A DNA stretch of 64,000 bases from Acetivibrio sp. MSJd-27 (GTDB taxonomy: Bacteria > Bacillota > Clostridia > UMGS1840 > HGM11507): contig NZ_JAHLPV010000005.1 of assembly GCF_018918095.1 (NCBI RefSeq), positions 1 to 64,000 of the forward strand, read 5' to 3'. Shown here piece after piece: positions 1-64,000 of the stretch (its first letter is position 1; each line of letters opens with the position of its first letter). The notes under the pieces were generated by a model. The model ran no database searches. It was given only the letters and a program-made list of their open reading frames with translations, and was not told the origin of the DNA. The position numbers were made by a program, and so were the translations under genes.

Positions 1-2
1 AC

Positions 3-98
3 ATACGAAATCAGTTACAGGAGGATATGACAAGTGACCAAATGAGCATGAAAGAATACATAGACCCGTTCACGGGTGAGCAGGTAAAAGAAGGCTAG
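3..98 (+). CDS. C-terminal end of an unidentified ORF entering from the left edge
   Basis: The frame is open from the first bases to a TAG at 96-98 and ends in ...YIDPFTGEQVKEG. An internal ATG at 27-29 directly follows GGAGGAT, so a separate 23-residue peptide is also possible, though the spacing is too short for a good start. I do not recognise the protein. The stop lies just before the structured RNA at 99-240, which fits an insertion next to a gene end. Confidence 0.35.
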   Translation: MRNQLQEDMTSDQMSMKEYIDPFTGEQVKEG

Positions 99-240
99 AA
101 AAAAGCCCCATTAGGGGCAGCCGGTGAAAGCTTCGCGGTTGGCGAACCTTTCGGCGGGCCTATAGGCCCAGCCGGTATCAAGCCCTAAGGGGGCAGTGCA
201 TACCACCGGCACGACCGGTGGTTATGATTTTATTTAAATG
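99..240 (+). ncRNA. Multi-hairpin structured RNA, candidate HEARO / IscB omega-RNA-like scaffold
   Basis: The stretch is GC-rich and packed with short perfect stems: GCCCC/GGGGC at 105-118, GGTT/AACC at 137-148, GGGCC/GGCCC at 156-169, GCCC/GGGGC around 182-193 and an 8-bp stem ACCACCGG/CCGGTGGT at 202-222. Then comes TTATGATTTTATTTAAATG. This chain of small GC hairpins resembles, from memory, HEARO RNAs, the omega-RNAs of IscB nucleases, where the guide lies at the 5' end and the nuclease gene follows. Here no iscB or tnpB reading frame follows; the next genes are two tiny ORFs on the other strand. Boundaries and strand are inferred. It could be an orphan or decayed element, or another structured repeat. 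Confidence 0.45.
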
Positions 241-343
241 CCTGCCGCGTAATAAAAACGTATAGGAATAGCTGTCTTATGATTGTTCTGTGAAGGAAAA
301 CAAGTATCAATGGAATTGTGGCATAAAAACTCTGATTTTCTGA

Positions 344-364
344 AATATCGTTGCAAACGATATT
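344..364 (-). terminator. Perfect 9-bp inverted repeat downstream of the small minus-strand genes
   Basis: AATATCGTT and AACGATATT are separated by 3 nt, just beyond the stop of the 44-residue ORF. The T-run expected on the minus strand is poor, so it may be a weak terminator or a protein-binding palindrome. Confidence 0.35.
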
Positions 365-386
365 GGATCCGTATATACTTTACGCC

Positions 387-521
387 TTATACATCATTGT
401 TTTTTATGGATTGCTTTTTTGCATTGGGATTATGATTATGATTTTCCTCTGTAAGAGGTGTTTGCCCTTTGGACTTGCGCTTTCTGGCCTTTTTATTGTC
501 CGGTTGACTGTCCTTTGGCAT
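387..521 (-). CDS. Small highly charged protein, 44 aa, function unknown
   Basis: The ATG at 521 is preceded by a textbook ribosome binding site (AGGAGG, 6 nt upstream), and the frame gives a 44-residue Lys/Asn/Gln-rich protein without hydrophobic segments, starting MPKDSQPDNKKARKRKSKGQ. It follows the gene at 533-670 by 11 nt, so the two are surely co-transcribed. Size, charge and the upstream SigG-like promoter suggest a minor spore-associated or nucleic-acid-binding protein, but I recognise no named family. Overlapping plus-strand hydrophobic ORFs in this stretch lack ribosome binding sites. Confidence 0.65.
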   Translation of the reverse strand: MPKDSQPDNKKARKRKSKGQTPLTEENHNHNPNAKKQSIKNNDV

Positions 522-532
522 AAAAATTCCTC

Positions 533-670
533 CTATCTTTTGGTGTTTGGTCCCAGAGCTTCTTTTTTTGCATTGTGATGCTCATTTTGATTTTTTACTT
601 CACCGCTTGTTTCTTGATTATTCTTTTGCAGGCTTACCTGGCTGTCATAGAGAGGTTTCTTTTTCAACAC
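533..670 (-). CDS. Small charged protein, 45 aa, possible spore-associated protein
   Basis: AAGGAG lies 6 nt before a GTG start at 670; an ATG at 676 abuts the ribosome binding site and is too close. The protein starts MLKKKPLYDSQVSLQKNNQ and ends HNAKKEALGPNTKR, an ending that recalls short clostridial proteins with a GPNT tail, but I cannot name the family with certainty. It heads a two-gene unit with the 44-aa ORF at 387-521. A SigG-like promoter sits 49 nt upstream, pointing to expression in the forespore. Confidence 0.6.
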   Translation of the reverse strand: MLKKKPLYDSQVSLQKNNQETSGEVKNQNEHHNAKKEALGPNTKR

Positions 671-718
671 AGACATCTCCTTTCCTTTTTGAAATCTGTC
701 ACTTCGCTGTCCTATCCA

Positions 719-748
719 TAGTATTGGAAGACAACAGTGATTTATTCA
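719..748 (-). promoter_or_regulatory. SigG-like promoter for the two small basic-protein genes
   Basis: Read on the minus strand, TGAATA (748-743) is followed by 17 nt and then AATACTA (725-719). This is one mismatch from the TGAATA-N17-CATACTA type recognised by the forespore factors SigF/SigG of endospore formers. The start codon of the first small gene lies about 49 nt downstream. Confidence 0.45.
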
Positions 749-824
749 CAAAAACATAGAAAAATACCGCCTTTCCAAGTTTTAACGATTAAGCGCAAAA
801 TATTTAATTATTTTGGAAAATCTA

Positions 825-853
825 TTGATTTTGACGGATATTTGATGTATAAT
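825..853 (+). promoter_or_regulatory. SigA promoter of the polyamine operon
   Basis: TTGATT (825-830), a 17-nt spacer and a perfect TATAAT (848-853). Transcription would begin near 860, giving a leader of about 370 nt before the speD start codon. Confidence 0.7.
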
Positions 854-859
854 CCGTTG

Positions 860-1229
860 TGGAAGGTTTTCTGAAAATGATTAGGGCCTTTTGCCGTCTT
901 AAAATGCAGGCGGATTAAGAATTTTTTGACCATTTTGTATATTTAGGAAGATTCCTGTACAAAATATATAGCCATGCGGACAGCTGGGTCAAATGCCGAC
1001 ACTGGCAACTTTTGTTGCCTTATTGATTGAGCGAATGCTCAAATTTCATAGAGAAATCACACTTGTGAATCAATCAATAAGAGTAGTCAAAGGTATTCTT
1101 ATGGACTCTAATCTTAAAATCTTCGGCCACCGATTTATAGATTTTGAAACTCAAGTGTATTTTAGGTTGATACCTGAAAAGGCATTTGAGTTTTTTTTAT
1201 CCAGACAAACCAGGGGAAAGAGTGATGAA
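860..1229 (+). promoter_or_regulatory. Structured 5' leader with terminator, candidate riboswitch/attenuator of the polyamine operon
   Basis: Several helices are visible. ATTTTGT/ACAAAAT (932-938/959-965) encloses AGGAA/TTCCT. GCCA/TGGC (971-974/1003-1006) encloses CGG/CCG. GGCAAC/GTTGCC is at 1004-1019. A perfect 11-bp stem, TTATTGATTGA/TCAATCAATAA (1020-1030/1070-1080), closes a junction with hairpins GC/GC (1031-1038), ATTTC/GAAAT (1043-1057) and CAC/GTG (1058-1067). The last element is an intrinsic terminator at 1147-1198. ACACTTG (1059-1065), inside the junction, is the exact complement of CAAGTGT (1152-1158) in the terminator's left arm, so junction and terminator could switch. The ligand is unknown; spermidine, putrescine, SAM or arginine are natural guesses. 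I recognise no known riboswitch consensus. Confidence 0.6.
1147..1198 (+). terminator. Intrinsic terminator inside the speD leader (attenuator)
   Basis: AAACTCAAGTG (1147-1157) pairs with CATTTGAGTTT (1183-1193) with one G-U pair, enclosing AGGT/ACCT, and leads into a run of eight T (1191-1198). It ends 31 nt before the speD ATG and lies within the same transcript, so it must be read through for the operon to be expressed. Confidence 0.8.
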
Positions 1230-1988
1230 ATGGAAGATAAACTGAAATTATATGGGTTTAATAACCTGACGAAATCCTTGAGCTTTAATATTTATGATGT
1301 ATGCTATGCGAAATCGCCCCGGGAACAGAAGGACTATGTGGCTTATATTGATGAGCAGTACAATTCGGACAGACTTACGGATGTTTTATATAAAGTGACG
1401 GAAATGATCGGCGCAAACGTGCTGAATGTATCCAAGCAGGATTATGAGCCGCAGGGGGCAAGCGTTACTTTTCTGATTGCGGAGGAAAGCATGATACCCT
1501 GCGGGGATACGGTGGTAGCGCATCTGGACAAAAGTCACGTGACGGTACACACTTATCCGGAATACCATCCGGACACTTCGATTGCAACTTTTCGAGTGGA
1601 TATCGACGTGGCAACTTGCGGGGAGATCACGCCTCTTTCCACACTGGATTTTCTGATCGGCAGCTTTGATTCGGACATCATCACCATGGATTACCGGGTG
1701 CGGGGCTTTACCCGCGATATTTCGGGCAGGAAGCTTTTTATGGATCACAAAATGACTTCCATTCAGGATTATATTGATGAAAAAACGCTGGAGCACTACG
1801 ATGCCATTGACATCAATGTTTACCAGTCCAATATTTATCATACAAAGATGCTGATCAAGGAAATTGACTTGCAGAACTATCTGTTTAATACCGATGTTTA
1901 TGAAATTCCGCCCAAAACCAGACTGAACATCATGAACAATCTGCACAGCGAAATGATTGAAATATTCAGCGGGAAGAATATCTATTAG
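1230..1988 (+). CDS. speD: S-adenosylmethionine decarboxylase proenzyme, E. coli type
   Basis: Pyruvoyl enzyme that decarboxylates SAM to give the aminopropyl donor for SpeE. The 252-aa protein starts [19 protein letters not shown], matching the known N-terminus of the large bacterial (E. coli-like) family of about 264 aa. [10 protein letters not shown] lies near residues 71-80, and the self-cleavage/pyruvoyl Ser is Ser102 in HLDKSH. The in-frame extension back to 993 overlaps the leader and terminator and is not family sequence, so ATG 1230 is chosen; AGGGGAAA lies about 10 nt upstream. First gene of the polyamine operon; speA follows after 14 nt. Confidence 0.93.
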
Positions 1989-2002
1989 AGAGGGGTTAGA
2001 AA

Positions 2003-3451
2003 TTGTCAGGACAGGAAAGAGCTCCTATATTGGAAGCATTGAATCAATTTAAAAAGCAGCGTGTGGTGCCATTTGACGTTCCAGGCCACAAAAGAGGAAA
2101 AGGAAATCCCGAGCTGACCGGATTTTTAGGCGAACAGTGTATGACGGTCGATGTGAATTCCATGAAGTGTCTGGATAACCTCTGCCATCCTGTTTCCGTT
2201 ATCCGCGAAGCGGAGGAGCTGGCAGCGGAGGCGTTTGGGGCGGCTCACGCTTTTTTTATGGTCAACGGAACAACCTCCGCAGTGCAGAGCATGATTCTGT
2301 CTGCCGCAAAGCGGGGAGAAAAGATCATTCTTCCCAGAAATGTGCACCGCAGTGTCATCAATGCGATGATTTTAAATGGCGCAATCCCGGTTTATGTCAA
2401 TCCCGAGACGAATAATGAGCTTGGCATTTCGCTTGGAATGTCCCTGGAGAAGGTGAAAAAAGCGGTTGAGGAAAATCCGGAGGCAAAGGCAATTTTAGTG
2501 AATAATCCCACCTATTATGGAGTTTGCTCCAACATTCGGAAGATTGCGAAGCTGGCGCATGACAATGGGATGCTGCTATTGGCGGACGAGGCGCACGGCA
2601 CACATTTTTATTTCGGGGAAAATCTGCCTGTTCCCGCAATGCGCGCTGGGGCGGATATGGCATCGGTCAGTATGCATAAATCCGGCGGTTCCCTGACACA
2701 GAGTTCCTTCCTTCTGGCAGGAGAACGGGTGAATCCGGATTATATACGGCAGGTGATTAATCTGACGCAGACCACCTCGGGTTCCTATCTGCTTTTATCC
2801 AGCTTGGATATCTCCAGAAAAAATCTTGCGCTGCATGGAAAGGATATCTTTTCCCGTGTGTGTGACATGGCGGAGTATGCCCGGTATGAGATCAATCAGA
2901 TTGGGGATTACTACGCCTATTCCAAAGAGATCATAAACGGGGATTCCATCTATGATTTTGATGTGACAAAGCTGTCAATTCACACGCTGAATGTGGGGCT
3001 GGCGGGGATTGAAGTCTATGATATCCTCCGGGATGACTATGATATCCAGGTGGAGTTCGGCGATCTGGGCAATATCCTTGCCTATGTCTCGGTGGGAGAC
3101 CGCATTCGGGATATTGAGCGGCTGGTCAGTGCTCTGTCGGAAATCCGCCGGCGGTTCAAGCGGGATAAAACCGGTCTGATGAAACAGGAATATCTGAGCC
3201 CTCAGGTTGTGATTACACCTCAGAAGGCTTTTTACAGCGAAAAGGTTTCCCTTCCTCTTAAAGAGAGCGAGGGGCATGTGTGCAGTGAATTTGTGATGTG
3301 CTATCCGCCGGGCATTCCGATTCTGGCGCCGGGGGAACGGATCACCCGCCAGATTCTTGACTATATCGAGTACGCAAAGGAGAAGGGTTGCAGCCTGACC
3401 GGGGCCGAGGATATGAATACGGAACGGTTGAATATCGTAAAGGAGTATTGA
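2003..3451 (+). CDS. speA: Biosynthetic arginine decarboxylase, Orn/Lys/Arg decarboxylase class I (fold type I)
   Basis: PLP enzyme of 482 aa resembling Bacillus subtilis SpeA, converting arginine to agmatine. Visible landmarks are VPGHKRGKG near residue 27, the PLP-contacting DEAHGTH at 195-201 and the Schiff-base Lys226 in SMHKSGGSLTQ. The start is TTG 2003, 7 nt after GAGAGGGG. Lysine or ornithine decarboxylases share this fold, but the speE and agmatinase genes downstream support arginine as substrate. The product feeds agmatinase (4314-5165) or is aminopropylated directly. Confidence 0.85.
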   Translation: MSGQERAPILEALNQFKKQRVVPFDVPGHKRGKGNPELTGFLGEQCMTVDVNSMKCLDNLCHPVSVIREAEELAAEAFGAAHAFFMVNGTTSAVQSMILSAAKRGEKIILPRNVHRSVINAMILNGAIPVYVNPETNNELGISLGMSLEKVKKAVEENPEAKAILVNNPTYYGVCSNIRKIAKLAHDNGMLLLADEAHGTHFYFGENLPVPAMRAGADMASVSMHKSGGSLTQSSFLLAGERVNPDYIRQVINLTQTTSGSYLLLSSLDISRKNLALHGKDIFSRVCDMAEYARYEINQIGDYYAYSKEIINGDSIYDFDVTKLSIHTLNVGLAGIEVYDILRDDYDIQVEFGDLGNILAYVSVGDRIRDIERLVSALSEIRRRFKRDKTGLMKQEYLSPQVVITPQKAFYSEKVSLPLKESEGHVCSEFVMCYPPGIPILAPGERITRQILDYIEYAKEKGCSLTGAEDMNTERLNIVKEY

Positions 3452-3472
3452 GAAAGAAAGGAGAACGTGCAT

Positions 3473-4324
3473 ATGGAATTATGGTTTACTGAGCGGCATA
3501 CCCCCCATGTGGAATTTTCCATCCGGGTGGATCGCCAGCTGTATTCCGGACAAAGTGAATTTCAGAGGATTGATGTGTTTGATTCCAAAGAGTTCGGACG
3601 CTTTCTGACGCTGGACGGCTATATGATGCTCACTGAGAAGGATGAGTTTATCTATCACGAGATGATGGTGCATGTACCCATGGCGGTGCATCCCGACCCG
3701 GAAAAAATTCTGGTGATCGGGGCAGGGGACGGCGGCGTTGTCCGTGAACTTGCAAAATACCAGAAGGTGAATACCATTGATGTGGTGGAGATCGATGAGC
3801 TGGTGGTGGAGGTGTGCAAGATTCATTTGCCTCAGACTGCCTGTGGGTTTATGGATGAGCGGGTTAACCTGCACTTTGAGGACGGTCTGAAGTATATCCG
3901 TTATCACGAAAATGAATATGATCTGATTATTGTGGACTCCACCGATCCCTTTGGACCAGGAGAAGGGTTGTTTACCAAAGAGTTTTACGGCAACTGCTAC
4001 AAGGCGCTGAAAGAGGATGGCATTATGGTGAACCAGCACGAGAGTCCCTTCTATGCGGGGGATGCGCTGGCAATGCAGCGGGCCCACAAGCGGATTGTGG
4101 AATCTTTCCCTATCAGCAAGGTGTATCAGGCACATATTCCGACGTATCCCTCCGGACACTGGCTGTTCGGCTTCTCCTCCAAGAAGTATCATCCGATCCG
4201 TGATTTGGATAAGGCGCGCTGGAATACCTTTGGGTTCAAAACAAGATACTATAACACGAATCTTCACGTGGGTGCTTTTTATCTGCCCAATTATGTAGAG
4301 GAGCTGCTCAGAGATGTTGAATAA
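3473..4324 (+). CDS. speE: Spermidine synthase / aminopropyltransferase
   Basis: Transfers the aminopropyl group of decarboxylated SAM to putrescine or, in some bacteria, agmatine. The 283-aa protein begins MELWFTERHTPHVEFSIRV; it has the nucleotide-binding GAGDGG at residues 83-88 and the diamine-site DSTDPFGPGEGLF at 155-167. ATG 3473 is preferred over GTG 3467 because AAGGAG lies 9 nt upstream. Its last 11 bases overlap speB, so translation is probably coupled. Acceptor specificity cannot be told from sequence alone. Confidence 0.93.
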   Translation: MELWFTERHTPHVEFSIRVDRQLYSGQSEFQRIDVFDSKEFGRFLTLDGYMMLTEKDEFIYHEMMVHVPMAVHPDPEKILVIGAGDGGVVRELAKYQKVNTIDVVEIDELVVEVCKIHLPQTACGFMDERVNLHFEDGLKYIRYHENEYDLIIVDSTDPFGPGEGLFTKEFYGNCYKALKEDGIMVNQHESPFYAGDALAMQRAHKRIVESFPISKVYQAHIPTYPSGHWLFGFSSKKYHPIRDLDKARWNTFGFKTRYYNTNLHVGAFYLPNYVEELLRDVE

Positions 4325-5165
4325 AAACGTGGAAACTTTTATCGGATGTGACTGTGAATACGGGGAGGCAGAAATTGTCCTGTTTGGTGCCCCTTTTGAT
4401 TCCACAACCTCTTTTCGTCCGGGAACCCGGTTTGCCTCCAAGGCGATCCGCTCTGAGTCCTTTGGCTTGGAGACATACAGTCCGTATCAGAACAAGGACT
4501 TGACGGATTATCGGATTTTTGATGCCGGTGATTTGGAACTCTGTTTTGGAAATCCGGAAAAAGCACTTGGGCAGATCGGTGAATTGACAAAGAAGATTCT
4601 GAAGGATGAGAAAATTCCCATGATGATCGGCGGGGAACATTTGGTCACACTTGGAGCATTTCGTCCGGTATTTGAAAAATATCCTGAGGTACACGTGATC
4701 CACTTTGACGCGCATACCGACCTGCGGGAGGAATACTTGGGTGAGATATTGTCCCACGCGTCGGTGATCCGGCGGCTTTGGGATCTGACGGGGGATGGAA
4801 AGATCTTTCAGTTTGGAATCCGCTCCGGTGACCGGAGCGAATTTGTGTGGAGCAAAGGGCACACCGCTCTTCAGAAATTCAATTTCGACGGGCTGGAGGA
4901 AGTGGTTGAAAAGCTGGAGGGAAAGCCGGTCTATTTTACGGTGGATCTGGACGTGATGGATCCTTCGGTGTTTCCGGGAACAGGAACCCCCGAGGCGGGC
5001 GGCGTTTCCTTCCTGGATTTGTTATATGCTGTCTTAAAGGTGGGCAGATTAAATATTGTGGGGCTTGACGTAAACGAACTGAGTCCAGTATATGATCCAA
5101 GCGGAGCATCCACTGCGGTTGCCTGCAAAATCATAAGAGAAATTCTTTTGGGGATACAAAAATAA
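4314..5165 (+). CDS. speB: Agmatinase / ureohydrolase
   Basis: Binuclear manganese hydrolase of 283 aa that removes urea from agmatine (giving putrescine) or from N1-aminopropylagmatine (giving spermidine). Metal ligands are visible in GGEH (106-109), DAHTD (132-136), SHAS (147-150) and DLDVMDP (211-217). It starts inside the end of speE. Which substrate is used depends on whether SpeE prefers putrescine or agmatine; the overlap with speE allows either. Confidence 0.92.
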   Translation: MLNKNVETFIGCDCEYGEAEIVLFGAPFDSTTSFRPGTRFASKAIRSESFGLETYSPYQNKDLTDYRIFDAGDLELCFGNPEKALGQIGELTKKILKDEKIPMMIGGEHLVTLGAFRPVFEKYPEVHVIHFDAHTDLREEYLGEILSHASVIRRLWDLTGDGKIFQFGIRSGDRSEFVWSKGHTALQKFNFDGLEEVVEKLEGKPVYFTVDLDVMDPSVFPGTGTPEAGGVSFLDLLYAVLKVGRLNIVGLDVNELSPVYDPSGASTAVACKIIREILLGIQK

Positions 5166-5189
5166 TGACAGAGAGGTAGGTTGAAACAA

Positions 5190-6389
5190 ATGGGAAAAGT
5201 ATTGGTGATCGGCTGCGGCGGCGTTGCCGGCGTTGCCATCCATAAATGTGTGCAGAATGCGGAAGTGTTCGATGAGGTGGTGATTGCCAGCCGGACAAAA
5301 TCCAAATGCGACGCGTTAAAGGAAAAGCTGTCCGGCGGAAAGGTAAAAATCGAAACCGCCCAGGTGGACGCGGACAACGTGGACGAGCTGATTGCGCTGA
5401 TCGAACGGGTAAAACCGGATGTGGTGCTGAATCTAGCACTTCCTTATCAGGATCTGACGATTATGGACGCCTGTCTGGCAACTAAGGTTCACTATGTGGA
5501 CACCGCCAATTATGAACCGCTGGATACTGCAAAGTTCGAATATAAATGGCAGTGGGCATACCGGGAGAAATTTGAGAAAGCCGGAATTACCGCCCTGCTG
5601 GGAAGCGGCTTCGACCCCGGCGTCACCAGCGTGTTTTCCGCCTATGCCTTAAAGCATCACTTTGACGAGATCAACTATATTGATATTTTGGACTGCAACG
5701 GCGGTGACCACGGCTACCCTTTTGCCACTAACTTCAATCCGGAGATCAATATCCGAGAGGTATCCGCAAAGGGAAGCTATTGGGAAAATGGCAAATGGGT
5801 GGAAACCGAGCCGATGGAAATCAAACGGGTTTACCATTTTGACCAGGTGGGGGAGAAGGATATGTATCTTCTGCACCATGAGGAGATCGAATCTCTGGCC
5901 TTGAACATTCCGGGCATCAAGCGGATTCGCTTCTTTATGACCTTCGGGCAGAGCTATCTGACCCACTTGAAATGCCTGGAAAACGTGGGGATGACTTCGA
6001 TTGAGCCGATTTTGTTCGAGGGGAAAGAGATTGTCCCGCTGCAGTTTTTAAAGGCGGTTCTTCCCGATCCTGCTTCTCTGGGACCTCGGACCGTGGGCAA
6101 GACCAATATCGGATGTATTTTCCGCGGCAAAAAGGATGGAAAGGACAAAACCTATTATCTGTATAATGTATGCGATCATCAGGAGTGCTATAAGGAAGTA
6201 GGATCCCAGGCGGTTTCCTATACCACCGGTGTACCGGCCATGATCGGCGCGATGATGGTTATGACGGGAAAATGGCAAAAGCCCGGCGTTTACAATATGG
6301 AGGAATTTGATCCGGATCCCTTTATGGACGCGCTGAACAAATGGGGACTTCCCTGGAGAGAATCCTTTGATCCCCAGCTGGTAGACTGA
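5190..6389 (+). CDS. Carboxyspermidine / carboxynorspermidine dehydrogenase (saccharopine dehydrogenase family)
   Basis: NADPH enzyme of 399 aa that condenses aspartate semialdehyde with putrescine (or diaminopropane) to a carboxylated triamine. The Rossmann motif IGCGGVAG lies at residues 7-14, and DTANYEP and GSGFDPGVTSVF are typical of this branch of the saccharopine dehydrogenase family. ATG 5190 is preferred over TTG 5181, which abuts the GAGAGGTAGG ribosome binding site. The next gene, nspC, starts 1 nt after its stop, which fixes the pathway assignment better than sequence alone. Confidence 0.88.
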   Translation: MGKVLVIGCGGVAGVAIHKCVQNAEVFDEVVIASRTKSKCDALKEKLSGGKVKIETAQVDADNVDELIALIERVKPDVVLNLALPYQDLTIMDACLATKVHYVDTANYEPLDTAKFEYKWQWAYREKFEKAGITALLGSGFDPGVTSVFSAYALKHHFDEINYIDILDCNGGDHGYPFATNFNPEINIREVSAKGSYWENGKWVETEPMEIKRVYHFDQVGEKDMYLLHHEEIESLALNIPGIKRIRFFMTFGQSYLTHLKCLENVGMTSIEPILFEGKEIVPLQFLKAVLPDPASLGPRTVGKTNIGCIFRGKKDGKDKTYYLYNVCDHQECYKEVGSQAVSYTTGVPAMIGAMMVMTGKWQKPGVYNMEEFDPDPFMDALNKWGLPWRESFDPQLVD

Positions 6390-6390
6390 T

Positions 6391-7518
6391 ATGACGGAAG
6401 CGCTGAAACAGGTACAGACGCCCGCTTATGTAGTGGATCAAGGTTTGCTCACAAAAAATTTAGAGATTTTGAAATCGGTGCAGGATCGGACAGGCTGTCA
6501 CATTCTTCTTGCACAGAAAGCGTTTTCCATGTTCTATTTCTATCCGCTGATCGGACGGTATCTGAAAGGGACAACTGCGAGCTCTTTGTATGAGGCAAAG
6601 CTGGGAAAAGAGGAGATGGGCGGCGAAACGCATATATTTTCTCCAGCCTATTTGGAGAGGGAGTTTGACGAGGTGCTTTCGCTCTGTGATCACATCGTAT
6701 TCAACTCCTTTACCCAGTGGAAAAAATACAAGGAAAAAGCGCTGCAAAGCGGAAAAAGCTGCGGTCTGCGCATCAATCCCGAGTGTTCCACACAGGATCA
6801 CGCTATCTATGATCCCTGTTCGCCCGGTTCCCGGCTGGGGATTCCGGTCTCTGCGTTTGAGGGAGAAAATCTGGATGGAATCGAAGGACTTCATTTCCAT
6901 ACCCTCTGTGAGCAGAACGCGGATGCGCTGCAAAAGACTCTTGAAGCGGTGGAGCAAAAATTCGGCAGGTTTCTGTATCGGATGAAATGGCTGAATTTCG
7001 GCGGCGGACATCACATTACACGGGCGGATTACGATATTGGGACGTTGGTTTCCTGCATTCTTCACATGAAGGAGAAATATGACTTGGAAATCTATCTGGA
7101 GCCCGGGGAAGCGGTGGCGCTGAATGCCGGCTTTCTGGTGACGAGGGTGGAGGATATTGTCCGCAACGGAATGGATATTGCAATTCTGGATACCTCCGCG
7201 GCATGCCATATGCCGGATGTGATTGAGATGCCCTACCGTCCGCCTCTTCTGGATTCCGGGATGCCCGGGGAAAAGGCTTATACTTACCGGCTGGGAGGAC
7301 CTACCTGCCTGGCGGGGGACATCATCGGCGATTACTCCTTTGACCAGCCGCTTCAAATCGGAGACAAGCTGGTGTTCGGCGACATGGCGATCTATTCCAT
7401 GGTCAAAAATAATACCTTTAACGGGGTGAGGCTGCCGGATATCGCGGTAAAGGATGAAATGGGTGTTCACGTGGTGAAACACTTTGGATATCAGGATTTT
7501 AAGGGACGGCTGTCATAG
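6391..7518 (+). CDS. nspC: Carboxynorspermidine/carboxyspermidine decarboxylase
   Basis: Fold type III PLP decarboxylase of 375 aa, last step of the aspartate-semialdehyde route to spermidine or norspermidine. The Schiff-base Lys sits in LLAQKAFSMF near residue 33. LNFGGGHH, LEPGEAVALNAGFLV and GGPTCLAGD are characteristic of NspC and separate it from the related LysA and SpeA2. It starts at the end of the dehydrogenase gene, so the two proteins are probably made together. The stop codon lies at the tip of the operon's terminator hairpin. Confidence 0.92.
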   Translation: MTEALKQVQTPAYVVDQGLLTKNLEILKSVQDRTGCHILLAQKAFSMFYFYPLIGRYLKGTTASSLYEAKLGKEEMGGETHIFSPAYLEREFDEVLSLCDHIVFNSFTQWKKYKEKALQSGKSCGLRINPECSTQDHAIYDPCSPGSRLGIPVSAFEGENLDGIEGLHFHTLCEQNADALQKTLEAVEQKFGRFLYRMKWLNFGGGHHITRADYDIGTLVSCILHMKEKYDLEIYLEPGEAVALNAGFLVTRVEDIVRNGMDIAILDTSAACHMPDVIEMPYRPPLLDSGMPGEKAYTYRLGGPTCLAGDIIGDYSFDQPLQIGDKLVFGDMAIYSMVKNNTFNGVRLPDIAVKDEMGVHVVKHFGYQDFKGRLS

Positions 7519-7528
7519 CCGTCCCTAT
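7502..7528 (+). terminator. Terminator hairpin overlapping the nspC stop codon
   Basis: AGGGACGGCT (7502-7511) and AGCCGTCCCT (7517-7526) form a 10-bp stem with a 5-nt loop; the TAG of nspC (7516-7518) sits at the loop boundary. The T-run is short (TATTT). Confidence 0.6.
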
Positions 7529-7536
7529 TTAATGAC

Positions 7537-8100
7537 TGCTGAATAATCCTGAAATGCAGCTGCATAGCGGTATGCAAGTGTTTCAGAATTGTTCAGGCGC
7601 AAAGTTTTTTGCTTTTATTCCGGTTTTGTATACGATTGCAATAAAAAATAAATGATATGTCAGGGGAGAATTGGGAGAGCAGAAAGCACTGCGCAGTGTA
7701 CTATGCGCTATAATGCGGGCGAACACAGTTCGCCCCTACGGTAGATGGTAAACGGTATACGGTAAACAGTATTTTGTGGGTGCGGTTTGTTCTCTCGGCA
7801 GAACAGTCTAACTGTCAACTGTAAACTCGTTACTTATACGGGCGGATGATATCCGCCCCTACGATGGGAATGCTGGGAAATCTGGTGTAGGGAACGGTCT
7901 TGACCGTTCCGAAAACAGCAGTTCCGGGCTTGCTCCTGCTGTAAAGGATTGTGCATAGGTTGACAATCCCTCCACCGCTGAAGCGGTTCCCCTCCCTTTA
8001 CACAAGGGAGACTGGGGAGGACAGAGGGCAATGCACACTGCACGCTGTTCTATGTGCCGTAATGCGGGCGGAGCAAGCCCCGCCCCTACAGTAGACGAGA
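7537..8100. repeat. Tract of dispersed palindromic repeat units between nspC and the desulfurase gene
   Basis: No gene is seen. The stretch holds a 60-bp imperfect hairpin (CTGAATAATCCTGAAA...TTTCAGAATTGTTCAG, 7540-7595) and three related palindromes each followed by CTAC: GGGCGAA/TTCGCCC (7717-7735), GGGCGGAT/ATCCGCCC (7840-7858) and GGGCGG/CCGCCC (8066-8085). The first and third are preceded by similar text ending AATGCGGGCG. Further stems are GGAACGGT/ACCGTTCC (about 7891-7910), ACCGCTGAAGCGGT and CTCCCTTT/AAGGGAG. Relatives of the CTAC-tailed palindrome recur at 30548 and 38015. Confidence 0.7.
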
Positions 8101-8148
8101 GATGTCAAAGAGACAGTTTATTGACAACTCGGATAAACCAAAATTTTT

Positions 8149-8176
8149 AAAAGAGGAGCTGAAAAGCCCCTCTTTT
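8149..8176. terminator. Bidirectional terminator
   Basis: AAAAGAGGAGC and GCCCCTCTTTT (one mismatch, 6-nt loop) end 8 bases beyond the stop of the minus-strand desulfurase gene. T-runs exist in both directions. Confidence 0.7.
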
Positions 8177-8184
8177 GCTATTTT

Positions 8185-9321
8185 CTATATTTTTGTTTTG
8201 GACATCTTATGGATCGCTTCCAAAAATTTTTTTACCTCTTTTTCCTTGGTGAAGGCGGAAACAGAGACACGAACGGTTCCGGTCTTTTCTGTGCCGATGG
8301 TTTCGTGAGCCGGATAGGCGCAATGAAAACCGGAGCGGACAGCTATATGATAGTCATCGTTTAAAATGTTGGCGGCAACGCCGCTGTCCATTCCATTGAG
8401 ATTGATGCTTAAGGTGCCCGTCTGACGTTTGGAATCCACTGGGCCGTAGACCGTTACCTGTTCCATATTATAAAGCGTTTCTTTCATCAAATCCAACAGG
8501 AAATGTTCATAGGAAAGGATGTTTGAAACGCCTTCCTTCAGGACATATTCCACTCCTTTTGACAATCCGTAGAAGCCAGGCGTATTCAAGGTTCCGCTTT
8601 CCAATTTATCCGGCAGAAAATCAGGATTATTCAGAAGGGAGGACTCGCTGCCTGTGCCGCCCTCTATGATGGTTTTCAGATTTAAACCGGGACGAATATA
8701 AAGCCCGCCGGTTCCCTGAGGACCGTAAAGTCCTTTGTGACCGGGAAATCCCAGTAAATCAATCTGAAATTCATTTACATCTATGGGTAATACGCCGGCG
8801 CTCTGAGAAGCATCGACCATAAAAAGAATTCCATGCCGTTTGGCAATTTGGCCAATGGTGCAGATATCCTGGATACTTCCCGTTACATTGGAAGAATGGT
8901 TAACCACAATCAGCTTGGTTTCCGGTTTGATTTCCGCCTCGATCCAGGCGGGTTCCACAAATCCATAACAATCCGCCTTTACCCGTGTTACGGAAATTCC
9001 TGAAAGCGCGTGTAGCGGCCTTAAAACGGAGTTGTGCTCCATGGAAGTGGTAATGACGTGATCGCCTTCCGACAGGATTCCTTTGATACCGAAATTCAGG
9101 GCATAGGTCGCATTCGGAGTCAAAATAATGTCTTCAATATTTTCAATATGAAATAAATCGCCAAGAACTTTCCTTGCATTGTAAATACGCTCAGAAGATT
9201 TTAAAGAGCAGTTATGACCGCTTCTCCCAGGATTAGCGGAATTTTTCAATTCATTTTCAACAGCTTTTAAAACGCTTTTCGGTTTGTGACGCGTGGTCGC
9301 CGCATTATCCAGATAAATCAA
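8185..9321 (-). CDS. Cysteine desulfurase-family protein (class V aminotransferase fold), DUF3343-linked type
   Basis: PLP protein of 378 aa. MIYLDNAATTRHKP is the usual desulfurase start; the Schiff-base Lys is Lys196 in GFPGHKGLYGPQG; a Cys at 334 in RSGFHCAYPAH is where NifS/IscS proteins carry the persulfide Cys. It overlaps DUF3343 by 4 nt, a pairing typical of the subfamily often found near selenium-labile molybdenum hydroxylase genes (TIGR01977-like). It is not next to iscU or suf genes, so general Fe-S assembly is less likely. The sulfur or selenium acceptor is unknown. Confidence 0.85.
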   Translation of the reverse strand: MIYLDNAATTRHKPKSVLKAVENELKNSANPGRSGHNCSLKSSERIYNARKVLGDLFHIENIEDIILTPNATYALNFGIKGILSEGDHVITTSMEHNSVLRPLHALSGISVTRVKADCYGFVEPAWIEAEIKPETKLIVVNHSSNVTGSIQDICTIGQIAKRHGILFMVDASQSAGVLPIDVNEFQIDLLGFPGHKGLYGPQGTGGLYIRPGLNLKTIIEGGTGSESSLLNNPDFLPDKLESGTLNTPGFYGLSKGVEYVLKEGVSNILSYEHFLLDLMKETLYNMEQVTVYGPVDSKRQTGTLSINLNGMDSGVAANILNDDYHIAVRSGFHCAYPAHETIGTEKTGTVRVSVSAFTKEKEVKKFLEAIHKMSKTKI

Positions 9322-9575
9322 GAAATGCGATACTCCTGATAAGCATGGTTCGGCATCTCCCGGTAGATCGCTTTTATCGGGATATCAAACCGGTTTGCCG
9401 CTTCCATGACATCATTGAGTTTTTCTTCACGAAACCGCAGACAGTACGCACAGCCATTCATGGGAATCGAAGTGGGCGCATGCATCAGCGCCATAAAGCT
9501 GCCGTCATATTGAAAATGCTTTTTCAGCTTATTTGCCAGTGTAATGGATGAAAAAACTGCGATATAATAATTCAT
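9318..9575 (-). CDS. DUF3343 putative Se/S carrier-like protein
   Basis: An 85-aa protein; two cysteines at 42 and 45 in MNGCAYCLRF form a CxxC that could hold sulfur or selenium delivered by the desulfurase encoded immediately downstream (ATGA overlap). Family members have been proposed to be selenium or sulfur carriers, but the role is not proven. The ATG at 9575 has GAGGAGAA about 6 nt upstream on the minus strand. Confidence 0.8.
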   Translation of the reverse strand: MNYYIAVFSSITLANKLKKHFQYDGSFMALMHAPTSIPMNGCAYCLRFREEKLNDVMEAANRFDIPIKAIYREMPNHAYQEYRIS

Positions 9576-9691
9576 TTTCTTCTCCTCTTTGAAAAGCCGG
9601 CAAGCCGGCCCGCTGTTGTCAAACAGCTATGGTATTTACAGTTTAATATATGAAACGTACCTATATTCGGTGAATGAAAGCATTGTGAAAT

Positions 9692-9718
9692 GCGGTTTGG
9701 CAAAAATGAAAACCGCTT
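9692..9718 (-). terminator. Hairpin just downstream of the DUF4363 gene
   Basis: GCGGTTT and AAACCGC are separated by about 11 nt, shortly after the DUF4363 stop at 9728 on the minus strand. The trailing T-run is weak. The rest of 9576-9691 shows only a GCCGGC repeat and no gene. Confidence 0.45.
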
Positions 9719-9727
9719 CGTTATTCA

Positions 9728-10108
9728 TTAAAGGATCGTTTCCAGATTCAGCCTGTTTTTTTCGATGAGATGCCGGAAATATAACTTTAGTTTATAACTG
9801 GTCTGATAATAGTCTTCATATATATTTTTGATAAAGTAGGAATCTATTTCTGCAAACTGTTCCATAATGCTGTCGATTTCGTTGTGTTCGATGGAAATGG
9901 TCAGGATTTTTTCACTTTTCAGCCAGTCCTTTTTCAGCCGGGCGTATTCCTCTTTCGCCGCTTCATAATCGCCTAAATCCATAGAGCGGTCCATTTCCTC
10001 CACAACAGCAATGTATTTTTTCATCGTATCCTCCAAATATGCCTGATAACCTATGGCGAACCCTATCATCAAAAGCAGGATACAAAGGGTTATCACAATC
10101 ATTTTCAT
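9728..10108 (-). CDS. DUF4363 membrane-anchored protein
   Basis: A 126-aa protein with one N-terminal membrane segment (about residues 4-22) followed by a soluble helical domain rich in charged residues. It overlaps the upstream DUF421 gene by 4 nt. DUF421-DUF4363 pairs are common in Clostridia, so the two proteins probably work together in the membrane; their function is not established. Confidence 0.8.
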   Translation of the reverse strand: MKMIVITLCILLLMIGFAIGYQAYLEDTMKKYIAVVEEMDRSMDLGDYEAAKEEYARLKKDWLKSEKILTISIEHNEIDSIMEQFAEIDSYFIKNIYEDYYQTSYKLKLYFRHLIEKNRLNLETIL

Positions 10109-10788
10109 TTTTGTTTCTTCTCCTTCAGCTGTGTGAACATTACTTTCTTGTCATTTGCGCATAATAACAATATGTCCTTCTTATTTGTAATATGCAATTT
10201 TTTTAGTTCGCCGTTAAGCCAGTCTTCCGTGCGGTTAATCCGTTTGAGATTATCCTTGTAGATTTCACCTTTTACAACAATAGGGAAGGGCATCTGATCA
10301 TCCTGAATGGGAAGAGATAAATCCTCCACAGTAGGAGTGGATGCGGATTTTTTTAAAACAAAGCTGACCTGTCCGTTTGTCTCCATAATGGCATATTGAA
10401 TATCGGAAATATTGGTGATACCGTTCATTCGCATTTCTTCTAACAGATCATCCGTGGTAAAGCGCAGATCTTTCAGGGCAGACTGCTGCAGGACACCGTG
10501 CTCCACCAGGATACTAGGTTTCCCTGAAATATATTTGCGGACTTTGACGTTTTTTAAAATGAGCCAGGATATCAGCACTTCACAGCATACCAGAATTAAT
10601 ACAGGTACAATACCATTTACAAGGGGAATATCTTTTGACTCCATCGGAATGGAGGCTAATTCAGAAATCATGATAGCTACAGCCAGTTCGGAAGGTTCCA
10701 GCTGGCCAATCTGTTTCTTTCCCATAAAACGCAGCGAAAACACAACAAGAAGATAAAGAATGACAGTTCTCACAACGATTGCAAGCAT
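10105..10788 (-). CDS. DUF421 (YetF/YrbG-like) membrane protein
   Basis: A 227-aa protein with about three N-terminal membrane helices (residues 1-85) and a C-terminal cytoplasmic domain. RFMGKKQIGQLEPSELAVAIMIS and the later DDLLEEMRMNGI are typical of DUF421. The ATG at 10788 lies 6 nt after GAGAGGAG. First gene of a two-gene unit with DUF4363. In Bacillus, relatives are spore-membrane or stress proteins of unclear role; no substrate can be inferred. Confidence 0.88.
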   Translation of the reverse strand: MLAIVVRTVILYLLVVFSLRFMGKKQIGQLEPSELAVAIMISELASIPMESKDIPLVNGIVPVLILVCCEVLISWLILKNVKVRKYISGKPSILVEHGVLQQSALKDLRFTTDDLLEEMRMNGITNISDIQYAIMETNGQVSFVLKKSASTPTVEDLSLPIQDDQMPFPIVVKGEIYKDNLKRINRTEDWLNGELKKLHITNKKDILLLCANDKKVMFTQLKEKKQK

Positions 10789-10848
10789 AGAAATCTCCTC
10801 TCTGTGGAAAAATATAAGAAATATATAAGAATTTCTTCATAAAAAGCA

Positions 10849-10876
10849 AGCGGTATCAGCTGTTTGTGTTACCGCT
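10849..10876 (-). terminator. Hairpin followed by T-run upstream of the DUF421 gene
   Basis: AGCGGT and ACCGCT are 16 nt apart, and on the minus strand a TTTTT run follows. It lies 60 nt before the DUF421 start, so it could act as an attenuator of that unit; no upstream gene on this strand explains it. Confidence 0.4.
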
Positions 10877-10956
10877 GTTTCTATTTATAGTATTATGGAT
10901 TGTTTTCGGTTCAAAAATTCACTTTGTGAATATTCTGTGATCTTTCTGCACAAAGC

Positions 10957-10986
10957 TTTGCTTTTCCGAAAAAAATCATGTATAAT
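10957..10986 (+). promoter_or_regulatory. Probable SigA promoter of the SLH protein gene
   Basis: TTTGCT (10957-10962), 18-nt spacer, TATAAT (10981-10986). About 85 nt separate it from the TTG start at 11073. Confidence 0.5.
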
Positions 10987-11072
10987 AAAAATATCCGGTT
11001 AAAAATGGAATTCGTTCGGCGCAGATTACAATATGTTATTTAGAGAATGCAAGAGAGAGGGGATGTATACCT

Positions 11073-12113
11073 TTGCTGAAAAAGTGGACAGCCTTTTTGG
11101 TGACAGTTGTCTTGGTGGCGGGAACGATTTTTGTTTCGGCAGAGGATGAAAACTCGACTTATTCGGCTCTTGTTTTTATCGATGATCCTTTTGTCAGCAG
11201 ATTAATGGAATATGAAGGTATGACTGCCGGGCAAGTGGAGTCTTTCATGGATGACATAGATGATTTTATAGCGAGTTTTAAAGAAAATATCTATGAATCG
11301 GACGCAGATACCATTTTTATCACAATTTTGTTACAGGTCATGCAACGCGAAGAACATCTTCCTGTTATGGTTGCTTTTGACGCAATGTTTCCGGAAGAAA
11401 TTGCATATATGCTGCAATACCGTAAGGTTCCAGAGGTTATGGGGAATTTTATGGACGTCGCCATGAGAAGAAAAATTATCATAGAGGTGGGACCAGCAAG
11501 AACAGAAGAGCCGCAGGAACCAGAACCGACTCCTACAACACAGCCGGAGGAGGAGAAATCAAAGTATTTTGACGATATGGCAGATTATAAGTACGCAGTG
11601 AAAGCTGTGGATGCAATGGCTCAGAGGGGAATGATAAGAGGTACCCAGGAGCGCTGCTTTTCACCGGGAGCCAATATTACGAGAGAGGAATTCACAAAAT
11701 TAGTGGTTTCAGTACTTTTGGAAACAAATGATGTTTATACAAAGGAATATTTCAAGGATCCTTCCGGGGCATGGTATGAGCCTTACATAGCTGCCGGAGA
11801 ATTTTATGGATTGTCTTTTGGCTACTATGAATGGCCCTATGAACTGGAAAAGCCGATCACGAGAGAAGAGATGGTGACGGTTGCATACCGCGCCGTGCGG
11901 AGGGTGGGACTGCAGCTTCCGGACATAAAGTATCCCACTCATTTCGATGATATGTATCAGATTAAATATTATGCGGTGGAACCAATCAATGAATTGCAAA
12001 AGGCGAATATCATCAGCGGAGTGGGGAATAATAAATTTGAACCAGCCGGGGAAACAAACCGTGCAGACGCAGCTTTGCTTCTGTATAAACTATTGTTGCT
12101 GAAAGAGAACTAG
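11073..12113 (+). CDS. Secreted S-layer-homology (SLH) domain protein
   Basis: A 346-aa protein with a signal peptide (residues 1-23, ending FVSA), an unrecognised N-terminal domain of about 120 residues, a Pro/Glu-rich linker (PEPTPTTQPEEE) and three SLH-like units toward the C-terminus (starting near residues 165, 225 and 285; for example ITREEFTKLVV and ITREEMVTVAYR). SLH units tether proteins to pyruvylated secondary cell wall polymer. The start is TTG 11073 after GAGAGGGG; the nearby ATG at 11061 is out of frame. The function of the N-terminal domain is unknown. Confidence 0.85.
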   Translation: MLKKWTAFLVTVVLVAGTIFVSAEDENSTYSALVFIDDPFVSRLMEYEGMTAGQVESFMDDIDDFIASFKENIYESDADTIFITILLQVMQREEHLPVMVAFDAMFPEEIAYMLQYRKVPEVMGNFMDVAMRRKIIIEVGPARTEEPQEPEPTPTTQPEEEKSKYFDDMADYKYAVKAVDAMAQRGMIRGTQERCFSPGANITREEFTKLVVSVLLETNDVYTKEYFKDPSGAWYEPYIAAGEFYGLSFGYYEWPYELEKPITREEMVTVAYRAVRRVGLQLPDIKYPTHFDDMYQIKYYAVEPINELQKANIISGVGNNKFEPAGETNRADAALLLYKLLLLKEN

Positions 12114-12147
12114 ATCTTGGAAAGTTCTGAAATCACACCGAAAAGCA

Positions 12148-12176
12148 TTGCAATTTATCATTTGAAATGCTATAAT
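12148..12176 (+). promoter_or_regulatory. Promoter of the 6S RNA
   Basis: TTGCAA (12148-12153), a 17-nt spacer and a perfect TATAAT (12171-12176). Transcription would start near 12183, just before the closing stem of the RNA. Confidence 0.75.
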
Positions 12177-12182
12177 AAATAA

Positions 12183-12431
12183 CAGAAAACAACAAAAAAT
12201 CCTGCCGTTCACGTGAGTAAGCGCGTTATATAAACCAACATTTTTAATAAGGGAGTCCGTTCTCTGACCTGCGGCTTGCATGCCCCCCGGTTTTATTGCC
12301 GGCTTTAGGGGACCGATAAGCAGTCAGGAGGACACCCACCTGCTTAGGCAGGTTTGTATAAGGCTTATAACGGCTCGGCGGGGATATACATAATGAGATA
12401 AGAATGTTAGGTTCACACCTAGCATTTTTTT
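12183..12431 (+). ncRNA. ssrS: 6S RNA
   Basis: Regulator that binds RNA polymerase holoenzyme by mimicking an open promoter. The two ends pair over a long closing stem: CCTGCCG (12201-12207) with CGGCGGG (12376-12382), GAG with CTC, and GTTATA with TATAAC. The interior contains the large asymmetric bulge region and small GC stems near 12280-12310. A clean promoter stands just upstream and an intrinsic terminator at 12405-12431. tcdA lies downstream, and in Bacillus one 6S gene is also next to the tcdA homologue, which supports the call. The processed 3' end is probably near 12390. Confidence 0.75.
12405..12431 (+). terminator. Terminator of the 6S RNA
   Basis: TGTTAGGT (12405-12412) pairs with ACCTAGCA (12417-12424), tetraloop, followed by seven T (12425-12431). 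From here to 12661 I see no gene; only a short GGGA/TCCC hairpin near 12511-12535 is visible. Confidence 0.8.
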
Positions 12432-12661
12432 GTGAAGAAGTTTCAATAAAGCAGGGTGATTTCTTTGGGGGATGAAATCTTGATGAAAATATCCTCCGCT
12501 TACATGAACGGTGGGATTTCTGCAGCGAGTATCCCTGTTTTTTATCAGCAGGAAGGCATTTTGCAGTAAAGCGATGACCAACAGATCAGAGACCCTGGTT
12601 GTAGAGAAATCATTTTCACATAAAAGAAATTCGGCAAAAAGATGGAAACGGAGAGATGAAA

Positions 12662-13381
12662 ATGGTAGAGTTTTTGAATCGCACAAAGATGCTTTTGGGA
12701 GAAACGGCGGTGGATAGATGTACAAAAGCTTCTGTAGCTGTGTTCGGCTTAGGCGGCGTAGGCAGCTTTACAGCGGAGGCACTGGCGAGGAGCGGAGTTG
12801 GCAAGCTGACTCTGATTGACAATGATGTGGTGACAAAAAGCAACATCAACCGCCAGCTGATTGCCCTGCAAAGTACAGTGGGGAAACGGAAAACGGATTT
12901 GATGAGGCGGAGAATTGCAGATATCAATCCAGACGCAGAAGTAGTGTGCCATTCGGTGTTTTTTTGTGAAGAAACAAAGAACGAAATTTTTTCACAGTCT
13001 TTGGGTCATTTTGACTATATTGTGGATGCTATCGATACCGTTTCCTCCAAGCTGCTGCTGATACAAACCGCAAAGAATGAAAACATTCCAATCATCTCCT
13101 CTATGGGGGCGGCAAATAAGCTGGATCCAACCCGATTTCGGGTGACAGATATCTATAAAACCGCTATGGATCCGCTTGCTAAGGTAATGCGAAGGGAACT
13201 GAAAAAACTTGGTATTCCAAAGCTTAAGGTAGTTTGCTCGGACGAACCGCCGCTCACGCCGGTTTTGGACTTGGGGGAGACGAAAAACAATCGTCCTGCG
13301 CCGGCCAGCGTTGCTTGGGTTCCCTCGGTAGCCGGTCTGATTCTGGCGGGAGAAGTGATAAAGGATTTGATGAAAAAATGA
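12662..13381 (+). CDS. tcdA: tRNA threonylcarbamoyladenosine dehydratase
   Basis: E1-like ATP-dependent enzyme of 239 aa that cyclises t6A37 of tRNA to ct6A. The nucleotide-binding FGLGGVGSFTAEALARSGVGKL, the adenylation-site DNDVV...NINRQL and VDAIDTVSSKLLL are typical of TcdA/CsdL rather than of ThiF or MoeB. It lacks the zinc-binding CxxC pairs of those relatives. GGAGAG lies 6 nt before ATG 12662; the earlier in-frame ATG at 12656 overlaps the ribosome binding site. It overlaps the next gene by 4 nt. Confidence 0.88.
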   Translation: MVEFLNRTKMLLGETAVDRCTKASVAVFGLGGVGSFTAEALARSGVGKLTLIDNDVVTKSNINRQLIALQSTVGKRKTDLMRRRIADINPDAEVVCHSVFFCEETKNEIFSQSLGHFDYIVDAIDTVSSKLLLIQTAKNENIPIISSMGAANKLDPTRFRVTDIYKTAMDPLAKVMRRELKKLGIPKLKVVCSDEPPLTPVLDLGETKNNRPAPASVAWVPSVAGLILAGEVIKDLMKK

Positions 13382-13896
13382 AAAAGCTGATCCTGATAAA
13401 CGGGACAATGGGGGTTGGAAAGAGCACTGTGAGCAAAGAACTGATGAAGCGGCTTCAGCCGTCGGTTTATCTGGACGGGGATTGGTGCTGGAATATGAAT
13501 CCCTTTGTGGTCAATGAAGAGAACAAACAGATGGTTTTGCGGAATATCGGTTTTCTGCTGCGGTCTTATTTGGAGAATTCTAGTTATGAATATGTCATCT
13601 TTTGCTGGGTCATGCATCAAGAGCAAATTGTAAAGCAGATACTGGAACAAATGAAAGGTCTGCTTTTCCAGCCTGTTCTGTTTACGCTGACCTGTTCGCA
13701 AGATACCCTCAGGGACCGCTTGACAAGCAGGATGCAAGCGGAAGGAAAAACAGATATTCCACGGAAAGTGGAGGAAAGCGTCAATCGACTAAAGCTATAT
13801 GAGAAAATGGACAGCACCAAAATAGATGTGACGGATATTACCCCTTTGCAGGCTGCGGAGAGAATAGCGAACCGGATTTTTATCGTCGAATCATGA
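13378..13896 (+). CDS. P-loop nucleotide kinase / ATPase of the AAA_18-like type
   Basis: A 172-aa protein with a Walker A motif GTMGVGKST near residues 9-17, a DGDWCWNMNP segment reminiscent of small-molecule kinases, and a lid-like RLTSRMQAEGK stretch. Such proteins are usually annotated as AAA-family ATPase or shikimate/cytidylate kinase-like; the substrate cannot be assigned. Its ATG overlaps the tcdA stop (ATGA), so it is translated from the same mRNA. Confidence 0.7.
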   Translation: MKKLILINGTMGVGKSTVSKELMKRLQPSVYLDGDWCWNMNPFVVNEENKQMVLRNIGFLLRSYLENSSYEYVIFCWVMHQEQIVKQILEQMKGLLFQPVLFTLTCSQDTLRDRLTSRMQAEGKTDIPRKVEESVNRLKLYEKMDSTKIDVTDITPLQAAERIANRIFIVES

Positions 13897-13953
13897 TATA
13901 ATAGTCGAAAGGGATCCAATAAGATTATAAAATAATAAAAAGGAAATTTAGGG

Positions 13954-14706
13954 ATGAATCATACCGAAAAATTTACGGGAAAAGCGGAAATTTACCAAAA
14001 ATTCCGACCTGCTTATCCATTGGCTTATATTCGGTATCTGACCGGAAAAATTCCGGTGAATGGCGTCGTCGCGGATGTAGGAGCGGGCACAGGGATTCTG
14101 AGCAAAGCGTTGCTGAAAGAAGGGTGCGCCGTGTACTGTGTGGAGCCGAATGCGGATATGAGAAAAATAGCGGCTGAAACGCTTGCGGGAGATTTCTGGA
14201 TTATCAATGCCGCGGCGGAGCAGACAACTTTGCCGGAAGACAGCGTGGATTTGGTGACCGCCGCACAGGCGTTTCATTGGTTTGACGCGAAGGCTTTCCG
14301 CAGAGAATGCGGCAGAATCTTAAGACCGGGAGGGATTGTCTCCCTTGTCTGGAATACAAGGCGGGACAGCGCGCTTGAACGTGCAGCGGCGGAGGCTGCC
14401 AAGCAATATTGCCCTGCTTATCAGGGGGCAAGCGGGGGCATCCGTTTTGTGGGGGAGAGCTTTGGAACATTTTTTGAAGACGGAGTATATGAACACTGCG
14501 AATTTGACAATTCCTACTCCGCCGACAGGGAAACCTTCATCGGAAGGATTCTCTCCTCCTCCTATTCTCTGAAGCCGGAGGATACCGAATATGAGGCCTG
14601 GCTTGCCTCGCTTCACCGGATATTCGACCGTTTTTGTGAGAGAGATAGGGTAGCTGTTTCTATCGTGACACAGAGTTATACCGGAAAGGTATCAAGTGAA
14701 TATTAA
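13954..14706 (+). CDS. Class I SAM-dependent methyltransferase
   Basis: A 250-aa protein with SAM-binding motif I VADVGAGTGILSKALL (about residues 38-53), an acidic VEPNADM for the ribose hydroxyls and VTAAQAFHWFD after motif II, typical of the UbiE/TAM-like small-molecule methyltransferases. The substrate is unknown. AAGGAAATTTAGGG precedes the ATG. It stands alone between tcdA-kinase and a convergent phosphotransferase gene. Confidence 0.75.
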   Translation: MNHTEKFTGKAEIYQKFRPAYPLAYIRYLTGKIPVNGVVADVGAGTGILSKALLKEGCAVYCVEPNADMRKIAAETLAGDFWIINAAAEQTTLPEDSVDLVTAAQAFHWFDAKAFRRECGRILRPGGIVSLVWNTRRDSALERAAAEAAKQYCPAYQGASGGIRFVGESFGTFFEDGVYEHCEFDNSYSADRETFIGRILSSSYSLKPEDTEYEAWLASLHRIFDRFCERDRVAVSIVTQSYTGKVSSEY

Positions 14707-14712
14707 TTTGCG

Positions 14713-15606
14713 TTAGCGATCCCTTTCGATTCCTTGATTTTTGAAGTACCAAACAGGGACAGAATTCTGCATATTGTCGTACCAACGAAGCACATCCCTG
14801 GCTTGGTTAAGCATTGTATTTATTTCTCCCTTACCAAAAGGGATCGCCCATGGAATAGAGGAAAGCATATTGGTGCTGATGTAAAGAGCAAGTAACTTCC
14901 AAAACTCGCTTGGCACCCTGCTGTCAAAATAACCGTTGACGATACCTGAGGCAAACAGCGGAGAGGTCTGTGCACACCATACAATACGGTTAAATTCTTC
15001 CCATGGATCCCCAAAATCATAACGATCAAAATCAATAATTACAATTTTTCCATTTTCAATCATCATATTGCCGATGTGGTAATCTCCGTGCTGAAAGGTC
15101 TGCGGTCTGTTTGCAAGCAAATGGCGGTTTTCTTCTATGTAAGCAATAAAATTTTCTGCTCCATCAAATTTTATGGGGCATTCATGATACATTTTAATTT
15201 TACGATCGATCTTTGCCTGAAAGCGAGCTTCCCAATCGGGCAGTGCTTCAGGGGCGGGAAGAGAATGAATTGTTTTAAGGATTCTGCCCGCCTCGAGACC
15301 ATAAGCATACTGTTCTGTATCAGAAAGATAAGGTATAATATCTTCGGCATTCTTCCCATTCACCCATGTTTGAATACTATAAACACCGTCATCACACTTT
15401 CCGAACGCCACGGGCTTACACATTGGAACTCCAAGGAAAGCTGCTTTCTGCTGCATATGGAACATTTCCTGCCGCTTTGCGCTTTTTTCTGCGGGTGTAA
15501 CTCTCAAAAGATATTTTGTACCATCGGGAGTTGTTACACAGTACTTTTTATCACAGGACCATCCCCTGTTGATTGGTTCCTTTGAAATAAAGTTTAATTG
15601 TGGCAT
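14713..15606 (-). CDS. Aminoglycoside phosphotransferase-family (APH) kinase
   Basis: A 297-aa protein kinase-like enzyme. The catalytic loop HGDYHIGNMM (about residues 173-182) and the metal-binding IIDFDRYDFGDPW (194-206) are intact. Relatives phosphorylate aminoglycosides, choline, homoserine or other small molecules, and most chromosomal copies in Firmicutes are not resistance genes; no specific substrate can be given. It converges on the methyltransferase gene. Confidence 0.75.
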   Translation of the reverse strand: MPQLNFISKEPINRGWSCDKKYCVTTPDGTKYLLRVTPAEKSAKRQEMFHMQQKAAFLGVPMCKPVAFGKCDDGVYSIQTWVNGKNAEDIIPYLSDTEQYAYGLEAGRILKTIHSLPAPEALPDWEARFQAKIDRKIKMYHECPIKFDGAENFIAYIEENRHLLANRPQTFQHGDYHIGNMMIENGKIVIIDFDRYDFGDPWEEFNRIVWCAQTSPLFASGIVNGYFDSRVPSEFWKLLALYISTNMLSSIPWAIPFGKGEINTMLNQARDVLRWYDNMQNSVPVWYFKNQGIERDR

Positions 15607-15703
15607 TTATTTTCTCCTAAATAATATGGATGGAAAGCGAAAATTTCTTCACATTTCTTGTTTTCTTAAATGAACAGCTCATTTATTTATCTCCAGTTTC
15701 ATC

Positions 15704-16681
15704 TTATTCGTCCGGATATTGCAGCCCCCAATCTCTGCGGAGTTTTGTCATAATTTCCATGACATCTATGGTCTCCGCCAGATGCATGGAATCAACACTG
15801 TGGTTCAGAACCGCTTTTTCCATATCCATTATTTCATATTGCAGTGCATGAGCGGTTTTGCCTTCTGTGATTTCCTGCCGTTTTCCGGTTTCCGCATCCA
15901 CAATAACAGCTTTGTCTGCGCGGGGGTATTCCATGATTTCAATATATGCCCTTTCACAGCTGATGACAGCGCGTTTTGGCTGTTTTGAGTGAAGGCTTAA
16001 AGAAATCGCCGCCATCTGCTCCTCCCGATTCATCAGTAAAATTCCAGCTTGCTCATCAACGCCGGTAGAAGCCAATTTCACCTGGCTTAAAATATCCTCA
16101 GGCTGGCTGTCCATAAAGCTTCTCACTAAGCTTAGGGCGTAAACGCCGATATCCAAAAGCGCTCCGCCTGCCAGCTGAAGATTGAAAAAACGGCTATTCA
16201 TATTATATTCTTTCAAGCTGCCGAAATTCAGCTGAAGCATTTGAACCTTTCCCAAGGTTCCGCTTTTTACCATATTCCACAGTTTTTGATACAGCGGCAT
16301 ATGCCAAATCGTCATTGCCTCCGCCAGTATCACATCATGGTTTTCGGCCAAAGTGACAGCTTCCCTCAATTCGTTACTGTTGAGGGTAATGGATTTTTCA
16401 CACAGTACATGCTTACCATTTTTCAGTGCTGTACGCAGAAAATCGATATGCGTATTATGGGGCGTTGTGATGTAAATGATATCCACCAGGGGATCCCAAA
16501 ACATTTCATGAAAATCCCGATATACCTTTCGCACCTGATGTTTTTCAGCAAACGCCAGCGCTTTCCCCAGCGTTCTGTTTCCAACTGCATAGAGAGGCTT
16601 TCCCATTGCCGTCAGAGCCTGTGCCATTTCATTGGCAATGACACCGGTCCCTAAAACTGCCCAGCGAAGTTCTTTTTTCAT
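15704..16681 (-). CDS. Gfo/Idh/MocA-family NAD(P)-dependent oxidoreductase
   Basis: A 325-aa protein with an N-terminal Rossmann fold (AVLGTGVIANEMAQAL) and the family CEKSITLN loop, the counterpart of the EKP motif (here EKS), near residue 95, then the GGALLDIGVYAL segment of the C-terminal domain. These enzymes oxidise or reduce sugars, inositols and derived compounds. ATG 16681 has AAGGAG 9 nt upstream; ATG 16687 is too close. It lies only 15 nt after rsmA on the same strand. Confidence 0.8.
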   Translation of the reverse strand: MKKELRWAVLGTGVIANEMAQALTAMGKPLYAVGNRTLGKALAFAEKHQVRKVYRDFHEMFWDPLVDIIYITTPHNTHIDFLRTALKNGKHVLCEKSITLNSNELREAVTLAENHDVILAEAMTIWHMPLYQKLWNMVKSGTLGKVQMLQLNFGSLKEYNMNSRFFNLQLAGGALLDIGVYALSLVRSFMDSQPEDILSQVKLASTGVDEQAGILLMNREEQMAAISLSLHSKQPKRAVISCERAYIEIMEYPRADKAVIVDAETGKRQEITEGKTAHALQYEIMDMEKAVLNHSVDSMHLAETIDVMEIMTKLRRDWGLQYPDE

Positions 16682-16696
16682 TTCCATATTCTCCTT

Positions 16697-17551
16697 TTAG
16701 CGTTGAGACAACTGATCGGAAATTCGGCAAAAATCCTGAATGGATAGGGTTTCCCCCCGCACGGTGGGGGAATAGCCAAGCTCCTCCAAAATGGAGGTGA
16801 TTTCCTCCTTGGTCTGAGAGAAAAATCCGCTGTTGGACAGCCCGTTCAGTAATGTCTTGCGGCGCTGCAGAAAAACGGCTTTGACGGTTTTGAAATATAC
16901 GGCTTCGTCCTTGGGATTCACCTTGGGTGTTTTTAAGAGCTTCATCAGAACGATAGAGGAATCCACGCTTGGCTGCGGTGTAAAACAGTGGGGTTTCACA
17001 TCGCGGAGAATGGAGGCGTTGGTGTAATAGTCCACCATACAGGACAGAGCGCCGTAATCTTTTTCACGGCAGGTCGCTACCATTCGTTTTGCCACTTCCT
17101 TCTGCACCATTACTGTGATGCTTTTGAGCGGGTATCGTTTTTCCAGCAGAGCGGATACGATGGGCGTAGTAATATAATAGGGAAGATTTGCGACGACGAC
17201 AGTATCTTCATTTTGGATGATTTGATTCAGATCGGTTTTCAGCACATCGGCATTGATTAGATGAAAATTTTCTGCCGAACCAAATAAATCGGTAAGAACA
17301 GGAATCAAATTCGAATCCAATTCAATAGCGGTTACATCCTTTGCGGCTTCCAAAAGAGATTGGGTCAGACTGCCAAATCCCGGTCCAATTTCGATTACGC
17401 TGGTGTTTCTTGTGATACCAGTGCCGACAATGGTGTCCTCCACCACGCTTTCATCAATCAAAAAATTTTGTCCCAGTCCTTTTTTAAAACGGAACCCATA
17501 CCGTTCACATAGTTCTTTGACTATTTTAGGGTTTGTCACTCTGTCTGTCAT
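16697..17551 (-). CDS. rsmA: 16S rRNA adenine dimethyltransferase (KsgA/RsmA)
   Basis: Methylates A1518 and A1519 of 16S rRNA in late small-subunit assembly. The 284-aa protein begins MTDRVTNPKIVKELCERYGF, then KKGLGQNFLIDESV, SAM-binding VIEIGPGFGSLTQSLL, and catalytic NLPYYITTPI, all diagnostic. ATG 17551 is preferred over the upstream in-frame start at 17593 because AGAGAGGA sits 6 nt before it and family homology begins there. It may be co-transcribed with the oxidoreductase gene downstream. Confidence 0.95.
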   Translation of the reverse strand: MTDRVTNPKIVKELCERYGFRFKKGLGQNFLIDESVVEDTIVGTGITRNTSVIEIGPGFGSLTQSLLEAAKDVTAIELDSNLIPVLTDLFGSAENFHLINADVLKTDLNQIIQNEDTVVVANLPYYITTPIVSALLEKRYPLKSITVMVQKEVAKRMVATCREKDYGALSCMVDYYTNASILRDVKPHCFTPQPSVDSSIVLMKLLKTPKVNPKDEAVYFKTVKAVFLQRRKTLLNGLSNSGFFSQTKEEITSILEELGYSPTVRGETLSIQDFCRISDQLSQR

Positions 17552-17578
17552 ACGCAATCCTCTCTTGTTCGGTTTTGA

Positions 17579-17605
17579 AAAAAAGGCGCGCACTGCGCGC
17601 CTTTT
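17579..17605 (-). terminator. Intrinsic terminator after the AGE epimerase gene
   Basis: GGCGCGC and GCGCGCC form a 7-bp GC stem flanked by A and T runs, so it works in the minus direction (T-run toward 17577). It separates the epimerase gene from rsmA. Confidence 0.85.
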
Positions 17606-17608
17606 GCA

Positions 17609-18793
17609 TTACTGTTCTTCGATCATTTTGCCCAGTTCTTTGGAAACCAGCATCAGGCATCTGGGATAGTGGAAGGGACCTTTGAAGATGGAACCCTTCA
17701 AATCTTTGGACACGGTGCCGTCTTTTCTCAGATATCCGTACCACTCGCCGTACTCCATATCCCGGAAATGGGAGAATGCGTAATCGTGAACCATTTCAAA
17801 CTTATTCAGATATTCCTCTTTTCCGGTTTGCTGGTATGCCATAATAAAGGCGATGAGCGCTTCATTGTGAGGCCACCACAGACGCAGTTCGGCTTCCAGC
17901 GGTTCCACCGGCTTGCCCTCGACATCTACAAAATAAGTGATTCCTTTCGATTCCTTATCCCAGCCGATTTCAAAAGACCAATCCAAGATGGTAAGAGCCG
18001 TTTCCAACAAATCCTTATCTTTGCGGTATTCTGCTTCTGTCATGATAAACCAGGACGCTTCAATCGCATGACCCGGATTGACGAGCCGACCTTTCTGAGA
18101 ATTCAAGTACTGTCCTTTTGGAGAGACATTTTCCAGAACCGCTTTCAGCTGCGGCTGCATGTGGAGCTTGACTTCCGAAAGAAACATGTCGATGTTCTTA
18201 TTGTATTCCGCTTCATTCGCAGGATCAGCAGAACGGAGAATCTGAGTGGTTGCCAGCATAATCATCGGGTTTGCCAGCGTTATAGAACCCGGCAGATCCG
18301 GATTGAATTTCGGAGGAAGTTTTTCCGGGTGAAGGAAAAGATCAAGGGCCAAGGTATAGGTCTTTTTGGCCAAATCAAGTGCTTCCTGCTTTTTTGTCAC
18401 AATAAAATACTGCGCCAGCGCAATCACGGCAAAAGTTTCCGAGAAGTAATAGCGCCGTTTCTGGATATAGGTCCCTTCTCTTGTCACTGTGAACGGCATT
18501 CTGCCATCCTCCAGATAGCAGTGGTTTTTGATGAACTCATATCCGCAGTCCGCAGCTTTCAGCCATTCGTCACGGACGCCGAACTCGGTCATCAGCTTGG
18601 ACAGTGTCCAGAGCATCCGCCCCTGAAACCATACGGATTTGTCGGTGGAATAAACCTCGCCTTTCCGATCCAGGCAGGTAAAATAACCGCCATACTCATA
18701 ATCCACTCCGGTCTTCAGCCAGAAAGGAATACAATCGTTTAGCAGGGCATCTTCATAATACTGTTTCCATTCTTTTAATTTTTCTTTCGACAT
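17609..18793 (-). CDS. AGE-family epimerase/isomerase (N-acylglucosamine 2-epimerase or cellobiose 2-epimerase type)
   Basis: A 394-aa (alpha/alpha)6-barrel protein. MSKEKLKEWKQYYEDALLNDCIPFW, GGYFTCLDRKGEVY, KSVWFQGRMLWTL, NPGHAIEASWFI and WWPHNEALIAF are hallmarks, including the catalytic histidines in PGHAIE and PHNEAL. The sequence fits N-acylglucosamine 2-epimerase at least as well as cellobiose 2-epimerase; the neighbours give no sialic acid context. GGAG stands 8 nt before ATG 18793. It has its own terminator. Confidence 0.85.
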   Translation of the reverse strand: MSKEKLKEWKQYYEDALLNDCIPFWLKTGVDYEYGGYFTCLDRKGEVYSTDKSVWFQGRMLWTLSKLMTEFGVRDEWLKAADCGYEFIKNHCYLEDGRMPFTVTREGTYIQKRRYYFSETFAVIALAQYFIVTKKQEALDLAKKTYTLALDLFLHPEKLPPKFNPDLPGSITLANPMIMLATTQILRSADPANEAEYNKNIDMFLSEVKLHMQPQLKAVLENVSPKGQYLNSQKGRLVNPGHAIEASWFIMTEAEYRKDKDLLETALTILDWSFEIGWDKESKGITYFVDVEGKPVEPLEAELRLWWPHNEALIAFIMAYQQTGKEEYLNKFEMVHDYAFSHFRDMEYGEWYGYLRKDGTVSKDLKGSIFKGPFHYPRCLMLVSKELGKMIEEQ

Positions 18794-19011
18794 GACACAT
18801 TCTCCTATATTAAAATATAAATTTTATTTACATGCTTTTCCTATTTATTTATATTAGCACATTCGGATGGATTTCACAATCATTTCTTTTCACATTTATT
18901 GCCGAAATGGCATCCGAAAAATAAGATTTGCCTTTCCTTGATTTATTTTTCCCCAAAAATTTTCGAAAATTTTCGAAATAAGATAAATTTGTACGGAAAT
19001 AGCAAAATCTC
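18794..19011. other. Noncoding AT-rich stretch before rpmH
   Basis: No gene is visible in this gap. It contains two direct copies of AAAATTTTCG (about 18957-18976) followed by AAATAAG. dnaA usually lies upstream of rpmH and is absent. I see no set of DnaA boxes (TTATCCACA), so I do not call an origin. Confidence 0.6.
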
Positions 19012-19040
19012 TTGACAATCACAGTGAATTTCATTATAAT
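19012..19040 (+). promoter_or_regulatory. Consensus SigA promoter of rpmH
   Basis: Perfect TTGACA (19012-19017), 17-nt spacer, perfect TATAAT (19035-19040); expected to be one of the strongest promoters in the window. Confidence 0.9.
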
Positions 19041-19104
19041 AAATGTGTTTTACAGGTTTCGTGCGCGCAAAACAGCGTGTATGGGATTAAAAGGAGGTGC
19101 GCAG

Positions 19105-19239
19105 ATGAAAAGAACATATCAGCCGAAAAAGAGACAGAGAAGCAGAGAGCATGGCTTCCGGAAAAGAATGAGAACCAGAAATGGAAGAAAGGTTCTGGCC
19201 AGAAGAAGATTGAAAGGCAGAAAAAAATTAAGTGCTTAA
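19105..19239 (+). CDS. rpmH: 50S ribosomal protein bL34
   Basis: A 44-aa, strongly basic protein, [20 protein letters not shown] to KGRKKLSA, full length for bL34. AAAAGGAGGT lies 7 nt upstream of ATG 19105. The longer frame that opens at 19012 is upstream sequence and includes the promoter. First gene of the rpmH-rnpA-yidD-yidC-jag cluster. Confidence 0.97.
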
Positions 19240-19242
19240 TAC

Positions 19243-19368
19243 ACAAAAGTCGTAAAATGTGCTTTGACACATTTCTATTTGGACTTTTATGAAACCGGCA
19301 AAACTGCGGCATTGCGCCGCGGGGTGCCGAGGTTATAAAAAGTGCCGTATCTTCTGCGGCATTTTTTT
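19243..19368 (+). terminator. Two hairpins between rpmH and rnpA, the second an intrinsic terminator/attenuator
   Basis: AAAAGTC/GACTTTT (about 19245-19291) encloses AAATGTG/CACATTT. Further on TGCCG (19343-19347) pairs with CGGCA (19357-19361), followed by seven T (19362-19368). The second would end most transcripts after rpmH and lower rnpA output, in line with the need for far more L34 than RNase P protein. Confidence 0.7.
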
Positions 19369-19388
19369 CACATTTGGAGAAATTTAGG

Positions 19389-19721
19389 ATGCAGCGAACC
19401 ATATCTTTAAAGGAAAACAGGGATTTCGGCCGTGTCTATCGAAGAGGAAAAAGCATTGCCGGAGATTGTCTGGTACTTTATTACCGAAAGAATAATCTGG
19501 GGATGAACCGTTTGGGGTTGACCGCCAGTAAAAAAGTCGGCAAAGCTGTTGTCCGCAACCGTGTCAGAAGACTGATTAAGGAAAATTTCCGCCTTCTGGA
19601 GGACAAGATACCGCTTTCCTATGATCTTGTCATCGTTGCGCGTGTGAAAGCTGCCGGCAGCGACTATCAGAAAATAGGCGGATGTCTCAGATACCTCCTT
19701 CGGAAAAGCTCCCTTTTGTAA
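19389..19721 (+). CDS. rnpA: Ribonuclease P protein component
   Basis: Basic 110-aa subunit of RNase P, which trims tRNA 5' ends. MQRTISLKENRDFGRVYRRGKS and the RNR-type signature AVVRNRVRRLIKENFR are diagnostic. GGAG lies about 9 nt before ATG 19389. Preceded by the attenuator hairpin after rpmH and followed by yidD after 133 nt. Confidence 0.96.
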   Translation: MQRTISLKENRDFGRVYRRGKSIAGDCLVLYYRKNNLGMNRLGLTASKKVGKAVVRNRVRRLIKENFRLLEDKIPLSYDLVIVARVKAAGSDYQKIGGCLRYLLRKSSLL

Positions 19722-19854
19722 ATAGGACGGGGCTTTCTTTTTCATTTTGGCAGTTTGCAGCACAGCTTAAAATTTTGCTTGCCTGTTCGCTTTTTGGACA
19801 GGCTTTCCGAAGGAATCGTCGGGAAAAACCTTATGAAACGAATCGGGTTTTGAG

Positions 19855-20064
19855 ATGAAAAAGATTGTTATCTGTTTGATTCAATGGTACAGAAGAAATT
19901 TGTCGCCATTGAAGAAATATCCTACCTGCCGTTTTTTGCCCACCTGTTCGGAGTATGCCGTGCTTGCAATTGAGAAGTACGGACTTTTAAAGGGCGGTGT
20001 GAAAACGGTTTATCGAATTTTGAGATGCAACCCTTTTTGTAAGGGAGGCGTCGATTACCCGTAA
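19855..20064 (+). CDS. yidD: Membrane protein insertion efficiency factor YidD
   Basis: A 69-aa protein; the conserved [27 protein letters not shown], with its three family cysteines, and [16 protein letters not shown] are clear. Inner-face membrane-associated protein that helps YidC. The gap of 133 nt from rnpA contains only a weak hairpin. Confidence 0.95.
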
Positions 20065-20090
20065 ATTACTGAAAATTAGGAAGTGAATCT

Positions 20091-20966
20091 ATGTATTTTT
20101 TAGGTACCCCTATCGGCTTTGTCATGAATTTTATTTATGATTTCATAGGGAATTATGGTTTGTCAATTATTTTGCTGTCCACATTTGTGAAACTTTGTAC
20201 GTTGCCGCTTACACTTAAGCAGCAAAAATCTATGGCGGCGATGCAGCAGGTTCAGCCATTGATGACAGAAATTCAGAATAAATATAAAAATGACAAAGAG
20301 AAACAGTCTACGGAAATGATGAAACTGTATAAGCAGTACAATATCAGCCCCATGTCCGGCTGTCTGCCAATGTTGATTCAGTTTCCTATTCTGTTTGGTC
20401 TTTATGCGGCGGTAGCGAAGCCGCTTACTTACATGCTGCGGCTGACGGCAGAACAGATCACAGCGATTGCGCAGGCGCTGAATTTTAACATGCCAGCCAA
20501 TTCCTTTACCGCTGAAATGAGTTTGGCTCAGCAGATGAGCCTGCCGGAGAATATTGCGAATATTCAGGCTTTGGTGCCCAATGTACATGCCATTGATTTT
20601 AATTTTTTGGGATTAAATTTGGCACAGACCCCCAGCTTTTCCGTTCCGTCAATCATTTGGATTTTGCCGGTATTATCGGCAGGTCTCAGCTTTTTATCCA
20701 GCTATATTATGCAGCCGAAACAAAAGAGCAATGATGACAACCCAATGGCTTCCACCACCAAAATGATGACCTATTTTATGCCGCTGATGATTCTCTGGAT
20801 TGGTTTCAGCGTGCCGGCGGGCTTAAGCCTTTACTGGGTAGTGAACAGTGCTTTGCAGATTCTGCAGTATTTTACAATTGATAAAAAAGCGAAAATGAAA
20901 ATAGCGACTGAAATTGCCGCTTCATCGATTACAACAGAAGCGGTCAAGAAGAAAAAAAGGAGGTAA
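20091..20966 (+). CDS. yidC: Membrane protein insertase YidC/OxaI
   Basis: A 291-aa protein of the Gram-positive short type: five membrane segments, the conserved KLCTLPLTLKQQKSMAAMQQVQP after the first helices, MLIQFPILFGLY, and a basic C-terminal tail (VKKKKRR). I see no lipobox, unlike the SpoIIIJ lipoproteins of Bacillus. It overlaps the ribosome binding site of jag. Confidence 0.94.
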   Translation: MYFLGTPIGFVMNFIYDFIGNYGLSIILLSTFVKLCTLPLTLKQQKSMAAMQQVQPLMTEIQNKYKNDKEKQSTEMMKLYKQYNISPMSGCLPMLIQFPILFGLYAAVAKPLTYMLRLTAEQITAIAQALNFNMPANSFTAEMSLAQQMSLPENIANIQALVPNVHAIDFNFLGLNLAQTPSFSVPSIIWILPVLSAGLSFLSSYIMQPKQKSNDDNPMASTTKMMTYFMPLMILWIGFSVPAGLSLYWVVNSALQILQYFTIDKKAKMKIATEIAASSITTEAVKKKKRR

Positions 20967-20973
20967 CCGTGTG

Positions 20974-21630
20974 ATGAAAGAAGTTACAGCCACCGGAAAA
21001 ACGATTGACAGTGCCATAGAGACTGCGTTGTCCCAGTTGGGAGTAAGCAGGGACGATGTAGAGATCGAAATTATAGAAAATCCGGCAAAGGGTGTGCTGG
21101 GTATCTTTGGACAGAAAGATGCAAAAATTCTTGTCAAAGTGAAAGAGTCTCCCGAAATAACAATGGCTGAATTTGTAGAGACGATTCTGACAAAAATGGG
21201 GATCGAGGCAAAGGTCGCGGCAGCCATAGATGGATCGCGTATTACACTGGATGTATCAGGTCCTGATATGGGAATCGTGATTGGCCGCCGCGGCGAAACT
21301 CTGGATGCCCTGCAGCAAATTGCGCAGCTGTATGTCAATCGGATTTATGAAGAATATTATAAAATTCGTATTGATACGGAAAATTACCGTGCAAAGCGGG
21401 AAGAGGCACTTATTATTCTGGCAAAGGGCTTGGCAAAAAAAGTATTAAAGACCCGTAAAGAAGTAGCTTTGGAGCCTATGAAGGCATACGAGAGAAGAAT
21501 CATTCACACAACCCTTCAGGATTATAACCGCATTTCAACGCACAGTATTGGAGAGGAGCCAAACCGTCGTCTGGTGGTGAGCTACCGTTACTCCAATGCG
21601 CCCAAGGGAAACAAAAAAGAAGAGAAATAA
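20974..21630 (+). CDS. jag: Jag / KhpB RNA-binding protein (KH and R3H)
   Basis: A 219-aa protein with an N-terminal Jag domain (AIETALSQLGVSRDD...GVLGIFGQKDAKI), a KH domain (GIVIGRRGETLDALQ) and an R3H domain (PMKAYERRIIHTTLQ). Binds RNA with KhpA and influences cell elongation in Firmicutes. AGGAGG stands 10 nt before ATG 20974; a GTG one codon earlier is possible. Usually mnmE and mnmG follow; here the cluster stops. Confidence 0.93.
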   Translation: MKEVTATGKTIDSAIETALSQLGVSRDDVEIEIIENPAKGVLGIFGQKDAKILVKVKESPEITMAEFVETILTKMGIEAKVAAAIDGSRITLDVSGPDMGIVIGRRGETLDALQQIAQLYVNRIYEEYYKIRIDTENYRAKREEALIILAKGLAKKVLKTRKEVALEPMKAYERRIIHTTLQDYNRISTHSIGEEPNRRLVVSYRYSNAPKGNKKEEK

Positions 21631-21716
21631 AACAGACTGCCGAAAAACTCGGTCTACCGCAAACAATAACCGAGAAAAGATAGAAAGAAATATATTGAAT
21701 GAATTTCACTATTCAA

Positions 21717-21751
21717 AATGCCAATGGCTCCATTGAGGGACCATTGGCATT
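21717..21751 (+). terminator. Terminator after jag
   Basis: AATGCCAATGG and CCATTGGCATT form an 11-bp stem with a 13-nt loop, followed by GCTTGCTTTTT. A second pair of hairpins (CCGCTTGT/ACAAGCGG, GGTGCA/TGCACC) at about 21776-21822 probably terminates the convergent acetyltransferase gene. Confidence 0.75.
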
Positions 21752-21863
21752 GCTTGCTTTTTGCAGCCTGAGATCCGCTTGTTGATAAAGGCGACAAGCG
21801 GACCGGTGCAATTCTGCACCGATCTTTTCAATAGCGGACTATATGTCTGACTTTTCGACAATG

Positions 21864-22403
21864 TTATTCCAGTCTATATTCCAATTGGCAATCACATGGT
21901 TCCGCTTCGGTCAATGATGGATCATATTCCTCCGCCTCCAAACAGCCTACCGCATGATAAAAGGCCTGTGTCTCCCTTGCGGAATGAGAAGAGATATACA
22001 GTTTCCGGCCGCTCAGTTCTCTTGCTTTATTGCAGGCCAGATAAAACAGGTGTCTGCCGATACCTTTTCCGCGCATGTCCGCAGAGACGTGAAGGCTGGA
22101 GAGCTGCAAATACTGTTTTTGGCTTCCGAAAAGTCTGCTTTCCACGGAACAGAATCCTTTCAGCTTTTTATCATAAAAAGCGCCGAATACGCCGCCGCCT
22201 GTATCAATGGTGTTTTTCAGACAATGGCACAAGATTTCATATTCTTTTTCTCCCCATTGCTCGGTAAATGAAATGTTTTTTAATATCCAGCCACATTCTT
22301 CTTTCCGCCAGCACTGGGTTACTTTCTGAAAACGATCGAAATCGGAAAATAATTGGGGAGAAATTTCTTTTTGGAAAATTGTTCGAAAAATAATCCGTTC
22401 CAT
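21864..22403 (-). CDS. GNAT-family N-acetyltransferase
   Basis: A 179-aa protein with the acetyl-CoA-binding motif SADMRGKGIGRHLFYLA (about residues 111-127), followed by ARELSGRKLYISSHSARETQAFYHAVGC, which fits amino-group acetyltransferases that act on small molecules. The substrate is unknown. AAGGAGAG lies 5 nt before the ATG at 22403. Convergent with jag. Confidence 0.8.
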   Translation of the reverse strand: MERIIFRTIFQKEISPQLFSDFDRFQKVTQCWRKEECGWILKNISFTEQWGEKEYEILCHCLKNTIDTGGGVFGAFYDKKLKGFCSVESRLFGSQKQYLQLSSLHVSADMRGKGIGRHLFYLACNKARELSGRKLYISSHSARETQAFYHAVGCLEAEEYDPSLTEAEPCDCQLEYRLE

Positions 22404-22500
22404 AATGCTCTCCTTCTCTTTTCTGTGCTGAAAAATTTTATCACAGAAAACCGGAGACTGTCAAGGAAGAAAAAATTCACTTCGGCAGCTCTAAAATAGC

Positions 22501-22529
22501 TTTACAAAAGAAAACGAAAATGTTAAAAT
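22501..22529 (+). promoter_or_regulatory. Promoter of the glucokinase gene
   Basis: TTTACA (22501-22506), 17-nt spacer, TAAAAT (22524-22529), about 30 nt before the start codon. Confidence 0.6.
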
Positions 22530-22558
22530 AAATCAGAATGTTAAGGAGGAATGGCAGC

Positions 22559-23506
22559 ATGTATTACATAGGTGTGGATGTGGGCGGAACCAATATTGCC
22601 ACAGGCTTAATCTCGCAGGATGGTAAGATGATTACCAAAACATCTGTAAAAACGCTTGGGGATCGAGCGCCCGAAGAAATCACGAAAGATATCTATCAAA
22701 CGATTGAAACGATAATGCAGGAAACCGGGACACCACTTTCTGAAATCGGCGGTATCGGTATGGGGATTCCGGGCTGTTTCAACAATGATACCGGAGTGGT
22801 TATTGAGACAAATAATATGAATCTTTCCGGGTTCAACCTATTTGAGGAACTGAAAAGATATATCAATAAACCAATGATGATGGCGAATGACGCAAACTGT
22901 GCGGCTTTGGGAGAAGCGGCTTACGGGGCTGCAAAGGGATATGACGATGTCATTATGATCACCATCGGTACCGGTATTGGCGGTGGCTTTGTCTGTAATG
23001 GAAAGGTTTATAACGGATTTAACGGTGCTGCGATGGAAGTCGGGCACATTTGCATCGATCTGAAGGGAAAGAAATGTAACTGCGGTCGTGTTGGCTGTTG
23101 GGAGCGGTATGCGTCCGCAACCGCATTGATTGAACTGACAAAGGAGATTATGGAAAAAAATCCGGATAGCGAAATGCATGCTTATGTATCAGAACATGGC
23201 GGCGAAGTCAGCGGCAGAACTGCTTTTGACTGCGCGCGCAAGGGGGACAGGGCAGCCAATGAAGTGGTGGATACCTTTGTGTATTATCTGGGAAGCGGCA
23301 TTGTGGACTTGATCAATCTGTTTCAGCCGGCTGTTATTATTGTAGGCGGCGGCGTCTCCAACGAAGGAGACTACCTGATGGAAAAGCTTAAGAATTTTGC
23401 AAAAGGCTACTCCTATGCCAGCACGAAAATTCCACAGCCGGAATTTAAAAAGGCAGAGCTGGGAAATGACGCGGGAATCATCGGCGCAGGGATGCTCTTG
23501 GTGTAA
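22559..23506 (+). CDS. glk: ROK-family glucokinase
   Basis: A 315-aa sugar kinase, ATP-dependent phosphorylation of glucose in the cytoplasm. IGVDVGGTNIATGLI is the phosphate loop, GIGIPGCFN and NDANCAALGEA the sugar site, and CNCGRVGCWERYAS the zinc-binding ROK signature. AAGGAGG lies 9 nt before ATG 22559; the ATG at 22538 precedes this site and is rejected. Single-gene unit with its own promoter and terminator. Confidence 0.9.
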   Translation: MYYIGVDVGGTNIATGLISQDGKMITKTSVKTLGDRAPEEITKDIYQTIETIMQETGTPLSEIGGIGMGIPGCFNNDTGVVIETNNMNLSGFNLFEELKRYINKPMMMANDANCAALGEAAYGAAKGYDDVIMITIGTGIGGGFVCNGKVYNGFNGAAMEVGHICIDLKGKKCNCGRVGCWERYASATALIELTKEIMEKNPDSEMHAYVSEHGGEVSGRTAFDCARKGDRAANEVVDTFVYYLGSGIVDLINLFQPAVIIVGGGVSNEGDYLMEKLKNFAKGYSYASTKIPQPEFKKAELGNDAGIIGAGMLLV

Positions 23507-23552
23507 TCCCGCTTTGTGAAACTGTCGTAATCTGTAAAAAAGAAAGAGATGA

Positions 23553-23600
23553 AAAAGCAAGCAGCGCTATGGAGTGAATCCATTTGCATTGCTTGCTTTT
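23553..23600. terminator. Terminator after glucokinase
   Basis: AAAAGCAAGCA and TGCTTGCTTTT form an 11-bp arm pair around a 26-nt loop that itself contains ATGGA/TCCAT. Works in both directions. Confidence 0.75.
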
Positions 23601-23677
23601 CTATTCTGGAAGCCATTTGCGGTGGTGCGTCTGGAAAAAAGCATTTTTTCGCTGACTCTAATCCGTGAAATCAGAAT

Positions 23678-24505
23678 TTAAATATTTTTCATTCGTCCGA
23701 CCAATATATCCAGATCGACTGTTATCTCAGAAAAATCAGCGGCTTTTTGAATGTCCACATGAAAAGTCATAGGTGTCATTTTCAAAAAATCGATGCGCTG
23801 TTCCGGCGTGAGGGAAAAGGTGGCGGATGATTTTTGAATTTTCAGAATTTCTGCATATTTCTTAAAATGGCTGATAATATCCCCGCCCTTATATCTGGAA
23901 GCGTTTAACTGTCCGGATACAGCGCTTCGAATCTCCTTTAAGTAGTCTTCTCCCGGAACGACTTTAATAAGAATACCTTGGGGAGATAAAACCCGCTGAA
24001 ACTCACGGTAGTTTGCCGGCGTTAAAATATTGAGGACGGCATTCATGGAATCATTTCTCAATGGAATCTTGGCAAGATCAGCGACCATCCATTTGACATT
24101 TTTCGATCTTTTGGCAGCGAGGGTAACAGCTTCTTTTACTACGTCTAATCCAAATCCGTCCATTTGGCTGTCTTTCGTCAAAAAGGAGGCATAAAAACCT
24201 TCTCCGCAGCCAGCATCCAGAAAACGGCAGACAGTATCACTGCTATATGCAGTTAGAATATTCTGCACAGCTTCTGCAGCGCGATCGTAAAATCCGGAAT
24301 CAAAAATACGCCCGCGGCTTTCAAAGAGAAATTTTTCATAGGGCTGTCTTTTCGGATTGGTTAAAAAGTTTACATAGCCTTTGGAGGAAACATCGAAGCA
24401 ATGTCCTTTTTGACAGAGAAAGCTTTGCTCTTTTGCAGCAAATGCTTCCCCGCAAAGGGGGCAGCGGAATGCATCCGCATGGTTGATCAAAATGTTATTT
24501 TTCAT
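23678..24505 (-). CDS. Putative rRNA (guanine-N1-)-methyltransferase, RlmA-like
   Basis: A 275-aa protein with an N-terminal zinc-binding domain (CPLCGEAF, then CQKGHCFD) and a SAM-binding domain (CRFLDAGCGEGFYASFLT). GYVNFL after the zinc ligands is characteristic of RlmA/TlrB, which methylate G745 or G748 of 23S rRNA. Which position is modified cannot be told. AAGGAG lies 5 nt before the ATG at 24505. Confidence 0.85.
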   Translation of the reverse strand: MKNNILINHADAFRCPLCGEAFAAKEQSFLCQKGHCFDVSSKGYVNFLTNPKRQPYEKFLFESRGRIFDSGFYDRAAEAVQNILTAYSSDTVCRFLDAGCGEGFYASFLTKDSQMDGFGLDVVKEAVTLAAKRSKNVKWMVADLAKIPLRNDSMNAVLNILTPANYREFQRVLSPQGILIKVVPGEDYLKEIRSAVSGQLNASRYKGGDIISHFKKYAEILKIQKSSATFSLTPEQRIDFLKMTPMTFHVDIQKAADFSEITVDLDILVGRMKNI

Positions 24506-24849
24506 AGAGACTCCTTAAACACTACCAATACTTCATTCTATTAAAAAAATTGTTATTTGTCAAAGAGACAGAATGACTTCATATCCTTTTACACTATTCT
24601 ATACGCAAATCCTTCATTTGTCCATCCATAATAACATTTTCAAATCTTTATATGTTCCGTTTCTGCTTATACTTGGGGTTCCATTTATGAGTAAACGGCA
24701 GGTAAATATCCATCGTTTAATAAGACTGAAATGTCCATTGTGCCATAAAAAATGAGTAGGATAGTGCAAAAAGTGAATGAAAAAATGCAAAAATTTATTT
24801 TCAAACGTGATATACTATTTGTGAAAATTGTACGAAAGGGATGGTTTCT
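24506..24849. other. Intergenic stretch without a convincing gene
   Basis: AT-rich. A 60-codon plus-strand frame at 24573-24755 ends RLKCPLCHKK, and its inner part begins MSKRQVNIHRL, but it has no ribosome binding site; it may be the remnant of a small zinc-ribbon protein. AAAGGG near 24835 is the ribosome binding site of the next gene. Confidence 0.5.
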
Positions 24850-26856
24850 ATGAGAAAAACATGCAGCATATTTATTTGTATCTGCCTCATGCTTTTAAGC
24901 TTTGCACCATCGGCTTTTGCAATCGATAAGGGGGACGGAACGGAGGAAAATCCGTATCAGGTTTCGACCTTGGACGATTTGAAGGCAGTAGCAGATAATC
25001 TTTCCGCATATTATATCCAGACGGCGGATATTGACGCCAGCGGAGAAAACGCTGCGCTGATTTCCGGCTCATTTACCGGTCATTATAATGGGAACGGTAA
25101 AAAGATCACGTTTAACACGACCGAAGCCGGTTTTGCGTTTAGTATCTTTAAGATAATTGAGGCTGGAGGTGTGGTAGAAAATCTATACACGGAGGGGACG
25201 ATTGCAGGCGGACAAAATTCAATTGCCCCGATTGTTTATTCTCTGCTCGGAACTGTGAGAAACTGCCATAACTCTGCAGATGTTACAAGCACACAGACAT
25301 ATTCTGACGGGCAGCGCGGCAATGTCGGAGGAATTGCCGCATTTATGGGAAAAGGTGCTGTGATTGAGAACTGCACCAACAGCGGCGATCTTTCCGCACA
25401 GGATTATGTGGGCGGTATCGTCAGCGGTGTGAATTATTCCACTGCCGATTATGCGATACGCAATTGTTCTTCCACCGGCAATCTGACGGCGGGTAAACTG
25501 TTTGCCGGAGGCATTGTCGGCGCTGTTACCGGAAGTGTTACCGGCAGTCTGGTAATAAACAACTGTCACTCCAGCGGAAATATTCAGGCAGGGAGCTATG
25601 CCGGTGGCATAATAGGCGGACTCAATCAGAATCTGAACGGGACTCTGGATATCAGATACTGCTCCTCCTCTGCTGATGTGACCGCCACAACGGATTATGC
25701 GGGAGGAATCTTCGGCGCATCCGCATACAGTCTTACAGACGGAACCATTAATATCACAAGGTGTTATGCGACCGGAAAGATATCCGCAACAACATCAGCG
25801 GGTGGTATGGGAGCCTGCTTTGTGGTTGTCAACACCACAAAAACCAGTGCGAATATCACGGGAAATTATTTTGCTGGCACCTTGTCAGGCGGCCGTATCG
25901 GAGCGATGGTAGGGACTCCTTTTGTCAACAATCGAACTGGTACGATCAATATCGCTATCAGCCGCAATTACAGTACAGCGCCCGCTGTGTCTAGTTATCA
26001 GAAAATGGCAGGATATAACTCTACCAGTACCAGCGGAACAGCAAAATGGTCCTGCCCGACGGCTTCAAACTTTATTCTTAAGGATGGGACAAGCACATTA
26101 AGTTATGCTTCTGCTATCACAGCAGAAGAGCTTTCCGATGCAGATACATTTTATGCGAAGTATGATACCTTAAGTGACTACTTTGATTATGATATTGGTG
26201 ACAGAACAGATAAATATCCCTATCCGCAGTTTGCAAGTAATCCGCACAATGCGCCGGGTACCGTGCTGATTCCGGTGACCTTTACCTGCGGAGAGAATGG
26301 CACCGTGTCCAAGAAAGACGGATATGTGACCTCAGGAGATACGGTTTCGGTAAAGATTCAGCCGAATGACGGTTATATTATCAGCTCCGTTCTCTGCGGC
26401 GAAGCGCCGGCCGTCATTCAGGACGTGAGCGGCTTCACCTATCAGACTTCTCCGCTTGCCAAGAACACGGCGATCACCGTGGCATTTGAGACGGCTCCGG
26501 TGCAGACGCCGGAGATTGTTTCCGATGTCAAGTGGAACTATGTTCCGTCCGGCGAAACAGCTTCCGGAAACATAACGTTTGGTAAAGTAACCGGAGAGGA
26601 AGCGAAAATCACCGATTACGGTATCGTTTATTCTGCTTCAAATGCGGTTCCCTTATTAGATGGGGATGATTGCATTACCTTTTCCGCAAGAAATTACGGC
26701 GGAAAAAGTGCCAACGGATTCTACGGTGTTTTCCTCACGGGCTCCGTTTTGGACAATCAGCAGTATTATACCAGAACCTACGTCACATACACCGGCCAGG
26801 ATGGCTTGCCTCATACCGAATACGGCGTTGTAATTACAGTGGACCTCAGAAAATGA
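24850..26856 (+). CDS. Secreted GLUG-motif repeat protein
   Basis: A 668-aa exported protein: signal peptide (about residues 1-24, ending SAFA), then a run of roughly six GLUG-like units (about residues 100-390) of the type GGIVG...NCYSTG, each about 40 residues and expected to form a right-handed beta-helix. A bacterial repeat-like domain (VTFTCGENGTVS, about 475-540) and a C-terminal Ig/Fn3-like domain follow. No SLH, LPXTG or dockerin is seen, so it is probably released or loosely surface-bound. Such proteins act in adhesion or carbohydrate binding; the target is unknown. Confidence 0.75.
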   Translation: MRKTCSIFICICLMLLSFAPSAFAIDKGDGTEENPYQVSTLDDLKAVADNLSAYYIQTADIDASGENAALISGSFTGHYNGNGKKITFNTTEAGFAFSIFKIIEAGGVVENLYTEGTIAGGQNSIAPIVYSLLGTVRNCHNSADVTSTQTYSDGQRGNVGGIAAFMGKGAVIENCTNSGDLSAQDYVGGIVSGVNYSTADYAIRNCSSTGNLTAGKLFAGGIVGAVTGSVTGSLVINNCHSSGNIQAGSYAGGIIGGLNQNLNGTLDIRYCSSSADVTATTDYAGGIFGASAYSLTDGTINITRCYATGKISATTSAGGMGACFVVVNTTKTSANITGNYFAGTLSGGRIGAMVGTPFVNNRTGTINIAISRNYSTAPAVSSYQKMAGYNSTSTSGTAKWSCPTASNFILKDGTSTLSYASAITAEELSDADTFYAKYDTLSDYFDYDIGDRTDKYPYPQFASNPHNAPGTVLIPVTFTCGENGTVSKKDGYVTSGDTVSVKIQPNDGYIISSVLCGEAPAVIQDVSGFTYQTSPLAKNTAITVAFETAPVQTPEIVSDVKWNYVPSGETASGNITFGKVTGEEAKITDYGIVYSASNAVPLLDGDDCITFSARNYGGKSANGFYGVFLTGSVLDNQQYYTRTYVTYTGQDGLPHTEYGVVITVDLRK

Positions 26857-26869
26857 CACTTTTCCACTG

Positions 26870-26898
26870 TTGACAAAAGAAAAACTTTATGGTATACT
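26870..26898 (+). promoter_or_regulatory. Promoter of the ileS T-box transcript
   Basis: TTGACA (26870-26875), 17-nt spacer, TATACT (26893-26898), transcription from about 26905. Confidence 0.85.
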
Positions 26899-26904
26899 GT
26901 CCGA

Positions 26905-27150
26905 GAATAACAGAACGACGTTGATGGAGACAGTAGGGTTAAAGAGAAAACCAAAGCGAGCCGGGGACAGTGCGAGCCCGGTGTGAGTAAATTTTTCTCC
27001 GAACATCACTCCAGAGTCGCGGGCTGAACGCAGTGCAAGTAAGCCTCGCCGGTTTCCCGCCGTTATCGGGGGCGCATATGATGGTATGCTGAAATAGGTG
27101 GTATAGCGAAGTTAGCCTTCGCCCTGTTTTCAGGGCGGAGGTTTTTTGGT
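26905..27150 (+). promoter_or_regulatory. T-box riboswitch, isoleucine specific
   Basis: Leader that senses uncharged tRNA-Ile and controls read-through into ileS. The stem I region holds GAACATCACTCC, where ATC is an Ile codon at the specifier position. ATAGGTGGTATAGCG (about 27095-27109) is the T-box sequence that pairs with the tRNA acceptor end. A terminator CCTTCGCCCTG/CAGGGCGGAGG with six T follows at 27114-27147. The T-box bulge differs slightly from the usual GGTGGTACCGCG. The gene downstream, ileS, confirms the specificity. Confidence 0.9.
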
Positions 27151-27182
27151 ATAAGCATAGGATATACTTGGAGGTTGATGAT

Positions 27183-30100
27183 ATGTATAAGAAAGTCTCT
27201 ACAGATCTGAATTTTGTGGAAAGAGAGAAAAAGACAGAACAGTTCTGGAAGGAAAACAACATCTTTGAAAAGAGCATGGAAAACCGGAAAGAAGGGGAGA
27301 CTTACACCTTCTATGACGGACCGCCCACGGCGAACGGCAAGCCCCATATCGGGCACGTGCTGACAAGGGTCATCAAGGACATGATCCCGCGTTACCATAC
27401 CATGAAAGGGCAGATGGTTCCAAGAAAAGCCGGCTGGGATACCCACGGGCTTCCAGTGGAGCTGGAGGTGGAAAAGCTTCTGGGCTTGGACGGCAAGGAA
27501 CAGATTGAGGAATACGGTCTGGAGCCCTTCCTGAAAAAGTGTAAGGAAAGCGTCTGGAAGTATAAAGGGATGTGGGAGGATTTCTCCGCCACTGTCGGCT
27601 TTTGGGCGGACATGGAGCACCCCTATGTGACCTATGAAAACAGCTTTATCGAATCGGAATGGTGGGCTTTAAAGCAAATCTGGGAGAAAGGCTTGCTTTA
27701 CAAGGGCTTTAAGATTGTGCCCTATTGCCCCCGCTGCGGAACGCCCCTGTCCAGCCACGAGGTGGCGCAGGGCTATAAGGACGTCAAGGAGAAATCCGCG
27801 ATTGCCAAGTTTAAGGTAAAAGATGAGGACGCATACATTCTGGCCTGGACAACCACGCCCTGGACCCTGCCCTCCAACGTGGCGCTTTGTGTAAATCCCA
27901 ATGAGGACTATGTGAAGGTGCAGGCGGACGGCACGGTTTATTACCTGGCGGAAGCGCTGGCTCCGACTGTTCTGGGCGAGGATTATACCGTTCTGGAAAA
28001 ATATCTGGGGAAAGATTTGGAATACAAAGAGTATGAACCCCTGTTTGATTTTGTATCCCCCAAGGAAAAATGCTGGTATGTCACCTGTGATACCTATGTC
28101 ACTCTGACCGACGGTACCGGCGTGGTTCACATTGCTCCCGCTTTCGGTGAGGACGACGCCAATGTAGGACGGAAATATGAGCTTCCCTTTGTTCAGCTGG
28201 TGGACGCAAAAGGCGAGATGACGGCGGAAACCAAATGGGCGGGAACCTTCTGCAAGAATGCGGACAAGGAAGTCCTGAAGGATTTGAAGGAGCGCGGATT
28301 GTTGTTCTCCGCGCCGGATTTCGAGCACAGCTATCCCCACTGCTGGCGCTGCGATACACCGCTTATCTACTATGCAAGGGATTCCTGGTTTATCAAAATG
28401 ACAGCGGTGAAGGACGATCTGATCCGCAACAACAACACCATCAACTGGATTCCGGAGAGCATCGGCAAAGGCCGGTTCGGCGACTGGCTGGAGAATGTGC
28501 AGGATTGGGGCATCAGCCGGAACCGTTACTGGGGAACCCCCTTGAATGTGTGGGAGTGCGAGTGCGGACACCGCCATGCCATCGGCAGCATCGAGGAGCT
28601 GAAAGCCATGTCGGACAACTGTCCGGACGAGATCGAGCTGCACCGCCCGTATATTGACGCGGTGACCATCCAATGCGAGAAGTGCGGCAAGCAGATGAAG
28701 CGGGTGCCGGAGGTTATCGACTGCTGGTTTGATTCCGGTTCCATGCCCTTCGCGCAGCATCACTATCCCTTTGAGAATAAAGATCTGTTTGAACAGCAGT
28801 TCCCCGCCGACTTCATTTCGGAAGCGGTGGATCAGACAAGGGGATGGTTCTATTCCCTGCTGGCGATCTCCACCTTGATTTTCAACAAGGCGCCTTATAA
28901 AAACGTCATCGTTCTGGGACATGTACAGGATGAGAACGGGCAGAAAATGTCCAAATCCAAGGGTAATGCAGTGGATCCCTTTGACGCGCTGGAAACTTAC
29001 GGAGCGGACGCGATCCGCTGGTATTTCTATATCAATTCCGCACCCTGGCTGCCCAACCGGTTCCACGGCAAGGCGGTGACCGAGGGACAGAGAAAGTTCA
29101 TGGGAACCCTGTGGAATACCTATGCGTTCTTTGTGCTGTACGCAAACATTGACGAATTTGACGCGACAAAATATCAGATCGAGTATGATAAGCTGTCCGT
29201 GATGGACAAATGGCTTCTGTCCAAGCTGAACACGCTGGTGAAAACCGTGGACGGCAATCTGGCGAACTACCGGATTCCGGAAGCGGCAAGAGCGCTGCAG
29301 GAATTTGTGGACGAGATGAGCAACTGGTATGTCAGAAGAAGCCGGGAGCGGTTCTGGGTGAAAGGAATGCCGCAGGATAAAATCAACGCCTATATGACCC
29401 TGTACACCGCCCTTACGACGGTGGCAAAAACAGCGGCGCCCATGATTCCGTTCATGACCGAGGATATCTACCGCAACCTGGTTTGCAGTATCGATAAAAG
29501 CGCGCCCGAAAGCGTGCACCTGTGCGATTTCCCGGCGGCGGACGAAAGCCTCATTGACAAGCAGCTGGAAGAGGATATGGAGCTGGTTCTGGAGATTGTG
29601 GTGCTGGGACGGGCTGCCCGCAACAGCGCGAACATCAAGAACCGCCAGCCCATCGGTGAAATGTTCATCAAATCCAAGGAAACGCTGAGTGATTTCTATA
29701 AACAGATCATCGAGGAAGAACTGAATGTGAAAAAGGCTTCCTTTACCGACGATGTATCCGACTTTGCGGCATACAGCTTCAAGCCGCAGATGCGGACGCT
29801 GGGGCCGAAATACGGCAAACAGCTGGGTGAAATCCGCGCCCTTCTGCAGAATCTGGACGGCGGAAAAGCCAAGAAGGAGCTGGATACCACCGGAGTCCTG
29901 AAGCTGGCGCTGCAGAGCGGGGAAATCGAACTGGCACCGGAGGATTTGCTGATTGAAACCGCAAAATCCGATCGGTATGCAACCGAGGAGGACAACGGCG
30001 TGACGGTGGTTCTCGACACGCAGCTCACTCCGGAACTGATTGAGGAGGGCTTTGTCCGCGAAGTCATCAGCAAAATCCAGACCATGCGGAAGGAAGCCGG

Positions 30101-30293
30101 CTTTGACGTCACGGATCACATCCATGTCTATGTGAAGGGCAGTGAAACGATCGGCGAGATTGTGGGGCGGAATCTGGATGCCGTCAAGGAGGATGTTCTG
30201 GCAGAAACCGTAAAATTTGACGCGATGGACGGTTTCACCAAGGATTGGGATATCAACGGGGAAGCGGTTACCATCGGCGTGGAGAAAATATAA
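27183..30293 (+). CDS. ileS: Isoleucyl-tRNA synthetase, type 2 (eukaryotic/archaeal-like)
   Basis: Charges tRNA-Ile. A 1036-aa class I synthetase, about 100 residues longer than the type 1 bacterial form. The HIGH motif is in PTANGKPHIGHVL near residue 48, followed by GWDTHGLPVELEVEK; the editing domain lies in the first half (AWTTTPWTLPSNVALCV); KMSKSKGN is near residue 592. Sequence around HIGH and the extended C-terminus match IleS2, the type usually insensitive to mupirocin. TTGGAGG stands 8 nt before ATG 27183. Controlled by the T-box upstream. Confidence 0.95.
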   Translation: MYKKVSTDLNFVEREKKTEQFWKENNIFEKSMENRKEGETYTFYDGPPTANGKPHIGHVLTRVIKDMIPRYHTMKGQMVPRKAGWDTHGLPVELEVEKLLGLDGKEQIEEYGLEPFLKKCKESVWKYKGMWEDFSATVGFWADMEHPYVTYENSFIESEWWALKQIWEKGLLYKGFKIVPYCPRCGTPLSSHEVAQGYKDVKEKSAIAKFKVKDEDAYILAWTTTPWTLPSNVALCVNPNEDYVKVQADGTVYYLAEALAPTVLGEDYTVLEKYLGKDLEYKEYEPLFDFVSPKEKCWYVTCDTYVTLTDGTGVVHIAPAFGEDDANVGRKYELPFVQLVDAKGEMTAETKWAGTFCKNADKEVLKDLKERGLLFSAPDFEHSYPHCWRCDTPLIYYARDSWFIKMTAVKDDLIRNNNTINWIPESIGKGRFGDWLENVQDWGISRNRYWGTPLNVWECECGHRHAIGSIEELKAMSDNCPDEIELHRPYIDAVTIQCEKCGKQMKRVPEVIDCWFDSGSMPFAQHHYPFENKDLFEQQFPADFISEAVDQTRGWFYSLLAISTLIFNKAPYKNVIVLGHVQDENGQKMSKSKGNAVDPFDALETYGADAIRWYFYINSAPWLPNRFHGKAVTEGQRKFMGTLWNTYAFFVLYANIDEFDATKYQIEYDKLSVMDKWLLSKLNTLVKTVDGNLANYRIPEAARALQEFVDEMSNWYVRRSRERFWVKGMPQDKINAYMTLYTALTTVAKTAAPMIPFMTEDIYRNLVCSIDKSAPESVHLCDFPAADESLIDKQLEEDMELVLEIVVLGRAARNSANIKNRQPIGEMFIKSKETLSDFYKQIIEEELNVKKASFTDDVSDFAAYSFKPQMRTLGPKYGKQLGEIRALLQNLDGGKAKKELDTTGVLKLALQSGEIELAPEDLLIETAKSDRYATEEDNGVTVVLDTQLTPELIEEGFVREVISKIQTMRKEAGFDVTDHIHVYVKGSETIGEIVGRNLDAVKEDVLAETVKFDAMDGFTKDWDINGEAVTIGVEKI

Positions 30294-30433
30294 TCTCGCT
30301 AAGATGTGCCCCGCCTCTTTCGATGGTGGGTACCGCATTATCGAAGCAAGCGGCGGGCATATATCCTTCGCTTCACGAGGTTGAAACGCCTGCAAGGCAG
30401 CTTTTGCAACATTTTTTCATCTTGTTATAAAAC

Positions 30434-30462
30434 GGGGGCTATCCATTTTGGATAGCCCTTTG
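30434..30462 (+). terminator. Terminator after ileS
   Basis: GGGCTATCC (30436-30444) and GGATAGCCC (30450-30458) with a 5-nt loop, then TTTGT. Confidence 0.75.
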
Positions 30463-30547
30463 TAATTTAGAAAACAGATATATTTCTATGAAACATATTC
30501 TTTGTTTGTAAAGCTTCAGTCAAACAAAGTTCAATTTGTATGATGGC

Positions 30548-30580
30548 GGGACGATGTGGGCATCGTCCCCTACAAATGGG
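30548..30580. repeat. Dispersed CTAC-tailed palindrome, copy
   Basis: GGGACGATG/CATCGTCCC with a 4-nt loop followed by CCTACAAATGGG, the same plan as the units at 7717-8085 and 38015-38045. The rest of the 30463-30653 gap shows no gene. Confidence 0.65.
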
Positions 30581-30653
30581 AGTTGCGCGTCATTAAGATT
30601 TTAACTGTTTTCTTATATTGAAAGACAGGAATTTCATTTTTTTAAATTTTATC

Positions 30654-30693
30654 TTGACACTAAAGGTCACCCATAGTATACTAAAGGTGACCC
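30654..30693 (+). promoter_or_regulatory. Promoter with two direct-repeat operators for the ribbon-helix-helix gene
   Basis: TTGACA (30654-30659), 17-nt spacer, TATACT (30677-30682). CTAAAGGTCACCC (30660-30672) fills the spacer, and a near-identical CTAAAGGTGACCC (30681-30693) begins at the -10 box. The copies are 21 bp apart, two helical turns, so dimers bound at both would sit on one face and block the polymerase. The repressor is most likely the product of the next gene. Confidence 0.75.
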
Positions 30694-30715
30694 TTAGTCT
30701 TTAGGAGGTGATTCT

Positions 30716-30889
30716 TTGGCAAAGGGGAAAATGGGGCGCCCTACAGATAACCCAAAGCCGTACCGTATCGCTGTGAAGATGGATCAGGAATCCAAGGACA
30801 TTCTGGACGCGTACTGCGCGCAGGAGAATGTGAACAAGATGGAAGCGGCAAGGCGGGGGATCAAGCTGTTAAAGGCGTACCTCAAATAA
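30716..30889 (+). CDS. Small ribbon-helix-helix (CopG/Arc-like) transcriptional repressor, 57 aa
   Basis: TTG start 30716, with AGGAGG 7 nt upstream. The 57-aa protein runs MAKGKMGRPTDNPKPYRIAV and on to a helix KDILDAYCAQENVNKMEAARRGIKLLK. A beta-strand (KPYRIAVKM) followed by two helices, the second after an Asn-Lys turn, is the ribbon-helix-helix plan, and MGRPTDNPK is a common start of such proteins in clostridial mobile elements. The twin operator overlapping its promoter suggests autorepression. Confidence 0.75.
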   Translation: MAKGKMGRPTDNPKPYRIAVKMDQESKDILDAYCAQENVNKMEAARRGIKLLKAYLK

Positions 30890-30901
30890 AAAGGAGAAGC
30901 A

Positions 30902-31021
30902 ATGTTCCCGACTAAAGCAACAATCGCTCCTCCGCTATGCACCCACTGCCAGAGGCAGCGGTACATGAATATGATACCACATGTGCCTGTTCCTTTGCAA
31001 GCGGTTGGCGCAAAAACGTAA
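30902..31021 (+). CDS. Possible 39-aa small protein
   Basis: AAGGAG lies 5 nt before ATG 30902, 12 nt after the repressor stop. It encodes a 39-residue protein with CTHCQRQR near the middle. No family is recognised and a chance ORF is possible. Confidence 0.3.
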   Translation: MFPTKATIAPPLCTHCQRQRYMNMIPHVPVPLQAVGAKT

Positions 31022-31041
31022 AAAAAGGAAAGGTGATTGAG

Positions 31042-31317
31042 ATGAAATTGGAAGATTATTTGGAGGAATTATTTGAGGAACTGTATCAGAAGGCAAGAAA
31101 AGCGTTTAAAAATGATATTCGGTATGCGTATACCAATTCCAGCATTGAGGAAATCGGTTTTGAGTGGAAAAAGCGCTATTCCCAGCAGGAGCAGGAATAT
31201 TTGGAGGAATGCTTAACGGAATACCGCAGCTATTATATGGGAGAAGAGCAGTTTCTCTACCGGCAGGGCATACAGGACTGTATAGCCCTTCTGAAACATT
31301 TGCAGGTGCTGGCGTGA
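31042..31317 (+). CDS. Hypothetical acidic protein, 91 aa
   Basis: An acidic helical protein with many Glu and Tyr residues, starting MKLEDYLEELFEELYQKARK and ending in a hydrophobic heptad region FLYRQGIQDCIALLKHLQVLA. AAAGGTGA lies 5 nt before ATG 31042. The C-terminal segment recalls the short DUF6809-type proteins of clostridial elements, but this is a guess. It probably belongs to the repressor transcript. Confidence 0.6.
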   Translation: MKLEDYLEELFEELYQKARKAFKNDIRYAYTNSSIEEIGFEWKKRYSQQEQEYLEECLTEYRSYYMGEEQFLYRQGIQDCIALLKHLQVLA

Positions 31318-31340
31318 AATACTGATTCGCTGAACCGCGC

Positions 31341-31369
31341 GGAGGGCAGGGAGGAAACCCTGCCCTTCC
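31341..31369 (+). terminator. Hairpin after the small cassette
   Basis: GGAGGGCAGGG (31341-31351) pairs with CCCTGCCCTTCC (31358-31369). Strong GC stem, weak T-run. Confidence 0.6.
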
Positions 31370-31453
31370 AATATTGCCTCTTGTTCAAGCGGGTGGAAAA
31401 AAGAATCTTTTGTTCCCGTTGTTCGTATTTTTGCTGAAATCCTCAAAAATCCC

Positions 31454-31482
31454 TTGAAAATCACGGCTTTTCGTACTATAAT
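31454..31482 (+). promoter_or_regulatory. Promoter of pta-ackA
   Basis: TTGAAA (31454-31459), 17-nt spacer, perfect TATAAT (31477-31482), about 70 nt before the pta start. Confidence 0.8.
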
Positions 31483-31554
31483 ATATATGTTTGTGTAAAA
31501 TTTGGGCAAACTACTAAAATAAAATTGGAAAAATATATAGGGGGTAGCTCACAT

Positions 31555-32553
31555 ATGACTTTCATGGAACGAATCAAAGCCATGGCCAAAAGCGATAAAA
31601 AGACAATCGTTTTGGCGGAAGGCGAGGAATTGCGTACAGTACAGGCATGCCAGCAGGTATTGAAGGAAGGGATTGCCAACATTATTCTTCTGGGCAATGC
31701 GGACAAAATCAAAGAGGTTGCAAACGGTTATGACATCAGCGGCGCAACCATCATTGATCCGGAAAAAGCGGATAACTTCATGGAATTTGCGGAAAAATTC
31801 TGTGAGATGAGAAAAGCGAAAGGCATGACCATGGAAAAAGCGGTGGAAACCATGAAAAGCACTCTTTACTATGGTGTTATGCTGGTCAAAGAAGGGATTG
31901 CCGACGGTATGGTCGCCGGTGCGGTGAACGCCACGGCAAACGTGCTGCGTCCCTCTCTTCAGATTTTGAAAACAGCGCCCGGCACAAAGATTGTTTCCGC
32001 TTTCTTTGTGATGGTCTGCCCGGACAAAGACTACGGTGCGGACGGCGTGTTTGTATTCGGCGACTGCGGTCTGGTGGAAAATCCGTCTGCGGAGGATTTG
32101 TCTGAGATCGCTATCTCTTCCGCCGGTTCTTTCAAATCACTGGTAGGTGTTGACCCGGCTGTTGCAATGCTTTCCTATTCCACATACGGCAGTGCGAAAA
32201 ACGAACTGGTTGACAAGGTGAACACCGCCACCAAGCTGGCACAGGAAAAACGCCCGGATTTGATGCTGGATGGAGAACTGCAGCTCGATGCCGCTATCGT
32301 CCCCTCTGTCGGACAGGCCAAAGCGCCTGGCTCCAAGGTGGCGGGCAAGGCGAACGTTTTGATTTTCCCGGATCTGAACGCCGGCAACATTGGATACAAA
32401 CTGGTACAGCGGCTGGCAAAGGCAGAAGCTTACGGACCCATGACGCAGGGTATCGCAAAACCGGTCAACGATCTGTCAAGGGGATGCTCCTGGCAGGATA
32501 TCGTCGGGGTTGTCGCTATCACCTGCGTACAGGCGCAGAATCAGAATAAATAA
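31555..32553 (+). CDS. pta: Phosphate acetyltransferase
   Basis: Converts acetyl-CoA and phosphate to acetyl phosphate, first step of ATP-yielding acetate formation. A 332-aa short form (no DRTGG domain), with TIVLAEGEELRTVQA at the start, GMVAGAVNATANVLRPSLQI, and FPDLNAGNIGYKLVQRLA near the end. AGGGGGT lies about 8 nt before ATG 31555; the start 30 nt earlier lacks a ribosome binding site. ackA follows after 20 nt. Confidence 0.96.
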   Translation: MTFMERIKAMAKSDKKTIVLAEGEELRTVQACQQVLKEGIANIILLGNADKIKEVANGYDISGATIIDPEKADNFMEFAEKFCEMRKAKGMTMEKAVETMKSTLYYGVMLVKEGIADGMVAGAVNATANVLRPSLQILKTAPGTKIVSAFFVMVCPDKDYGADGVFVFGDCGLVENPSAEDLSEIAISSAGSFKSLVGVDPAVAMLSYSTYGSAKNELVDKVNTATKLAQEKRPDLMLDGELQLDAAIVPSVGQAKAPGSKVAGKANVLIFPDLNAGNIGYKLVQRLAKAEAYGPMTQGIAKPVNDLSRGCSWQDIVGVVAITCVQAQNQNK

Positions 32554-32573
32554 TGAAACAAGGGAGTACACAG

Positions 32574-33776
32574 ATGAAAATATTAGTTGTAAATGCGGGC
32601 AGCTCTTCTCTGAAGTACCAGCTGCTGGACATGGACACCAAGGAAGCGCTGGCAAAAGGATTGTGCGACCGGATCGGCATCGGCGGAAGCGCCATCACCC
32701 ACAAAGCACATGGCGGAGAATGGAAAGTGGAAGCGGAATTTCCGACCCATACCGAAGCTTTTATGAAGATGGTAGAAATGATGACAACCGGCGAAGGTGC
32801 GGTCATCAAAGATAAGAACGAAATTTCCGCAATCGGTCACCGTGTGGTGCAGGGTGCGGAACGTTTCCATAAATCCGAGATTGTGACGGACGAAGTGATC
32901 GATACCATTGAGGAGATTGCTCCTCTGGCGCCGGTGCACAACATGGCCCATGTGCAGGGCTTGCGCTGTGCCCAGAAGGTGTTCGGAAAAGAGGTTCCCA
33001 ACGTGGTTGTCTTTGATACCACCTTCCATCAGACGATGCCCCCGAAAGCATATGTTTATGGAATTCCTTATAAATTCTATGAGGAGAATGCTATCCGGAA
33101 ATACGGCGCCCACGGTACCAGCCACCATTATGTCAGCATGAAGGCTGCGGAGTATCTGGGCAAAGATCCTTCCGAGCTGAAAATGGTAACCTGCCATCTG
33201 GGCAACGGCAGCTCCATCTCGGCGGTTGACGGCGGGAAATGCGTGGATACCAGCATGGGGCTGACACCTTTGGCAGGTGTTATCATGGGTACCCGCTGCG
33301 GCGATCTGGATCCCAGTGTTGCCTGTTATCTGGCAGAGATCACCGGCATCCATGGCAACAAGCTTTCTGAACTCCTGAATAAGGAATCTGGATTCCTGGG
33401 CGTTTCCGGTGTTTCCAGCGATAAGCGCGACCTGGAGAAAGCCGCTGCGGAAGGAAACGAGAGAGCAAAGCTTGCAAGTGATATGTTCAACTATCAAATC
33501 AAGAAATATATTGGTTCCTACACGGCTGTTATGAATGGCTTGGACTGCATTGTCTTCACCGGAGGAATCGGTGAGAATGACGCGCCGGTCAGAAGCAATG
33601 TATGCGGTGATATGGAATTCTTCGGCATTTTCATTGACGAAGAGAAAAACAGCAAGAGAAGCTCTGGCATTATGGACATCACCGGAAAGGACAGCAAGGT
33701 GAAGGTTTTGGTTGTGCCGACGAACGAAGAACTGATGATCGCCATGGATACGCAGAGGCTGGTCGAGGGAAAATAA
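32574..33776 (+). CDS. ackA: Acetate kinase
   Basis: Makes ATP and acetate from acetyl phosphate. A 400-aa protein of the ASKHA fold: MKILVVNAGSSSLKYQLLD at the start, the HHYVS segment, HLGNGSSISAVDGGKCVDTSMG for ATP binding, and FTGGIGENDAPVR. GGGAG lies 7 nt before ATG 32574. With pta it forms the main fermentation energy unit here. Confidence 0.97.
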   Translation: MKILVVNAGSSSLKYQLLDMDTKEALAKGLCDRIGIGGSAITHKAHGGEWKVEAEFPTHTEAFMKMVEMMTTGEGAVIKDKNEISAIGHRVVQGAERFHKSEIVTDEVIDTIEEIAPLAPVHNMAHVQGLRCAQKVFGKEVPNVVVFDTTFHQTMPPKAYVYGIPYKFYEENAIRKYGAHGTSHHYVSMKAAEYLGKDPSELKMVTCHLGNGSSISAVDGGKCVDTSMGLTPLAGVIMGTRCGDLDPSVACYLAEITGIHGNKLSELLNKESGFLGVSGVSSDKRDLEKAAAEGNERAKLASDMFNYQIKKYIGSYTAVMNGLDCIVFTGGIGENDAPVRSNVCGDMEFFGIFIDEEKNSKRSSGIMDITGKDSKVKVLVVPTNEELMIAMDTQRLVEGK

Positions 33777-33843
33777 AACTTCTTTCCCGTGAAAAGAGGA
33801 CGGAAAACAGCAGTGGAACAAATGAAAAAATAATCAAAAAACC

Positions 33844-33872
33844 TTGACAAACCAACTGGATTGTATTACAAT
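33844..33872 (+). promoter_or_regulatory. Promoter of the yceD-rpmF unit
   Basis: TTGACA (33844-33849), 17-nt spacer, TACAAT (33867-33872). Confidence 0.8.
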
Positions 33873-33916
33873 ATTGTAAGCGTCTTTCTGTAACTTCTTT
33901 GCATGAGGTGATTCAT

Positions 33917-34402
33917 ATGATGATCGATATTTCCAATATCATTAAATTGGAAGGTGCAAAGGAATCGTTTGAAGGTGAAGTCGTCTTTTCCGAGGAAACC
34001 GATTTTGGCGAAAACATCAGGCTGGCAAAGCCGGTGCGCGTTCAAGGTGTGATGGAAAACCTTGGCGGCGTGTTTGATTTTCACGCCCAGGGGGAGGCCG
34101 ATATGGTCTTTCAGTGTGCAAGATGTTTGAAGGAATTCACAAAAACCGTAACCTTTTCCATGGACGAGCGGTTTTCCAAAGAGGGAAACGAGGAATATTT
34201 AAAAATCGAGCATAATAAAGCGGATATTACGGATGCTGTTTACATGAACCTGCTCCTGAACCTGCCGCAGAGAGTATTATGTTCTGAGCAGTGCAAGGGT
34301 TTGTGTTCAAGCTGTGGAGTTGACCGGAATCTTTCGCAATGTGATTGTAAAAAAGAGGAAGGCGACCCTCGTTTTGCAGTGTTAAAAAATTTATTGAAAT
34401 AA
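33917..34402 (+). CDS. YceD/DUF177 protein, 23S rRNA accumulation-linked
   Basis: A 161-aa protein. CARCLKEF in the middle and a C-terminal cluster CSEQCKGLCSSCGVDRNLSQCDC supply Cys pairs that probably bind zinc, and DPRFAVLKNLL is the usual end. DUF177 proteins sit upstream of rpmF in most bacteria and are needed for normal 23S rRNA accumulation. ATG 33917 follows GAGGTG by 6 nt; the next codon is also ATG. Confidence 0.88.
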   Translation: MMIDISNIIKLEGAKESFEGEVVFSEETDFGENIRLAKPVRVQGVMENLGGVFDFHAQGEADMVFQCARCLKEFTKTVTFSMDERFSKEGNEEYLKIEHNKADITDAVYMNLLLNLPQRVLCSEQCKGLCSSCGVDRNLSQCDCKKEEGDPRFAVLKNLLK

Positions 34403-34422
34403 AGTTTGGGGAGGTGTTGTAA

Positions 34423-34605
34423 ATGGCAGTTCCAAAGAGAAAAACATCCAAGGCAAGAAGAGATAAAAGAAGGGCAAACTGGAAATTGCTGATTCCGGGT
34501 ATGGTAAAATGCCCAGAGTGTCACGAATATAAACTACCTCACAGGGTTTGCAAAGCCTGCGGTAGTTACAAAGGAAAAGAAGTTATCAAAGTTGACGCGA
34601 AATAA
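34423..34605 (+). CDS. rpmF: 50S ribosomal protein bL32
   Basis: A 60-aa basic protein, [20 protein letters not shown], with the zinc-binding CPEC and CKAC pairs. GGGAGGTG precedes ATG 34423. The fatty-acid genes plsX and fabH that often follow rpmF are not here. Confidence 0.97.
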
Positions 34606-34627
34606 TATAACGGAGTGCCGTTATCCG

Positions 34628-34659
34628 AAATAGAGAGGAGTTTTCCTCTCTATTTTTTT
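34628..34659 (+). terminator. Terminator after rpmF
   Basis: AAATAGAGAGGA and TCCTCTCTATTT form the stem, then a run of T to 34659. Confidence 0.9.
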
Positions 34660-34748
34660 GTTTTTGCGGAATCTTTGAAAATACACTGGAAAAATATTCA
34701 GTTCTATTGTAAAATAAAATTGAGTTAGAGTACAATAGGAGATAGATT

Positions 34749-35210
34749 ATGTCGATTGAAACGGTAAAATCATATTTGAAACAGCACGGCTTTGAGAAAA
34801 ACATATTGGAATTTTCAGAATCCTCCGCCACAGTGGAACTGGCTGCGCAGGCAGTGGGATGCGAACCGGCACGGATTGCAAAAACATTGTCTTTTCTGGC
34901 AGATAACCGCGTGATTTTAATCGCGGCGGCTGGGGATACCAAGATAGACAACGCAAAGTACAAAGCACAGTTTCATACCAAAGCAAAGATGATTCCATTT
35001 TCGCAGGTGGAAGAGCTTACCGGACATGCACCGGGCGGCGTTTGTCCCTTTGCGGTTAGAGAGGGGACGGAAGTTTATTTGGATGTATCCCTGAAACGGT
35101 TTGACACCGTTTTTCCGGCCTGCGGTAGCAGCAACAGCGCGGTGGAGATGACGATAGAGGAGCTGGAGAAGTATTCTTGCTGCATTGGCTGGGTTGACGT
35201 CTGCAAGTAA
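34749..35210 (+). CDS. YbaK/EbsC-family aminoacyl-tRNA deacylase-like protein
   Basis: A 153-aa single-domain protein. MSIETVKSYLKQHGFEKNILEF, then ESSATVELAAQAVGCEPARIAKTLSF with the family Lys, and GHAPGGVCPFAV are typical. Relatives hydrolyse mischarged Cys-tRNA-Pro or Ala-tRNA-Pro; which one cannot be told. AGGAGATAGATT precedes ATG 34749. Stands alone. Confidence 0.85.
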   Translation: MSIETVKSYLKQHGFEKNILEFSESSATVELAAQAVGCEPARIAKTLSFLADNRVILIAAAGDTKIDNAKYKAQFHTKAKMIPFSQVEELTGHAPGGVCPFAVREGTEVYLDVSLKRFDTVFPACGSSNSAVEMTIEELEKYSCCIGWVDVCK

Positions 35211-35276
35211 TTTGTGTGAAAGAGCCGGTGTTATTTATCGGGAGGGATACCTCGTCCATTCAGAAGGAGAAATCAA

Positions 35277-36575
35277 ATGAGTGTAACAATTTTTAATATT
35301 GATCCGGGCAGTATCGCCCAGGAGCTTGGCATTGAGAAGGGAGATATTCTTCTTTCTGTCAATGGGGAACAGTTTACCGACGCCTTGGAATATAAATTTC
35401 TGACAGCGGAAGAGTATGTGGAACTAGAGATTCTGCAAGGGGACGAGATCGTTGTCTACGAGATAGAGAAGGAACCCTATGAGGACATTGGTCTGTCCTT
35501 TGAAAATTCTTTGATTGACGAGCCGCGTTCCTGCCGCAATAAATGCATCTTCTGTTTTATCGATCAGCTTCCCAAGGGACTGCGCAAGCCTCTCTATTTT
35601 AAGGATGACGATACCCGGCTGTCCTTTTTGACCGGAAACTATGTGACGCTGACCAATGTCAAGGATGAAGAGATTGATAAAGTGATCCGTCTGCGCCTTT
35701 CTCCTATTAATGTTTCTGTGCACGCTACCGAGCCGGAACTGCGCAAACAGATGCTTAATAACCGGTTTGGAGGTCGGATTATGGAGCATATCAGGAAGCT
35801 GACGGAAAACGGAATCACGGTCAATTGCCAGATTGTTCTGGTGAAAGGGGTTAATGATGGCGTACATCTGGAGAAATCGGTAAGGGATTTGTCGGATTTT
35901 TATCCGGGTGTTCACAGTATATCAGTAGTTCCGGTGGGCATCAGCGATCACCGGGAGGGATTGTATCCGCTGTCTCCTTTCGAAAAAGCGGATGCGGAAG
36001 AAGTCGTGTCTTTACTGGAAAAATTGCAGGAGGAAAACCGGAAAAAGTATGGCTCCCGCATTGTGTACATTGCGGATGAATTTTATCTAAAAGCCGAACA
36101 GGAGATCCCGGATATTGAGGTGTATGAGGATTTTCCCCAGATTGAAAACGGAGTGGGAATGCTGTCCTCCATGCAGGAGGAACTGTGCTGCGAACTGAAA
36201 ACAGAACGAAAAGAGGTTCGTCCTGGAAAAAGGAGTATTGCAACCGGCTTGTGCGCATATGATTATATCAGGCGGTTTGCGGATATGGTGCAGCAGCGGT
36301 ATCCTCAGGTGGAAATTGATGTCCATCCGGTGGAAAACCGGCTGTTCGGTCATAGAGTCAATGTAGCGGGACTTTTGTCTGGCGGCGATTTGCTGGCTGG
36401 ACTTTCCGGAAAACAGCTGGGGGACACGCTGATTTTGACAAGATCCATGCTGCGGGCGGAGGGAGATCTGTTTTTGGATGATATGACGCCGCAGGAGCTG
36501 GAAGAAAAATTAGGTGTAAAAGTGGTCTTTGTTGAAAACGAGGGCAAAGATTTTGTTGATAAAATTTTGAAATGA
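35277..36575 (+). CDS. DUF512 protein: PDZ-like plus radical-SAM-like Fe-S protein
   Basis: A 432-aa protein with an N-terminal PDZ-like domain (about 1-70: DPGSIAQELGIEKGDILLSVNGE), then CRNKCIFCFIDQLPKG, a CxxxCxxC cluster as in radical-SAM enzymes, and the C-terminal DUF512 domain (about 230-430). The family is widespread in Clostridia and usually stands next to der, as here. Its reaction is unknown. AGAAGGAGAAATCAA precedes ATG 35277. Confidence 0.9.
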   Translation: MSVTIFNIDPGSIAQELGIEKGDILLSVNGEQFTDALEYKFLTAEEYVELEILQGDEIVVYEIEKEPYEDIGLSFENSLIDEPRSCRNKCIFCFIDQLPKGLRKPLYFKDDDTRLSFLTGNYVTLTNVKDEEIDKVIRLRLSPINVSVHATEPELRKQMLNNRFGGRIMEHIRKLTENGITVNCQIVLVKGVNDGVHLEKSVRDLSDFYPGVHSISVVPVGISDHREGLYPLSPFEKADAEEVVSLLEKLQEENRKKYGSRIVYIADEFYLKAEQEIPDIEVYEDFPQIENGVGMLSSMQEELCCELKTERKEVRPGKRSIATGLCAYDYIRRFADMVQQRYPQVEIDVHPVENRLFGHRVNVAGLLSGGDLLAGLSGKQLGDTLILTRSMLRAEGDLFLDDMTPQELEEKLGVKVVFVENEGKDFVDKILK

Positions 36576-36654
36576 TGGTAAACTGTAAAAGAGGAAGAAT
36601 TTACACAGCTGATCGTAAAGCATCCGATCAATAAGAAATACAACGGAGGAAACT

Positions 36655-37983
36655 ATGGCAAAACCAGTCGTTGCGATTGTCGGCCGTCCGAATGTAGGAA
36701 AGTCGACTTTATTCAATAAAATAGCAGGAGAGCGGATCTCTATTGTGGAGGACACTCCGGGCGTTACCCGCGACCGCATTTACGCGGAAGGGGAGTGGTG
36801 CGGGAAAACATTCACTTTGATTGACACCGGAGGCATTGAGCCCCACAATGACGACCCTATTCTGAAGCAGATGGTGCTTCAGGCAAACATCGCCATTGAG
36901 ATGGCCGATGTCATCGTTTTTATGACCGATGTGCGGGATGGACTGACAGCGGCGGATGAAGAGGTCGCGTCTATGCTCAGCCGGTCGGGCAAGCCATTGG
37001 TATTGGCATGTAATAAGGCGGATAATTTCAGCCGTGATACCTATGCACATTTTGAATTTTATAACTTGGGGCTGGGCGATCCAATTGCCATTTCCTCTAC
37101 CCACGGTTTGGGGGTAGGCGATTTGCTGGATGAGATTGTCTCAAAGTTTGAAGGCTTAGAGCTGGAAGAGAATGAGGATGACAGCATCAAGGTTGCTGTG
37201 ATAGGAAAGCCGAATGCAGGAAAATCCTCTCTGATTAACCGGATTCTCGGGGAAGACCGGCTGATTGTGAGCGATATTCCGGGCACTACCCGGGATGCAA
37301 TCAATGCCAGATATGAGAGGGAAGGCACTGCCTATACCTTCGTGGATACGGCAGGAATGCGCAAGAAGAGCAAGATTAATGATAAGATTGAAAAATACAG
37401 TATCCTGCGGGCCTATCAGGCCATTGAAAAAGCGGATGTCTGTCTGATGGTGATCGATGGAACCGCAGGTGTTACCGAGCAGGATACGAAAGTAGCCGGC
37501 TATGCCCACGACCAGGGCAAGGGAATCATTGTCGTTATTAACAAGTGGGACATCGTGGAAAAGGAAACCAGTACCATGAACAATTATAAAAAGAAGGTGC
37601 TGGAAGGATTGCCCTTTATGATGTACGCGCCATGCATGTTTATCTCCGCCAAAACCGGTGCCAGGGTGGATAAATTGTTTGATATGATTAACCATGTTCA
37701 CCAGCAGCAGAATCTGCGGATCAAAACGGGAATGCTCAATGATATTTTGGCGGAGGCGACCGCAAAGGTTCAGCCGCCCACGGATAAGGGGCGCCGTTTG
37801 AAAATTCTGTACGGAACGCAGGTGGACGTTTGTCCGCCGACCTTTGTTCTGTTTGTGAATGATACACGGCTGATGCATTTTTCCTATGAGCGGTATATTG
37901 AAAATCAGCTGCGGGCCGTGTTTGGGTTTGAAGGAACCTCCATCCGGTTCTTTGTGCGGGAGCGCAACGGGGAAAAGCAGTAA
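36655..37983 (+). CDS. der: Ribosome biogenesis GTPase Der (EngA)
   Basis: A 442-aa protein with two consecutive GTPase domains: GRPNVGKST (about 8-16), DTPGVT and NKAD in the first; GKPNAGKSS (about 184), DIPGTT and NKWD in the second; then a KH-like C-terminal domain. Needed for 50S assembly. GGAGGAAACT precedes the ATG. plsY and gpsA follow in the same direction, the usual order. Confidence 0.96.
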   Translation: MAKPVVAIVGRPNVGKSTLFNKIAGERISIVEDTPGVTRDRIYAEGEWCGKTFTLIDTGGIEPHNDDPILKQMVLQANIAIEMADVIVFMTDVRDGLTAADEEVASMLSRSGKPLVLACNKADNFSRDTYAHFEFYNLGLGDPIAISSTHGLGVGDLLDEIVSKFEGLELEENEDDSIKVAVIGKPNAGKSSLINRILGEDRLIVSDIPGTTRDAINARYEREGTAYTFVDTAGMRKKSKINDKIEKYSILRAYQAIEKADVCLMVIDGTAGVTEQDTKVAGYAHDQGKGIIVVINKWDIVEKETSTMNNYKKKVLEGLPFMMYAPCMFISAKTGARVDKLFDMINHVHQQQNLRIKTGMLNDILAEATAKVQPPTDKGRRLKILYGTQVDVCPPTFVLFVNDTRLMHFSYERYIENQLRAVFGFEGTSIRFFVRERNGEKQ

Positions 37984-38014
37984 CGGCATTCGGATAACTG
38001 TATCAAAGAAATCC

Positions 38015-38045
38015 GGCAGGAGCAAGCCCCTGCCCTACAAATGGA
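38015..38045. repeat. Dispersed CTAC-tailed palindrome, copy
   Basis: GGCAGG/CCTGCC with an 8-nt loop, followed by CTACAAATGG, the same tail as at 30548. It lies in the 119-nt gap between der and plsY. Confidence 0.65.
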
Positions 38046-38102
38046 TAACAGTGGGATAGCGCGGGCGTTTCTTGCTGAAATTGATAAAAAGGGGAAATCG
38101 AG

Positions 38103-38720
38103 ATGATTTATTTTATCTTACTGCTGATGGCGGTGATGGGCTATCTATTCGGAAGCCTGAATTTTGCGGTTATCATCGGAAAGCTTTTTTATAAAACGGA
38201 TGTGCGTCAGCATGGTTCCGGCAACGCGGGGGCAACCAATGTTCAGCGCACGCTCGGATCCAAGGCTGCGGCTTTTGTGGCGCTGGGAGATTTTCTGAAG
38301 GGGATTGCTGCCTACTTTATCGCCTACCTGGTGGGCGGTATATTTGAACAGCCGGTTTTGTTTGGTTGTATCTGCGGATTTGCCGCAGTTATCGGGCATA
38401 ACTATCCCCTCTACTTTCACTTTAAGGGCGGAAAGGGGATTCTGACCTCCCTTGGGCTTTCCTTTGCCATCGATTGGCGTGCAGCATTGATTACATTGGC
38501 GGTAAGTATTTTGATTATAGCGCTGACCAGATATGTTTCTCTGGGTTCTATCCTTGGGTGCATCGCAAATGTGGGGTTGATTCTTCTGTTTGATGCCGAT
38601 CCATTGAAAATATGGTTTATTGCCCTTCTGGCAGTTCTTGCCGTTATTCGGCATCACGCCAACATCAAGCGGCTGATAAAAGGGGAAGAGGCCAAGCTGG
38701 GTGCAAAGAAAAAAGGATAA
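38103..38720 (+). CDS. plsY: Glycerol-3-phosphate acyltransferase PlsY
   Basis: Membrane enzyme that transfers acyl groups from acyl phosphate to glycerol 3-phosphate. 205 aa with five to six membrane segments; GSGNAGATNVQRTLG, the KGGKGI loop after HNYPLYFHF, and RYVSLGSI are the three family motifs. AAGGGGAAATCGAG precedes the ATG. Works with gpsA, which supplies its substrate. Confidence 0.95.
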   Translation: MIYFILLLMAVMGYLFGSLNFAVIIGKLFYKTDVRQHGSGNAGATNVQRTLGSKAAAFVALGDFLKGIAAYFIAYLVGGIFEQPVLFGCICGFAAVIGHNYPLYFHFKGGKGILTSLGLSFAIDWRAALITLAVSILIIALTRYVSLGSILGCIANVGLILLFDADPLKIWFIALLAVLAVIRHHANIKRLIKGEEAKLGAKKKG

Positions 38721-38745
38721 AAAGGACGGACTTTGTCCGTCCTTT
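38721..38745 (+). terminator. Hairpin between plsY and gpsA
   Basis: AAAGGACGGAC and GTCCGTCCTTT with a 3-nt loop, immediately after the plsY stop. No T-run beyond TTTG, so partial termination or mRNA stabilisation is likely. Confidence 0.6.
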
Positions 38746-38798
38746 GTGATAAATCATTTGCATATTTGAATAACTATTGTGAAAAGGAGATTCCCATC

Positions 38799-39806
38799 AT
38801 GACGGAAAAGAAAAAAATCGGAGTACTCGGTTCCGGAAGCTGGGGGACAGCGATAGCCAGCCTTCTCGCGGATAACGGGCATGAAGTTACCCTTTGGTCC
38901 TTTTTGGAGGAAGAATGTGAGGAGTTAAAACAGTTTCATGAGAACAGAAGATATTTAAAGGGCGTTATCCTGCCGGATTCCGTCCGCTTTACACCGGACA
39001 TCCGGGAAGCGGTGGAAGGAAAAGAGATTGTGGTGAGCGCAACGCCATCCTTTGCGGTGCGCGGCACAATCGGAAAGATGAAGGACTTTTTTGACAGGGA
39101 AAACCAGATTATTGTCAACATTGCCAAAGGCTTTGAGGAGAGTTCCCTCATGCGTCTTTCCCAAGTTATCCGCAGTGAGTTAGGGGAGGATATCAGCTTA
39201 TGTGTGCTGTCTGGACCTTCCCATGCGGAGGAGGTTGGCAGGAAAATGCCGACAACCAATGTGGCGGCTTCCGAGAATCTAGAAATTGCAAAATTAATTC
39301 AGGACGTATTCATGTGCGGTTATTTTCGTGTCTACACATCCAGCGATGTGCTGGGGGTAGAACTGGGGGCGGCTTTGAAAAACGTGATTGCCCTTTGTGC
39401 CGGGATTTCGGACGGACTAGGGTATGGCGATAATTTGAAGGCTGCATTGATGACACGCGGTATGGCGGAAATTATGCGTCTTGGTACGAAAATGGGAGGC
39501 AACAGCAAAACCTTTGCCGGATTGACGGGTATGGGCGACTTGATTGTTACATGCACCAGTATGCATTCCCGAAACCGCCGCGCAGGAATTTTGATAGGGC
39601 AGGGAAAATCGGTGGAGGCTGCGATGAAGGAGGTCAATATGGTGGTGGAAGGGGTTCTTTCCTGCAAAACCGCCTATGCGCTTTCCAAGAAATATGATGT
39701 GGAGATGCCCATTGTGGAGGAAGCTTACCATGTTCTGTTTGAGGGAGCCGATGTGAAACAATCCATGACAAATTTGATGCTGCGGGATAAGAAAAATGAG
39801 ATATGA
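38799..39806 (+). CDS. gpsA: NAD(P)-dependent glycerol-3-phosphate dehydrogenase
   Basis: A 335-aa enzyme that makes glycerol 3-phosphate for phospholipids. Rossmann motif GVLGSGSWGTAIASLL at the start, NIAKGFEE, LSGPSHAEEV, and the catalytic Lys in GAALKNVIALCAG. AAGGAG lies 9 nt before ATG 38799; the frame opens further upstream but without a ribosome binding site. Confidence 0.96.
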   Translation: MTEKKKIGVLGSGSWGTAIASLLADNGHEVTLWSFLEEECEELKQFHENRRYLKGVILPDSVRFTPDIREAVEGKEIVVSATPSFAVRGTIGKMKDFFDRENQIIVNIAKGFEESSLMRLSQVIRSELGEDISLCVLSGPSHAEEVGRKMPTTNVAASENLEIAKLIQDVFMCGYFRVYTSSDVLGVELGAALKNVIALCAGISDGLGYGDNLKAALMTRGMAEIMRLGTKMGGNSKTFAGLTGMGDLIVTCTSMHSRNRRAGILIGQGKSVEAAMKEVNMVVEGVLSCKTAYALSKKYDVEMPIVEEAYHVLFEGADVKQSMTNLMLRDKKNEI

Positions 39807-39840
39807 TGGAAATCTTCCGCAATACAACGAGGGAGAATCA

Positions 39841-40206
39841 ATGTATGAGACATTGCTTCAAAAAGCCAAAGAGGCCAGCGGTCACGCCTATGCGCCCTAT
39901 TCGAAATTTCAGGTAGGGGCGGCGCTTCTCGCAAAGAGCGGAAAAATTTATATGGGAGCAAATGTGGAAAACAGCAGTTTCGGTGTGACCGTCTGTGCAG
40001 AGCGCATGGCCTTTCTGACAGCTATTTATGCGGGTGAGCGGGATTTTAAAGCGATCGCTGTTTCCTCTCCCCAAAAGCAAGAATTGGTTCCCTGTGGTAT
40101 TTGCCTGCAAACCATGCAGGAATTCTGTACCGGAGACTTTGTGATTGCGGGAGAAACAAAAAAATATTTGCTTAAGGAATTGCTGCCTCGAGGATTCCAG
40201 TTATGA
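39841..40206 (+). CDS. cdd: Cytidine deaminase
   Basis: A 121-aa zinc enzyme of pyrimidine salvage. AYAPYSKFQVGAAL, the zinc-site TVCAERMA and VPCGICLQTMQEF are intact. GGGAG lies 5 nt before ATG 39841. It overlaps the next gene by 4 nt, and no pyrimidine-nucleoside phosphorylase gene is nearby. Confidence 0.92.
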   Translation: MYETLLQKAKEASGHAYAPYSKFQVGAALLAKSGKIYMGANVENSSFGVTVCAERMAFLTAIYAGERDFKAIAVSSPQKQELVPCGICLQTMQEFCTGDFVIAGETKKYLLKELLPRGFQL

Positions 40207-40787
40207 ACCGTTTTGTTTATCATGGGCTGACACGGATAACGGATGATGATGGGTTCCTTATTGACTTGAAATATGCGTCCGAAGACAATTTTACCGGAAT
40301 TGTTCATTATGAAACAGAATTGTGTCTGGTTCATAATGATATTCTGATTGCTCTGCAAAATGCTGCAAAACAGTTTCAAAGGGATGGATTGCAGTTGAAG
40401 ATATTGGACGCTTACCGCCCTATGACGGTTCAAAAAGCGCTGTATGAAGCTACGCCGGAAGACTTAAAGGCTTATGTGCCGGCTCCCTCAGCGAACGCGC
40501 CGCATCCGCGGGGCTGTACAGTGGATGTTACGCTTGCGGACAAAAACGGAAAGGAACTTGCTATGCCCACTGGTTTTGACGACTTTTCCGAGAAGGCCCA
40601 TGCGGACTTCCTGGCTCTGCCGCAGAAGCAGCGGGAAAACAGGGACTATCTGATTCGTGTTATGAATAGGTTTGGGTTTGAAGTTTCTCCGCTGGAGTGG
40701 TGGCATTTTAATTACCGTGGCTGGAGGGAATATCCTTTGCTGGACATCCGTTTTTCTGAATTTCTTCAGGAGATAAGCAGTGTATGA
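40203..40787 (+). CDS. D-alanyl-D-alanine dipeptidase-like protein (VanX/DdpX family)
   Basis: A 194-aa zinc peptidase. LDAYRPMTVQKAL, PHPRGCTVDVTL (the H-x6-D zinc ligands, replacing the usual SxHxxGxAxD) and the C-terminal EWWHFNY with the third ligand and catalytic Glu are present. No signal peptide is seen, as in VanX. Outside van clusters such proteins recycle D-Ala-D-Ala; there are no vanA/vanH/vanS neighbours, so resistance is not implied. Translation is coupled to cdd. Confidence 0.85.
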   Translation: MNRFVYHGLTRITDDDGFLIDLKYASEDNFTGIVHYETELCLVHNDILIALQNAAKQFQRDGLQLKILDAYRPMTVQKALYEATPEDLKAYVPAPSANAPHPRGCTVDVTLADKNGKELAMPTGFDDFSEKAHADFLALPQKQRENRDYLIRVMNRFGFEVSPLEWWHFNYRGWREYPLLDIRFSEFLQEISSV

Positions 40788-40795
40788 CGAAAGGC

Positions 40796-40824
40796 TTGAC
40801 AAAAAGAGAAGCTTTCTATAAAAC
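40796..40824 (+). promoter_or_regulatory. Probable promoter of the FakA-C-like gene
   Basis: TTGACA (40796-40801), 17-nt spacer, TAAAAC (40819-40824). Confidence 0.55.
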
Positions 40825-40868
40825 AAAAATAAGAATTGTTATTGATAATACAAAAAAGGGGAAGCGTA

Positions 40869-41120
40869 ATGATTGAATTTAAATATGATACACAGCTGTT
40901 GATCGAGGGAAAAAATCTTGATGAGAACAGGATCAACGAGCATTTTAAAAAGAATTTTCAAGGGGATTGCCTGTTGGCGGTCGGGGATGAAGAGTTGATA
41001 AAAATTCATTTTCATACCAATGAGCCATGGAAAGTGCTTGAATATTGTGCTTCTCTGGGAGAAATACATGATATTGTAATAGAGGATATGGATAGACAGG
41101 CGAGAGGGCTGCAGGGATAA
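40869..41120 (+). CDS. Free-standing FakA/YloV C-terminal-type domain protein, 83 aa
   Basis: The whole protein resembles the stretch of Dak-phosphatase proteins (FakA, YloV) with E-G-x-L-D near the start, LLAVGDEELIKIHFHTNEPWKVLEY in the middle and GEIHDIVIEDM near the end. In FakA this part follows the kinase domain. Here it is a separate 83-aa gene with its own promoter and ribosome binding site (AAGGGGAAG before ATG 40869), and no kinase domain is adjacent. A role in fatty acid kinase partner binding is possible but unproven. Confidence 0.7.
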   Translation: MIEFKYDTQLLIEGKNLDENRINEHFKKNFQGDCLLAVGDEELIKIHFHTNEPWKVLEYCASLGEIHDIVIEDMDRQARGLQG

Positions 41121-41277
41121 GAATGAAAGAATCAACCCCAATATGATTTGCAATTGCCTTTTCAGATTCCGGGATAGTCTTGCCGTATCCTTACGCATCA
41201 AAAAAACAAAAATTTGTATATGAAAATAATATTAATTTTAATATTTTCAATCAATTTATGTCGAAGGAGTGTATCAA

Positions 41278-41904
41278 ATGGATGGAAAAGCTTTTCATAA
41301 GCTGAGCTATGGATTGTACATACTCAGCACCTCTTATAATGGAAAATATGCCGGCTGCATTATTAATACAGCGATGCAGGTGACCTCCAAACCGGCGCAG
41401 ATTTCTGTCACGGTCAACAAGGAGAATGCCACGGAAAAGATGCTTGCAGAATCCTGCTTTTTTGCTGTGACAGCGCTTACTCAGGAAGCGGATATGGAGT
41501 TGATTGGAAAATTTGGTTTTCAGACCAGTTCGGAAACCGATAAATTTGCGGGCTTCCATACAGCGATGGATGGCAATGGAGTGCAATATGTCACGGATTG
41601 CGCCGCCGCCCGAATCAGTTGCCGCGTGGTCAAGACGGTGGATTTAGGCAGCCATGTCATGTTTATCGGCGAGGTGACGGAGGCGGAAGGAATGAATGGC
41701 GCTGAGCCTATGACTTATTCCTATTATCATCAGGTGAAAAAAGGCGTCACTCCAAAGAATTCTCCTGCTTATCAGGAGGAGACGGAAAAAAAGGGATGGC
41801 GTTGTTCCGTCTGCGGCTATATTCTGGAATCGGAAACCATACCGGAGGATTATGTCTGCCCTATCTGCGGGCAGGGAAGAGATAAGCTTGTGAAGCTGCC
41901 GTAG
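41278..41904 (+). CDS. Flavin reductase-rubredoxin fusion (high-molecular-weight rubredoxin / flavoredoxin type)
   Basis: A 208-aa protein: an FMN-binding flavin reductase-like domain (about 1-155, with HKLSYGLYILSTSY and GCIINTAMQVTSKP) joined to a C-terminal rubredoxin (about 160-208, CSVCGY and CPICGQ holding one iron). In Moorella and other anaerobes this architecture links NADH or ferredoxin to oxygen- or NO-reducing flavodiiron proteins. AAGGAG lies 8 nt before ATG 41278. The flavodiiron partner is not in the window. Confidence 0.88.
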   Translation: MDGKAFHKLSYGLYILSTSYNGKYAGCIINTAMQVTSKPAQISVTVNKENATEKMLAESCFFAVTALTQEADMELIGKFGFQTSSETDKFAGFHTAMDGNGVQYVTDCAAARISCRVVKTVDLGSHVMFIGEVTEAEGMNGAEPMTYSYYHQVKKGVTPKNSPAYQEETEKKGWRCSVCGYILESETIPEDYVCPICGQGRDKLVKLP

Positions 41905-42071
41905 AAAGCGGTTTTATTTTTGTAAAACAGAGGGTATACATCCACTCCTGATCGATTTCGTTGATTTCTTCTTTCATTATAAAGGGAGAAAACAGAACAG
42001 GAGATTGTAATTTAAATAGAATAACACAGGTTCCCACAGAGGGATACCCCTGCATCATTTACCGGGATAAT

Positions 42072-42109
42072 GGCCCCCAAAGAGCCAAAAATGCTTTTCG
42101 GGGGCTTTT
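42072..42109. terminator. Terminator between the rubredoxin fusion and the HTH gene
   Basis: GGCCCCC...CTTTTCGGGGGC with inner AAAG/CTTT, followed by TTTT; serves the plus-strand gene. The stretch 41905-42071 holds no gene. Confidence 0.7.
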
Positions 42110-42126
42110 CCAATGGCGCGAAAGAT

Positions 42127-42369
42127 TTAATTGTTTTCTAATTCAAGCAGCGAATAGAAAAGCTGTTTCGGCACTAGTTTGAAATAGAATACCAAGTAGA
42201 AAATAATGTCCACGCTTAGCTGCGGCGGTAATTCATTTCTTTCTATTTTCCGCAGGGAGGAAACGCTGATATGGCAGATTTCCGCCATTTTTTTCTGTGT
42301 TAATTTGTATTTCCTGCGCAAGTATTTTATATTTTTTCATAGGATGATGTATTGCTCTTTTTTGTTCAT
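42127..42369 (-). pseudogene. XRE-like HTH regulator gene interrupted by an in-frame TGA
   Basis: From ATG 42369, preceded by GAGGTGATCC, the frame reads MNKKEQYIIL, TGA (42339-42337), KNIKYLRRKYKLTQKKMAEI and on to a stop at 42127. The second part is a standard helix-turn-helix of the XRE type (LTQKKMAEICHISVSSLRKIER). Glycine (GGA) would be usual at the TGA position, so a single G-to-T change explains it. Either the gene is dead, translation restarts at TTG 42321, or there is read-through. A sequencing error cannot be excluded. Confidence 0.65.
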
Positions 42370-42762
42370 TTGGATCACCTCGTATAAATGCTAGCTCTAT
42401 TTTCATGAAACAATAGGGTGATTTTGACCTATTGAAGATTTGAAAAAGAGTAAGATTAACTGAATCTGCTTTTATTATATCTGTTCCACGTTATGAGAAC
42501 AATTCGGCAAAACTGTTATATAACATATGTGTAATATATAGGTTTATCTTATAAACTTTTAGTATAAACCCTTCCGAGGACAAATGCTGTCCGATTACGG
42601 AAGGGTTTTTCTCTCTCTTTTTTCTGTAAAAAATCTCCTTTTTTCTCCCTTCACGTGACAGAAAAAGATTGGATTATCATTCTGAACTTTTTAAATAATT
42701 GGAAAATATTATGAAGCTGTAATACTTTTGTCAAAAAACTTTTATGAAATTGCAAAAAAAAC
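42370..42762. other. Noncoding stretch with an orphan strong terminator
   Basis: No ORF of note. CAATAGG/CCTATTG with a 10-nt loop lies at about 42411-42435. A strong terminator at 42566-42611 has no gene in front of it on the plus strand, so a small RNA could be made from this gap. Confidence 0.5.
42566..42611 (+). terminator. Strong intrinsic terminator without an upstream gene
   Basis: AAACCCTTCCG and CGGAAGGGTTT pair over 11 bp and enclose GGACA/TGTCC; a run of T follows. Confidence 0.85.
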
Positions 42763-42857
42763 TTGAAAAGTGGGCTGAAAAGTGATATATTTTGAATGTA
42801 AGTGGTTTGAAAATACATAAATGTGGTGTAAAGTGGTTTATATCACCTGAAGTGGGG
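42763..42857 (+). promoter_or_regulatory. dcw promoter with repeated GTGG boxes, probable MraZ operator
   Basis: TTGAAA (42763-42768), 17-nt spacer, TATATT (42786-42791). AAGTGG or ATGTGG boxes occur with GTGG at 42770, 42802, 42823, 42832 and 42852; the last four are spaced about 20, 10 and 20 bp, in helical phase. MraZ binds arrays of short TGGG-like repeats before its own gene in other bacteria, so autoregulation is likely. Confidence 0.65.
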
Positions 42858-42868
42858 TGAGCAAAAAG

Positions 42869-43294
42869 GTGTTTTACGGACAGAACAGGCATACGATTGA
42901 TCCGAAGGGGAGGGCAATCTTCCCTGCGAAATATCGTGAGAAGCTGGGCGATGTGTTCTATATCACCCGGGGCCTTCAGTCCTGCCTTTTTGTCTATCCG
43001 AGAGACGAATGGCTGAAATTTGAAGAGAAACTCAAAGCTCTTCCTGATAGTACGGGAGGCGCAATTCAGCGGTATTTTTTCAACAATACCGAGGAAGTGT
43101 CTTTTGACAAGCAGGGAAGAGTGCTGATACCCGGTCATCTGCGGGATTTCGCAGGTCTTTCTAAGGATATTGTGATTGCCGGAGTATCCAGCAAGATAGA
43201 AATTTGGGACGCGCAGAAGTTTGACGAGCTAAATACCATGGACAACATGTCCCCGGATGAAATTTCAGCGCAGATGGAACTTCTCGGATTGTAA
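42869..43294 (+). CDS. mraZ: Transcriptional regulator MraZ
   Basis: A 141-aa protein with two AbrB-like DNA-binding repeats, each with a DxxGR signature: HTIDPKGRAIFPAKYR near residue 8 and SFDKQGRVLIPGHLR near 80. The GTG at 42869 is chosen because family proteins start with MF.G; AGTGGGGTGAG is the ribosome binding site. The upstream GTG at 42857 is possible. First gene of the dcw cluster and likely repressor of it. Confidence 0.92.
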   Translation: MFYGQNRHTIDPKGRAIFPAKYREKLGDVFYITRGLQSCLFVYPRDEWLKFEEKLKALPDSTGGAIQRYFFNNTEEVSFDKQGRVLIPGHLRDFAGLSKDIVIAGVSSKIEIWDAQKFDELNTMDNMSPDEISAQMELLGL

Positions 43295-44280
43295 TGATAG
43301 GTGATAATGTGACCGGAAAAGAATTTAGGCATGTGTCTATCATGCTGGATGAATGTATTTCATACTTGAAGGTGAAGCCGGACGGAATATATGCGGACGC
43401 GACTTTGGGTGGAGCGGGGCATGCGGGTGCCGTCTGTGCAAAGCTTTCGGAAAATGGTATCTTTATTGGCATTGACCGGGATCTGGACGCTCTTTCGGTG
43501 TCCAGAGAGAGGCTTTCGAAATATTCCTGCCGTCTTATCCTGGAACATTCCAATTATACAGATATCAAAGATGTCCTTGAAAAGCACCAGATTGAGAGCG
43601 TGGACGGTATTCTGGCCGACTTGGGTGTATCCTCTTATCAGTTTGATAACGGGGAAAGAGGCTTTTCTTACCGTTTCGACGCTCCTCTGGATATGCGCAT
43701 GGATCAAACGCAGACACTTACTTGTTACGACATTGTGAATGGATATGAATTCGAAAAGCTGTTTCGGATTATAAAAGAATACGGGGAAGAAAAATTCGCG
43801 CATACGATAGCAAAGAATATCGTAAAGCAGCGGGAAAACAAACCAATTTCAACAACCTTTGAGCTTGTAAAGGTGATAGAGGGTTCCATGCCGAAGAAAT
43901 ATGTGGCAACCGGGAAAAACAAAGCGGCAAAAACCTTCCAGGCACTGCGCATTGAGGTAAATAACGAATTAAACGGTCTTAGGCAGGCGGTGGAGAATTT
44001 TTTTGATTGCCTAAGCACCGGCGGACGGCTGGCGGTGATTACCTTCCACTCTCTGGAGGATCGGATTGTAAAGACAGCATTTAAGGAATTTGCAACCGGG
44101 TGTACCTGTCCCAAAGAGTTTCCTGTCTGCATCTGCGGAAAGGAACCCAGGGGAAGATTAATAACAAAAAAACCGGTGATTCCCTGTGAAGAAGAGATGC
44201 TGGAAAATACCCGTTCAACCAGCGCGAAGCTTCGGGTTATTGAAAAGATCGAACCGATTGAAAAAATCGGGAAAAATTAG
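43294..44280 (+). CDS. rsmH: 16S rRNA (cytosine1402-N4)-methyltransferase
   Basis: A 328-aa enzyme that methylates C1402 in the ribosomal P site. SAM-binding DATLGGAGHAG, then LADLGVSSYQFDNGERGFSYRFDAPLDMRM and ITFHSLEDRIVK are diagnostic. ATG 43294 overlaps the mraZ stop; a GTG at 43309 preceded by AGGTGA is an alternative. Confidence 0.95.
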   Translation: MIGDNVTGKEFRHVSIMLDECISYLKVKPDGIYADATLGGAGHAGAVCAKLSENGIFIGIDRDLDALSVSRERLSKYSCRLILEHSNYTDIKDVLEKHQIESVDGILADLGVSSYQFDNGERGFSYRFDAPLDMRMDQTQTLTCYDIVNGYEFEKLFRIIKEYGEEKFAHTIAKNIVKQRENKPISTTFELVKVIEGSMPKKYVATGKNKAAKTFQALRIEVNNELNGLRQAVENFFDCLSTGGRLAVITFHSLEDRIVKTAFKEFATGCTCPKEFPVCICGKEPRGRLITKKPVIPCEEEMLENTRSTSAKLRVIEKIEPIEKIGKN

Positions 44281-44306
44281 TTTTGTTTTAAAGGTGGGTG
44301 TTTTGA

Positions 44307-44792
44307 ATGAAGTACAATAGGACAAGCCTGGCGTACAGTACCGAGGAAATCGATGTGGAGAACAGTCAAGAAAAAACTGCGTCGCCGAAAACACAGCAGA
44401 GAAAGAAAAAAAGCAATGCATACCGGTTTTTTATTCTGTGTGCGCTCTATCTGCTTGCGATTGCCTGCGCACCGATTATGAAGTCTACCCAGGTTGCCTT
44501 GGCAAAACAGCAGTTGAACCAGGAAAAAGCTGCATACAATGAAATTTTAAATGAGAACAAACGGCTGGAAGTGGCAATCAACACGGAAGTTGATTTAAGA
44601 AAAGTAGAAAATATTGCCCTCACGAAGCTGGGAATGAATAAACCTTTGCCCAGCCAGATCGTCTATGTCAACACAAACGCGAGCAACTACGGAGAGGTAG
44701 TTACCGCAAACAAAGAGGAAGATGCAAAAAAGGATACCATGTGGGGCTCCTTTGTCAAATCATTTATGGGCATGTTCGCCTTCAGCAATTAG
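44307..44792 (+). CDS. ftsL: FtsL-like division protein
   Basis: A 161-aa bitopic protein: basic cytoplasmic N-terminus, one membrane segment (about 40-58), then a coiled coil with heptads (VALAKQQLNQEKAAYNEILNENKRLEV). Position between rsmH and the PBP gene is that of ftsL, whose sequence is poorly conserved. It would bridge DivIB and DivIC to FtsW-PBP. Preceded by AAAGGTGGG. Confidence 0.8.
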   Translation: MKYNRTSLAYSTEEIDVENSQEKTASPKTQQRKKKSNAYRFFILCALYLLAIACAPIMKSTQVALAKQQLNQEKAAYNEILNENKRLEVAINTEVDLRKVENIALTKLGMNKPLPSQIVYVNTNASNYGEVVTANKEEDAKKDTMWGSFVKSFMGMFAFSN

Positions 44793-44910
44793 CCTTTGGC
44801 TGTGTGCTACCATGAATATGAGACGGCGGCGGCGCATATAATTGAATGAATGAGTTTCCGAGGAATGAATGTCATTCCTCTTTTGTTGTATTTCAGGGGG
44901 ACATCAAATT

Positions 44911-47082
44911 ATGACAAATAATAACAAAAAAATCAAAAAGAGAATCCTGGTTATGCTGTTCGTTGTTGTCGGATGCTTCACTTTGCTGGCAGGCAAGCTG
45001 GGCTACCTGATGCTTGTAAAGGGTGATGATCTGAAAAGGCAGGCTATGGAAGACCAGTCCCGAGATCGCCTGATCAATGCAAAAAGAGGTACCATTTATG
45101 ACCGGAACGGCAAAGTACTTGCCATTTCCGCATCCGTGGAAACGGTAAGCATTTCCCCGGTTACTGTCAGAAAAGACGGCGATCCGGAGAAAACGGCGAA
45201 ACTATTGGCGGAGACCCTAGGTTTGGATGAAGCCAAAATGCTGGAGAAAATCAACAAGAATACATCCTATGAGATTATAAAGCGCAAAGTAGAGAAAGAA
45301 GAGGCGGACAAAATCCGTGAGGCCGAATTGGTCGGCGTCTATCTGGATGAGGATTCTAAGCGCTATTATCCCTATGGAAATTTTGCGTCTCATGTTATTG
45401 GATTTACGGGAACAGACAATCAGGGCTTGCTTGGAATCGAAATGGTTTATGATTCTGTCCTGAAAGGCAAACCAGGACGGGTTGTCACTGCGAAAAAGGC
45501 TGACGGCACCGAAATGCCTTATAAACAGGAACGCTATTATACGCCGGAAAACGGAACGGACATTGTTCTGACAATCGATCAGACCTTGCAGCATTTCTTA
45601 GAAAAACATTTGGATACCGCGGTTGTAGAAAACAAGCTGCAAAAAGGCGCGGCGGGTATGATTATGGATGTCAAAACAGGTGAGATCCTTGCGATGAGCA
45701 CAAAACCGGATTTTGATTTGAACGATCCCTTCACTCTGAATGATGAGGCGGAGAAACAGCGCATCGAGACCATTGCGGACAAGGAGGAAAGGGAGAAGGA
45801 GTACAATGCAGCCATTCAAAAGATGTGGAGGAACAAAGCGGTGGTAGACAGCTATGAAGCGGGATCTACCTTTAAGATTTTTGTTTCCGCCATGGCGTTG
45901 GAGGAAAAACTGGTTACTTTAAACGATACGTTCTACTGCAGCGGTGTAAAGAATGTGGGCGGATGGCCGATCCACTGCTGGAAGCGGCAGGGTCATGGAA
46001 GCCAGACATTTGTAGAAGCGCTGCAAAACTCCTGTAACCCTGCGTTTATGACGATTGGGGAGCGCATCGGAACCGATCTGTTTAAAAAATATTATGAGGG
46101 TTTTGGATTTACCTCCAAAACCGGAATCGAATTGCCTGGGGAAACAGCCGGCGTCTTTTATCAGAAGGGAATGTTCAATGAAGTAGAGCTGGCGACCAGT
46201 TCGTTCGGACAGGGACCAGTGGTTACGCCGCTGCAAATGATAACAGCCGCGGCGGCAGTGGCAAACGACGGATATCTGATGAAACCGCATCTGGTCAAAC
46301 AGTTTAATGATGAGAATGGCACGCCAACCCAGGTGATAGAACCCACCGTGGTACGTCAGATAATATCCCCTGAAACCTCGAAACAGCTGCGTGAACTGCT
46401 GGAGAAAGTTGTTTCGGAGGGGAGCGGAAACCGGGCTTTTCTGCAGGGATATCATGTCGCTGGAAAAACTGGTACCAGTGAAAAGCTGCCTCGCGGCCAG
46501 CAAAAATACGTATCCTCCTTCATCGGGTTTGCACCGGCAAACGATCCGAAAATTGCAGTGCTGATCGCACTGGACGAGGCGACGGGAGGGGATACTTACG
46601 GCGGTGTTATCGCGGCTCCAGTTGTTAAAAAAATCATGGAGGATTCTCTGCGCTATCTTGGAGTGGAACCGGATTTAACTGAGGAGGAAGCTGCTAAGAC
46701 GGAAGTTGCAACCCCTGATGTGACGAATAAATCAGTGGACGAAGCCAGAGGGGTCATGACAACTTTTAAATTGAATGTCAAGGTGGAAGGCAATGGAGAT
46801 ACCGTTTTGGAACAGGTTCCGAAGGGCGGCGTCAAAGTGGCTGAAAACTCCACCGTTATCCTGTATACCGAAAAAAGAGTGATTCCGAAAACCACAAAGG
46901 TACCGGATGTCACTGGCCTTACTTTTAAGGAAGCGGAACAGAAGCTTTCTGAATATGGGCTGAAAATCAGTGCTGCAGGCGATACTGGGGATAAGGTGGC
47001 AACCAAACAATCTCCGGCGAAAGATGAGATGATAACTCCCGGCGGCACGGTAACGGTCACATTTGAAAAGAAAGCACATTAA
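44911..47082 (+). CDS. Class B penicillin-binding protein with PASTA domains (SpoVD/FtsI type)
   Basis: A 723-aa transpeptidase: one N-terminal membrane segment (about 10-30), a dimerisation domain, the transpeptidase domain with SYEAGSTFK (SxxK), SCN and KTG motifs (about residues 313, 372 and 519), and two C-terminal PASTA repeats (about 600-723). Division-specific septal PBP or the spore-cortex SpoVD; with only one such gene here it may do both. AGGGGG lies 10 nt before ATG 44911. Confidence 0.9.
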   Translation: MTNNNKKIKKRILVMLFVVVGCFTLLAGKLGYLMLVKGDDLKRQAMEDQSRDRLINAKRGTIYDRNGKVLAISASVETVSISPVTVRKDGDPEKTAKLLAETLGLDEAKMLEKINKNTSYEIIKRKVEKEEADKIREAELVGVYLDEDSKRYYPYGNFASHVIGFTGTDNQGLLGIEMVYDSVLKGKPGRVVTAKKADGTEMPYKQERYYTPENGTDIVLTIDQTLQHFLEKHLDTAVVENKLQKGAAGMIMDVKTGEILAMSTKPDFDLNDPFTLNDEAEKQRIETIADKEEREKEYNAAIQKMWRNKAVVDSYEAGSTFKIFVSAMALEEKLVTLNDTFYCSGVKNVGGWPIHCWKRQGHGSQTFVEALQNSCNPAFMTIGERIGTDLFKKYYEGFGFTSKTGIELPGETAGVFYQKGMFNEVELATSSFGQGPVVTPLQMITAAAAVANDGYLMKPHLVKQFNDENGTPTQVIEPTVVRQIISPETSKQLRELLEKVVSEGSGNRAFLQGYHVAGKTGTSEKLPRGQQKYVSSFIGFAPANDPKIAVLIALDEATGGDTYGGVIAAPVVKKIMEDSLRYLGVEPDLTEEEAAKTEVATPDVTNKSVDEARGVMTTFKLNVKVEGNGDTVLEQVPKGGVKVAENSTVILYTEKRVIPKTTKVPDVTGLTFKEAEQKLSEYGLKISAAGDTGDKVATKQSPAKDEMITPGGTVTVTFEKKAH

Positions 47083-47142
47083 TGATGATAAATATCAGGC
47101 AGGAGCTCTGCAGAAACTGCAAACTCAAAGGAGGGTTATCAA

Positions 47143-48600
47143 ATGAAATTGGAAAAATTGATTCAGAGTATTGAGACAACTGCGGTCACCGGAAACAAGG
47201 ATGTGGAGATAACCGGTATCGCATACGATTCCAGAAAAGTGCGTCCAGGCACTCTGTTTGTCTGTATCAAGGGATTTCAGAGCGACGGACATTTATATAC
47301 CAAAAGCGCGATTGAACGGGGAGCGGCGGCGATTGTATGCCAGGATGAGATAGGAGAGCTGGATGTTCCGGTTATCAAGGTGGCAAACAGCCGGAAAGCG
47401 TTGAGCTATTTATCCGCCGCCTGGTACGGCAATCCCTCAAAAAAGATGAAAATGATTGGTATAACCGGTACAAATGGAAAAACCACTTGTACCTATCTTA
47501 TCAAAGGAATATTGGAAAACTGCGGATACAAAGTAGGATTGATAGGAACAAATCAGAATATGATTGGAACGGAAGTGCTCAAGAGCGAGCGTACCACGCC
47601 GGAATCTCTGGAACTGAATGAGTTGCTTTCCAGTATGAGAGAAAAAGGATGTAACTATGTGGTAATGGAGGTTTCCTCCCATTCTCTGTATCTGGATCGG
47701 GTAGCGGAGATTCATTTCGACGTGGGCGTTCTGACAAATATCACACAGGATCATCTGGATTTTCATAAGACGATGGACGCGTATGCTGAGGCAAAATCCA
47801 TCCTGTTTGAACGGTGTGATACTGCTGTACTTAACAAAGATGATGCCTACTATGATTTGATGGCCTCCAAGGCAAAAAAAGTGCTGTCCTATGGAATTGA
47901 CACGGATTGCGACCTCAAAGCTTCAGAGATTGAGATCAACCGCAACGGAGTAACCTTTCAAGTGAAAACAGCGGAAGAAAATTACTTAGCGCTTCTTCCA
48001 ATTCCCGGACGGTTTTCCGTTTACAATGCATTGGCTTCCATCGGCGTCGGCATGGCTTGCGGAATTCCAAGCGGATTTATGAAACTGTCCCTAAAGAAAC
48101 AAAAAGGGGTTAAGGGAAGGCTGGAAATCGTAGATACCGGTACGGATTACACGATGATTATTGATTATGCCCATGCCCCTGACGGTCTTTACAATGTTCT
48201 TTCCACTATCAATGAATTTAAAGAGAAAAGGGTGATTACCCTGTTTGGATGCGGAGGAGACCGCGATAAAACCAAACGGCCCATCATGGGGAAAATTGCC
48301 GGAAATCTTTCGGATTATTTGATTGTTACCTCTGATAATCCGCGAACAGAAGATCCCTTTGCCATCTTAAAGGACGTGGAACAAGGAGTAAAGGAAACAG
48401 AATGTCCTTATGAAGTGATCGAAAACCGCATCGATGCGATCCATCATGCCATGGACATCGCAGAGCCTGGAGATATTGTTTTACTGGCGGGAAAAGGGCA
48501 TGAAACCTATCAGATTCTCCGCGATCGCACCATTCATTTGGATGAGAGGGAAGTGATTGCAGATTATCTGAACAGCCAGATTGCGACCAGCAGGAAATAA
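47143..48600 (+). CDS. murE: UDP-MurNAc-tripeptide synthetase, meso-diaminopimelate type
   Basis: A 485-aa Mur ligase, third amino acid addition to the peptidoglycan stem peptide. ATP site GITGTNGKTTCTYLIKG; SDNPRTEDP carries the DNPR signature that selects meso-diaminopimelate over lysine. AAAGGAGGG precedes ATG 47143. The peptidoglycan should therefore be of the A1gamma (mDAP) class. Confidence 0.95.
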   Translation: MKLEKLIQSIETTAVTGNKDVEITGIAYDSRKVRPGTLFVCIKGFQSDGHLYTKSAIERGAAAIVCQDEIGELDVPVIKVANSRKALSYLSAAWYGNPSKKMKMIGITGTNGKTTCTYLIKGILENCGYKVGLIGTNQNMIGTEVLKSERTTPESLELNELLSSMREKGCNYVVMEVSSHSLYLDRVAEIHFDVGVLTNITQDHLDFHKTMDAYAEAKSILFERCDTAVLNKDDAYYDLMASKAKKVLSYGIDTDCDLKASEIEINRNGVTFQVKTAEENYLALLPIPGRFSVYNALASIGVGMACGIPSGFMKLSLKKQKGVKGRLEIVDTGTDYTMIIDYAHAPDGLYNVLSTINEFKEKRVITLFGCGGDRDKTKRPIMGKIAGNLSDYLIVTSDNPRTEDPFAILKDVEQGVKETECPYEVIENRIDAIHHAMDIAEPGDIVLLAGKGHETYQILRDRTIHLDEREVIADYLNSQIATSRK

Positions 48601-48714
48601 CGTTTGAGACTTTACAGGTAAAGTATGCAAAAACGAAATAATCAGAAATATGCAGAGATAATACTGCTGGCTGGAAAAACGTCAGAATATCACACAAAAG
48701 CTGAGGGGATCAAA

Positions 48715-50094
48715 ATGAATTTAGAAATCAATGAGATATGCAGGGCAGTCAAAGGAAAATTGCTTCGTCCGGGTAATATGCGCTCGGTGACCTCGGTTCA
48801 GACCGACAGCCGGATCAAAGCGTCCGGCAGCCTTTTTGTTCCGATACGGGGAGAGCGTTTTGATGCGCATGATTTTATCCATCAGGCCATTGAAAACGGC
48901 GCGTCCGCAATATTGTGCGAACGAGAACCGGATAAAGCGGGAGGATTGGCTGTGATACAGGTCGAGGATACCCGCAGGGCACTGGGGGATTTGGCGGCTT
49001 TTTATATTTCTACACTGGAGTTGAATAAGGTTGCGGTGACAGGCAGTGTGGGGAAAACTACCACGAAGGAAATGCTGTACCATGTGCTGTCGCAGCAAGC
49101 ACAGACACTGAAAACAGAAGGAAACTTCAATAATGATATCGGTCTTCCACTGACCGTGTTCCGGCTGACGGAAGAGGATAAATTTGCGGTATTGGAGATG
49201 GGCATGAGCCATTTTGGCGAGATTTCCTATCTATCCAATATTGCAAAGCCTCATGTAGGTGTTATCACAAATGTGGGACATTCTCACATTGAAAATCTGG
49301 GAAGCCGGGAGGGCATTCTGAAAGCCAAGTTGGAAATTGTGGACGGGTTAGACGCGGACGGCACTTTGATTTTAAACGGAGATGACGATCTGCTGTTTGG
49401 CATAAAAGGAAAACTTCCCTGTAAAACCATTTCCTTCGGGATTGAAAATTCCCAGTGTAATCTTCTTGCTGACCATATTGAAGCAAAGGAAAAACACGTT
49501 GCTTTCTCCTGCGATGGTCAGGACTATATCATCCATACACCGGGCGCGCATAACGTATACAATGCACTGGCGGCTATCACATGCGGCAAGCTGTATGGAA
49601 TCGAAGAATCGCGCATAAAAGATGGAATCGAAGCATATAAACCTTATAGTATGAGACTGGATATTCAGGAAAATGAGAAAGCCGGTATCAAGGTTATTGT
49701 GGATTGCTATAATGCCTCCCCGGATTCCCTGCGCGCTTCCTTGGGCGTGCTGGCGGATTACCGCAGCAACAGGACGATCGCTGTTCTCGGATCGGTTGCC
49801 GAGCTGGGAAATCACCGAGACTGTTTACTGTTTGATATCGGCAGACAGATAAAATCTATGGGGATTGATGTGCTGGTGACAACCACGGACGATTGCTTTG
49901 CGTTATGTGATGGGGCAATCGGTGCAGGATTCCCGGAAGAGAATATTTACAACTTCAGCAACAATTCGGATACAAACCGTTTTTTGGATGGCTTTATCCG
50001 TCCGGGGGATGTGGTGCTCACTAAGGGTTCCCGTATTTATAAATTGGAGGAGGTAGCCCAGCATCTGTTGGAGAAGGGGAGGGAAGAAGTATGA
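48715..50094 (+). CDS. murF: UDP-MurNAc-tripeptide--D-Ala-D-Ala ligase
   Basis: A 459-aa Mur ligase adding D-Ala-D-Ala. ATP site VAVTGSVGKTTTKEML, EGNFNNDIGLPLTVF, and DCYNASPDSLRASLG are typical. GAGGGG lies about 5 nt before ATG 48715; the frame opens earlier without a ribosome binding site. It overlaps mraY by 4 nt. Confidence 0.95.
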   Translation: MNLEINEICRAVKGKLLRPGNMRSVTSVQTDSRIKASGSLFVPIRGERFDAHDFIHQAIENGASAILCEREPDKAGGLAVIQVEDTRRALGDLAAFYISTLELNKVAVTGSVGKTTTKEMLYHVLSQQAQTLKTEGNFNNDIGLPLTVFRLTEEDKFAVLEMGMSHFGEISYLSNIAKPHVGVITNVGHSHIENLGSREGILKAKLEIVDGLDADGTLILNGDDDLLFGIKGKLPCKTISFGIENSQCNLLADHIEAKEKHVAFSCDGQDYIIHTPGAHNVYNALAAITCGKLYGIEESRIKDGIEAYKPYSMRLDIQENEKAGIKVIVDCYNASPDSLRASLGVLADYRSNRTIAVLGSVAELGNHRDCLLFDIGRQIKSMGIDVLVTTTDDCFALCDGAIGAGFPEENIYNFSNNSDTNRFLDGFIRPGDVVLTKGSRIYKLEEVAQHLLEKGREEV

Positions 50095-51056
50095 TTCAAG
50101 CACAGAATATCTTTTCGATTACTCTGCCGATAATACTGTCTTTTGTCACCTGTGTCATTCTAATGCCGGTGTTGATTCCGCTTCTTCGCCGTTTAAAATT
50201 TGGTCAGAGTATTCTGGAAATCGGCCCCAACTGGCACGCAAAGAAGTCCGGTACGCCTACTATGGGGGGAATCGGATTTATTGTAAGCAGTATTTTAATT
50301 GGTCTGATTCTAGGGTTCTCACCCGATGTCATTTTGGCGGCAGGTTTTGCAATGCTTTGTGGGATTATCGGCTTTGTGGATGATTTTATCAAGGTTTGCC
50401 TAAAACGGAATATGGGCTTTAATCCAAAACAAAAAACAGCTTGCCTGATTGTCGCTATTCTGGCATTTATGTTTGCCTCTCATTCCATGGGAATCACAAA
50501 TACCAACATTTATGTACCGTTCTTTAAAGCGGAGGTTGATTTTGGGTTTTGGTATTTTCCATTGGTATTTATCATGATCATGGCCACTGTTAACAGTGTC
50601 AACTTAACGGATGGAATTGACGGCCTGGCAGCCAGTATCACCTGTGTGGTGTCCGTTTTCTTTGCTGTGCTGGCATTTGCTATGCGGCGGGTGGAACTGG
50701 CTTACTTTGCCTGCGCTTTGCTGGGCAGCTTGGTAGCTTTTCTGATTTTCAATCTGAATCCGGCAAAGGTTTTTATGGGAGATACAGGCTCTCTGTTTCT
50801 GGGAGGCGCCTTGGCGGCTATTGCGGTTCTGCTAAAGCAGCCTTTGATTGTCGTTCTGGTTGGACTGATTTACTTGATTGAGACGGCCTCCGTTATCATT
50901 CAGGTTACCTTCTTTAAACTAACCGGAAAACGGTTCTTCAAAATGTCACCTATCCACCACCACTTTGAGATGTGCGGATGGAAAGAGAACAAGATTGTGA
51001 TTGTGTTCTGCACTGTGACGATTGTCATGTGCGTGATTGCCTTTCTCTCACTGTAA
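50091..51056 (+). CDS. mraY: Phospho-MurNAc-pentapeptide transferase
   Basis: A 321-aa, ten-segment membrane enzyme that forms lipid I. Catalytic aspartates in FVDDFIK, NLTDGIDGLA and the HHHFE motif near the end are intact. It is followed after 100 nt by ftsW, where murD would usually lie. Confidence 0.95.
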   Translation: MIQAQNIFSITLPIILSFVTCVILMPVLIPLLRRLKFGQSILEIGPNWHAKKSGTPTMGGIGFIVSSILIGLILGFSPDVILAAGFAMLCGIIGFVDDFIKVCLKRNMGFNPKQKTACLIVAILAFMFASHSMGITNTNIYVPFFKAEVDFGFWYFPLVFIMIMATVNSVNLTDGIDGLAASITCVVSVFFAVLAFAMRRVELAYFACALLGSLVAFLIFNLNPAKVFMGDTGSLFLGGALAAIAVLLKQPLIVVLVGLIYLIETASVIIQVTFFKLTGKRFFKMSPIHHHFEMCGWKENKIVIVFCTVTIVMCVIAFLSL

Positions 51057-51074
51057 AGCCGCATAGAGTTATTT

Positions 51075-51142
51075 GCAAAGTGCAAAGAACAGTGTGCAGA
51101 GCACCATTTTTGTACCGTGTGCTTTGTTCTGTGCACTTTAAA
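51075..51142. repeat. Long hairpin between mraY and ftsW
   Basis: AAAGTGCAAAGAACA pairs imperfectly with TGTTCTGTGCACTTT around an inner GTGCAGAGCAC/GTGTGC stem. Similar texts (GCAGTGTAC, TGCACACTGCAC) occur in the 7680-8050 repeat tract, so it may be a repeat of the same family inserted here. Confidence 0.55.
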
Positions 51143-51156
51143 AAAGGAGTGAAACC

Positions 51157-52263
51157 ATGAAAAAAAGTCAGGCGAAGAAAAAAAGAAAACCAGTCGACCA
51201 TATCTTGCTTGCCGTGCTGTTCACGCTGGTTTGTATGGGCCTGATGATGGTGTTCTCTGCAAGTGCACCTTCTGCCTTTGAAGAGTTTGGAGACAGTCTG
51301 CATTATTTCAAACGACAGCTGGCATGGGTAGTGATGGGATTGTTTGTGCTGGCATTTGTATCCATAGTCAATTATAAATCCTATAAAAATACCCTGTCTA
51401 TTCTGATGGTATTGAACATTGTGCTTTTGATTTTGGTTGCCACGGTGGGGACAGAGGTAAAAGGAGCCCAGCGCTGGCTGGGGATCGGTCCTTTTGGAAT
51501 ACAGCCTTCCGAGCTGACCAAGGTGGTCGTGGTGATTTATATGGCCAGCTATCTGGAAAAACTGCAAAAACAGAAGCAAACAATTGCAACGGTATATGTT
51601 CCGCCTGCGATTATGGTAGGTATTCCTTTGGTGCTGATTATTCTGCAGCCACACTTTTCCGCGATTATGATCATTGGTGTTGTATGTGCCGCCATGATGG
51701 TGGTGGGCGGGGTCAAATTCCGGTTTTTTGCTCCCGCTTTTGTGGCGGCAGGGCTAGGAGGGACGGCTTTGGCAATCATAGAGCCTTATCGTCTTCAAAG
51801 GCTGATTGCTTTTTCCGATCCCTTTGCGGATAAGCTGGGGGATGGCTGGCAGATTGTGCAGTCTTTGTATGCCATCGGTTCCGGAGGCCTAACGGGATTG
51901 GGACTGAGCAGAAGCCGGCAGAAACATTTATACATACCAGAGCCGCAGAATGATTTTATCTATTCGATTCTTTGTGAGGAACTGGGCTATATTGGCGCGA
52001 TTTTTGTTATTGTGCTGTTTGTCATATTGGTATGGCGGTGTTTTGTAGTGGCGGCGCGGTGTCCGGACACTTTTGGATCTCTTTTGGCTTTTGGTATGGG
52101 ATTCCTAATCATTTTTCAGGTAATATTCAACATCGGTGTAGCGACGGCGTCGGTACCGCCGACTGGAGTACCGTTGCCGTTCTTCTCGGCAGGCGGTTCC
52201 TCTTTCCTGTTTCAAATGATTGCGATGGGAATTGTATTAAATATTTCACGTTCGGCAGAATAG
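51157..52263 (+). CDS. ftsW: Lipid II polymerase FtsW (SEDS family)
   Basis: A 368-aa protein with ten membrane segments; GAQRWLGIGPFGIQPSEL, the conserved NDFIYSILCEELGYIG and VPPTGVPLPFFSAGGSS mark the SEDS family. Peptidoglycan glycosyltransferase partner of the class B PBP encoded upstream. SpoVE is the sporulation paralogue and cannot be told apart by sequence here. AAGGAG lies 7 nt before the ATG. Confidence 0.93.
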   Translation: MKKSQAKKKRKPVDHILLAVLFTLVCMGLMMVFSASAPSAFEEFGDSLHYFKRQLAWVVMGLFVLAFVSIVNYKSYKNTLSILMVLNIVLLILVATVGTEVKGAQRWLGIGPFGIQPSELTKVVVVIYMASYLEKLQKQKQTIATVYVPPAIMVGIPLVLIILQPHFSAIMIIGVVCAAMMVVGGVKFRFFAPAFVAAGLGGTALAIIEPYRLQRLIAFSDPFADKLGDGWQIVQSLYAIGSGGLTGLGLSRSRQKHLYIPEPQNDFIYSILCEELGYIGAIFVIVLFVILVWRCFVVAARCPDTFGSLLAFGMGFLIIFQVIFNIGVATASVPPTGVPLPFFSAGGSSFLFQMIAMGIVLNISRSAE

Positions 52264-52476
52264 AATCCGAATTTCAAAAATAACGAAAAAGTAAGATGTC
52301 TCAAGCCTTTGAGATGATCAGAAGTTACTTTCCGCGGGAGTGAAATTTTCCGCGGAATCGTTGCATAACGGGGCAATGCCCTTTATTGAGAAAAGGTGCT
52401 GAATAATCTGCAAAAAACAAGATGAAAATTTGTTGGATTTGACGGAACCTTTTTTTCATAAATTGACAGAAAGACA
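52264..52476. other. Noncoding gap between ftsW and murG with a CCGCGG hairpin
   Basis: TTCCGCGG and CCGCGGAA with a 12-nt loop (about 52330-52357), and a TGCTGAATAATC phrase (about 52398) that is also the start of the hairpin at 7537. No ORF is visible. Confidence 0.5.
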
Positions 52477-52505
52477 TTGATTTTATGCTGTATTTAACAT
52501 ATAAT
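52477..52505 (+). promoter_or_regulatory. Promoter of murG
   Basis: TTGATT (52477-52482), 17-nt spacer, perfect TATAAT (52500-52505), about 20 nt before the start codon. Confidence 0.7.
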
Positions 52506-52525
52506 TAATTTATTGAGGTGAGATG

Positions 52526-53632
52526 ATGAGGGCAATACTGGCGTGCGGTGGAACCGGTGGACATATCAATCCTGCGATTGCGATTGCAAATGCAATAAAA
52601 GCGGAGGATCCGGAAGCGGAAATTCTATTTATCGGCGCAAAGGTGGGGTTGGAAGGGGAGTTGGTATCCAAGGCTGGCTTTCCCATCGAATTTATTGATA
52701 TTGAGGGTTTTATCCGAAAGGTTTCCTTTCATAATGCAATGGTGATGCTGAAGCTGGGTCGCAGTATGCTGCAATCCCGCAGGATCATAAAGCGTTTTAA
52801 ACCGGATGTCGTTATCGGTACGGGAGGATATGTGACAGGACCAGTCCTTCTTATGGCCAGCAAAATGCGCATTCCAACTCTTATCCATGAACAGAATGCT
52901 TTTGCAGGTGTGACCACTCGTCTCCTGTCCAAGCATGTGAACCGGATTTGCATTGCTTTTCATGAAGTGAAAAAACTGGATGCGGATCCCTCAAAAATTA
53001 TTTATACGGGCAATCCAATCCGCGCGGCTTTCAAGGGTGTGGAGCAAAAAACAGCAAAACGCCAACTGGGGATTGATGACGGACTTCCTTTTGTTATATG
53101 TTTTGGGGGAAGTCTCGGTTCTCAGAAAATCAATGAATGCATGACCGATTACATCAAAAAAACATATCGGGATAACAAGTATCATCTGCTTCTGGTTACC
53201 GGAGATCTCTACATTGAGGACGTGCGTGAGGAGTTGAAAGCCTGTCACATCGATTTGAGTCATTCTAAGATATATCTGAAAAATTATTTGGATGACATGC
53301 ATAAATATTTGGCAGCAGCGGATGTGGTTATCTGCCGTTCCGGCGCCCTGTCCTTAAGTGAGATTAATTTTCTGGGGAAGGCATCCATCCTCATTCCTTC
53401 CCCCAATGTGACGGATAATCATCAGGAATTCAATGCGGATGCCGTTGTTTCAGCCGGCGGGGCGATTAAGATTTCAGAAAAGGACTTGAATCCTGAGACG
53501 CTGTACCGGGCAATTGAGTCATTAATTACCCATCCTTCTGAAATTACAATCATGGCGGAGAGCTCCCGCAAAATCGGTACGGGCAATGCAACGGAGAAGA
53601 TATTAAAGGAAATCCATCAGCTTTTAAGCTAG
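52526..53632 (+). CDS. murG: UDP-GlcNAc:undecaprenyl-PP-MurNAc-pentapeptide GlcNAc transferase
   Basis: A 368-aa GT-B enzyme forming lipid II. CGGTGGHINPAIAIANAI at the N-terminus, GTGGYVTGPVLLMA, FGGSLGSQKINE and SGALSLSEINFLGKASILIPSP in the C-terminal domain. Two ATG codons lie in tandem; the second (52526) has the better distance to GAGGTG. It has its own promoter. Confidence 0.95.
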   Translation: MRAILACGGTGGHINPAIAIANAIKAEDPEAEILFIGAKVGLEGELVSKAGFPIEFIDIEGFIRKVSFHNAMVMLKLGRSMLQSRRIIKRFKPDVVIGTGGYVTGPVLLMASKMRIPTLIHEQNAFAGVTTRLLSKHVNRICIAFHEVKKLDADPSKIIYTGNPIRAAFKGVEQKTAKRQLGIDDGLPFVICFGGSLGSQKINECMTDYIKKTYRDNKYHLLLVTGDLYIEDVREELKACHIDLSHSKIYLKNYLDDMHKYLAAADVVICRSGALSLSEINFLGKASILIPSPNVTDNHQEFNADAVVSAGGAIKISEKDLNPETLYRAIESLITHPSEITIMAESSRKIGTGNATEKILKEIHQLLS

Positions 53633-54072
53633 CTTCAAAAATATATATAACTTTTGGGCAGGCTGCTCCGTCTAATCTATAAGCCCGCGAAGATATCCTC
53701 TTGCCTCTTCCAGCTACGAGAATTCCTTCCTTTTTAGGGGGAGTGTAGTCTCGTGCTGAGACGTTGTATACAAGGGGAATCTCTTATGAAAGGCTAAATC
53801 CCTTTTCAGCAGAACATGTTCTGCTGAAAATTCTATACAAGGAACCATATACGCATTTAGCACCTCTTTTCAAAGTTTGCATAGGATATAACGAGGCTGA
53901 GATGTTTCTCGTTGCAGCAAGATGAGAGTGGTCTATTTTGATTCAACGGATATCCGTACGCATAATCGGCGCTTCGTTGAAACACATAATAGGCGGTTTT
54001 TGTATTTTCCAGAAACATTGAACTCTTGTTTGAATGCATGGATGTTTATGCCGACTTTGGAGGTGTTATAGA
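53633..54072. other. 440-nt noncoding region with several palindromes before murA
   Basis: No gene is seen on either strand. The region holds a perfect 20-bp palindrome CAGCAGAACATGTTCTGCTG (about 53808-53827), flanked by two copies of TATACAAGG (about 53767 and 53834), a GTCTC/GAGAC hairpin (about 53750-53763), and TTCAACG/CGTTGAA (about 53942-53981) enclosing CGGATATCCG. The palindrome could bind a dimeric regulator; an untranslated RNA is also possible. Confidence 0.6.
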
Positions 54073-55329
54073 ATGAGTAAGATTATCGTTGCAGGAGGGA
54101 AGAAACTGGAGGGGGAGATCCGAATCCCGGGGGCAAAAAATACAGTCCTTCCCATCCTTGCCGCGACGCTGATAAGCGGGAAAAAGAGTGTGATTCATGA
54201 CTGTCCGCTTATCTCTGACGTTAAGCTGACTTTGGAAATATTGAGACAGCTGGGCTGTGAAGTGGCAATAGAAGGAAATTCCATAACGGTGGACTCCTCT
54301 GGCTTTGACTGCACCATTCTGACGGAGGAGTGGATGCACAAGATGCGTTCCTCTATCATTTTAACCGGTGCAATTCTTTCGCGCTGCGGCAGGGTGCGTA
54401 CCAGTTATCCGGGCGGCTGCGAATTGGGTTTAAGGCCAATAGACCTACATATTAAGGCATTTAAGGATATGGGAGTTCGTGTGGAAGAGCAGTTTGGCTA
54501 CATTGACTGTATCATGGAACATCCCAAACCTTGTGATATCCATCTGGGATTCCCAAGTGTGGGAGCTACAGAAAATATCATGCTGGCGGCGGTCGGCATA
54601 AAAGGAACCACTCGTATTATCAATGCGGCCAAAGAGCCGGAAATTGAAGATCTGCAAGTTTTTCTGAATGCAATCGGGGCAAAAGTCCGAGGTGCCGGCA
54701 CAAGCGTTATTGAAATACAGGGGGTTGGCAGCTTCCGAGATGCAGAGCATACCGTGATACCGGATCGCATTGTTGCGGCAACTTATATGGCGGCGGCGGC
54801 TATTACCGCAAGTACGGTGGAAGTAGCCAATGTAAATACAGAGCATATCAGTTCCATTATCGCGGCATTACGTGAAATGGGTGTGAAAATTTGCAGAACT
54901 AGGCGGAATTCTTTGGTAGTCAGCGGCAATGCCAGACTGCAGCCTCTGAATATTCTGAGAACAACACCTTATCCGGGATTTCCCACTGATGCACAGTCGG
55001 TTTTTACCACTTTGCTTTCGGTGGCAGACGGTACCAGTATTCTAATTGAGAGTATTTTTGACCAGCGTTTTAAGCACATTGATGAGCTCATTAAAATGGG
55101 CGCAGATATTACGGTAGACGGCAGAACGGCTGTGATAAAGGGTGTGGAAAGGCTATATGGGGCGAAGGTAAACGCACCGGATCTGCGGAGCGGAGCTGCT
55201 CTTGTGATTGCAGGACTTCGAGCGGATGGTCTTACAACGGTAGACGAAATCAGCCATATTGAACGGGGATACGAAGATATCGTCCGGGACTTAAGTTCCT
55301 TGGGCGCTGAAATAAAAAGGATTGATTAA
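54073..55329 (+). CDS. murA: UDP-GlcNAc 1-carboxyvinyltransferase
   Basis: First committed step of peptidoglycan synthesis, phosphoenolpyruvate transfer to UDP-GlcNAc. 418 aa; IPGAKNTVLPILAATLI at the start, the active-site Cys in YPGGCELGLRPIDLH (fosfomycin target, so a sensitive type), and HIERGYEDI near the end. GGAGGTG lies 8 nt before ATG 54073; the frame open from 54034 has no ribosome binding site. Confidence 0.95.
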   Translation: MSKIIVAGGKKLEGEIRIPGAKNTVLPILAATLISGKKSVIHDCPLISDVKLTLEILRQLGCEVAIEGNSITVDSSGFDCTILTEEWMHKMRSSIILTGAILSRCGRVRTSYPGGCELGLRPIDLHIKAFKDMGVRVEEQFGYIDCIMEHPKPCDIHLGFPSVGATENIMLAAVGIKGTTRIINAAKEPEIEDLQVFLNAIGAKVRGAGTSVIEIQGVGSFRDAEHTVIPDRIVAATYMAAAAITASTVEVANVNTEHISSIIAALREMGVKICRTRRNSLVVSGNARLQPLNILRTTPYPGFPTDAQSVFTTLLSVADGTSILIESIFDQRFKHIDELIKMGADITVDGRTAVIKGVERLYGAKVNAPDLRSGAALVIAGLRADGLTTVDEISHIERGYEDIVRDLSSLGAEIKRID

Positions 55330-55332
55330 AGC

Positions 55333-56112
55333 ATGTCAAGAAAGAAAAAGGCGGCGAGCGTCGAAGAGAGAAGAGAGGCTCGCCGTAAAAGACAAAGAAG
55401 AAAACGGACAAGCCGTAAGATAGCGGTTACCCTGCTGCTTCTTATAGGTGTGTGTATCGGTATCTGCTTTACCCCTGTATTTTCCGTTAAAGAGATTCGG
55501 GTAAGCGGGACAAACCAGGTGCCGGCAGAGCAGATCTCTGCTTCTTCCGGCGTCTCGGTGGGGCAGAACATCTTTACTTTTAATATCCATGAGGTGGCTG
55601 AACGCCTGAAACAGATTCCCTATGTAGATGAGGTCACGGTGCGCCGCAATTATCCCAATGTGTTATCCGTTGAGGTGAGAGAGGCAGTTCCTGTAGCCTA
55701 TGTTTCCATCGGAGGAGGTTTTGCGGTTATTGATAAGACGGCAAGAGTTTTGGAAGGTACCGAAGATCGTGCTAAGTATAAAATTCCGTTGATTAGCCAG
55801 GAGGAAATTGGAAATTATACCCTTGGAGAAAAATTGACAGTTGCCAAGGAGGGAAGTTTTCCTGTATTATTAGAAGCAGCAGTGGCGGTTAGCAACAATC
55901 AGTTTTCCGATCGGATTACCGATATCTACAGTGAGGAAAAAGAAGTCTATATGAAAATCAGTGATACATTGAAAATAAAGCTTGGCAGTGGGGAGAAACT
56001 CAGTGCCAAGATGAATATGCTGAAAGCTGTTTTGGAAAATCTTCCAAAAGGAAGCAAAGGAACTTTGGATATGACAAACGGAGAGAAGGTGTATCTGACA
56101 TCGGATGGCTGA
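55333..56112 (+). CDS. divIB: Cell division protein DivIB/FtsQ
   Basis: A 259-aa bitopic protein: basic N-terminus (KKKAASVEERREARRKRQ), one membrane segment (about 30-50), a POTRA domain (FSVKEIRVSGTNQVPAEQIS) and a beta domain. Belongs to the divisome and binds FtsL and DivIC. It starts 3 nt after murA. Confidence 0.9.
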   Translation: MSRKKKAASVEERREARRKRQRRKRTSRKIAVTLLLLIGVCIGICFTPVFSVKEIRVSGTNQVPAEQISASSGVSVGQNIFTFNIHEVAERLKQIPYVDEVTVRRNYPNVLSVEVREAVPVAYVSIGGGFAVIDKTARVLEGTEDRAKYKIPLISQEEIGNYTLGEKLTVAKEGSFPVLLEAAVAVSNNQFSDRITDIYSEEKEVYMKISDTLKIKLGSGEKLSAKMNMLKAVLENLPKGSKGTLDMTNGEKVYLTSDG

Positions 56113-56176
56113 TGCCTACAGATAGCTTGGACGAAGACGGAAAGCAGATTGAAAAAGATGAGAGGAGTATGGATTC

Positions 56177-56932
56177 ATGAACAACAGAAAAGCACAGCTG
56201 TCCATTGGATTTGTATGTATGGTACTTGCGTTCTTTATCACCTGGCAGGTCAAGAGCGTATACAAAAACAGTGCAGATCCTACGTTGGGTGTCGTCCGTG
56301 CGGATCAACTGCAGAATATGCTGCGGCTGGAAAAAGAAAAAAATGAAGCGCTCTACAAACAGGTTATGGAGTATAAGGACGAGATTGCGGAATATCAAGC
56401 CAGCATTTCACAGGACAGCAATGCCGCAAGCATCCTCAAAAACGATCTGGATAAGGCAGAATTTCTTGCCGGTATGACAGAAGTGGAGGGTCCTGGGCTT
56501 ATCATCACCCTGAAGGACAGTCAGATGGCCAACCCGACCAGTGGCAATGAAAATCTCTATGTGGTACATGATGATGATGTCCTGAAGGTGCTAAATGAAC
56601 TGCGCGCGGCGGGTGCAGAAGCAATCAGCGTCAACGAGGAACGCATTATCGCTACCAGTGAAATCCGTTGTGCAGGTCCCACGATCAGCGTCAACAACAA
56701 CCGTACAGCGGCTCCTTTTGTCATCAAGGCAATCGGGGATTCCAAGCAGTTAGAAAGCGCGCTTATGATGCGGGGCGGCGTTGTCGACACCTTGACACAA
56801 TGGGGAATTGAGGTTGAACTCAAGCATAAGAGTAATATGAATATTGCCGCATACAAAGGAGCAGTCAAGAATAATTATGCCAAAAAAGTTGTTCCGACAG
56901 CAACGCCGGATCCAAACGGCACGAAACAGTAA
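56177..56932 (+). CDS. DUF881 membrane protein
   Basis: A 251-aa protein with an N-terminal membrane segment (about 8-25), a coiled coil (about 45-85, LRLEKEKNEALYKQVMEYKDEI) and a DUF881 domain (GPGLIITLKDSQ, LRAAGAEAISVNEERI). It is found in the dcw region of many Firmicutes and Actinobacteria with sbp; function unknown but likely divisome-related. AGAGGAG precedes ATG 56177. Confidence 0.88.
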   Translation: MNNRKAQLSIGFVCMVLAFFITWQVKSVYKNSADPTLGVVRADQLQNMLRLEKEKNEALYKQVMEYKDEIAEYQASISQDSNAASILKNDLDKAEFLAGMTEVEGPGLIITLKDSQMANPTSGNENLYVVHDDDVLKVLNELRAAGAEAISVNEERIIATSEIRCAGPTISVNNNRTAAPFVIKAIGDSKQLESALMMRGGVVDTLTQWGIEVELKHKSNMNIAAYKGAVKNNYAKKVVPTATPDPNGTKQ

Positions 56933-56947
56933 AAGGAGGATAAGACC

Positions 56948-57322
56948 ATGTTATTTCCAATCATTGGCGCGATAATCGGTGTGGTAGCCGGCGTTTTTAT
57001 CCCCTATACGGTTTCCGCCAGCTATTCCATCTATGTGGCTATTGCTATCCTGGCGGCTTTTGATTCCATGCTGGGCGGCTTTGTGGCCATGATGAACAAA
57101 AACTTCAAACTGCTGATTTTTATAACTGGATTTTTCGGCAATGCTATTTTGTCCGTACTGATTGTTTTTCTGGGCACGAAGCTTGGATTGGATCTGTATA
57201 TTGCAGTTGGTGTTGTATTTGCGATCAGAATTTTTCAAAATTTCGCAATTATCCGCAGATTTTTATTGAATAAATGGCCGAAAAGTGATAAAATAGAAAA
57301 AAACGCTGAGAAAAAAGCCTGA
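56948..57322 (+). CDS. sbp: Small basic protein Sbp (DUF1290)
   Basis: A 124-aa protein with about three to four membrane segments; [21 protein letters not shown] and [18 protein letters not shown] are the family motif. In Bacillus sbp lies directly before ftsA-ftsZ; here it lies directly before ftsZ. AAAGGAGG precedes ATG 56948. Confidence 0.9.
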
Positions 57323-57369
57323 TCACCGTTGCAGGCTGCTTATATAGTGTGGTAGGAGGAACTGATATT

Positions 57370-58518
57370 ATGCCTTATGATGTTTCATATGAAGACAGCC
57401 AGGATACTGCTGTACTGAAGGTTATCGGTGTCGGCGGAGCCGGCAATAATGCGGTTAACAATATGATTGACAACCAGCTTTCCAGTGTGGAATTTGTTGC
57501 GGTTAATACGGACAAGCAGGCACTGAAGCATTCGCTGGCTACTTATAAAATTCAGATCGGTGAAAAGATCACAAAAGGTCTTGGTGCGGGTGCCAACCCT
57601 GAAGTGGGGAAAAAAGCAGCGGAAGAGAGCCGTGAAGAGATAGCACAGATCATTAAGGGCGCGGATATGGTATTCATTACAGCCGGCATGGGAGGCGGTA
57701 CTGGTACCGGTGCGGCGCCTATCGTTGCTTCCGTTGCCAAGGAGCTTGGAATTTTAACCGTTGGCGTAGTCACCAAACCCTTCTCCTTTGAGGGCAAAAA
57801 ACGTGCGGAATCAGCTCTGCGGGGGATGACGGAATTGAAGGATCAGGTGGATTCCCTGATTGTTATCCCGAATGACCGTCTTTTGCAGGTGGTGGACAAG
57901 AACACCAGCCTGATCGATGCGTTTAAAATTGCAGATGATGTGCTTCGCCAAGGTGTGCAGGGTATTTCCGACATCATTCAGATTACCGGTATCGTCAACA
58001 GCGACTTTGCTGATGTAAAAGCGGTTATGAAGGCAAGCGGTCTGGCTCATATGGGGATTGGCAGTGCCAGCGGTGAGAACAAGGCGGAGGAGGCAACCAG
58101 AGCGGCAATCGAAAGTCCGCTTTTGGAAACCTCAATTGATGGCGCACAGGGCGTTCTGGTCAATATCACTGGTGGTTTGGATATGACCATTCTGGATATC
58201 AACACGGTTTCCAGTATGATTCAGGAAAAGGTAGATGAGGACGCAACCTTCATCTTTGGCTCTGTCACAGATGAATCTTTGAAGGATCAGATAAAGGTTA
58301 CCGTGATTGCAACCGGGTTTGACAACGGTCCGAAACAGCCTGAAATTTTCCGTCCTGCAACGCAGAGAGAACCGGAATTAGAAACCAAAGCAAACGATTC
58401 CCAGATTGATCTCTTCTCTGAAATGGGGCAAAACAGGAAACCCAATACAGTGGAAGAATTGGATATCCCCTCATTTATTGAGAGCATCTCCCATAATAAA
58501 ATGAACCGGGATTCTTAA
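57370..58518 (+). CDS. ftsZ: Cell division GTPase FtsZ
   Basis: A 382-aa tubulin homologue that forms the Z ring. [14 protein letters not shown], the tubulin signature [11 protein letters not shown], and the C-terminal conserved tail (LDIPSFIE near 368-375) for partner binding are present. GGAGG lies 10 nt before ATG 57370. No ftsA gene lies upstream, so another membrane anchor (SepF) is likely. Confidence 0.97.
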
Positions 58519-58536
58519 TGATACGATATTAGGAGA

Positions 58537-58568
58537 GGCAGAGCATGTTTTCATGCCCTGCCTTTTTT
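58537..58568 (+). terminator. Terminator after ftsZ
   Basis: GGCAG-A-GCATG and CATGC-C-CTGCC around a TTTT loop, followed by six T. The gap to 58769 holds no gene beyond a CCTT/AAGG hairpin. Confidence 0.9.
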
Positions 58569-58769
58569 CATCGTTTAAAGCTCCAGTGATGATTTTCCTT
58601 CTTTTCGAAGGAAAGAAAAATACTGCTTTGTATAAGTTGTATATATTCCCAAAATTGCATGCGAAGCGGATTTGTGATTTTCGGAATAGGGATTGAAATT
58701 ATGGTGAAATGAATAAAGAATAAAAAAGAAACATTTTGTGAGAAAAAGATAGAAAGAAGAAAAGAGAAG

Positions 58770-59156
58770 ATGAAGATACAAACAATAGAAAAAAACGGAA
58801 TTCGAATAGCATGTGTGACCAGCTCGAAAATCGTAATTTCAGATGTCAGCTCAGCGCTGGATTTTATGATGTCTATCCATCATAAAACCGGAAGCCGCTG
58901 CATCGCTCTGAATAAGAAAGCAATTGACGACAATTTTTTTCGATTGGGTACCAACATCGCAGGGGAAATTCTCCAGCGTTTTATCAATTATAGGATAAAA
59001 ATGGCCGTTTACGGTGATTTCAGTGTTTATTCCAGTAAGCCGCTGAAAGACTTTATTTACGAGAGTAACAAAGGAAAAGATTTCTTCTTTGTAGAAACGG
59101 AAGCGGAAGCAGTCAAATTACTTGTCAAAGCAGTTTGCGGAAGCACACAAGAATAA
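58770..59156 (+). CDS. DUF4180 protein
   Basis: A 128-aa cytosolic protein: SDVSSALDFMMSIHHKTG near residue 25, FFRLGTNIAGEILQRFINYRIKMAVYGDFS in the middle and DFIYESNKGKDFFFV near the end match the family. Function unknown; DUF4180 proteins are often beside regulators or transporters, here an MFS exporter 48 nt downstream. AGAGAAG precedes ATG 58770. Confidence 0.82.
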   Translation: MKIQTIEKNGIRIACVTSSKIVISDVSSALDFMMSIHHKTGSRCIALNKKAIDDNFFRLGTNIAGEILQRFINYRIKMAVYGDFSVYSSKPLKDFIYESNKGKDFFFVETEAEAVKLLVKAVCGSTQE

Positions 59157-59204
59157 GTGGAACTCCTGCGTAAAACAGGATACGGTCATAAAAGGAGTAA
59201 TTGT

Positions 59205-60431
59205 ATGAATGACAAAAAGTCTTGGGCAAGAACGTTTTTTGCCGTCTGGGGAGGTCAAAGTATCAGCTTGCTGACTAGTTCCATTGTTCAATTTGCAATT
59301 GTATGGTATATTACACAGAAAACAGATTCCCCTGCAATGCTGTCATTGGCATCTCTGATGGCTTTTTTGCCTCAGGGAATACTAGGCCCCTTCGCAGGTG
59401 TATTGATTGACCGCTATGACCGCAAGAGAGTGATGATACTATCTGATTTGTGCATTGCTGCAGCAGGATTTTTTCTGGCGGTTTGGGGAATGTTTGGAGA
59501 GCTTCCAATGTGGGCTGTTATGTCTGTTTTGGCGGTTCGTTCCATAGGATCCGCTTTTCATACACCGGCCGCACAAGCACTCACACCGTCCATTGCTCCG
59601 GAAGAGATGCTGACGAAGTGTGCGGGGTATTCCCAAAGTTTTCAGTCAGCTTCGCTGATTGTCAGTCCTGCATTGGCAAGTATTCTCTTTGCTGTGTGGA
59701 AACTGCCGTTTATTATTCTTTTGGATGTGGGGGGAGCACTCATTGCAGTATTTATTTTGATGGGAATTCGTCTGCCAGAATACCATCCTGGTAAAGAGAC
59801 TGAAATGCCGAATGTACTGCGGGAGATTAAAGAGGGATTTCTTGTATTGAAAAAGCAGAGAGCACTGTTTGCCCTCACCGCTATTTCGTGTATTTTTGGT
59901 CTGCTCTATGCTCCGATTAATGCCTTATTTCCCTTGATGAGTATGTCTTATTTTCAGGGCACCGCATTTCATGCAGGATTGTCGGAAAGTTTGTTTTCCA
60001 TAGGACTTCTTTTGGGTTCTCTTCTGCTGGGAATATGGGGAGGTTTCCGAAACAGGTTATATATGCTGATTCTGTCCTTTGGAATAATGGGACTAGCATT
60101 GACCGGTACAGGTTTGCTTCCGCCCGGCGGTTTTGTATGGTTTGCAGTGTTTGCTGTTTTTATGGGTGCTTCGGCTCCCTATTTTACCGGTACTTATATG
60201 GCCCTCTTGCAGGAGAGAATTGCACCAGATTATCTTGGAAGGGTATTCTCTCTGAGCGGAAGTCTGATGATGCTTTCTACCCCGCTTGGATTGTTGGCTT
60301 CCGGTCTATTTGCGGAATGGCTGGGGATAGAGAGATGGTTTGGGCTATCCGGCATTTTGATTCTTTTTCTGGCCGCCGTATGTGTGCTTACTCCTTCCAT
60401 CCGAAGAATTGATAAGGAGGGAAAACGTTGA
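59205..60431 (+). CDS. MFS drug-exporter-like transporter (MefA-type)
   Basis: A 408-aa protein with twelve membrane segments. GQSISLLTSSIVQFAIVWYI at the start, LLGPFAGVLIDRYDRKRVMI (MFS motif A) and QERIAPDYLGRVFSLSGSLMML between the halves are typical of the MFS_3 group, which includes macrolide and siderophore exporters. The substrate is unknown. AAGGAG lies 8 nt before ATG 59205. It overlaps the DUF1848 gene by 4 nt. Confidence 0.83.
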   Translation: MNDKKSWARTFFAVWGGQSISLLTSSIVQFAIVWYITQKTDSPAMLSLASLMAFLPQGILGPFAGVLIDRYDRKRVMILSDLCIAAAGFFLAVWGMFGELPMWAVMSVLAVRSIGSAFHTPAAQALTPSIAPEEMLTKCAGYSQSFQSASLIVSPALASILFAVWKLPFIILLDVGGALIAVFILMGIRLPEYHPGKETEMPNVLREIKEGFLVLKKQRALFALTAISCIFGLLYAPINALFPLMSMSYFQGTAFHAGLSESLFSIGLLLGSLLLGIWGGFRNRLYMLILSFGIMGLALTGTGLLPPGGFVWFAVFAVFMGASAPYFTGTYMALLQERIAPDYLGRVFSLSGSLMMLSTPLGLLASGLFAEWLGIERWFGLSGILILFLAAVCVLTPSIRRIDKEGKR

Positions 60432-61312
60432 TTATCAGTGCAAGCCGCAGAACAGATCTTCCAGCCTTTTACAGCGATTGGTTTTTTGAACGGCTGAGGG
60501 CAGGATTTGCCGATGTGCGCAATCCAATCAATCCCCGCAGAGTCAGCAGAGTATCTCTTCTCCCCGAAGATACGGATTTGTTTGTGTTTTGGACAAAGAA
60601 TCCGGCGCCCATGCTGAAGAGACTGAATGAAATGGAAAGTCCGTTTTATTTTCAGTTCACCTTGACGCCTTATGGCAGAGAACTGGAGCCGGGTCTTCCG
60701 GACAAAGAAACGCTGGCGGAAACATTTCGTGTACTGGGCAAGAAAATTGGAAAAGAACGTCTTGTATGGCGGTATGATCCAATTGTTTTAGGCGGGCAGT
60801 ACAATCTGCAGTATCACGAGCAGGCTTTTCATGCTCTTTGCCATGATGTGGGGGTGTATACCTGTCGGTGTATCATCAGCTTCCTTGATATTTATCGCCG
60901 CAACCGAAAAGCAATGCAGCAATATTCAGGAGTTGCCGAGGAATATCGGATTCTGGCAGCGAAACTTTCTGTTATTGCAAGGCAGTATGGACTTCCGCTT
61001 TACACTTGCTCGGAGGAAATTGATTTGTCAGAGTGTGGTATTTCACATAGCGCTTGTATCGATCCGGTCTTGGTGACAAAACTGATTGGAAAGAAAATAA
61101 ATTTTTCAAAGGATAAGAGTCAAAGAGCTTCCTGTGGTTGTATGCAGAGTGTGGATATCGGCGCTTACCATTCCTGCCTCCATGGATGTCACTATTGTTA
61201 TGCGAATGGAACGGAAGAAAGGGTGCGGAGGAACAGCAAGCTTCATGACCCCTCGTCTACAATGCTTGTAGGCTCTCTGACGGAGAATGATATTTTGAGG
61301 ATTCGAAAATGA
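60428..61312 (+). CDS. DUF1848 protein with a Cys cluster
   Basis: A 294-aa protein. IISASRRTDLPAFYSDWFFERL and FVFWTKNPAPML identify DUF1848. The C-terminal CLHGCHYCYA is a CxxxCxxC cluster as in radical-SAM enzymes, although it sits at the C-terminus, not the N-terminus. The function is unknown. TTG 60428 overlaps the MFS stop, so the two are translated from one mRNA. Confidence 0.85.
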   Translation: MIISASRRTDLPAFYSDWFFERLRAGFADVRNPINPRRVSRVSLLPEDTDLFVFWTKNPAPMLKRLNEMESPFYFQFTLTPYGRELEPGLPDKETLAETFRVLGKKIGKERLVWRYDPIVLGGQYNLQYHEQAFHALCHDVGVYTCRCIISFLDIYRRNRKAMQQYSGVAEEYRILAAKLSVIARQYGLPLYTCSEEIDLSECGISHSACIDPVLVTKLIGKKINFSKDKSQRASCGCMQSVDIGAYHSCLHGCHYCYANGTEERVRRNSKLHDPSSTMLVGSLTENDILRIRK

Positions 61313-61405
61313 AAAACGACAATCCCACTTCGTTCTCTGTTTTTTGGAATTTCCTAAATTGTGATTTTCTCAATAGAAATTTTAATTTATTTTGACGTAA
61401 TCTTT

Positions 61406-61681
61406 TAAGCATTAGGGAGTCGAACACAATATGGTTTCCGCAGGCAAATTTCCCGCAATCCTGCGTCAAAATGCTCGTCAATCCGTCAGGATGATCTGCG
61501 CTTTTTCCTTGTCTTACAAAAAATTTGCTCTGTGGAAACTCTGCGACCCTGCATGCAGGAAAAATTTCGTTTTTCTGGCGCGTAAGTGTGCAGCAAGGCT
61601 GACGCCTTGCAAGACCGACAATACGAAAAGGCGAAAGTTTAACAAGTGCAGGGCATATGGGGTTCGACTCTCTAATGCTTA
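61406..61681. mobile_element. 276-bp element with 28-bp terminal inverted repeats, MITE-like
   Basis: The left end TAAGCATTAGGGAGTCGAAC... (61406-61433) and the right end (61654-61681) are inverted copies with 25 of 28 positions matching. The interior has a GCAAGGC/GCCTTGC hairpin (about 61595-61611), and its 99-codon ORF lacks a ribosome binding site, so it is non-autonomous. A clear target duplication is not seen. It lies between DUF1848 and the azlCD terminator; the remainder of the 61313-61405 gap shows nothing. Confidence 0.7.
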
Positions 61682-61687
61682 TGTCAT

Positions 61688-61723
61688 AAAAAGCGGACGC
61701 AATTCAAGCTGCGTCCGCTTTTT
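61688..61723. terminator. Bidirectional terminator near azlD
   Basis: AAAAAGCGGACGC and GCGTCCGCTTTTT with a 10-nt loop; ends the azlCD operon on the minus strand (azlD stop at 61733). Confidence 0.9.
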
Positions 61724-61732
61724 GCAGTGATA

Positions 61733-62062
61733 TCATCCAAAAATTGTCTGTACTAAAAACATATAAAAAATGGTTCCACCGGCAATGCTGAGCAACATAC
61801 TTTTCTTCCAGAGATGCAGTGCGGTGATACATAACAGAGCGATCGCTTCCGGAATCCCATGACTTCCGCTGAATAATGAGACATCCTTCAGGGAATAGAC
61901 AACTAGAAGCCCCATGACAGCGTAAGGCAGGATCTTCCCCAGATACCGGATGAAAGGAGGAAGCTCTCTGCTGTCGGGAAACAGTAAAAAAGGAAGAAAG
62001 CGGGTTGCAACGGTGCCTAAAACAACCGCCGCAATGGTCAGAATGCTTTGCGTAACCGTCAT
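61733..62062 (-). CDS. azlD: AzlD-family branched-chain amino acid exporter subunit
   Basis: A 109-aa protein with four membrane segments; [33 protein letters not shown] is the family core. Forms a two-component exporter with AzlC, encoded upstream and overlapping by 4 nt. Relatives (BrnFE) export leucine, isoleucine, valine or methionine. Confidence 0.88.
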
Positions 62063-62769
62063 GATTGTACCTCCTGCTCAGAACCAACCGGCAGTTTATT
62101 GCGAAACAGGGCGAAAAACAGGACGATTGCTGCCATAGCTGGAAGCATAAAATGTTCTGCTCCGAACAAAGCCAGACAGAGCACAGAGAAAAGAATACCA
62201 ATCGCCGAGGGAATATGCCGCTTTGTTTCCATCCACTGATCCAAAAATATCACGGTGAACAGAGCCGTCATAACAAATTCAATGCCTTTGGTGCTGATGG
62301 TAATAAAACTGCCCAAAACAGCCCCAAGAGCTGTGCCGCCAACCCAATAAATCTGGTTGAGCAGAGTGACGAAAAAGTAAAACCAGCCCTTGTCGACATC
62401 TTCCGATATTTTGGCGGAAAAATTGATAGAAAAAGATTCGTCGCACATACCGAAAATCAGATACCATTTTTTTCTCCCGGTCCCTCTGTATGTTTCCAGC
62501 ATAGAGATTCCGTAAAACAAATGTCTTGCGTTCACCATCAAAGCCAGAAAAAAGGCGGACAGCGGCTGAAAAGCGCTGAGCAGGAGATGAACCGTCACAA
62601 ATTCCATGGAACCGGCAAAAATAAATGTTGCCATAAAAATGGGATACCAGATGGAAAACCCTTTGCTGACCATCAAAACTCCATAGGAGCAGCCTAGAAA
62701 CAGAAAGCCTGCCAAAATGGGCAGTGTGAGGGGAAAGGCGGCGCGAAACGCCTTTTGTTTTGCATGCAT
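62059..62769 (-). CDS. azlC: AzlC-family branched-chain amino acid exporter subunit
   Basis: A 236-aa protein with about seven membrane segments. [39 protein letters not shown] and [15 protein letters not shown] are typical of AzlC. GGAGG lies 11 nt before the ATG at 62769. Transcribed with azlD. Confidence 0.9.
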
Positions 62770-63118
62770 AACGTTTTTGACCTCCGATGTGAAAAATAGG
62801 ATCCTGTTAGATCATATTTTAGGAGGAATGTGGCGGTTTGTCAAGGAAGGGTTACTTCGATTGGTATATTTTCTTTATGGCTCGGGCATCCCGGTAAAAT
62901 CTTATACAATGACATGTCTTTTACATTTAACAGCGGGAATGAAAATGAAATCTAATGTTTGGGAAAAGGCTTTTTTATTTTTGAAATACCACATATATAA
63001 TTCATATCGACGTCATAGTGGCTGGCTAAAATGATAAAAACATTGTAGAGTATATCACTCTAAAAATCAATCTAGGATTTTATTCTATGGTATACTTTTC
63101 TAAAATGGAGGGATTTTT
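62770..63118. other. AT-rich noncoding stretch upstream of azlC
   Basis: No convincing gene; the 105-codon plus-strand frame beginning at 62717 overlaps azlC and has no family features. AT content rises sharply from about 62920, unlike the rest of the window, which may mark the edge of an acquired segment. Confidence 0.5.
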
Positions 63119-63254
63119 ATGGATGTAATAAATATGATTAGAGAGTATAATGATAAAAGCAAAACAGATATAGAGAAATATCAAATGTCGGTTAAAAATG
63201 TATTCTGATTATGAAACAAGAAAAATAAGAATACCTTTGGAAAGTGTTATATAA
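63119..63254 (+). pseudogene. Short frameshifted ORF
   Basis: GGAGGG lies 6 nt before ATG 63119. The frame gives MDVINMIREYNDKSKTDIEK and stops at 63208 after 29 residues. In another frame it continues LKMYSDYETRKIRIPLESVI to a stop at 63252-63254. One small indel would join the two into a protein of about 44 residues. No family is recognised; it could also be a real 29-aa peptide. From 63255 to 63420 nothing is seen. Confidence 0.35.
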
Positions 63255-63420
63255 AATATGCGTTTTTAAAAAATAATAAAAACATATTTATACATAAGAA
63301 AATTCAGAAATTGCAATAAAAAAAGGCATATTTATAAATAAAAATGTGGGGTAAACTCCTCTTAAAATAGGGACGATTTCGTATTAGAATAATGAGGAAG
63401 TTTATAGGAGGCTTGGATAA

Positions 63421-63762
63421 ATGAATCAGTATTTTGATACAAAATTTGAAAGGAAAGAAGCGGTTTATCGCAGAAACTATGATATAGATGAAAGCTTGTA
63501 CAGCCAGTTGGAGGAATTATCAAAATATTATGCGGCATCCGTTACCGATTTGATCAATGCAAGTATTAAAAAGCTCATTCAAACGGAAAAAATAGCACTA
63601 TATGAAAAGAGAAGGGATGTTCTTTCCATACGACATAGCTTGCTTGTCAAAGAGAGCAATTTAAAAGGATTGGATAAATTAAAGGACAAATATGGAGTCA
63701 GCATTTCAAAACTTGTAAATATTGCAATTAAAAATACACTGGAAGATGAGGAAAATGAATGA
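63421..63762 (+). CDS. Protein with two ribbon-helix-helix-like units, 113 aa
   Basis: AGGAGG lies 9 nt before ATG 63421. Two similar units follow: residues 17-55 (AVYRRNYDIDESLYSQLEEL..) and about 72-108 (SLLVKESNLKGLDKLKDKY..), each with a strand, a helix, a turn (SVTDLINASIKKLI; SISKLVNIAIKNTL) and a second helix, as in CopG/Arc folds. A covalent dimer of two RHH units would be expected to bind DNA. The next gene overlaps by 4 nt, as in regulator or antitoxin pairs. Confidence 0.6.
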   Translation: MNQYFDTKFERKEAVYRRNYDIDESLYSQLEELSKYYAASVTDLINASIKKLIQTEKIALYEKRRDVLSIRHSLLVKESNLKGLDKLKDKYGVSISKLVNIAIKNTLEDEENE

Positions 63763-64000
63763 AACAGTACAAAGTGACTTACAAGAAAGTATTGCAGGAA
63801 TTTATCAGTCAGTTTGTTGAGGAATATTTTTACTCTTTCTGTAATCAGAGAGGATTTATTTGCGGGATGGAATTTTTGGATAATGATGATTTCTGCATGC
63901 ATCTTTATTACAAGGGTAAAAAGTACAATATTCAGGCCATAGAAAAAGAAGGATTTTACCTTTGGCATTTGGAGCCATACCGTCAGACATTCTTTGAGAC
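63759..64000 (+). CDS. Unidentified gene, cut by the right end of the window
   Basis: ATG 63759 overlaps the stop of the RHH gene (ATGA). At least 80 codons continue to the edge: it starts MKQYKVTYKKVLQEFISQF and contains many aromatic residues (EEYFYSFCNQRGFICGMEF). I recognise no family. Its position after a DNA-binding-like protein raises the possibility of a toxin or phage-related partner, but nothing in the sequence proves it. Confidence 0.6.
   Translation, partial: MKQYKVTYKKVLQEFISQFVEEYFYSFCNQRGFICGMEFLDNDDFCMHLYYKGKKYNIQAIEKEGFYLWHLEPYRQTFFE

Follow-up and report, generated by a model that had tools for sequence, protein, structure and literature searches.

A conserved leader RNA of bacterial polyamine genes as a candidate OFF riboswitch responding to spermidine or a closely related polyamine

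The leader RNA at positions 860-1229 of the window (the whole stretch of 64,000 nt from Acetivibrio sp. MSJd-27 that was analysed) heads a six-gene polyamine operon and is probably an OFF riboswitch that acts on transcription and is bound by spermidine or a close polyamine. That it is a real, conserved and switchable leader of polyamine genes is close to certain from the comparison of sequences, and it likely represents a riboswitch class not known before, with spermidine or a closely related polyamine as its ligand. The comparison of related leaders showed a conserved element with predicted helices, a mutually exclusive pairing, a terminator, and an exclusive link to genes of polyamine synthesis or import. 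Two general hallmarks of riboswitches were found, namely a conserved covarying domain ahead of metabolically related genes and an expression platform with exclusive folds. The features of the window copy are collected in Table 1.

Table 1. Features of the leader and the operon in the window
Feature	Position	Strand	Basis or remark
Sigma-70-type promoter, TTGATT-17-TATAAT	825..853	+	consensus match only, 10/12
P1 outer helix, 5' strand	879..922	+	GATTAGGG 879-886 plus TAAGAAT 916-922; in MFE fold
5' domain (RF02440)	926..999	+	50.9 bits; all three helices covary
3' domain, not in Rfam	1002..1111	+	model R2 match; covariation
Antiterminator 5' strand, ACACTTG (putative)	1059..1065	+	exact complement of 1152-1158; kept across relatives
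P1 outer helix, 3' strand	1095..1113	+	ATTCTTA 1095-1101 plus CTCTAATC 1106-1113
Intrinsic terminator	about 1146..1198	+	GAAACTCAAGTG..., -23.4 kcal/mol, T8 at end
speD, S-adenosylmethionine decarboxylase, first operon gene	1230..1988	+	TIGR03331, 400 bits
Orn/Lys/Arg decarboxylase (speA of operon)	2003-3451	+	
speE	3476-4324	+	
speB, agmatinase	4314-5165	+	
Carboxynorspermidine synthase (CANSDH)	5181-6389	+	
nspC	6391-7518	+	

The window leader and the genes behind the element

The first-pass annotation had described a promoter followed by a structured leader of about 370 nt and an intrinsic terminator before speD, and all three were recovered. The promoter has TTGATT at 825, a 17-nt spacer and TATAAT at 848-853, in a region where promoter-like sites are no more frequent than in shuffles, and transcription is expected to start near 860. 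The RNA 860-1229 folds at -110.8 kcal/mol, compared with -82.2 +/- 5.6 kcal/mol in dinucleotide shuffles (z -5.1), and 0 of 100 shuffles were as stable. The 11-bp stem of the same description is present (TTATTGATTGA at 1020-1030 with TCAATCAATAA at 1070-1080), but only 7 bp of it (1020-1026/1074-1080) are conserved; its remainder competes with the conserved hairpin TTGAG/CTCAA at 1027-1031/1038-1042. The outer long-range closing helix is a feature absent from that description. The window copy is a shortened, diverged variant that could be weakened, since it is devoid of the GGTTA/TAACC and GTGC hairpins present in most relatives and also missing from several other leaders. Elsewhere in the window, a 6S RNA was identified at 12196-12388 (+; RF00013, 74.8 bits).

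The speD gene starts at ATG 1230, after AGGGGAAAG at 1212-1220, and the genes behind it span 2003..7518 on the plus strand. An upstream ATG at 993, in frame with speD, opens a spurious 331-codon ORF (993-1988, +), from which an automatic gene caller could give speD 79 extra codons. Among the matches listed, a polyamine gene was located downstream in 149 of 149 leaders with enough 3' DNA: speA followed 47 of them, potA 39, speD 38, and carboxynorspermidine synthase 25. The BLAST-matched gene was situated on the same strand, its start 213-656 nt from the core (median 327), and profile searches confirmed the potA-type transporters, carboxynorspermidine synthase and speD. Behind one element (L056), a potA-potB-potC-potD operon of the potABCD type was found. 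Eight further loci, in which the 5' domain was missed or the element was interrupted, all had a speA, speD or PotA-like ORF downstream (8/8).

Architecture, covariation and distribution of the element

The element appears to be a large cis-regulatory RNA of about 185-235 nt (~879-1113 in the window), and across ~160 related leaders it is composed of an outer closing helix (P1), the RF02440 domain, and a 3' domain without a counterpart in Rfam. In a side-by-side comparison of leaders, it runs ~140 nt past the RF02440 domain. P1 in the window pairs 879-886 and 916-922 with 1095-1101 and 1106-1113, and its two 5' segments are separated by a hairpin specific to the window, GCCGTC/GGCGG(A) at 893-914; the pair TAAGAAT/ATTCTTA of the window is replaced by GCAAATA/TATTTGC in many relatives. 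In a set of 124 relatives, the 45 nt that precede the RF02440 domain paired with the 3' block at a mean of -15.8 kcal/mol, versus -13.0 +/- 0.2 kcal/mol for permuted partners (0 of 10,000 permutations, which ignore shared ancestry) and about -8 kcal/mol for control segments further upstream. The 3' strand of P1 in relatives has the local hairpin AGAGT...ACTCT as an alternative (helices 9-10 in the covariation count).

The 5' domain is composed of the helix TGACC/GGTCA (927-931/987-991), an inner hairpin (932-965) and the helix AGC/GCT (970-972/983-985), with the conserved letters CGGACAGCTGGGTCAAATGCCGA; the window supplies AGC/GCT where others have GGC/GCC, an example of the covariation in this domain, and a CGG/CCG pseudoknot between invariant letters is possible. 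The 3' domain of the window comprises a hairpin (1004-1009/1014-1019), the junction-closing stem formed by the conserved 7 bp, the hairpin TTGAG/CTCAA, and the helix CATAG/CTTGTG (1047-1051/1062-1067), with the conserved letters AATAAGAGTAGT. Across relatives, it begins with a variable hairpin followed by TTATTGA, TTGAG...CTCAA, ATTTTATAAG and TTGGTTACTTTATAACC, and continues with another variable hairpin, ACTTGTGAAACGG, TCAATAA, and GAGTAGTAAAAGTA...TTGCTATATAGACTCT.

The first-pass annotation had proposed looking for covariation in homologous leaders, and the helices covary well beyond shuffled controls. In 53 diverse leaders, 92.7% of the cells of the proposed structure were standard pairs, and 25 pairs changed on both sides. 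Such changes filled 163 cells; shuffles gave 51.6 +/- 8.4, with 0 of 500 as high, and slid structures never exceeded 66. The 3' domain alone contributed 18 pairs and 64 cells, compared with 22.1 +/- 4.3 in shuffles. The TTATTGA/TCAATAA stem is conserved and near-invariant, hence without a covariation signal.

A covariance model of the 3' domain (R2), built from 52 leaders with the window left out of training, matched the window at 1002-1111 (71.1 bits, E 1.8e-14) and nowhere else in the genome. It also matched in 46 of 382 sampled genomes of the class, nearly always beside RF02440, while RF02440 itself was present in 7 of the 9 genomes from the order to which the window belongs, 40 of 391 in the class sample, and 18 of 398 in the phylum sample. 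A pattern scan of named genomes yielded at least 117 further stretches with the element, the listed matches including Oscillospiraceae, Lachnospiraceae, Paenibacillus, Bacillus, Acidaminococcus, Phascolarctobacterium, Faecalibacterium and a Spirochaete MAG, among others. In all, at least 161 core-bearing loci were collected, of which 157 are distinct, and they extend over many families of Clostridia, plus Bacilli, Negativicutes and the one Spirochaete MAG, in which the element lies on a contig before speD (L089). One copy is carried by a Paenibacillus megaplasmid. Spread by viruses was considered and rejected: the core pattern was not matched in viral contigs, and nothing similar was found in phages.

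Most 5' domains of the relatives are RF02440 members by score. In two leaders, both of speA (L170, L205), this domain is gone, with no Rfam match, and in four others (L169, L187, L195, L204) it is degenerate; all six keep the 3' domain and precede speA or speD. The core is therefore the 3' domain, and these copies hint at a 5' domain that is a separable module. At another locus (L203, G304:C99:37300-38900), an insertion within the variable hairpin, bounded by the inverted repeat CGAACAGTAATAATCCAA / TTGGATTGTTACTGTTCGG, divides the element, which has a PotA-like ORF downstream; an apparent tandem pair in that genome is in fact this one interrupted element. Two further loci (L105, L138) appear to be interrupted in the same way.

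The terminator switch, its candidate ligand and rival readings

Among leaders whose gene was identified, 133 of 134 carry an intrinsic terminator just before that gene (at -8 kcal/mol or more stable); about 16% of shuffled segments have one. The CTTGTG strand of the aptamer, which forms a helix with TATAAG in relatives, is complementary to the left arm of this terminator. A leader's own pairs had a mean of -14.2 kcal/mol versus -11.7 +/- 0.2 kcal/mol for permuted pairs (0 of 10,000 permutations, which take no account of shared ancestry). The excess recurred within the speA, speD and potA groups (0 of 5,000 each, ancestry likewise ignored) and was weak within the carboxynorspermidine-synthase leaders (129 of 5,000). 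No other segment of the element had comparable complementarity to the terminator arm.

The putative pairing of ACACTTG with CAAGTGT (1152-1158, within the left arm of the terminator) would be the local form of this conserved interaction. The first-pass annotation had given its coordinates and its exact complementarity correctly, and the duplex (-12.8 kcal/mol) was better than those of all 100 shuffles of the arm, beyond what chance would give. That annotation had placed ACACTTG in the junction, but the strand is not free there: it overlaps CTTGTG (1062-1067), the 3' strand of the conserved aptamer helix. The regulatory leader with two exclusive folds that the annotation had proposed before the operon is supported, and the arrangement is kept in relatives. 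The two computed folds of the window have energies of -80.5 and -77.1 kcal/mol, a gap of ~3 kcal/mol that does not give the winner in the cell.

In the proposed mechanism, low ligand levels would let the stretch at CTTGTG (in the window, ACACTTG) base-pair with the left arm of the hairpin that follows, the terminator would be blocked, and speD-speA-speE-speB-CANSDH-nspC would be transcribed. When polyamine is plentiful, the folded aptamer would be stabilised and would keep CTTGTG in its own helix, leaving the terminator arm free, so that the terminator would form and transcription would end before speD. We infer that the ligand binds directly and that the switch is of the OFF type. The identity of the ligand is likewise taken from gene context, which points to spermidine, the one product shared by all four contexts, as the first candidate; other polyamines are conceivable. 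Of the ligands suggested earlier (a polyamine, SAM or arginine), a polyamine fits these contexts. SAM, arginine and MTA are poor candidates because the element also precedes potA, which serves polyamine import, and SAM additionally because it precedes carboxynorspermidine synthase, which belongs to a route without SAM.

The ligand reading is to be taken with the caveat that polyamines bind RNA non-specifically and that a protein could read the same RNA. A protein-dependent attenuator, in which a polyamine-responsive RNA-binding protein would read the element and shift the balance between terminator and antiterminator, accords with the comparative evidence, which establishes a conserved switchable RNA and is silent on its reader. 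We nevertheless consider it unlikely: no regulator gene was seen within the window operon, the element is spread over the wide range of lineages described above, and its long invariant stretches outside helices would be typical of metabolite aptamers rather than of short protein sites. Slightly less probable again is a riboswitch for another ligand of the pathway (SAM, decarboxylated SAM, methylthioadenosine, putrescine, agmatine, arginine or carboxyspermidine). The regulated genes do include speD, which uses SAM, and speA, which makes a diamine precursor, but 39 leaders control import and 25 precede an enzyme that uses neither SAM nor decarboxylated SAM. Moreover, no SAM riboswitch family, SAM-I included, matched positions 1-8000 of the window at E values up to 5. 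Putrescine is the least unlikely of these alternatives.

A free trans-acting sRNA, as the name of RF02440 implies, whose terminator would be a mere 3' end, agrees with the cataloguing of the pneumococcal RNA as an sRNA (F59/srn235/SN20). It is very improbable, given that every copy examined is followed directly by a polyamine gene on the same strand, the 149 of 149 noted above being leaders rather than stand-alone small RNA genes, and that an antiterminator pairing would serve no purpose there. Leader-peptide attenuation, in which translation of a uORF from ATG 993 would stall, takes its appeal from the frame that runs through speD in the window and can practically be dismissed, since an ATG occurs at that position in only 63 of 157 leaders, every other frame stops within 47 codons (so that the in-frame ORF is unique to the window and the uORF is not conserved), and 993-1229 has no Pfam match. 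No T-box family match was found in the leader with Rfam.

Comparison with catalogued and published RNAs

In the SAM-I and lysine OFF riboswitches, which attenuate transcription, a strand of an aptamer helix competes for the left arm of the terminator. The element described here, probably itself an OFF riboswitch, shares this competition, whereas its sequence, fold and gene set differ.

The first-pass annotation had recognised no published class, and no published riboswitch class was found; the leader does match RF02440, which is an sRNA family. This entry (SpF59_sRNA, "Streptococcus sRNA SpF59 (ldcC RNA)" in Rfam 15, 54 positions, typed as sRNA) was the sole gathering-level Rfam match in the leader, covering 73 nt at 927-999 with 50.9 bits against a curated cut-off of 37.2. 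What had already been catalogued is hence the 5' part only, and the RF02440 model includes neither P1 nor the 3' domain; nor does it take in the terminator/antiterminator or the polyamine genes. The Rfam label "ldcC RNA" indicates that someone had noted the gene association. No description of the element or its conserved letters was found in the open-access literature, and an earlier report of an 'ldcC RNA' is possible elsewhere. F59 maps to the interval between SP0915 and SP0916 in S. pneumoniae TIGR4, and a later compilation places srn235/F59/Spd_sr49 at 869478-869804; its 327 nt fit the length of a terminated leader. A review lists F59 among the pneumococcal sRNA loci linked to lung fitness, and the accessible literature states no function for the RNA. 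Our comparison suggests that this "sRNA" at a lung-fitness locus is a terminated riboswitch leader.

Two published RNAs of polyamine genes can be set beside the element. The odc1 motif (PMC8632094) is an alphaproteobacterial hairpin-pseudoknot at the start codon with an 11-residue uORF; it is likewise a structured RNA before a polyamine gene, that for ornithine decarboxylase, whereas the window element has a transcription terminator and no conserved uORF. The spermidine riboswitch described by Salvail et al. 2023 (PMC10853860), a rare variant of SAM-I known from 13 examples, has the four-stem SAM-I fold and controls speE, speB, speD and ldcC as a terminator/antiterminator OFF switch. Both RNAs are associated with genes of polyamine biosynthesis and have an expression platform of the terminator type, but the four-stem fold is unlike that of the window leader, which, with no SAM-I match, is not a member of that class. 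Polyamine riboswitches have long been sought, and the discoverers of the SAM-I variant stated that further polyamine classes must exist (PMC10853860). The sole accepted class has these 13 known members; the element has at least 10 times as many, was found here only before polyamine synthesis or import genes, and would offer a polyamine sensor in gut Clostridia. With a little less confidence than in the riboswitch itself, we think it fairly likely that the element constitutes a second natural class of spermidine riboswitch, with an unrelated large two-domain fold, far commoner than the SAM-I variant and providing the main polyamine feedback in many Clostridia and other Bacillota, its 5' domain being a dispensable module and the only part catalogued before, as an unexplained pneumococcal sRNA.
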